Shown here piece by piece: positions 1 through 25,439 of a DNA stretch of 25,439 nucleotides. Source of the stretch: a virus. Where the stretch lies: positions 1 through 25,439 of the IMG/VR virus record IMGVR_UViG_3300037160_000197; one strand, given 5' to 3'. Position 1 is the first letter of the stretch, and every line of letters begins with the position of its first letter. The translations under genes were made by a program, and so were the position numbers. The notes beneath the pieces were generated by a model that was given only the letters and a program-made list of their open reading frames with translations, made no database searches and was not told where the DNA came from.

Positions 1-618
1 TCATGCCTTTCCGCTGGTATTGCCGTCGCTTCTAGGTCTGGCATCAACGGACTCTACCCTCCTGTTTGTGCTCCCAGCGGACTGTTGCTTTTGTACAAAG
101 GAACCGATGAATGCACCGAGCGTCAAGCGAGCAATATCCAAGTACTTTTCGGAATGCGGATTGTTAGGCAGTAGAGACAGTCCCGCGAAGATCAACGTCA
201 AGAGAATCGTCACGAGCGGCAGTCCCAGCACGCCCAGTCTTGTAAATACAACTGTGGCTCCCCGCAAGGACGACAGGTCAATATACGCTTGAATTGCAGG
301 ACGATTCGCCGCACTGATTAGTGGTTCGAGTAGCGCCCGATCTGGCTCTGGTATGTTGCTTGCGGAAAGGGATTGCCGGGATGATCTTATGAGCAAACCA
401 CCGATGCCGAGTCCAGACATTGCAACCACAAAGCAGGCGACAGCCCGAGTGAAGGATTCGCTGCTCTTTTCAATTTTCGCGGGTCGCACGAAATCAGGGG
501 AGAACCACAGCAAGTAGAAGAAAGTTGCAAACGCAGCACAGGTAACCAGGAAGCAGATTGCGATGCCCGCGTAGTACGAAAGCTTCAGTCCCCGCGGGAG
601 ATCATAAGCGCTCGACAT
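1..618 (-). CDS. Hypothetical multi-pass membrane protein (205 aa)
   Basis: I do not recognise a named family. The protein has three clear hydrophobic segments, at about residues 15-40, 60-80 and 125-150, and a possible fourth near 163-177. It ends in a polar, Arg/Ser-rich tail, so it is probably an inner-membrane protein with a cytoplasmic or periplasmic C-terminus. The gene is complete: the start is the ATG at 616-618 and the stop is the TGA at the first bases of the window. A good promoter ends eight bases before the start codon, so the message would be nearly leaderless, which supports this start. No neighbour points to a function. The DNA is more AT-rich than the genes that follow, so it may not belong to the same mobile segment. 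Confidence 0.7.
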   Translation of the reverse strand: MSSAYDLPRGLKLSYYAGIAICFLVTCAAFATFFYLLWFSPDFVRPAKIEKSSESFTRAVACFVVAMSGLGIGGLLIRSSRQSLSASNIPEPDRALLEPLISAANRPAIQAYIDLSSLRGATVVFTRLGVLGLPLVTILLTLIFAGLSLLPNNPHSEKYLDIARLTLGAFIGSFVQKQQSAGSTNRRVESVDARPRSDGNTSGKA

Positions 619-626
619 ATCCGCTA

Positions 627-655
627 AGTATACGCTGAATGGACGGGCGGGACAA
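627..655 (-). promoter_or_regulatory. Predicted sigma-70 type promoter of the membrane protein gene
   Basis: On the minus strand TTGTCC (650-655) and TATACT (627-632) are separated by exactly 17 bases. The -10 box matches the consensus at 5 of 6 positions. Transcription should begin within about two bases of the ATG at 618, giving an almost leaderless mRNA. Confidence 0.5.
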
Positions 656-1346
656 CGAGCTACGAGCGCTTATGCGGTCCTCAAACGAACAAACGGTTTG
701 AGATAAACCAGAGCAAAAATCCGTGAACGACTAGAGCGGCTGGTCGATAGGGCAGCGGCTTTTGCAGTTGCATGGGTCGATGCAGTCTAGAGCACCGCCC
801 ATCCGGAAGTGGAGGCGGAAGAGGCCCTGGTTTGCAGGAGGCATGGCCCGATTAGTACTGACAAACGCGCTTGCGACCGTTATGGCCGTTCACCTGGCCG
901 TACCGTTGCCGAGTCGGCAGGGTTCTGCCAGAACAGCAGATGGCCAACGAATATCGGCGATGCGTTCCGAGCCGCATCGGGCCTCGTCGCCTTCCATCGG
1001 CATCACTCGCGTGGCGCAACCTGTCCGGTTCCAGACGCCGCCAGCCCCTAGCCGCCCGCTGCCTTGTCCGTTTACATCCGGCCACCCAAGTGAGACACTT
1101 TCGAACTTCTTCCGGTATATATCCATCGTGGGCTGGTTCGCCGGAATGGTCCGGTTCGCCGGCCCCCCTCCACCACCAGATAACGGGACGGCCGCAGAGC
1201 GGACCCTGTTGTGGGTGTCAACGGACACTGCGCAGCGGGGCGCGAATGGTCGTGAACTCGCCACTCGCCGGTCGCCAATCGGTCGTCCGCACCCCACGAT
1301 TAGTCCTGCCTCGGCCTTCGATCCCGCACGGGAGACGAAGACGAAT
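656..1346. other. Long stretch without a supported gene
   Basis: About 690 bases separate the membrane protein gene from the recombinase cassette. Open frames run through it on both strands, but their translations are low-complexity, rich in Arg, Pro and Gly, and lack a convincing start. The only believable coding part is the last third of the long forward frame, listed separately from 1347. The stretch could hold the cassette's promoter or attachment site, but I cannot point to one. Confidence 0.4.
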
Positions 1347-1592
1347 ATGTTGGCATCGGATACCGACCTGCCGCCAGCCGCGGTTACGGAGATTGCGTCG
1401 ATCCTGGCCCGCGGCTACGTCCGCTACCGGGCGTCCTTGCGGAGAGCGCCCCTGGGCCACGCGGACGGTAATCACGGTAACCAAGCCCAGCCCACCGCCG
1501 CAAACCCCGGCCTTGCTTTCCCGGCCACACCGAGCGTTCATGTGACTGTGGTTAACGCCCAGAGTAGTGGAGAGAAGGGAGAGAAACGATGA
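1347..1592 (+). CDS. Small protein, first gene of the recombinase cassette (81 aa)
   Basis: Function unknown. The frame is open further upstream, but only the part from the ATG at 1347 looks like protein: a helical stretch at about residues 11-30 (LPPAAVTEIASILARGYVRY), then a variable linker and a polar end. The stop codon overlaps the next start as ATGA at 1589-1592, the usual sign of translational coupling with the DUF2924 gene. GGGAG lies about 12 bases before the start, a little far for a ribosome site. From memory, short proteins with an ILARGYxR-type helix sit before DUF2924-recombinase pairs in other genomes. It may be a regulator or accessory factor of the recombinase, but that is only positional inference. 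Confidence 0.6.
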   Translation: MLASDTDLPPAAVTEIASILARGYVRYRASLRRAPLGHADGNHGNQAQPTAANPGLAFPATPSVHVTVVNAQSSGEKGEKR

Positions 1593-2095
1593 ACGCTTCT
1601 GTCTTGAAGGAGATCGAAGGATTACGCCGCCTGACCGTGGGCGGCCTGCGCGACAAGTACCGGGAGGTATTCGGCGAGGAGTCCCGCTCGAATCACAAGG
1701 ACTTCCTGTTCCGCCGGATTGCATGGCGGTTGCAGGCCAACGCCGAGGGCGGACTCTCGGAGCGGGCGCGACGGCGCGCGTTGGAGATCGCCAACGACGC
1801 CGACCTCAGAATCCGTGCGCCCAAGGACTTCGGGTCGTCCGACGCCGCGCGCCGGACCGCAGTGACTACCATCCGAGCGGGCGGCGGCGGTCGTGACAAC
1901 CGCCTGCCCATGGCCGGGACGCTCGTGACTAGGGACTTTAAAGGTCGGACTTACATCGTCAAAGTACTGGACGACGGGTTCGAGTACGAGGGGCGGCAAT
2001 ACCGGTCGCTCAGCGCCATCGCCGGCGAGATCACCGGCACGCGGTGGAACGGCTTCCTGTTCTTCGGATTGACTCGGGAGGCCCACGTTGCATAG
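1589..2095 (+). CDS. DUF2924 domain protein (168 aa)
   Basis: This matches the DUF2924 family, whose members nearly always precede a serine recombinase; no biochemical role is established to my knowledge. The N-terminal half is helical and basic and includes HKDFLFRRIAWRLQA at about residues 36-50. The C-terminal half (about 109-162) is a compact beta-rich module with GTLV, an YxGRxY-like segment, a SLSAIAGEITG stretch and the WNGFLFFGL end, all typical of the family. That module resembles small DNA-binding recombinase-associated domains. GGGAG sits just before the ATG, whose first bases overlap the previous stop. The gene overlaps the recombinase gene by eight bases, so the two are probably made in fixed proportion. 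Confidence 0.9.
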   Translation: MNASVLKEIEGLRRLTVGGLRDKYREVFGEESRSNHKDFLFRRIAWRLQANAEGGLSERARRRALEIANDADLRIRAPKDFGSSDAARRTAVTTIRAGGGGRDNRLPMAGTLVTRDFKGRTYIVKVLDDGFEYEGRQYRSLSAIAGEITGTRWNGFLFFGLTREAHVA

Positions 2096-3701
2096 CGCCA
2101 GCCGAAGGGTTCGCCAGGAGACGGCCAACGCCAACGCCGACACTCCTGCGCGCGGGCGCGTAATCCGATGCGCCGTCTACACCCGCAAGTCCACCGACGA
2201 GGGACTCGCCCAGGAGTTCAACTCGCTGGACGCCCAGCGGGAAGCGGCGGAGGCTTACATCGCCAGCCAAAAGCACGAGGGTTGGACGCTCGTCCCGGAC
2301 GCCTACAACGATGGCGGGTTCACGGGTGCCAACATGGACCGGCCCGCGCTCAAACGCCTCCTGGCCGACATCGAGGCTGGCCGGGTGGATAACGTTTTGG
2401 TTTATAAAGTGGACCGCCTGAGCCGGTCGCTGTTGGACTTCACGCGCATCCTGAGCCAGTTCGAGAAACGCCAGGTCAGCTTCGTGGCCGTCACCCAACA
2501 GTTCAACACGAGCACGTCGCTGGGGCGGCTGACGCTCAACATCCTGCTCTCGTTCGCGCAGTTCGAGAGGGAGCTGATCGGAGAGCGGACACGGGACAAG
2601 ATGTCGGCGGCGCGGCGGAAGGGAAAGTGGGTGGGCGGCATTCCGGTGCTTGGGTACGACGTGGACCCGCGCGGTGGTCGGCTGGTGGTCAACCCCGACG
2701 AGGCCGGGCAGGTCCAAGCTATCTTCAAGCTGTACGCCGAGAGCCGGGCGCTGATTCCGGCGGTGCGGGAGTTGAACCGGCGCGGCTGGACCACCAAGGT
2801 GTGGACCACCAAGGAGGGCCGGGAGCACAAGGGACAGGAGTTCACCAAGAACGCGCTGTACCGGCTGCTGACCAACGTGATCTACACCGGCCAAGTCAAC
2901 CACAAGGGTACCCTATACGCCGGTGAGCACGCGCCCATCGTGGACGCGGCGTTGTGGGAACATGTGCAGGAGCGACTGCGCGGTAACGGCGTCGATGGCG
3001 GGAGGGAGGTCAGGAACCGGTACGGCGCGCTGCTCCGCGGCCTGCTCCACTGCGATGCGTGCCAGACCGCCATGGTGCATACCTACACCCTGAAGGGTTC
3101 CCGCCGCTACCGCTATTACGTCTGCCTTACCGCCCAGCAGAAGGGCTGGGACGCCTGCCCGACCAAATCGGTGGCGGCGCAGTCGATTGAGGACTCGGTG
3201 GTCGCCCGCATGCGTGCTTTGGGCGCCGACCCTCGGATCGTGCTGGAGACGGCGCGGAAGGTCCGGGAGCGAGTCGAGGCGTCGTCGGGTGAACTGGCGG
3301 TTGAACTCAAGGTCGCGCAAAAGGACTTGAGCCGGTTGCAGAGCGAGCTAATCAAGGCCGTCGCTACGCCGGGAAACGGCCTGCGGACGGACCGGCTGGC
3401 GGACTTGCAGGAGCAGATTCGGGCGGCGGAGCGCCGGGCCGGGGAAGTGCGCGCGGAGTTGGACGCGCTGGCGGCGGAGACGGTGGACGAGGAGGACCTG
3501 CGGACGGCGCTCCAGTCGTTCGATCCGGTGTGGCAATCGCTGAACACGGCGGAGCAGACGCGGCTCATCCGGGCGGTGATAGACCGCATCGGGTATGACG
3601 GGCGCACTGGCCGGATCGCGGTGACGTTCCGGGCGGCGGGGTTCAAGGCGATCTGCGCGGCGGCGGGGCAGGAGGCAGTGGGACAGGAGGTGGGGGTATG
3701 A
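2088..3701 (+). CDS. Large serine recombinase (537 aa)
   Basis: A resolvase/invertase-type site-specific recombinase that would cut and rejoin DNA through a covalent phosphoserine link. The catalytic domain begins near residue 26 with AVYTRKSTDEG, where S35 is the expected nucleophile. It continues with YNDGGFTGANMDRP, a VDRLSRS arginine motif and ERELIGERTRDKM on the long helix. A recombinase domain follows (about 180-290), then a zinc ribbon of the CxxC...C...C type (CDACQTAM, YYVC, DACP), a coiled coil (about 400-465) and a short C-terminal domain. The start is TTG at 2088, inside the end of the DUF2924 gene, which fits coupled translation. Size and domain order are normal for phage or island integrases, so this is the likely mover of the left segment. 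Confidence 0.95.
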   Translation: MHSASRRVRQETANANADTPARGRVIRCAVYTRKSTDEGLAQEFNSLDAQREAAEAYIASQKHEGWTLVPDAYNDGGFTGANMDRPALKRLLADIEAGRVDNVLVYKVDRLSRSLLDFTRILSQFEKRQVSFVAVTQQFNTSTSLGRLTLNILLSFAQFERELIGERTRDKMSAARRKGKWVGGIPVLGYDVDPRGGRLVVNPDEAGQVQAIFKLYAESRALIPAVRELNRRGWTTKVWTTKEGREHKGQEFTKNALYRLLTNVIYTGQVNHKGTLYAGEHAPIVDAALWEHVQERLRGNGVDGGREVRNRYGALLRGLLHCDACQTAMVHTYTLKGSRRYRYYVCLTAQQKGWDACPTKSVAAQSIEDSVVARMRALGADPRIVLETARKVRERVEASSGELAVELKVAQKDLSRLQSELIKAVATPGNGLRTDRLADLQEQIRAAERRAGEVRAELDALAAETVDEEDLRTALQSFDPVWQSLNTAEQTRLIRAVIDRIGYDGRTGRIAVTFRAAGFKAICAAAGQEAVGQEVGV

Positions 3702-4141
3702 AAGCGAACGCGAGACCGAACGGGCTGGCGAACGGGCTGGCGCTCGAATGGACCTTGGAACGGCGGGGCAAGCGCGCGGCGCGGGGCGGAGGGGCGGGCA
3801 CCGCGGGCACTGGTGCGTCCGGCTGCGCGCAGGCCGGGAAGCTTCCCAGGGTCACGCGGCTGATGGCGCTCGCCATCAAGTTCCAGGGCATGGTGGATAG
3901 TGGAGAGGTCCGCGATTACGCCGATCTGGCGCGGCTGGGGTACATCACACGAGCCAGGATGACGCAACTGATGAACCTGTTGAACTTGGCGCCGGACATC
4001 CAGGAAGCCATCCTGCTTTACGCGTCCACCACGCGAGGACGCGACTCAATCTCCGAGCGGGGCCTGCGCAAACTGACTGCGGTCGCCCATTGGGGGCGTC
4101 AGCGGAAGATATGGCGAGAACTGCTTTCCCGTAATGCGTAG
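3698..4141 (+). CDS. KorB/ParB-like HTH protein, last gene of the recombinase cassette (147 aa)
   Basis: The first 45 residues are a disordered Gly/Ala/Arg-rich leader. From residue 50 the protein contains a helix-turn-helix like that of KorB/ParB proteins: VTRLMALAIKFQGM, then YADLARLGYITRARMTQL, then MNLLNLAPDIQEAILL. The pattern of dipping into a small HTH followed by PDIQEAIL is typical of proteins that follow DUF2924-linked recombinases. It probably binds DNA and could act as a directionality factor or regulator of the recombinase. Its ATG overlaps the recombinase stop (ATGA at 3698-3701), so all four cassette genes are coupled. The stop is followed by AT-richer DNA of different character, which marks the right edge of the cassette. 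Confidence 0.8.
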   Translation: MKANARPNGLANGLALEWTLERRGKRAARGGGAGTAGTGASGCAQAGKLPRVTRLMALAIKFQGMVDSGEVRDYADLARLGYITRARMTQLMNLLNLAPDIQEAILLYASTTRGRDSISERGLRKLTAVAHWGRQRKIWRELLSRNA

Positions 4142-4224
4142 GTTGGCGAATCGCGAGTATCACAATCGCAATCAACCGCTATTCAGGCCAGCGATAGAAG
4201 CCGGGTTGGCAGATCGGGGTCCGA

Positions 4225-4459
4225 TTAGCCGTCGAGCACCTCAAGTTCTATCGTGGGCGCCCGGAACCGCATACCCGCATACCGGCACCGGCTCTTGCGC
4301 AAAAACTTCTTGCTCTTGCTATGCTCCCACAGATATTTCTCGCCCGCCCTGCCTCCCGTGCCTGGTATGCTGATGCCTTACACGCTCCAGACTGTCGCCA
4401 CATTCGGGACACCAATACGTCAATTGGTAGGCGGTGAAATGCGCCTTCATGGACTCCAT
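4225..4459 (-). pseudogene. Small CxxC protein broken by one frameshift
   Basis: A strong ribosome site (GGAGGT, 9 bases before ATG at 4459) starts a reading frame that gives MESMKAHFTAYQ, then LTYWCPECGDSL and a basic stretch. It runs into a stop at about 4322. A change of frame near 4333-4340 restores a sensible continuation (EKYLWEHSKSKKFLRKSR, then RFRAPTIELEVLDG) ending at TAA 4225-4227. The intact product would be about 77 residues with one CxxC knuckle and a basic C-terminal half. I do not know the family. It lies 36 bases downstream of the Ntn hydrolase on the same strand, so they probably form one operon. The single indel may be decay or a sequencing error; I see no slippery site for programmed frameshifting. 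Confidence 0.55.
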
Positions 4460-4495
4460 GGTAAAGGAACCTCCGCATCCGGTTCAGTATACCGC

Positions 4496-5185
4496 CTATG
4501 CGATGTAGTCGAACGGTTTGGTCAGACGTTTGCCAAACGATTTATGCAGACTACCCGCCAATGATTGCAGTTCTTTATTCTTGCTGTCCGGCAGGCGATA
4601 ATACGGACGACCGTGTGGCATCACGATGATCTCTAAACCAGCGATCTCCGATGGCTGTTCAAGACCTGCTGTGAAGATGGTGTATGCAGCCGGGAGCAAT
4701 AGGCAGGAGATTGGAAGATTTATGGGTGCTGGACCAACCGGAGCGAAAGTATTAATGAAGTGTCTGGCATTATTCTTTACGGCACCAGAGACTATCCTAT
4801 CGTGGCATTCGCTTACGATTGGGGATTGAAAGAGATCAACCTGCCATAAGCTGTATCTTCCGGAGGATGTACATCCTACCAACACTGTCCGAGACACTCC
4901 GTCTCCCTCTCCCATAGGGATTCTTTCCCATGCGCATCGTGCTATCTGTTTCAATGACCATCCTATGTCATAATCATCGTCTTGGCGCTTGTAGCCGCTA
5001 ATATCGTCTGCCACGGTTAGGCTGAAATTGTCACCAGACGCACAACAAACCTGATCCCGGCATCTAAACTTACTGCTCATAGATTGGGACACGCCCTGGA
5101 CCCCAAGACCATCCGTTTGAGTCATCAGGCAGTCGCTCGCCATTACTATTCCGTCGGTGCCGACCAGTCCGATTTGAAGTGTCAT
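4496..5185 (-). CDS. Proteasome-type Ntn hydrolase (229 aa)
   Basis: The N-terminus reads MTLQIGLVGTDGIVMASD, the signature of proteasome beta subunits and HslV. After removal of Met the new first residue is Thr1, the catalytic nucleophile, and Asp falls exactly at position 17. A lysine in SSKF (position 38) is the likely equivalent of Lys33, followed by the ASGDN turn. The family hydrolyses peptide bonds with its N-terminal threonine in a self-compartmentalised ring. I chose the ATG at 5183-5185 because it exposes Thr1; an ATG six codons upstream (5203) has a somewhat better GGAG but would need propeptide removal. I see no AAA unfoldase or ubiquitin-like partner nearby. It is not a classical HslV or Anbu that I can name. 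The region is AT-richer than the flanking genes, suggesting separate acquisition. Confidence 0.7.
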   Translation of the reverse strand: MTLQIGLVGTDGIVMASDCLMTQTDGLGVQGVSQSMSSKFRCRDQVCCASGDNFSLTVADDISGYKRQDDDYDIGWSLKQIARCAWERIPMGEGDGVSRTVLVGCTSSGRYSLWQVDLFQSPIVSECHDRIVSGAVKNNARHFINTFAPVGPAPINLPISCLLLPAAYTIFTAGLEQPSEIAGLEIIVMPHGRPYYRLPDSKNKELQSLAGSLHKSFGKRLTKPFDYIA

Positions 5186-5255
5186 GATATTTTCTGGTTG
5201 CATTCGGGTACACGCTCCGCTTAAAATGAATTTGGGCGAGCACCCAAACCGATAT

Positions 5256-5284
5256 TGAAAAGGCCCGCTGTGGCGGCGGGCCTT
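5256..5284 (-). terminator. Predicted intrinsic terminator
   Basis: A perfect 9-bp stem (5260-5268 with 5276-5284, AAGGCCCGC arms) has a 7-base loop. On the minus strand it is followed by a short T run (TTTTC). It lies just after the transposase remnant and before the Ntn hydrolase gene on the same strand, so it separates the two units. Confidence 0.6.
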
Positions 5285-5304
5285 CCGTTTCAATCCTACC
5301 ACTA

Positions 5305-5690
5305 CTACGCCAACAATTCCTTCAGGCCCCACACATGATCCGCGATCCCCACTTCCATCGCCGGGGTGACTCGCAAGGTCTGATGAATCCCGCAGAAGTT
5401 GTAGTAGGCAAAGTGCAGGCAATACGCAGCCAAAAGGTTCTCCACTTTTTGCTAAAAGTATTCGTCAGCCGCGTGAGACGGCGCACGCACATTCTGATCG
5501 TGAGGTTTTGGCCGTTCCACATGCCAGTGCAAACCCGGCGAGTATCGGGGTTCCCCATGACTGGGACCACCTCCACGGAAACCACCTCAGGCTGGCGAGT
5601 AGCGCCGCTGTTCCTCTTGCGGGACCGCGTAATCCCACTACCGACCTTGAGCGCGCCCCCATGGTGCACTGTGCGCGCCCCTGACGCCAG
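5305..5690 (-). pseudogene. IS1-like transposase, C-terminal remnant with several frameshifts
   Basis: Read with shifts, the minus strand gives the C-terminal part of an IS1-type DDE transposase: EEQRRYSPA, then EVVSVEVVPVMGNPDTRR, HVERQNLTIRMCVRRLTR, LTNTFSKKVENLLAAY, HFAYYNFCGIHQTLRVTP and AMEVGIADHVWGLKELLA, with a stop at 5305-5307. At least three indels are needed: near 5575, around 5519-5535, and a lost base after FSKK near 5447. It is therefore a decayed, non-functional copy. The YYNFCGIHQTLRVTPAME block is highly characteristic of these transposases. The N-terminal half is absent here; a matching N-terminal fragment lies at 16860-17066. I see no intact terminal inverted repeats. Confidence 0.75.
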
Positions 5691-5811
5691 GCAGGCAAGT
5701 GCATCGTCAAGTTGAGGTTGAAGACAATCAAGACGTCGCCTCGATTGTCTTTACCGACCGCGGAAGATGGTGTCGTCTTAGATGTCACAGAACCGTTGAA
5801 AACATAGCTAC

Positions 5812-5860
5812 TGGTTTATAAAGAGCGCTTTGGTTATAATGAAAGATCACATTGGCGAGG
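5812..5860 (+). promoter_or_regulatory. Promoter and ribosome site of the AlpA-sigma operon
   Basis: A perfect TATAAT lies at 5835-5840, 17 bases after a weak -35 (TGGTTT, 5812-5817). GGCGAGG (5854-5860) is correctly spaced before the ATG at 5865. The weak -35 suggests help from an activator. Confidence 0.5.
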
Positions 5861-5864
5861 TCTT

Positions 5865-6080
5865 ATGAGTCAGAGCAAGTTAGAATCCGTCAGTTCCAGT
5901 GCCAGACGCATCGGTATCTCAGCCGGCAGGTTTTACGATCTGGTACGTAACGGGATTTTCCCGCCCGGCGTAGTGGTCCGTCTCGGCCGGCAGATCCGGA
6001 TACACCCTGGACGGCTCGATCAGTTCATCGAAGGCGGCGGCAAGGCTCTGCCGGGCGGATGGCGCCGGGAAGCCCGATGA
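5865..6080 (+). CDS. AlpA/excisionase-like HTH protein (71 aa)
   Basis: A small winged-helix DNA-binding protein of the AlpA/Xis/MerR-like type: SARRIGISAGRFYDLVRNGI forms the recognition helices, followed by FPPGVVVRLGRQIRIHPGRLDQFI, the strand-wing-helix part where such proteins end with a W or F before a polar tail. These proteins activate or help excise integrated elements. It is the first gene of an operon in which each start overlaps the previous stop as ATGA, so it probably controls its own downstream genes or the host element. A consensus TATAAT and a good ribosome site support the start. Confidence 0.8.
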   Translation: MSQSKLESVSSSARRIGISAGRFYDLVRNGIFPPGVVVRLGRQIRIHPGRLDQFIEGGGKALPGGWRREAR

Positions 6081-6454
6081 AGACGCCCGACATGCTGCAT
6101 TACGGCAGTCTCTCGCCCGCGAGGAAGCGTCTCATAGATGTCTTGCACGGATTGCAGTTCGGCAGAATCGAGAATCTGTCGATAGCTGCGGGCGAGCCAC
6201 AGTTCGATGACCCGCCAACCATAATCCGGACTATAAAGCTGCCTGCCGAAGCGGTGACTGCCGGACCATGTCCACCGGACTTCGCTCTAAAGCAACCGAT
6301 GCTGGATCTCCTTCGGTACTTCGACAGTTACCAAACCGGCGTGGTCCGCCGTTTGGAGTGTCGGTTCGGCCAACCTTGCCTGGTCGAGATCGTGGCGGGT
6401 GGTGTGGATGTCGGTCGCATCCCGGAGCGGGCCACGCCGCGGAGAATAACATGA
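6077..6454 (+). CDS. Hypothetical protein between AlpA-like and sigma-like genes (125 aa)
   Basis: I cannot name a family. The likely start is the ATG at 6077 overlapping the previous stop; an upstream in-frame ATG at 6059 would overlap by more. The protein contains LSPARKRLIDVLHGLQFGRI, then ENLSIAAGEPQFDDPPTIIR, and near the end LLRYFDSYQTGVVRRLECRF followed by VEIVAGG. The alternating strands and helices look like a compact folded domain, and I recall similar short proteins in phage-like islands. The tight coupling on both sides (ATGA at 6077-6080 and 6451-6454) indicates that it works with its neighbours, perhaps as a partner or inhibitor of the sigma-like factor; that role is a guess. 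Confidence 0.75.
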   Translation: MKTPDMLHYGSLSPARKRLIDVLHGLQFGRIENLSIAAGEPQFDDPPTIIRTIKLPAEAVTAGPCPPDFALKQPMLDLLRYFDSYQTGVVRRLECRFGQPCLVEIVAGGVDVGRIPERATPRRIT

Positions 6455-7077
6455 GCCCGGCGGCTGAACTGGTTTGGCTCGATCCCGACGTGTGGAGGAC
6501 GATCCACTCAAAAGCGTGCGGTCTGGTCGGCTCCTACGGCTTCACTTCCGCCGATTGCGACGACCTCCAGCAAGAGGCTGCGCTCGATCTCCATCTGCGT
6601 CGTAGATTCTACGATCCAGCCCGTTCCAGCCGCCACACCTTTGCACAGCGGGTGGTCAACAATCGTTTTGCAAACCTGATCGCGGAACGGAAGGCCGGTT
6701 GCCGGGACTACCGCGCCTGTCTGCGCTCCCTTGACGAGCCGGACGGTCAAGATGAACTCAGGCGGTTCGGCGAGACGCTCTCCGCTGACGAGTATGAATC
6801 GCAGATGGGGCGGCGCTCAATGCCGTGGGTTCAGCGCGCGGAACTGCGAGCCGACGTTCAGAGAGTCATCGCATTGCTGCCCCCGGACTTGGCGGTAGTT
6901 GCCGGACTGCTTATGTCGGTGGGCGCCGTTGAAGTGGCGCGGCGGTTGAATCTGTCTCGGGCCACGGTGTACCGGAGGATCGGCGGTATCCGCGAAGTGT
7001 TTCACGCAGCCGGCCTCGAAGGCTACCTCGGGCAGTTTCAACCAACGTGCTCGTCGCCCCGGTTTCGACTGCGCTAG
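6451..7077 (+). CDS. Sigma-70-like RNA polymerase factor (208 aa)
   Basis: The protein has the two-domain outline of short sigma factors. Residues about 15-90 resemble region 2 (GFTSADCDDLQQEAALDLHL, then TFAQRVVNNRFANLIAERKA). Residues about 130-195 form region 4 with the DNA-binding helix-turn-helix (ALLPPDLAVVAGLLMSVGAV, EVARRLNLSRATVYRRIGGI). It would direct polymerase to element-specific promoters. The start ATG at 6451 overlaps the stop of the previous gene. As the last gene of an AlpA-unknown-sigma operon it may switch on a late set of genes. A closely related alternative is a phage sigma-like transcription regulator that does not replace host sigma. Confidence 0.75.
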   Translation: MSPAAELVWLDPDVWRTIHSKACGLVGSYGFTSADCDDLQQEAALDLHLRRRFYDPARSSRHTFAQRVVNNRFANLIAERKAGCRDYRACLRSLDEPDGQDELRRFGETLSADEYESQMGRRSMPWVQRAELRADVQRVIALLPPDLAVVAGLLMSVGAVEVARRLNLSRATVYRRIGGIREVFHAAGLEGYLGQFQPTCSSPRFRLR

Positions 7078-7626
7078 ATTCTAAGATGGGCGCGGGAGGC
7101 CGGGTGCAGTTCATTTCAGCACGTCCTTCCGCGCCGCATCCCGCCCGGCCATCCCCCTCAAAACCGGGTCGTTAGAAGAAAATCCGACCGGGCGCTCCTC
7201 CGGCCGTCGCAAATCGGGGCGGCGGTGGCCTCGTTCGCCTGACGCCGTGCACCCCGGCGGTCAGGAACTAATACGCTTAGGCACTACGGCAGCGGTTGAG
7301 TTCCGAAGAATGGGAGGACAGCGAGTCATAGAGCCGCCAAACCGGCCAACGTCGCGCCACACGCGCCCCGTGTTGCGCCCGCCAGGCCCATGGCGAGGAA
7401 TAGGGCCACCCCGGCGAAGACGCCGTCACGGCCAAATACGGCCAATAACAATAGAAACCGGGGAGCGCGCCAGCCACCGGCGGCCTTGTTCCTGGACCCG
7501 CTAAAGACCGCCCGCCACGGCACCTCGAAGCAGCGACCGGCAGCCGTGTTTGCCCGACGTGTCACGGGAATACCGACTCGGTAGCGTGGCGTTGCTAAAG
7601 AACCCCGACAAAGTGAAAAGCGTCAG
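7078..7626. other. 550-base region without a confident gene
   Basis: Nothing here has a good start, ribosome site and protein-like composition together. One minus-strand frame ending at 7326 contains a hydrophobic stretch (FLLLLAVFGRDGVFAGVALF) that could be a small membrane peptide. Its start would be a GTG without a Shine-Dalgarno sequence, so I do not call it. The region separates the sigma operon from the repressor gene. Confidence 0.4.
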
Positions 7627-8235
7627 TTAGAAGGTGATGTCTTCGACGGTCACCGTGCGCGAAAGCCGATCCGTTAGGATGGCAGCGATCACGGCCAGCC
7701 TCTCCGGATCGCCCGGCTCGGAATGCTCGTATCGTCGCAGAGATTTCAGGTTGAGGGCCACGGGTTGCCCGGGATGCCGATTAACACTATCGACCAGACC
7801 GGACTGAGTCATCCCGGCGTCTCTCCGCAGCTCCTTCAATCGAGGGCCATTCACTCTTGGGGAACCTGGCCGTCCGGGGCCGGGCTTGTTCGGCCGAGCT
7901 TCCAGCAACAAAGTGATCGCATACTCCAGATCTAGGCGGCGCGGCTGAAGCCTGGGGGGCTGATCATCGTTCTCAATAGCCATTCCCGAACAGGCTTCGA
8001 TGAGGTGGCTGGCCTGTTGCCCTATCCATCGCCGGTGAGCTTCCATAGTCTTGTCACACAGCATCCGCTCCCGTTCTCTGGCGCAGGCTACCACATCGCG
8101 CGTGCTGCGAGGACCAGACGATCCGAAATAGTCATCTGATTGCACCTGAGCCACCGCTCTATCGAACTCTGCGCGTGAGACTACGTGTTGCTTGCCATCA
8201 CCACTTTGGATCACGATATCCGCTTCTCCTGGCAA
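7627..8235 (-). CDS. XRE-family repressor-like protein (202 aa)
   Basis: The C-terminal third is a helix-turn-helix of the Cro/cI (XRE) type: LKELRRDAGMTQSGLVDSV, then a loop, then LKSLRRYEHSEPGDPERL. Placing the HTH at the C-terminus is unusual for phage repressors. The N-terminal 120 residues are unknown; they are polar with an RERERMLCDK stretch and could be a sensing or dimerisation domain. The start is TTG at 8235, seven bases after GGAG; a GTG seven codons in also has a GGAG. The gene faces away from the AlpA-like gene at 8295, the layout of a repressor/activator switch, and the VapE helicase follows on the other side. It is the likely gatekeeper of that replication module. Confidence 0.75.
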   Translation of the reverse strand: MPGEADIVIQSGDGKQHVVSRAEFDRAVAQVQSDDYFGSSGPRSTRDVVACARERERMLCDKTMEAHRRWIGQQASHLIEACSGMAIENDDQPPRLQPRRLDLEYAITLLLEARPNKPGPGRPGSPRVNGPRLKELRRDAGMTQSGLVDSVNRHPGQPVALNLKSLRRYEHSEPGDPERLAVIAAILTDRLSRTVTVEDITF

Positions 8236-8294
8236 TAACTGTCTCCTTTCTGTCTCTTACATATTTTACTCCGGTATGAGATCCTATAACGAGA

Positions 8295-8549
8295 ATGCAG
8301 AAAACACTTAGCTTATTAGCACACACTACGCCACCGCCGCGTTTCGTCACCGAAGCGGACTTGGAAGAAATCACCGGCGTCAAGAAGCGAACGTGGCAAA
8401 AGCACAGGTTGTTCGGACGCGGTCCGAGGTTCTACAAAATCGGCGGCGCCGTGCGGTACAACCTCGCCGAGGTATTGGAATGGATCGAGAGTAACGCTGT
8501 AGGTGGTGACACTTCACCGTCGCACTCCATAGCAAGTCGTCTAAGGTAA
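8295..8549 (+). CDS. AlpA-like HTH regulator (84 aa)
   Basis: A short winged-helix protein of the HTH_17/AlpA type: RFVTEADLEEITGVKKRTWQ, then a wing segment GRGPRFYKIGGAVRYNLAEV, ending LEWIES. The YNLAEVLEWI ending is typical of AlpA-like excisionases and satellite activators. In P4 satellites and gram-negative PICIs, AlpA turns on integrase or replication genes. It is divergent from the repressor gene and 110 bases upstream of the VapE gene, which it may control. No strong Shine-Dalgarno sequence precedes the ATG; TATAAC ends four bases before it, so the exact promoter is uncertain. Confidence 0.8.
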   Translation: MQKTLSLLAHTTPPPRFVTEADLEEITGVKKRTWQKHRLFGRGPRFYKIGGAVRYNLAEVLEWIESNAVGGDTSPSHSIASRLR

Positions 8550-8659
8550 AACTGGTGTGCGCGCGGCGCGACCGCTCAAAACGGAATGGCGCGCCCGGCC
8601 TCGGAAACCGCAGCGCGCCCGGAAGGAATGCCCTCTGACCAAGGAGTTATCCCAACGCC

Positions 8660-10039
8660 ATGACCAAGATAACACAATTCGAGCCACCGCGGACCACTCG
8701 GCACAGGGCAAAGCACGACATACAGCCCGACGACGCTAACCCCGAGCCGGATACTGCGGAATCAATCACCGTAGGTTGGAAGTCACGCTTGCTGTACGAT
8801 GACGACGAAAGCAGCCGGCCGTCGTCCAACCTCGCTAATGCCATTACCGCCTTCCAGTACGCTCCCGCATGGAGCGGTGTTCTGGCGTTCGACGAAAATG
8901 CTCAGCGCATCGTTGCCAGAGAAGCGCCGCCGTGGGACGGCGAGGACTCCAACCTCCCATTTGATTGGTCGGATGTGCACGATATCTACGCGGCGAACTG
9001 GCTACAGCACCAGGGGATCATGGTTGGAAAAGAGATTGCAGGACAGGCTGCGTACGCGGTCGCGCGTAAACACCCGTACCATCCAATCCGGGACTATCTC
9101 GATTCGCTTGAGTGGGACGGAAGGGAGCGGCTCGACTACTGGCTCAAAACATACCTGGGTGCCGACGCCGATACGGTCGAAGGGATTCCAGGAGGAAGAC
9201 TGTTCATGCTGGTGAAACCAGACATCACTAGGTACACCATCGCGGTTGGGGAGTGCTTCCTAATCTCGGCGGCGGCGCGCATCTATAGTCCAGGCGCAAA
9301 AGTCGATACTTGCATGGTTCTGGAAGGCGGCCAGGGGAAGCTAAAGAGTACGGCCCTCAGCACACTCTTCGGGGAGGACTGGTTCACCGACACGCTACCA
9401 GATATTCGCACTAAGGATGCCGCCATCCAGCTCAACGGAATCTGGTGTGTCGAAATAGCCGAGCTGAGCGCATTCAAACCAGTAGATCTCGCCCACGTCA
9501 AGATGTTCATATCCCGCAGCACGGACCGCTACAGGCCACTGTATGGTAAGCATTCAGTCAATGTGCCCCGTCGGTGTGTCTTTGCCGCCACCACGAACGA
9601 GGATTCGTACCTGAAGGACCCCACCGGCGGACGCCGCTTCTGGCCGGTCAAGACCGGGACCATCGATATCTCCGCGCTGAAACGGGACCGCGACCAACTG
9701 TGGGCCGAAGCGGCCGCGCATTACAAGGATGGCGAACAGTGGTGGCTGGATGCCGAGCACGAGGAACTGGCGGCGAGAGAACAACGAGACCGCTACGAGA
9801 CCCACCCGTGGGAGCCCAAGATCGCGGAATGGATTGCTGGACGGGATAGCGTCAGCGTGACGGAGATCCTAACTGAGTGCCTTGAATTGAAGTCGAAGGA
9901 CCAGAAACAAACCCACAAAAACATTGTGGCGAGCGTCTTGAAATCGCTCGGCTGGACGAAATTTAGGGACCGCGACGGAGAAGAGCGACCTCGGCGATAT
10001 CGGCAGATCATCCAGCCGGGCAAAAAGATGTCCAAGTAG
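8660..10039 (+). CDS. VapE-family replicative helicase/primase-like ATPase (459 aa)
   Basis: This is a virulence-associated E (VapE) type P-loop protein, a superfamily 3-like DNA helicase found in phages, satellites and pathogenicity islands. An N-terminal region (about 60-200) contains HPIRDYLDSLEWDGRERLDY, the segment that normally precedes the ATPase. The Walker A is VLEGGQGKLKSTAL near 218-231, where the usual GxGKST appears as GKLKST. The Walker B is WCVEIAELS near 261-270. The sensor segment VFAATTNE and the DPTGGRRFWPV box follow near 307-328. A C-terminal domain (about 390-450) resembles a DNA-binding winged helix. AAGGAG lies 13 bases before the ATG. Iteron-like repeats begin right after the stop codon, so it is probably the initiator of a nearby origin. 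Confidence 0.9.
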   Translation: MTKITQFEPPRTTRHRAKHDIQPDDANPEPDTAESITVGWKSRLLYDDDESSRPSSNLANAITAFQYAPAWSGVLAFDENAQRIVAREAPPWDGEDSNLPFDWSDVHDIYAANWLQHQGIMVGKEIAGQAAYAVARKHPYHPIRDYLDSLEWDGRERLDYWLKTYLGADADTVEGIPGGRLFMLVKPDITRYTIAVGECFLISAAARIYSPGAKVDTCMVLEGGQGKLKSTALSTLFGEDWFTDTLPDIRTKDAAIQLNGIWCVEIAELSAFKPVDLAHVKMFISRSTDRYRPLYGKHSVNVPRRCVFAATTNEDSYLKDPTGGRRFWPVKTGTIDISALKRDRDQLWAEAAAHYKDGEQWWLDAEHEELAAREQRDRYETHPWEPKIAEWIAGRDSVSVTEILTECLELKSKDQKQTHKNIVASVLKSLGWTKFRDRDGEERPRRYRQIIQPGKKMSK

Positions 10040-10040
10040 T

Positions 10041-10272
10041 GTCCCACTCTGGTCCCGGTCTTGGTCCACGTTTAAATCAAGTGTTTTCAACATTGGTCCC
10101 AGTGGTCCCACTCTATATCTGAATAAAAGAAGTACGGGAGTGCCCGATGGGCAACAGGAGCCAGCGAGGAAAAAAGAAATTCGGTCAAAATACTGGGACC
10201 CTGGGACCAAAGCAACGTTTTCTATCAGTTGCAGTGTTTCCAGACTGGGACCAGACGGTCGAATGCTGGGAC
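10041..10272. repeat. GGTCCC/GGGACC inverted repeat array, candidate replication origin
   Basis: Three GGTCCC hexamers (10051, 10095, 10104) plus two near copies (GTCCC at 10041, GGTCC at 10063) lie on the left. Four GGGACC hexamers (10195, 10203, 10247, 10267) lie on the right. All left copies point one way and all right copies the other. The closest pairs are arranged as TGGGACC-(1 or 2 bases)-TGGGACCAA on each arm. Between them 10110-10194 is about 44% G+C by hand count, well below the surroundings. The array starts two bases after the VapE stop. Two repeat sets flanking an AT-richer core directly behind the helicase gene is the layout of SaPI origins, so this is probably where VapE loads. 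Confidence 0.6.
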
Positions 10273-10355
10273 CGGAAGGCAACCATAAAAAGAAACCATG
10301 ACGAGCGTGCATTAGCGACCTGCATCCTAACTGAACGTGCCTTTCGGTGCAAGAA

Positions 10356-10383
10356 GGGAAAGTTTCAGTAGGGAAAGTTTCAG
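10356..10383 (+). repeat. 13-bp direct repeat
   Basis: GGGAAAGTTTCAG occurs at 10356-10368 and again at 10371-10383, two bases apart. It lies between the GGGACC array and the coiled-coil gene. It could be a regulator site; nothing else supports a role. Confidence 0.4.
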
Positions 10384-10670
10384 GCGGAGGAAAGGTGTGC
10401 CCACGGAATGTCGCGCGGTTAGCGCCTAAGACCTGCGTCTCGCGCCGCGAGGCGGTGTCCGGACCGATTATCGACAACGCGACAGGGCACGCTGACCTTT
10501 TCGAGAATGTCGGAACCTTCAGAGGGAGGCGAAGCTGCGGAAGCTCAACGGGATGTTGTCCGCCGCCCCAAGGGCACCCCGCCAGTCGCGGCGAGGACCC
10601 ATTGCTCCGCGCGATCCGGGGTCTTAGGCAGGAAAACGGCCATGGTACACTACTTCAAAGGAAATGCTGG

Positions 10671-10862
10671 ATGGGCACTAAAGAGAAGGATATCCTTGAG
10701 GCGCTCTCGGACTTGGCGGCGCGGATTTCGAACCTTTCGGAGCAAATCAGTAGCCTTGAAGAGAGGTTCGGTTCTTTTGATGAACAATTAAGCCGGATGC
10801 AGAAAAGCATCAAGAGTCTTGGTGGGCAGATTGAGAACCTGGCTGACGATCTTCCCTCATGA
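10671..10862 (+). CDS. Small coiled-coil protein (63 aa)
   Basis: The sequence is almost entirely heptad-like: ILEALSDLAARISNLSEQIS, then SLEERFGSFDEQLSRMQKSI and SLGGQIENLADDL. It should form a dimeric or trimeric coiled coil, similar in outline to small phage structural or regulatory coiled-coil proteins. The ATG at 10671 follows AAAGGA with an 8-base spacing, a good ribosome site. The frame is open upstream but the earlier part does not look coding. Its end overlaps by 53 bases the end of a convergent small gene. I do not recognise a specific function. Confidence 0.65.
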   Translation: MGTKEKDILEALSDLAARISNLSEQISSLEERFGSFDEQLSRMQKSIKSLGGQIENLADDLPS

Positions 10863-11043
10863 TGCTCGGGATCAGTTTGGAGGAGCCACCACTGAGAAGC
10901 GTGTCAATTGAATTAGCAAGATCGTAGGCGTCGTACAGAACCCGGCGAGCTTCCACGGAAGATAGGCCAAGAGTGTCGTAGGCGTATTTGAGGATACTCT
11001 TGGCTTCGCAATCCGGTATCATCTCATCAAACGGGTGCTCCAC
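10810..11043 (-). CDS. Hypothetical small protein (up to 77 aa)
   Basis: The middle of the translation looks like folded protein: IPDCEAKSILKYAYDTLGLS, then SVEARRVLYDAYDLANSIDT. This helical, acidic stretch recalls small uncharacterised proteins of mobile DNA. The start is either GTG at 11043 or ATG at 11022; neither has a strong ribosome site. The C-terminal 18 codons overlap the coiled-coil gene on the opposite strand, and the low-complexity end suggests the overlap is tolerated rather than essential. Function unknown. Confidence 0.5.
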   Translation of the reverse strand: MEHPFDEMIPDCEAKSILKYAYDTLGLSSVEARRVLYDAYDLANSIDTLLSGGSSKLIPSIMREDRQPGSQSAHQDS

Positions 11044-11590
11044 AGCAAGCAGGATACCACAATATCATTGAGCCGAAAACAGGGCTCTCATGGTACGCCA
11101 ACTTGACGACGCGCTTGCCTGCCGCGTATAAAGGAAGCAGGGCACCTGTTCGACAGGCCAGCGGCAAACCGCACCCTCCGAAAGATCCCACCCAAGAGTT
11201 AGACCAGCAGCAGTCCGGGCGCCAGCGCACCCGCCACGCACGCATGCGCGGTCCTCGGCGGCATTGCTGCGGTGCATAACGCCGAGCGACGGGACGCTCG
11301 TTAATCCCCTTCCCTCCGGCCCTCGTGGTTGGAGTGTGTCCCGATGAAAACGATCTGGGGAAGGGGGTAAAGGGGCGGCAGGATACGCCCCCGCGGCCCC
11401 AGGCGACAACCGGCCAACCCGGAGCCGGACGGCGCGACACGGGCCAACCTGGCGCGAACGGTGGCCTATTCCGGCGGACGGCAGGACGGACCGTACACCG
11501 GCCCACGGCGTGGCGTTCGGGAACGACGGTTCCGCTACGGGCGACCGCAACGAGCCGTCCTGGAAGCAGATACGGCAGCGACCATCAGCG
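11044..11590. other. Region without a supported gene
   Basis: Two overlapping minus-strand frames of about 160 codons run through here, but both translate to Arg/Pro/Gly-rich sequence with no recognisable domain. A 24-base segment (11100-11123) matches 5690-5713 in inverted orientation at 22 of 24 positions. Another feature is a pair of arms, CCCCTTCC (near 11307) and GGAAGGGG (near 11360). I see no gene. Confidence 0.4.
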
Positions 11591-12163
11591 ATGAAGCCGA
11601 TGAAGGCAATGAACCCGACCAGCCCCCCGCGCTCGGCGATCCCCTGCTACGCCGCCGACGGCACGTCTCTCGGTTTCCGCACGTTCGCCGCCGCCCAACA
11701 CCTGGTCGCCGGCGGCTACGTCCGGCCCGCTTACGGCCGCAAGGGACACCTCCGCGCGATCTGGCTGCTCCGCGACGACGGCGCCAGCCCCGTCCAGTCG
11801 CGCGCCCACAACGGTACGCGGTACAGCTACATCGAATCGCTTGCTACCGGACGGTGCTGGCAACTCCGCCGCTTGGACCGGCGCGACACCACGACCGTGG
11901 ACGGCTCGCCCGTCACCGCGCGCGACCCGTTCCTTCAGGTGGTGCGCGACTGCTTGACATACTCGCCCGAAGCGCTGGCGGCGAGAGCGCTGCGGACCGA
12001 CTCGCTGGCGACCGACCCGCTGCCGACCGACTCGTTGGCCATCGCGCTGGCAACTGACTCGTTGGCCGACGCCAGGAGACCGACCGCGGCGCCGACGCGC
12101 GCCACGCACGGACGCTCACTGGCGACGAGCGACCGCGGCCACGCCATCGCAACCGAGAAGTAA
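11591..12163 (+). CDS. Hypothetical mobile-element protein with repetitive tail (190 aa)
   Basis: The N-terminal 110 residues look like a conserved domain: IPCYAADGTSLGFRTFAAAQ, then HLVAGGYVRPAYGRKGHLRA, IWLLRDDG, NGTRYSYIESLATGRCWQLR and RLDRRD. I recall related proteins in islands carrying DUF2924-recombinase cassettes, but no function. The C-terminal part is built from degenerate TDSLA-like units (LRTDSLATDPLPTDSLAIAL), probably a slippage-expanded disordered tail. Three ATGs lie close together at 11591, 11600 and 11609; none has a clear Shine-Dalgarno sequence. The following 90 bases carry a cluster of ACTTACT motifs. Confidence 0.6.
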   Translation: MKPMKAMNPTSPPRSAIPCYAADGTSLGFRTFAAAQHLVAGGYVRPAYGRKGHLRAIWLLRDDGASPVQSRAHNGTRYSYIESLATGRCWQLRRLDRRDTTTVDGSPVTARDPFLQVVRDCLTYSPEALAARALRTDSLATDPLPTDSLAIALATDSLADARRPTAAPTRATHGRSLATSDRGHAIATEK

Positions 12164-12164
12164 C

Positions 12165-12253
12165 ACTTACTCAGCCAGGAGTAACCGACGCGCTGCAATG
12201 TAACTTACAGTGGACTCGACTAAGTGTCATCGCTACTTAGTAAGCCACTTACT
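12165..12253. repeat. Cluster of ACTTACT-like motifs
   Basis: ACTTACT occurs at 12165-12171 and 12247-12253, AACTTAC at 12202-12208, ACTTAGT from 12235, and the inverted form ACTAAGTG at 12219-12226. Five related sites in 89 bases, in both orientations, suggest a protein-binding region. It sits between two genes that converge here, so it is not an ordinary promoter. Confidence 0.45.
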
Positions 12254-12352
12254 AACAGCTTTTGGTTCCCTCCTTTGCCGGTGCCGGTAGCGGCGGGTGG
12301 ACACAGTGCCCAATTTCGCTACCGTCAGAAGGAAAAAAGAGGTGGTCGGTGG

Positions 12353-12862
12353 TCACATCGGCGATGCGGATGCGGGGTCGGCGATGGGCGGCGCGGGCTG
12401 CGCGGGCTGGCCGACGCCGTGGGGCGATGGCTCCTCCGCCTCGAACGGCTGCATGGCGGCCCGCAGCGCTCGCGCCGTCTTGATGCCGACGTAGTGCAGG
12501 CCGAGGAGTTGCAGTTCGGGCACCCAGCGCAGATCGCCCAGACAACGGTAGCCAGCGGCGGCCAGCGATTGCACCACCACTGGCTTGATGCGGATGCCAT
12601 GGCGGGCCAGTTCCTTCCAGTGGTCGAGTCGGATGTCCATCCAGGCGGGCCGGGCTGGACTCGCAGGGCGGGTGAGGTCGCCGTACCGCTCCTGCTGGCC
12701 GGCCAGGAAGCCGATTTCGTGGGCCTCGCGGACGGCCGCCAGCAACGCCGCGTCCAGCGCGAGCCGCGAGCAGACGACCTTGCTCCCGTGGGGCGAGTCG
12801 AGGCTCGAAATGGCGGTGGATACGAGGTGGTCAGCTATGCGGCTATCGATCTCGCGTGGCAT
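12353..12862 (-). CDS. Helix-hairpin-helix protein resembling RNA polymerase alpha CTD (169 aa)
   Basis: The C-terminal part (about 96-137) has the pattern of the RpoA C-terminal domain: VVVQSLAAAGYRCLGDLRWV, then PELQLLGLHYVGIKTARALR. This is a helix-hairpin-helix fold that contacts DNA or transcription factors. The N-terminal 95 residues are unknown, mostly helical (ALDAALLAAVREAHEIGFLA). The tail is Pro/Ala-rich. The start is the ATG at 12862, just after GGAAGG; the frame is open upstream to 12979, but that part looks non-coding. It is divergent from the methyltransferase genes. It could modulate host polymerase or bind DNA for the element; both are inference. Confidence 0.7.
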   Translation of the reverse strand: MPREIDSRIADHLVSTAISSLDSPHGSKVVCSRLALDAALLAAVREAHEIGFLAGQQERYGDLTRPASPARPAWMDIRLDHWKELARHGIRIKPVVVQSLAAAGYRCLGDLRWVPELQLLGLHYVGIKTARALRAAMQPFEAEEPSPHGVGQPAQPAPPIADPASASPM

Positions 12863-13022
12863 GTGGCCTTCCGCTGCTCCTGGCCGCCAGCATAACAGCA
12901 TCGCGGATCGGCGAGGGCGGTTGCAGGGCGAACAGTAGGTAGGGGCGCAGGTGGTCACTGACGTGGTCGAGGTGGTCACTGCGGCCGGCTACGGCCGGCG
13001 TACCGGTGGGAGTGGGCAACTG

Positions 13023-14556
13023 ATGGCAAACCAGACCCGAGTCACGCCAGCGATGGCCAGCCGGATCGAGATCTGGCCGGTGGACCGGCTGGTCCCTTAC
13101 GCGCGCAACGCCCGCACGCACTCGGCGGAACAGGTCGCGCAGATCGCCGCATCGATTGTCGAGTTCGGGTTCAACGCCCCGATCCTGGTGGACTCCCACG
13201 CGGGGATCATTGCCGGTCACGGGCGAATGCTGGCGGCGCGGAAGCTGGGGCTGGCGGAAGTCCCGGTGGTCGTGCTTGACCACCTCTCCGACACCCAACG
13301 GCGAGCCTACATCCTGGCCGACAACAAGCTCGCCGAGAACGCGGGCTGGGACGAGAAGGTCCTGGCCGCGGAACTCGCCGACCTGGAGCGGGACGGCCTC
13401 GACCTCAGGGTCGTCGGGTTCTCCGACCATGAGTTGGAGGTCTTGCTGGCGGACTCTGCCGACGGCCCGCCGCCCGAGGACGAAGAGCAGATCCCGGAAG
13501 CGCCCGCCGAGCCTGTGACCCGACCCGGCGACGTGTGGCTCGTCGGTAAGCACCGGCTGATCTGCGGCGACTGCCGGGACCGCAACGTCGTGGCGCGATT
13601 GTTCGAGGGCGCGAAGGCCAACCTGGTGGTCACGTCGCCGCCCTACGCCACGCAGCGCGAATACGATCCGGCCAGCGGGTTCACCCCCATCCCGCCGGAG
13701 AAGTACACGGGATGGTATCGGGCCGTGGCGGAGGCCATTGCGAGCGTGTTGGCGCCGGACGGCTCGTACTTCCTGAACATCAAGCCGCACGCCGATGGAG
13801 GCGAAAGGAGCCTGTACGTGATGGACTTGGTGCTTGCTCATCGGCGGAGGTGGGGCTGGCGATTCGTGGATGAGTTCTGCTGGCGGAAGACCGACAACGG
13901 CGTGCCGGGCGGTTGGCCCAATAGGCTGAAGAACGCTTGGGAGCCGGTCTACCATTTCTGCCGCCAGCAGAAGATCAAGTTTCACCCGGATGCTGTAGGC
14001 CACGTTTCGGAGGATTGCTTCGACTATGCGCAGAGCAATGCCAAGTCGCGGTCGGGGAGCGGGCTGCTCGGTTGCGGCGTGCGTGGTCCGGCGGCGGGCA
14101 AGCACCCCAATGCAGACGCGAACGGCCACTTCAAGGGCATCGCGCGGCCCAGCAACGTCATCGAATGCAAGGCCGAGGGCGGCCAGGGATCGCACTTCCG
14201 CCCCGTTCCCTCGTACGCTCGTCGAGTTCTTCGTGCTGGCGTTCACCGACGCGGATGACCTCGTGTACGACCCCTTCACGGGCAGTGCGACCAGCATCGC
14301 CGCCGCCCACGTGCATGGGCGCGTGGGTTACGGCGTTGAACTTAGCCCGGCGTACTGCGACGTGGCGTTGCTTAGGCTCGCCAACCTGATCGGCAAGGTG
14401 CCAGTGCTGGCGGAGACCGGCCAGCCGATGGCCGACGTAGGCGCTACGCGCGGCGTGCCGCTCGATCAGGACAGCAATTCCCGCGCGCGGGACAGCCGCC
14501 GTATCCAGCATCGCGGCCCGGCACCGTTCTACGGCAAACGGCGCAAGGCTTCCTGA
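13023..14556 (+). pseudogene. ParB-like/DNA methyltransferase fusion, split by a frameshift
   Basis: The first 130 residues are a ParB/Srx-like nuclease fold domain: PVDRLVPYARNARTHSAEQV, FGFNAPILVDSHAGIIAGHG, LADNKLAENAGWDEK. A beta-class DNA methyltransferase follows, with motif IV TSPPY near 204-208 and the S-adenosylmethionine motif DPFTGSATSIAAA near residue 415. Motif IV before motif I defines the beta class; TSPPY allows N4-cytosine or N6-adenine methylation. One extra T at 14196-14197 shifts the frame just before PFPRTLVEFFVLAF, so the SAM motif lies in another frame and the normal stop becomes 14258. Repair gives about 510 residues. The ATG at 13023 is preferred over an upstream GTG at 12951, which adds low-complexity sequence. 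Confidence 0.85.
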
Positions 14557-14615
14557 CCTCGCCAGCCGCCAAGCCGCTCAACAATCGACTCGATTCCAAC
14601 GAAGGAGACATCGTA

Positions 14616-15962
14616 GTGCCTAAGCCGCCGAGACCGCCGAGACCGCCCAAATCGCCAAGACTGCCGAAGCCGATCGCCGACCTCAAGATAGTGCAGTGGG
14701 CGATTGAAAAGCTACTGCCTTACGCGCGCAACGCCAGGACCCACTCCGACCAGCAGATAGCGCAGGTGGCCGCCAGCATCGTCGAGTTCGGTTGGACCAA
14801 CCCCATCCTGGTCGGTGAGGACGGGGTCGTGATCGCCGGTCACGCCCGGCTCGCGGCGGCGCGGCTGCTGAAGATGAGCGAGGTCCCGGTGATAGTCCTT
14901 GACCACCTGACTCCTACCCAGCGCCGCGCCCTGGTGCTGGCAGACAATCGGCTCGCCCTGTCCGCTGGGTGGGATGAAGAGATGCTGCGCGTTGAACTGG
15001 AGTCGCTGGAGGAGGACGGCTTCGACCTCGACCTGGTCGGCTTCACCGATGACGAGCTTGCTCACCTGCTCGCCGATCAGGACGCGGCTACCGAGGGCGA
15101 GGACGATGTCCCCGAGACACCGGAGACACCGGTCTCAATTCCCGGCGACCTGTGGCTGCTGGGCGGCCACAAAGGGCGTCCCGCGCACCGTGTACTGTGC
15201 GGCGACTCGACCGCCAGCGACGCCACCGTGCGCCTCCTGGCTGGCCAGAAGCCGCCGTTTATCATGGCGACCGATCCGCCCTACGGCGTGGGCTTGACAC
15301 CGGAATGGCGCGAGCAGGCCGGGTTGAATCCAAGTACCCGGCAAGGCGGCAAGATCTCGAACGATGATCGCGTGGACTGGTCCGCGGCTTATGCCCTATT
15401 CCCCGGCGACGTGGCCTACGTGTGGCATGCCGGTATCCACGCGGGCGAAGTTGCGACGGGCCTGCACTCGTGCGACTTCCAGATCCGCGCGCAGATCATC
15501 TGGAAGAAGCAACACTTCGCCATCTCACGGGGGGCCTACCATTGGGGCCACGAGCCGTGCTGGTACGCGGTGCGGAAGGGCAAGCCTTCCCATTGGCGCG
15601 GCGACCGGACCCAGTCCACGGTGTGGGAGGTAGCCAACTTGAATCCGTTCGGCGGCAACAGCGACAAGGAGAACGAGGTCACCGGGCATGGGACGCAGAA
15701 GCCGGTGGAGTTGATGCGGCGCCCGATCCTGAACCACACGCAGCAAGGCGAGGCGTTGTATGACCCATTCCTGGGATCGGGGAGTAGCCTGATCGCGGCG
15801 GAGAGCACGAGGCGGGTGTGCTACGGCATCGACATCGACCCGAAGTATGTTGAGGTGGCGGTGATTAGATGGCAACGATTCACAGGCCGGCAGGCGACGC
15901 TCGACGGTGATGGGCGCACGTTCGACGAGGTTGCGCGGGAACGGAGGAAGGACGCGGCATGA
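14616..15962 (+). CDS. ParB-like/DNA methyltransferase fusion (448 aa)
   Basis: An intact paralogue of the preceding gene. A Pro/Lys-rich leader is followed by the ParB-like domain (about 22-145; IEKLLPYARNARTHSDQQIA, NPILVGEDGVVIAGHARLAA, LADNRLALSAGWDEE). The methyltransferase has DPPYGV near 219-224 and DPFLGSGSSLIAA near 383-395, again in beta-class order. DPPY usually points to N6-adenine methylation. GAAGGAG sits eight bases before the GTG start at 14616. Phage ParB-methyltransferase fusions are thought to protect element DNA from host restriction or to mark it for packaging or regulation; no restriction enzyme is present here, so it is an orphan. Confidence 0.9.
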   Translation: MPKPPRPPRPPKSPRLPKPIADLKIVQWAIEKLLPYARNARTHSDQQIAQVAASIVEFGWTNPILVGEDGVVIAGHARLAAARLLKMSEVPVIVLDHLTPTQRRALVLADNRLALSAGWDEEMLRVELESLEEDGFDLDLVGFTDDELAHLLADQDAATEGEDDVPETPETPVSIPGDLWLLGGHKGRPAHRVLCGDSTASDATVRLLAGQKPPFIMATDPPYGVGLTPEWREQAGLNPSTRQGGKISNDDRVDWSAAYALFPGDVAYVWHAGIHAGEVATGLHSCDFQIRAQIIWKKQHFAISRGAYHWGHEPCWYAVRKGKPSHWRGDRTQSTVWEVANLNPFGGNSDKENEVTGHGTQKPVELMRRPILNHTQQGEALYDPFLGSGSSLIAAESTRRVCYGIDIDPKYVEVAVIRWQRFTGRQATLDGDGRTFDEVARERRKDAA

Positions 15963-16154
15963 ATCGCCATAGCTCGTTGCCGCCGGGAGATTGCGGAATG
16001 CGAGGCGCAGTTGCGGGCCGGCCATCCCGATGTAGCAGGGTTGTGCATGGCATTGGCGGACTGGTCAGCGGAGTTGAGGATTCTCCAGGGGGCGAATACG
16101 AAAGCGGAGCCGCCAATCGACGGCTGCGCGTGTGCGAACAAGGCTCGTGGCTGA
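15959..16154 (+). pseudogene. Small protein downstream of the methyltransferase, probably frameshifted
   Basis: The ATG at 15959 overlaps the methyltransferase stop as ATGA, but its own frame gives an unconvincing sequence. The frame one base on gives a good helical protein: RREIAECEAQLRAGHPDVAG, then LCMALADWSAELRILQGANT, ending in a CACANKARG tail at TGA 16152-16154. That frame has no start of its own, so one base between 15971 and 15980 (the extra T in AGCTCG) must be wrong for the protein to be made. Intact it would have about 64 residues. It may be a phage accessory protein; I recall similar short proteins behind these methyltransferases but no function. Confidence 0.55.
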
Positions 16155-16183
16155 TGGACTTGAAGCGAAAGGTTAATTAGAGA

Positions 16184-16387
16184 ATGAAAGAAAAATTGGC
16201 TCTATTTTTGGCAACGCAGATTCTTCAGGTTGTGGAGGATTCTGGCGCAACCAAGCAAGAGGCGACAGCAGCGCTCAATGCTGCGGTTGCGTTAGCACCG
16301 GCGTGCCTAACGTCGTTTGGGCCTGTCGCTGGAGTGCCGTTGGCAGGTCCTCAATTATCACGATTGCTTCCCGGATCGCCTGAATGA
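16184..16387 (+). CDS. Hypothetical small protein (67 aa)
   Basis: The first 45 residues are protein-like: MKEKLALFLATQILQVVEDS, then GATKQEATAALNAAVALA, two amphipathic helices. AAAGG precedes the ATG by 11 bases. The last 37 codons overlap a convergent gene on the minus strand (to 16275), and that part (PLAGPQLSRLLPG) is less convincing. It may therefore end in a frameshifted or read-through tail. Function unknown. Confidence 0.45.
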   Translation: MKEKLALFLATQILQVVEDSGATKQEATAALNAAVALAPACLTSFGPVAGVPLAGPQLSRLLPGSPE

Positions 16388-16640
16388 CTGCATCGACGCC
16401 CTCTTTCGTTGAGACCGCAACGACCTGTCCATCGGCCAGTTTGATGTGGCACTCGTCCTCTGATATCCGGTGGATCTCTGTTGCCTGCCAAAGATTCACC
16501 CAAGAGACAGAGCCATCCGGTCTACCGATAGGGAAGAAAAATCTGATCTTCTGGGTGGCGGCTTTTATTTCCAGCAGGATGTTGCAAATCTGTGAGAACC
16601 TTTGGCTGTCCAGCGATTGAACGTCACGTAAATCGCTCAT
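16275..16640 (-). CDS. Hypothetical small protein (121 aa)
   Basis: A folded-looking protein without a recognised family: RFSQICNILLEIKAATQKIR, FFFPIGRPDGSVSWVNLWQA, DECHIKLADGQVVAVSTKEG, VDAVIQAIREAIVIIEDL. The middle suggests a beta-sheet followed by a long C-terminal helix. ATG at 16640 is preceded by AAAGGAAG eleven bases away. The gene is preceded on its own strand by a leader that is duplicated 880 bases further on (16668-16839 and 17551-17724). The two genes after these leaders may be co-regulated. Confidence 0.6.
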   Translation of the reverse strand: MSDLRDVQSLDSQRFSQICNILLEIKAATQKIRFFFPIGRPDGSVSWVNLWQATEIHRISEDECHIKLADGQVVAVSTKEGVDAVIQAIREAIVIIEDLPTALQRQAQTTLGTPVLTQPQH

Positions 16641-16667
16641 AGGCTATTTGGCTTCCTTTCTTTCCCT

Positions 16668-16839
16668 ACCGGGCCTTTGCCGCATTTACTGCGATTGCAG
16701 GCCGCTCACGGGACGAGAACGCGGCTGTCCTTGAGCCGTGCCAACCTTCCGCCCAACCGAGCGGCTCCGGGGCGACGGAAATTGAACGGCTTAGACATAC
16801 CCTAGTATCTGCACGTCGGACCCAGGAGGTCAAGTACAA
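16668..16839 (-). repeat. Diverged duplicated leader, copy 1
   Basis: This region aligns with 17551-17724. Its best part (16771-16839, 69 bases) matches 17657-17724 with one gap and roughly ten mismatches. Both copies lie just upstream of a minus-strand gene start, at 131 and 133 bases for the best part. Read on the minus strand both contain TTGTACTTGAC and a TACTNGNGTATGTC block. In this copy a 30-codon frame follows (MSKPFNFRRPGAARLGGRLA), which is frameshifted in the other copy. Confidence 0.55.
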
Positions 16840-16859
16840 GATCGTTGCGAACCAACGAC

Positions 16860-17066
16860 CTAAGATTTCGACGATCCAACCCGCTTAGATTTCCGGTTGC
16901 GCACTGCTCGGCCCAGGTATGCGGAACAGGCCGTGCCAAGTTCTAACTGAGCTTCTGAATCGTATTCTTGGCAACCCCCGGTCATGCGAACTGTCGCACG
17001 CACCGAATTGCCTTCGACCAGGGCCGTAACCGCTTGGGCGCGTTTTTCGGTTGATAGCTTGTACAT
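16860..17066 (-). pseudogene. IS1-like transposase, N-terminal remnant
   Basis: From ATG 17064-17066 the minus strand gives MYKLSTEKRAQAVTALVEGN and SVRATVRMTG, the N-terminal helix-turn-helix of IS1-type transposases. With two compensating frameshifts it continues VAKNTIQKL, ELGTACSAYLGRAVRNRKSK and RV, where the family normally enters VxCDEIW. The DDE catalytic part is missing. It is an old remnant of the same family as 5305-5690, possibly of the same gene. Confidence 0.75.
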
Positions 17067-17112
17067 GCTTTCATTCTCTAAGCGCGGCCAAGCATGAAAG
17101 GTAAAGTAGAAA

Positions 17113-17289
17113 ATGCAATCTACGCAAGTTTCATTCAATGAAGCGATTGCCGGGGAACTGGGCTACGGGGGCGTGTGCGAGGTTCCATCGGAACTACGGC
17201 AGATTATGCGCCAGAACTCGGAAGCTCTCGATCAGGCGCTCACCAATAAAGCTCTCGATTCAGATTCACCGCAACCCATTGAAGGCTAA
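17113..17289 (+). CDS. Hypothetical small acidic protein (58 aa)
   Basis: The frame gives MQSTQVSFNEAIAGELGYGG, then VCEVPSELRQIMRQNSEALD and QALTNKALDSDSPQPIEG. It looks like a small helical protein; the forward frame in the next register over is Arg-rich and unconvincing. AAAGG lies 11 bases before the ATG at 17113. Its last 50 bases overlap the convergent gene at 17240. Function unknown. Confidence 0.45.
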   Translation: MQSTQVSFNEAIAGELGYGGVCEVPSELRQIMRQNSEALDQALTNKALDSDSPQPIEG

Positions 17290-17524
17290 TAGTCTCAAAG
17301 AATGGGTGCCATCGCTGGGGAGCGATAAAGGCCATGCGGCCGTCACCTGAATCCCAAACGGGCACAACTGTACCCTGCAATCCCGTGCTGCTGGCGCGGG
17401 CTTGTAGTTCAGCTATGGATGCTTGTTGTGCTTGGCTGGATTGGTGGCCAAAGGAAGATTCTAGGGGTACGATAATGAGATCTATACCCTGTTCGTTGAC
17501 ATGGGCTATTTGGAAGTGTGGCAC
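17240..17524 (-). CDS. Conserved hypothetical protein (94 aa)
   Basis: The sequence has a well-ordered pattern: MPHFQIAHVNEQGIDLIIVP, LESSFGHQSSQAQQASIAEL, QARASSTGLQGTVVPVWDSG, DGRMAFIAPQRWHPFFETIS. I recall close relatives in Acidobacteriota genomes, unnamed. GGGAGGT seven bases before the GTG at 17524 is an excellent ribosome site. The duplicated leader 17551-17724 lies directly upstream. The beta-alpha-beta outline and terminal RELYW suggest a small cytoplasmic protein; function unknown. Confidence 0.75.
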   Translation of the reverse strand: MPHFQIAHVNEQGIDLIIVPLESSFGHQSSQAQQASIAELQARASSTGLQGTVVPVWDSGDGRMAFIAPQRWHPFFETISLQWVAVNLNRELYW

Positions 17525-17550
17525 GTTTGGACCTCCCTATCTAACAATCC

Positions 17551-17724
17551 TCCCCCATCTGGCCTTGCCGCTTTCGCTGCGCTTCCCGACCGCTTGCGGG
17601 GCGATAGCGTCGCTACCCTGGCCAGCGTGCCACACAGGCTCACGCAAGCGGCCCAGGGCGACGGCAATTGACCGCGCAGACATACTCAAGTATCTCCACG
17701 TCGGATTCAGGCCGTCAAGTACAA
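17551..17724 (-). repeat. Diverged duplicated leader, copy 2
   Basis: Partner of 16668-16839. The similarity stops sharply near 17724, while the surrounding DNA differs. It lies upstream of the gene at 17240-17524 and contains the minus-strand TTGTACTTGAC and GTATGTC blocks. It may be a promoter/leader or a short structured RNA. Confidence 0.55.
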
Positions 17725-17797
17725 CTTACGCCGATAGTGGCCGGGTGACCTGAATTGAGTTGAGGACCCCCTCCAAGCGTCAGGGACAAAAGCGGAA

Positions 17798-17827
17798 CCG
17801 CCGCCGGATCGTTGAACCCGGCGGCGG
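17798..17827 (-). terminator. Predicted terminator after the DUF3489 gene
   Basis: A perfect 10-bp stem (CCGCCGCCGG, 17798-17807, with CCGGCGGCGG, 17818-17827) has a 10-base loop. It lies 26 bases beyond the minus-strand stop at 17854. The tail on that strand has only a short T run (TTTTG), so it is a GC-rich weak terminator. Confidence 0.6.
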
Positions 17828-17853
17828 CTTGTGGAGATGGACTTGGTCGTTCC

Positions 17854-18336
17854 CTACTTGGCGATCCGGTAGACTCGGTCGCCGGCTTCGTTCTTCGACG
17901 ACTCGATCTCGACCCCGTGCTTCTTCCCTGCGGTCGAGATGAACCCGCGAACGGAATGGGCCTGCCATTCGGTCGCCTTCATGATCTCGGCGAGGCTGGC
18001 TCCCTTGGCCCGTCCGATCAGGCCCAGGATCTTCGCGCCCTTGCTCTCGGGGCGGGGCGAGGTGGCCTCCTTCGTGCGGGCGGGCTTGGTTGCGGACTTG
18101 GCGGCCTTCTTGCCGGCGGCCTTCTTGCTGGCCTTGGACTGCTTCTTGGTCGTCGCCTCGGCCTTGCCGCCCTTGGCGCCCTTGCCAGCCTTGGCGCCCT
18201 GCTTGGCCTTGGGCGCGCCCTTCTTTTGGCTGGCACCCTTCTTCGCGGGGGCCTTCTCCGGCGCGACGGGCGCGCTCTGTGCCGCAACGGCGGCGGCTTT
18301 GTCGGCGGCTTTGTCGTTCGTTTCTGCGTTGTTCAT
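17854..18336 (-). CDS. DUF3489 protein with histone H1-like tail (160 aa)
   Basis: The last 60 residues (about 99-160) match DUF3489, a small winged-helix-like domain: AKILGLIGRAKGASLAEIMK, then ATEWQAHSVRGFISTAGKKH and SSKNEAGDRVYRI. The first 98 residues are Lys/Ala-rich (KKGASQKKGAPKAKQGAKAG), like histone H1 tails, and should bind DNA non-specifically. The likely start is the ATG at 18336; a longer frame to 18453 is basic and unconvincing. Members are common near phage-like genes. It is divergent from the terminase operon and may compact or regulate element DNA; the role is inference. Confidence 0.85.
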   Translation of the reverse strand: MNNAETNDKAADKAAAVAAQSAPVAPEKAPAKKGASQKKGAPKAKQGAKAGKGAKGGKAEATTKKQSKASKKAAGKKAAKSATKPARTKEATSPRPESKGAKILGLIGRAKGASLAEIMKATEWQAHSVRGFISTAGKKHGVEIESSKNEAGDRVYRIAK

Positions 18337-18475
18337 GGCTGTGTTGGTTATCCTTTTTCTGCGCTTGCTTCGCGTTCTGTGCTTGCGTCGCGCATGACGA
18401 TTCATCACTCTTACTCGCCCCGAAGGCAAGTTAATAAGTGACCGGCTGCCCACCTACTAGCCACGAGGCGAATAC

Positions 18476-18970
18476 ATGGCGATGATGAGTCTTCGGGGCT
18501 ACGCCCGACATCGCGGCTGCGCCCTTTCCGCAGTCCAGAAGGCGATCAAGTCCGGGCGTATCTCCGTGCAGCCGGACGGGAAGATCGACTCCAGCCAAGC
18601 CGATCTCCAGTGGCAGCGGAACACCGGCCAGCACGTTCCGCCCGTCACGCAACGCGGGCAGGACGACATCGACGGCGCGGGTTTCGGCGGCTCGCAATAC
18701 ACCAAGGCGCGGGCGGTGCGCGAACACTACCAGGCCCGCCTCGCCAAGATCGACTACGAGGAGCGCGTGGCCAAGCTGGTGCCGAAGGACGAGGTGCAGG
18801 TGGCCGCCTTCAACAAGTTCCGGCAGTTCCGCGACCACATGCTCAACATCCCGGATCGGATCGCCGCGATGGTGGCCGCCGAAACCGAGGCGGCGCGGTG
18901 CTACGAGATTATCGCTATCGAGATCCGAAAGGCGTTAAATGACTTCGCTGACTCCAACTCCATCGGCTGA
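18476..18970 (+). CDS. Phage terminase small subunit (164 aa)
   Basis: An N-terminal helix-turn-helix (SLRGYARHRGCALSAVQKAI, then KSGRISVQ) would recognise the packaging site. A helical middle follows (ARAVREHYQARLAKIDYEER, then VAKLVPKDEVQVAAFNKFRQ) and a C-terminal helix that should bind the large subunit. This is the Nu1-like small terminase outline. It is encoded directly before the large subunit, with a 32-base overlap, as in lambda-like phages. Satellites such as SaPIs also encode a TerS to redirect a helper's terminase, but here both subunits are present. Confidence 0.85.
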   Translation: MAMMSLRGYARHRGCALSAVQKAIKSGRISVQPDGKIDSSQADLQWQRNTGQHVPPVTQRGQDDIDGAGFGGSQYTKARAVREHYQARLAKIDYEERVAKLVPKDEVQVAAFNKFRQFRDHMLNIPDRIAAMVAAETEAARCYEIIAIEIRKALNDFADSNSIG

Positions 18971-20879
18971 AGAGATCTACGGATCGTCGGCGGCGGCCGG
19001 CGCGCGCCCGGACCCGCTGCTCACGATCTCGCAGTGGGCCGATAAGTACCGCACGCTGTCGCAACGCGCCTCGGCTGAACCCGGCCCGTGGCGCACAGAC
19101 CGGACGCCGTACCTGCGCGAAATCATGGACTGCCTCTCCCCGTCCTCGCCCTTCGAGCGCGTCGTGTTCATGAAGGCCGGGCAGATAGGTGGAACCGAAT
19201 GCGGCAATAACTGGATCGGCTACGTCATCTCACAAGCCCCCGGCCCCATGATGGCCATCCAGCCCACCGTCGAGATGGCCAAGCGCAACTCGAAGCAACG
19301 CATCGACCCGCTGATCGAGGAGTCGGACGTGCTGCGCGAACTGGTGAGCGACCCGCGCTCGCGTGACTCCGGGAACACGATTTTGGCGAAAGATTTTCCC
19401 GGCGGCGTGCTGGTCATGACCGGCGCGAACAGCGCTGTCGGGCTTCGGTCAATGGCGGCCCGCTACCTATTCCTGGACGAGATCGATGGCTACCCCGGCG
19501 ACGTGGAGGGAGAGGGCGATCCGGTGAATCTCGCCACGGCCCGCACCCGCACGTTCGCGCGCCGCAAGATCTTCATGTGCTCGACGCCGAAGATCACCGG
19601 CTCCTCCCGGATCGAGGCGGCTTTCGAGGAGAGCGATCAGCGATACTTCTGGGTGCCGTGCCCGGTCTGCCGCGAGTTTCAGACGTTGAAGTTCCCGCAG
19701 TTGCGCTGGCCCAAGGGTCAGCCGGAGCTGGCCGTCTACATCTGCGAGCACTGCGGCCAGGACATCCACAATCACCAGAAGCAATGGATGCTCCCTCTCG
19801 GCGAGTGGCGGCGCGAGGGGGTGGGCGACGGCAGAACCGCCGGCTTTCACCTGTCGAGCTTGTACAGTCCGGTGGGTTGGTTCTCCTGGGCCGACGCCGC
19901 CAAGCAGTTTGTGCAGGCGCAGAAGAACCCGGCGTTGCTTCAGGTCTTCGTCAACACGGTGCTGGGGCAGACGTGGGCCTTGCAGGGTGAAGCGCCAGAA
20001 TGGCAGCGGCTATACGACCGCCGCGAGGACTACCGTATCGGCATCGTCCCGCTCGGCGGTTTGTTCCTGACCGCTGGCGTGGATATCCAGCGGGACCGCA
20101 TCGAACTCGAAGTCGTGGCGTGGGGGCGAGGAAAGGAGTCCTGGTCGGTCGATTACCAGGTGCTCGAAGGACAGACCGCCGAAGGCCCCGTCTGGGCAAA
20201 GCTCACGGCGGTGCTCAATTCCTACTACCCGACCGCTGCGGGCGCGGCCCTGCCGATCATGATGTTCGCCATCGACTCCGGGTACGCCACGCCGGAGGTC
20301 TACGCCTGGGCGCGGCATTTCGGCGGGGCGCGGGCGGTGGTCATCAAGGGCGACTCGCGCGCACCGGCGCCGGTCAGCCAGCCCTCGCCGATTGAGGTAG
20401 GGCCGCAAGGCAATCGCGTCAAGTTGGGCCTGCGGGTCTGGCCGGTGAACGGCGCGATGATAAAGGAGGAGTTGTATGGGTGGTTGCGCATGGACCGCCC
20501 GACCGAAGAAAGCGGCGAGCCGTATCCAGCGGGCTACTGCCACTTCCCGAAGTACAGTGAGGAGTACTTCAAACAGATCACGGCGGAGCAGTTGGTTACG
20601 CGCGTGGTGAAGGGCTACCGCCGCCCGGAATGGCAGAAGACGCGGGACCGCAACGAGGCCCTGGATGCGCGGACATATGCACGGGCCGCGGCGGCGGTAT
20701 ACGGGATGGACCGGTTCGGGGACCCGGCCTGGCTTATGCTGGAGCAACGGCTGGCGGAATTGGTCTGGCAGGCCGGGCTGGGACCCAGGCCGCCCGCCCC
20801 GCAGATGCAGCCCCAGCCGCCGATGGCGCGGGTGCGCGCTCGGTTTGCGACGCCGCCCAGCACGCGGTTCGGGTGGTGA
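18939..20879 (+). CDS. Phage terminase large subunit, GpA type (646 aa)
   Basis: ATP-driven DNA packaging motor and nuclease of the lambda gpA type. The Walker A variant is MKAGQIGGTE near 78-88 and the Walker B is YLFLDEIDGYP near 177-187. A CxxC...CxxC pair (CPVC, CEHC, near 240-271) probably binds zinc. The nuclease domain starts with GVDIQRDRIELEVVAWG near residue 380 and continues through DSGYATPEVYAW. AAAGG lies six bases before the ATG. The C-terminal tail is Pro/Gln/Arg-rich. Length is normal for the family. No portal, capsid or head gene follows; the next gene is a repressor on the opposite strand. Confidence 0.95.
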   Translation: MTSLTPTPSAEEIYGSSAAAGARPDPLLTISQWADKYRTLSQRASAEPGPWRTDRTPYLREIMDCLSPSSPFERVVFMKAGQIGGTECGNNWIGYVISQAPGPMMAIQPTVEMAKRNSKQRIDPLIEESDVLRELVSDPRSRDSGNTILAKDFPGGVLVMTGANSAVGLRSMAARYLFLDEIDGYPGDVEGEGDPVNLATARTRTFARRKIFMCSTPKITGSSRIEAAFEESDQRYFWVPCPVCREFQTLKFPQLRWPKGQPELAVYICEHCGQDIHNHQKQWMLPLGEWRREGVGDGRTAGFHLSSLYSPVGWFSWADAAKQFVQAQKNPALLQVFVNTVLGQTWALQGEAPEWQRLYDRREDYRIGIVPLGGLFLTAGVDIQRDRIELEVVAWGRGKESWSVDYQVLEGQTAEGPVWAKLTAVLNSYYPTAAGAALPIMMFAIDSGYATPEVYAWARHFGGARAVVIKGDSRAPAPVSQPSPIEVGPQGNRVKLGLRVWPVNGAMIKEELYGWLRMDRPTEESGEPYPAGYCHFPKYSEEYFKQITAEQLVTRVVKGYRRPEWQKTRDRNEALDARTYARAAAAVYGMDRFGDPAWLMLEQRLAELVWQAGLGPRPPAPQMQPQPPMARVRARFATPPSTRFGW

Positions 20880-21135
20880 ACGGGCTGGGCAAACGTGCCG
20901 AATTAGAATCTAAAGCGGGCATCCACGCGATCTACTTGCGACGACACCGCGAGACCGTTTGATGGCGTGTCACACCCAAAATGGCTGTCGCATAGGCCGT
21001 CGAAATTCTCCGGAAGCGATTGATAACAGGCCATGTGACAGTGCGACAAGCCGCTCTCTATCACATCTGTCGCTTAACGCGCACAGGGCTGGCGGCTTTG
21101 CTTAACGAGCCGCGTTGGCGCTCGCGGCTAAGCGC

Positions 21136-21792
21136 TCATGATTTCCCTTGCCTCGCCGGTTGCCGCCGCACGCGGTGCATCGAGGCCTCAAAGCGTGTGC
21201 CCTTCGCCGCGGCGGCTCGATCTTCGAGGTACTCCTCATAAAGATCGGGCCGCTCATAGACAATGTGCGCATACGCCTGCTCAAATGCCTCACCCGCCGC
21301 GTCGCTACGCGCCCGAGCCAATTCCTGAAGCTTTTGCTCCGCATTGGGGGCCGCGTGGTACCTCAGCTCAACCAGGACTTCCTCCATCTTCACCAGTGCA
21401 GCCTTAAGTGAGGGCGTCTTCCGCACGTCTGCGATTAGCGATTCGAGGGCTGCGATAACCTCGGTCGATACCTGCCCCCATCCCGAAAATACGCTCCGAT
21501 TGCGAAGCAGCAAGAGAATTGCTTGCGTATACGCGGTCTCCTCGGCCGTGCTGGGATTCGTGCGCCCCTGAATTTCCTCGGCGAAAGCATCATAGAAGAT
21601 CTTGGCGAGGCTGTCGAGATTGTGTCTCGCGGCTAGGCTGGCAAAACGCCGAAGCACCTCTCCGCCCGGTTCCCTATCCTTCTCGTAATTCGCAATCGCC
21701 CGCACGGAAAGCCCGACGCGCTTGGCAAAGGCCGGCTGGGTCAAGCCGAGTGCCGAGCGGAGTTTCTTTACCGCTGGCCCTAATGAATCCAT
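21136..21792 (-). CDS. XRE-family repressor (218 aa)
   Basis: The N-terminus is a Cro/cI-type helix-turn-helix: VKKLRSALGLTQPAFAKRVG, then LSVRAIANYEKDREPGGEVL. A long helical region follows (about 60-150), then a charged C-terminus rich in Glu and Arg, probably for dimerisation. I placed the start at ATG 21790-21792 because TTTACT (-10, 21800-21805) lies seven bases before it and TTGTAT (-35, 21823-21828) is 17 bases further up, giving a leaderless mRNA. An ATG two codons earlier (21798) is the alternative. A much longer frame upstream overlaps the divergent regulator and is not real. With the AlpA-like gene it forms the switch of the second replication module. Confidence 0.85.
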   Translation of the reverse strand: MDSLGPAVKKLRSALGLTQPAFAKRVGLSVRAIANYEKDREPGGEVLRRFASLAARHNLDSLAKIFYDAFAEEIQGRTNPSTAEETAYTQAILLLLRNRSVFSGWGQVSTEVIAALESLIADVRKTPSLKAALVKMEEVLVELRYHAAPNAEQKLQELARARSDAAGEAFEQAYAHIVYERPDLYEEYLEDRAAAAKGTRFEASMHRVRRQPARQGKS

Positions 21793-21827
21793 GGCCATAA
21801 GTAAAGCACACCAGGCAGACGGATACA

Positions 21828-21843
21828 AGTGCATGGATGCACT
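21828..21843. promoter_or_regulatory. Palindromic operator AGTGCATGGATGCACT
   Basis: Two perfect 7-base arms separated by GG. It touches the -35 box of the repressor promoter (TTGTAT, 21823-21828) and covers the -35 position of the AlpA-like promoter. A dimeric repressor bound here would affect both directions. Confidence 0.65.
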
Positions 21844-21847
21844 CGGA

Positions 21848-21876
21848 TCATGCACAATGATATGATACGTGCATGA
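21848..21876 (+). promoter_or_regulatory. Operator flanking a leaderless promoter
   Basis: TCATGCAC (21848-21855) and GTGCATGA (21869-21876) are perfect inverted arms around 13 bases that contain the -10 box TATGAT (21861-21866). The right arm includes the ATG of the AlpA-like gene at 21873, six bases after the -10, so transcription should start at the start codon itself. The half-site GTGCAT is shared with the 21828 palindrome. Confidence 0.65.
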
Positions 21877-22100
21877 ACAGAATAAAGCGGAACGCACCAG
21901 GCACCACCCGGCCCGCCAATGTGTACCGCAACGTAGATGAGCTTGCGCAGGAGCTTGGGCTAGGGCGGCTGACAGTCTATGGGGCTCTTCGGGATGGAAC
22001 GATCCCATCAATCCGGGTGGGGAAGCGCTATGTGCTCCCGCGCGCAGCGATTCAGGAGTGGCTGCGGAGCGCTGGCGGGCAATTGAAGGTGGTCGCCTGA
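21873..22100 (+). CDS. AlpA-like/excisionase HTH regulator (75 aa)
   Basis: Winged-helix protein of the HTH_17 type: VYRNVDELAQELGLGRLTVY, then GALRDGTIPSIRVGKRYVLP and RAAIQEWLRSAGG. The RVGKRYVLPRAAIQEWL ending is classic for excisionase-like regulators. It has no Shine-Dalgarno sequence and its promoter is placed so that the message starts at the ATG. It is the first gene before the P4-type primase and faces the XRE repressor. It probably activates the replication genes or excision. Confidence 0.85.
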   Translation: MNRIKRNAPGTTRPANVYRNVDELAQELGLGRLTVYGALRDGTIPSIRVGKRYVLPRAAIQEWLRSAGGQLKVVA

Positions 22101-22109
22101 CAACTTGAG

Positions 22110-22121
22110 TGGCACGTGCCA
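22110..22121. promoter_or_regulatory. 12-bp palindrome TGGCACGTGCCA
   Basis: A perfect palindrome ten bases after the AlpA-like stop codon. It is not the GTGCAT operator but could bind another dimeric regulator or mark a processing site before the primase gene. Confidence 0.4.
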
Positions 22122-22143
22122 ACCGACCACAAAGAAAAGCGGC

Positions 22144-22209
22144 ATGCCAGCCATCACTCCGGCACGCCGCAGTTACTACCGCCGGGAAGGCGGAAGCAAG
22201 GTTGCATGA
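22144..22209 (+). CDS. Possible leader peptide (21 aa)
   Basis: A short frame gives MPAITPARRSYYRREGGSKV-A and stops three bases before the primase start. The DNA also forms an imperfect stem (22139-22148 with 22161-22170). It may be a real leader peptide, a structured leader or chance. It could couple translation into the primase gene, whose own ribosome site is poorly spaced. Confidence 0.3.
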   Translation: MPAITPARRSYYRREGGSKVA

Positions 22210-22212
22210 CCT

Positions 22213-23724
22213 ATGAACGAGTATAAACCAAGAGCGGGTCCGCCAGCATCACCAGCGCCGAGGCCAAGTCCAGGTGACAGCGCCACCCCGCAACGCCCGC
22301 AATTGGTAATGGAACTCCCGAAGCATCCCGAGCCTGACGAGCCGGGCCTATTGTACTTCTCCCTCAACGATCACGGGAATGCGCAACGTGTCGCGGCGAT
22401 CTATGGCCCGTCCATGCGGTATTGCCACGCCTTCAAAAAGTGGTTGCTCTGGGACGGCCGGCGGTGGAGGGTAGACGAGACCGAACAAGCCCGCCGTTGG
22501 GCACGCTTGGTGATGGTGAAGTTCCTCGCGCAGGCGGTCAGTTCAGGCAATCCGGACGACTATAAGTCCGAAGCCTCTAGGCTGGGAAATTTTGCGTCGT
22601 CTTCCATTAATGCCCGCGGCATCACTGACATGCTCACGACGTTGCGGAGCGATCCGGAGATCGTGATTGAGCCTGGAGAACTGGACACCCACCCACACCT
22701 GTTGAACTGCCTGAATGGCACGGTCGATCTGCGTACCGGCGCCATAGGTCCGCACGATCCGGAACATTACATCACCAAGCTGGTTCACCATGGCTACCGC
22801 CCGGAGGCGAAGTGCGAAAGGTGGTTGCGGTTTATCTCCGAGGTCATGAACGGGAAGCAAGAACTTGTCAACTACTTGCAAACAGCTCTCGGATACTCCC
22901 TCACAGGAAGCACGATTGAAAAAGCAGTCTTTGTGCTCTTTGGGGACGGTAACAACGGCAAGACTACCTTGCTCAGCACGATCCGAACGTTGATTCCGGA
23001 GTATGCCACCCTCGTACAGGTAGATTCGCTCATGACGCGCAGTGAGGAGTCCAACAACGTCAAGGCCGATTTGGCGGACCTTCGCGGAGCAAGATATGCG
23101 ATGACATCGGAAAGTGAACAGGGCCAATCGCTCTCTCCGGCCAAACTGAAGCGTATCACGCAGGGCATGGGGATAATCAAATCGGTGCGCAAGTATGAGA
23201 ACCCCATCGAATTTCCGGAGACCCACAAGCTTTGGTTGGATACTAATAGGAAACCGAAAATACCGGATGCGGACGACGGGGCGATTTTCAACCGGCTGCA
23301 CCCTATTCCATTCACAGCAATCGTACCCAGGGAGAAGATCGACCGCGACCTGCCGGGCAAACTGCTACGAGAAGCGGAAGGCATACTGGCATGGGCGGTG
23401 GCGGGGGCGAAACTGTGGCACGAGCACGGACTGAACAAACCGCCCGTGATCGAGTCGGCGACAGAGGAGTGGAGAGAAGAATCAGACTGGGTGGCGTCCT
23501 TCATTGACGACCGCTGCGTCATTGGGGATGGCATCAGCGCCGGCGCCAGCGAATTGTTTCAGGCGTACCGCGGCTGGGCAAGCGATAGCGGAAAGAAGCC
23601 ATGCTCCAGAGAGGTTTTCTCGGAAAAGATGAACGGTAAAGGGATCGACAAGAAGCACATGCAGGCCGGAACCCGGTATTTGGGCATCCGACTCGCGGAC
23701 ACCCAGTCCAAGCCTGACGCCTGA
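22213..23724 (+). CDS. P4-type phage/plasmid primase-helicase (503 aa)
   Basis: A D5/P4-alpha family replication protein. The N-terminal D5_N-like domain (about 60-210) contains YCHAFKKWLLWDGRRWRVDE, then LLNCLNGTVDLRTG and ITKLVHHGYRPEAKCERWLR. The superfamily 3 helicase has the Walker A FGDGNNGKTTLLS near 242-254, a Walker B/ARYAMTSESEQG segment near 293-304, and LWLDTNRKPKI with an arginine finger region near 335-350. A C-terminal winged helix (about 440-490) may bind origin repeats. The archaeal-type primase part of P4 alpha is absent, so it is probably helicase only. The iteron array begins inside its last codons, which suggests it loads there. Confidence 0.92.
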   Translation: MNEYKPRAGPPASPAPRPSPGDSATPQRPQLVMELPKHPEPDEPGLLYFSLNDHGNAQRVAAIYGPSMRYCHAFKKWLLWDGRRWRVDETEQARRWARLVMVKFLAQAVSSGNPDDYKSEASRLGNFASSSINARGITDMLTTLRSDPEIVIEPGELDTHPHLLNCLNGTVDLRTGAIGPHDPEHYITKLVHHGYRPEAKCERWLRFISEVMNGKQELVNYLQTALGYSLTGSTIEKAVFVLFGDGNNGKTTLLSTIRTLIPEYATLVQVDSLMTRSEESNNVKADLADLRGARYAMTSESEQGQSLSPAKLKRITQGMGIIKSVRKYENPIEFPETHKLWLDTNRKPKIPDADDGAIFNRLHPIPFTAIVPREKIDRDLPGKLLREAEGILAWAVAGAKLWHEHGLNKPPVIESATEEWREESDWVASFIDDRCVIGDGISAGASELFQAYRGWASDSGKKPCSREVFSEKMNGKGIDKKHMQAGTRYLGIRLADTQSKPDA

Positions 23725-23814
23725 CGGACCCTGACGGTGAAATCACAAAAGTTCTTCACGCGCGCTCGTATGGGAGATTTCCGAAAATCAGCGTCAGTCT
23801 CCGTCAGCCGTCAG
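23714..23814. repeat. CTGACGG inverted iteron array, candidate replication origin
   Basis: Left arm: CTGACGC (23714), CTGACGG (23721), CTGACGG (23731). Right arm: GCGTCAG (23791), CCGTCAG (23801), CCGTCAG (23808). Each arm is three heptamers, two of them adjacent and one after a three-base gap, and the arms are 24 bases with 20 of 24 positions matching when one is reversed. The 53-base core (23738-23790) is about 43% G+C. The left arm overlaps the stop codon of the primase gene. This is the SaPI-type layout: two iteron sets flanking a melting region directly behind the helicase gene. Confidence 0.7.
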
Positions 23815-23859
23815 CCATGCTACCTGGGTCGGTCGAGCTTGCCTCCTTGGCGATCTGAA

Positions 23860-24096
23860 TTATCCGGCGGAAGGTCGAGCGGTCCTCCTGAAGTCGAACA
23901 ACTCCCGCACCGTCAAATCCAACCGATCCGCCATGCGCTCCAACACCTCGAAACTCGGCGCGTTGATGCCCCGCTCGATCAGGCTCAGGAAATCGACGCT
24001 GATACCGACCAGTTCCGCGAACTGCTCCTGCGTAAGCTCGCGGTCGAGCCGGATTGCCTTTAGCCGATTTCCAAAGTCTCGCCGAAGGGAGGGCAT
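23860..24096 (-). CDS. Small XRE-family regulator (78 aa)
   Basis: Almost the whole protein is a Cro/cI-like helix-turn-helix: GNRLKAIRLDRELTQEQFAE, then LVGISVDFLSLIERGINAPS and FEVLERMADRLDLTVRELFD. The SVDFLSLIERG segment is the recognition helix region. It faces away from the secreted protein gene and a CGTAATC palindrome lies between them. No clear ribosome site precedes the ATG at 24096. It may control the secreted protein gene, itself, or a restriction-modification-like unit; the last has no support here. Confidence 0.85.
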   Translation of the reverse strand: MPSLRRDFGNRLKAIRLDRELTQEQFAELVGISVDFLSLIERGINAPSFEVLERMADRLDLTVRELFDFRRTARPSAG

Positions 24097-24128
24097 GTCT
24101 CGGGGGCTTGCGCTTCCCCCAAGACAGT

Positions 24129-24172
24129 CGTAATCTGATTACGGGCAAAAGCCCACCGAATGAGATTACGGG
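24129..24172. promoter_or_regulatory. CGTAATC operator-like repeats
   Basis: CGTAATCTGATTACG (24129-24143) is a perfect 15-base palindrome. GATTACGGG at 24137-24145 recurs at 24164-24172, just before the secreted protein start. These three half-sites between divergent genes fit a binding site for the small XRE regulator. Confidence 0.5.
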
Positions 24173-24178
24173 TTGCCT

Positions 24179-25024
24179 ATGTTGAAATCGCCACTGCTGT
24201 TTTCGGTCCTGTTCGTTTCCATGGGATCTGGTTTGTACTGTGCCGACATCACCATACCCCTAGAGGATGGCAGTATCGTTGTTGAGAACCCTCGACTGGT
24301 GATGGAGCGCTATGCTGTGGCAGTTCCAGGATTGTCCTTTACCCTCCGGAATCGCACGTCTTCGCCATGGAAAGAGCTGAAATTGCAATTCGAAATCGAC
24401 GCTCACTGCAATGGGGAAGCAAAGCACTGGTCCAGAACCGAGGATACGTTCCTTGGGTGGATGGGAGACCCAACCTTTCAAGGTCCCGAAAGCTTAGAGC
24501 TACGCGAAAGGGGCTCGTGGACCGTCCGCGAATACACCAACGTCATGGTGTTTCCGCAAGGTCGGATGGATGGGTGTGGAGAAGAAACAATCACTGTCGC
24601 TCTCCTGCAAGCAGAGAATTCCAGGTTTCGCATCAACGGCCTTACTGGCGAACGGATCGATTTGCAGAAGCAACGCGAGTCCGAAGCCCGCGCCAAGGCT
24701 GAGCAGGAGCGCATTGCCGCCGAAGAGCGTGCCGAAAACGACAGGGCTACCGCCGAGGAGCAGACGAAAAAGGATGCGGCTCAGGCAATTCGCCAGAAGC
24801 GGCTGGCAGCCGAACGCAAGAGAAAGCAGGCTGAGGAGAGTGCTCGTGAGGCCAAAGTTCAGGCCGAGCAGGACGCCAAGGAAGCCGAAGCGCGCGCGAA
24901 GATTCGGGCGGCTTGCAACACGATTTACCGGAACACTGTGGACAAGAAGATCAAGGATTTGACTGTTAGAGAAGAGCAGCAGGTCCGTACATGCCAAGGG
25001 CTGGGCCTTTATCCGCCACAATGA
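24179..25024 (+). CDS. Secreted protein with coiled-coil tail (281 aa)
   Basis: A signal peptide (MLKSPLLFSVLFVSMGSGLY, cleavage likely after CA near residue 22) leads to a beta-rich domain (about 25-155). Its LRNRTSSPWKELKLQFEI stretch resembles an Ig-like FxxR-type fold, and it has conserved cysteines (C76, C134). Residues about 160-250 are a highly charged Glu/Ala/Lys/Arg coiled coil (ERIAAEERAENDRATAEEQT), followed by a CNTIYRNTVDKKIKDLT end with two more cysteines. The ATG at 24179 is preferred over a TTG two codons earlier. It is probably periplasmic or surface-associated; I do not know its function. Confidence 0.75.
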   Translation: MLKSPLLFSVLFVSMGSGLYCADITIPLEDGSIVVENPRLVMERYAVAVPGLSFTLRNRTSSPWKELKLQFEIDAHCNGEAKHWSRTEDTFLGWMGDPTFQGPESLELRERGSWTVREYTNVMVFPQGRMDGCGEETITVALLQAENSRFRINGLTGERIDLQKQRESEARAKAEQERIAAEERAENDRATAEEQTKKDAAQAIRQKRLAAERKRKQAEESAREAKVQAEQDAKEAEARAKIRAACNTIYRNTVDKKIKDLTVREEQQVRTCQGLGLYPPQ

Positions 25025-25031
25025 TTATGCG

Positions 25032-25161
25032 CCCGGCGAATTTACCCTGGGCCGCCGGAAACCATCGGTTCGGGCGCTGGTGAAGGTGGCCAACGCGTTT
25101 TGGCATTGCCGTTGCGGAACTTCTCGACGGCGGCAGGAAGGAACGCGGGGCGCGACAATGA
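25032..25161 (+). pseudogene. Truncated XRE-type repressor fragment
   Basis: The frame gives GEFTLGRRKPSVRALVKVAN-A, the third helix region of a Cro/cI-like HTH. After removing one extra T near 25099-25102 it continues GIAVAELLDGGRKERGARQ to TGA 25159-25161. The first half of the HTH is missing because the secreted protein gene ends only seven bases upstream. It looks like the end of an old regulator joined to unrelated sequence. Confidence 0.6.
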
Positions 25162-25283
25162 CCGGCGGCTCGATTGCCAGCGCCATCGTAGAATCTACGA
25201 CCGGCAAGCAAGATCGCCCTTCAGCCCGTCCGCGTGGGCATTAGCGTGCCCGCGATCCCTGCCCGTTCCTGGCCGGACCGGCG

Positions 25284-25439
25284 TCACTTCCTTGCGAAGT
25301 GAATCGGCTTGATCGGGACTGGGCTGTCCAAAATCCTCAACTCAGCCTGTCCATCGCCCACGACCTTCAGCTCGAACTTGAGGACATCATCACCGTCTTT
25401 GTCCTCGAAGGTCAGCGTATCGCCCTGAACTTTCGGGTT
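25284..25439 (-). CDS. C-terminal end of a hypothetical protein (partial, runs off the window)
   Basis: Only the last 51 codons are visible: NPKVQGDTLTFEDKDGDDVL, then KFELKVVGDGQAELRILDSP and VPIKPIHFARK, with TGA at 25284-25286. The GDTLTF...FELKVVGDGQAELRI pattern looks like a beta-sandwich module of secreted proteins that I recall from Acidobacteriota. The start lies beyond the right edge. Function unknown. Confidence 0.75.
   Translation of the reverse strand, partial: NPKVQGDTLTFEDKDGDDVLKFELKVVGDGQAELRILDSPVPIKPIHFARK

Follow-up and report, generated by a model that had tools for sequence, protein, structure and literature searches.

A mirrored CTGACGG iteron array directly behind a P4-family helicase gene as a probable replication origin of a mobile element

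The window analysed here, which is the entire IMG/VR record of 25,439 bases, carries a gene for a P4-family SF3 initiator helicase, with two inverted iteron arms at its 3' end and HTH genes on either side (Table 1). The HTH_17 gene probably belongs to the same element as the helicase, and the divergent HTH_3 gene encodes the probable repressor of that element. Upstream of the 78-aa HTH-like ORF, repeated GTAATCTGATTAC / GAGATTACGGG motifs were noticed at 24130-24170, which are possible operators. No homology was found when the flanking regulator was compared with the regulator of equal length in the relative L005, or when the downstream gene was compared with a gene in the relative L002. The element bearing the array is probably integrated, and it may be a defective remnant.

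Table 1. Coordinates of the helicase gene, its neighbours and the parts of the array in the window.
Feature	Position	Strand	Remarks
HTH_3 (XRE-type) regulator	21136..21792	-	divergent
Small HTH_17 (excisionase/AlpA-like) gene	21873..22101	+	directly upstream of the helicase gene
P4-family SF3 initiator helicase, 503 aa	22213..23724	+	D5_N 57-212, DUF5906 242-355, TIGR01613
Left iteron arm: CTGACGC CTGACGG acc CTGACGG	23714..23737	+	
Origin core, 53 nt, about 43% G+C	23738..23790	+	origin role putative, from sequence
Right iteron arm, inverted; read on -: CTGACGG CTGACGG aga CTGACGC	23791..23814	-	
78-aa HTH-like ORF (XRE-type by eye)	23860..24096	-	points at the array, ends about 45 bp away

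The helicase matched the TIGR01613 profile ('phage/plasmid primase, P4 family') with 255.9 bits against a cut-off of 108.7, and in the profile search the D5_N and DUF5906 scores both exceeded their cut-offs. The best PHROG alignment began at profile position 329 of 772, and profile searches found no primase domain in the protein. The preliminary description had labelled the gene a primase; this label had to be abandoned, since the product corresponds to the helicase/initiator portion only. In the relatives L002, L003 and L005, a separate Toprim/CHC2 primase gene lies directly upstream of the helicase gene; no homologue of this Toprim primase was found anywhere in the contig. The AlphaFold model of the helicase had a pLDDT of 84.9 overall and of about 90 across residues 411-494. 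In the model, this stretch follows the winged-helix-like order helix-helix-strand-helix-helix-hairpin, and it is predicted to form a C-terminal winged helix. The top structural matches were the SF3 primase-helicases of African swine fever virus, mpox and vaccinia, with alignments spanning the whole protein.

The array sits between the convergent 3' ends of the helicase gene and the 78-aa ORF. On the + strand, heptamers start at 23714 (CTGACGC), 23721 and 23731 (both CTGACGG), and on the - strand they occupy 23791-23797 (CTGACGC), 23801-23807 and 23808-23814 (both CTGACGG). When the coordinates were recomputed, they agreed with the earlier account of two 24-base arms, with 20 of the 24 positions matching on inversion, around a 53-base core. 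The same was true of the composition of each arm, with two abutting heptamers and one set off by three bases, and of the overlap with the helicase gene, whose stop codon TGA (23722-23724) lies within the second heptamer of the left arm. The count of six CTGACGG heptamers stood as to the number of sites, but four of the six are exact, and the outermost left and innermost right copies read CTGACGC. All four mismatches between the arms fall in the spacers or at base seven of a heptamer.

A similar mirrored array, built of other repeats, was observed at 10051-10273, behind a VapE-like helicase gene (8660-10039). In this first module, GGTCCC occurs at 10051, 10095 and 10104, and GGGACC at 10195, 10203, 10247 and 10268; the GGTCCC repeats pointed out earlier were thereby confirmed.

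In order to place the array against chance, heptamers with at most one mismatch were counted. Six were present in about 100 bp at the array and at most three per 110 bp elsewhere in the contig, and no cluster in 30 simulated Markov contigs held more than four. The array was also the top 24-nt inverted pair of the contig for loops of 25-100 nt (20 matches, from 23712), the runner-up having 18 matches; in 1,500 Markov 400-mers, the best such pair reached at most 19.

Relatives of the helicase were drawn from viral contigs, a sample of Acidobacteriota genomes and named phages and plasmids, and 69 were kept after reduction at 85% identity. An array was scored when the 400-nt 3' flank contained a pair of inverted 20-nt arms matching at 16 or more positions. 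Behind the gene, such an array was found in 39 of the 69 relatives (57%), as against 17 of 1380 shuffles (1.2%), 3 of 69 intragenic controls (4%) and 1 of 53 upstream controls (2%). The frequency of 57% is probably a lower bound, because iterons are visible below the threshold in further relatives, for example L015, L119, L122, L123 and L124. One of the 39, L125, passes through arms other than its visible TGCCGATT iterons. In the Streptomyces plasmid L124, several GCGAAGGACCT repeats, mostly in one orientation, were seen at 2980-3300 behind a P4-type helicase gene, so that the layout there differs from the mirrored one. The 16-match test detected no array in the 3' flanks of the Arthrobacter phage L008 and the plasmids L007 and L009, whose origins must lie elsewhere or be different in form.

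In 34 of the 39 arrays, the arms are direct repeats with a period of 8-10 bp, which is about one helical turn (period 9 in 23 arrays, 8 in six and 10 in five). The iterons vary with the lineage (TGACGGAT, TGACGCAG, GTGACCGA, TGGAGGGT, TGCATTAT or TGTCCA), and despite these differences they agree within each arm and across the two arms. The search for repeats in relatives carrying the same helicase, which had been proposed at the outset, thus returned mirrored arrays behind the gene whose repeats are specific to the lineage.

The nearest relatives of the helicase are 53-57% identical to it. In L091/L005, from a Bryobacteraceae MAG, and in L003, CTGACGGGTCTGACG stands immediately 3' of the gene, and the core reads TTCAAAAACTA(C/G)TTCATCACGCGCG.ATAT.GGAGTTTTT; the right arm of L003 is degenerate. 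L004 has GTGACCGAT iterons around the core AAAAAGTAGACGTACGCGTGTAAGGAAGTT. In L002 and L011, the complete module is displaced 1.7 kb downstream. As it stays intact at this distance from the gene, it is a discrete unit and does not simply result from where the gene ends. In L002, the gap between the helicase gene and the displaced module is filled by a gene for a caspase-like protein (Peptidase_C14; noted at 4447-5958), which may be cargo or serve in defence. The gap before the module of L011 is about as large.

The cores were then compared. The motif CAAAAGTTCTTCACGCGCGC...TATGGGAG.TTT of the window core is common to the close relatives, and many cores have in their middle a tract in which purines and pyrimidines alternate, such as TACGCGTGCGCGTGCGCACACG. 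Alternating runs of at least 14 nt were present in 16 of 38 cores and in 10 of 5741 background 60-nt windows (0.17%), a statistic that was picked post hoc and on which related G+C-rich lineages weigh. The run in the window core is shorter (CACGCGCGC, 9 nt). An inner palindrome of 7/7 was found in 21% of the cores and 4% of the shuffles, a weak signal. Alternating purine-pyrimidine tracts are prone to form Z-DNA or to deform easily. In the open literature, no description of an alternating core in such origins was found, and this feature is possibly new. In view of its enrichment, one may ask how a G+C-rich origin is melted by SF3 initiators.

In addition, the similarity of the iterons was related to the identity of the helicases. 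The more identical the C-terminal domains of two helicases were, the more similar were their iterons (Mantel r = 0.49), and a partial correlation of 0.20 (p = 0.0005), from which phylogeny is only partly removed, was kept when the helicase core was given. The reverse partial, for the helicase core given the C-terminal domain, was weaker (0.135, p = 0.045). The iterons thus follow the C-terminal domain a little more closely than they do the helicase core, which is the pattern that recognition by the C-terminal domain would predict, with the reservation that phylogeny is removed only in part.

Taken together, the array is very probably the origin from which the mobile element that encodes the helicase is replicated, or at the least the site at which its initiator binds and is loaded. 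A helicase-specific origin had been expected from the preliminary description, and the layout in the relatives, the iterons that follow the C-terminal domain and the equivalent sites of P4, Sfi21 and pRN1 argue in its favour. For the window copy, origin activity would follow by analogy with these systems.

Other explanations of the arms were weighed against an iteron origin. The arms could act by extruding a cruciform, as a stem-loop origin with a hairpin loop of about 50 nt of the kind proposed for pRN1 and phage BIP-1. Folding of the array region as a single strand does pair the arms, with -24 kcal/mol and z = -3.3 against its own shuffles, and pRN1 requires an intact stem-loop. In the relatives, the spacers are also fairly complementary between the arms (83%, compared with 91% for the iterons); as a means of telling a stem-loop from iterons, this comparison was discarded as indecisive because the arms had been selected by their complementarity. 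A stem-loop, however, leaves the direct-repeat period of 8-10 bp unexplained, and in the window it is the spacers and last heptamer bases that hold every mismatch. We therefore consider it unlikely as the main mode of action, although a stem-loop may contribute. The array might instead be an operator, or a site of incompatibility or copy control, at which the helicase or a nearby HTH protein represses transcription or handcuffs origins. Plasmid iteron arrays often serve as control sites too, and the HTH-like ORF ends close by. Against such a role, which we judge quite improbable, both flanking genes present their 3' ends to the array, a promoter scan found no promoter-like site there, and the iterons recur with the helicase amid varied neighbours, together with a conserved core.

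Inverted arms that fold well at the 3' end of a gene also recall a terminator, or another RNA structure that ends the helicase mRNA. An intrinsic terminator consists of a short G+C-rich hairpin and a T-run; at the array, the arm has no trailing T-run and the loop measures about 53 nt, and this candidate was rejected. Terminator-like matches in the region were at chance level, with none inside the array, and Rfam gave no match above threshold for the array, the best (E 0.23) being to unrelated human lncRNA families. As the module of L002 and L011 is moreover intact far from the gene, an RNA element is very improbable. The same low probability is assigned to repeats arisen by chance and to a recombination site (att/cos). 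The latter would suit the location of the array in a probable integrated element, but had no specific support; the cluster exceeded all simulated sequences, and the arrangement is conserved behind the helicase.

An iteron origin would work as follows, by analogy with P4, SaPI, SCCmec and pRN1. The C-terminal winged-helix domain would bind the CTGACGG iterons, and the three mirrored iterons of each arm would set two helicase assemblies face to face over the 53-bp core. ATP-driven assembly would then melt the core, so that two 3'-5' SF3 rings could be loaded on opposite strands and the forks could proceed both ways, bidirectionality again being assumed from the analogous systems. Since no primase domain was found in the helicase, and the contig yielded nothing homologous to the Toprim primase of the relatives, priming would come from another enzyme, either the host DnaG or the primase of a helper.

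From these comparisons, a practical rule can be proposed for uncharacterised prophages, satellites and plasmids, namely to seek mirrored iterons directly behind the P4-type helicase gene. The variety of iterons met with one protein family also constitutes a data set for a C-terminal recognition code. More tentatively, we suggest as a possibility rather than an expectation that one origin plan is common to the P4/D5-type helicases encoded by phages, plasmids and satellites, in which mirrored, lineage-specific iteron pairs surround a core of about 50 bp centred on an alternating purine-pyrimidine tract (TACGCGCGCATGCGCG..., replaced by TATATA where the host is A+T-rich). If this is true, the alternating tract would serve for melting or loading in place of the classical A+T-rich element, the 'iteron' origin of P4 and the 'stem-loop' origin of pRN1 would be united, and the origin and the specificity of its initiator could be read from the sequence.

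Among the known systems, the crr of P4 resembles the window array in being required in cis, in lying 3' of a P4-family helicase gene and in having two forward repeats, a gap of about 36 bp and two inverted repeats. In the GenBank record, crr (4291-4590) is directly 3' of alpha, with type-1 repeats at 4314 and 4323 (+) and at 4366 and 4384 (-), and P4 alpha is described as binding the origin repeats by a winged-helix domain. Unlike the window helicase, P4 alpha has a Toprim primase domain, its repeat is TGTTCACC and not CTGACGG, and crr is duplicated. The array is thus not P4 alpha/crr proper, for which a fused Toprim domain and the type-1 repeat would be needed. The rep_origin of P4 is annotated separately, at 9086-9809, crr being a second region required in cis; by this analogy, the site behind the helicase gene need not be the sole or true start site. 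The array of the Acidithiobacillus phage AcaML1, whose helicase is 37% identical, has CTGACGGGT iterons and an alternating-tract core at the equivalent place, but its tract is 20 nt long, compared with 9 nt in the window, and it carries no origin annotation.

SaPI Rep and the D5-type SCCmec protein Cch2 use a C-terminal domain to recognise repeats that follow the genes encoding them (PMC7581432). With the window helicase they share, SaPI being compared by description (PMC7581432), the character of a self-loading helicase, a C-terminal DNA-binding domain, which in the window helicase is predicted, and downstream repeats; the Cch2 site, unlike the window array, consists of just three 5-nt AAGTG repeats. 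In the Streptococcus phage Sfi21, the region that directly follows the primase gene is annotated in GenBank as 'origin of replication, 302 bp non-coding region, phage inhibitory sequence'. It is described as an origin-based phage resistance element, with Foley et al. 1998 cited for it, and is reported to support autonomous replication (PMC6356513). This non-coding origin 3' of a P4-family primase gene has many AGTAAC/GTTACT copies; compared with the window array it is A+T-rich, larger and richer in repeats.

In pRN1, a 100-bp element behind orf904, together with the replication operon, is both required and enough for replication. Its arms of 21 nt enclose a loop of 58 nt, and the authors of the study call it a stem-loop without iterons (PMC4234260). 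We found that the pRN1 arms (L126, 5080-5190) read TTATGTCCATAGTGTCCAAC, that is, a mirrored TGTCCA present twice at a spacing of 9 bp. As in the window, an inverted-arm element of about 100 bp with mirrored repeats in its arms thus follows a replication gene, the differences being that pRN1 is an archaeal plasmid of Sulfolobus, that its primase-polymerase is fused to the helicase and that its stem is perfect. Since P4 crr, the Sfi21 origin and pRN1 hold origins or replication regions at the equivalent place, the array described here is probably a fresh example of an already known type of origin.
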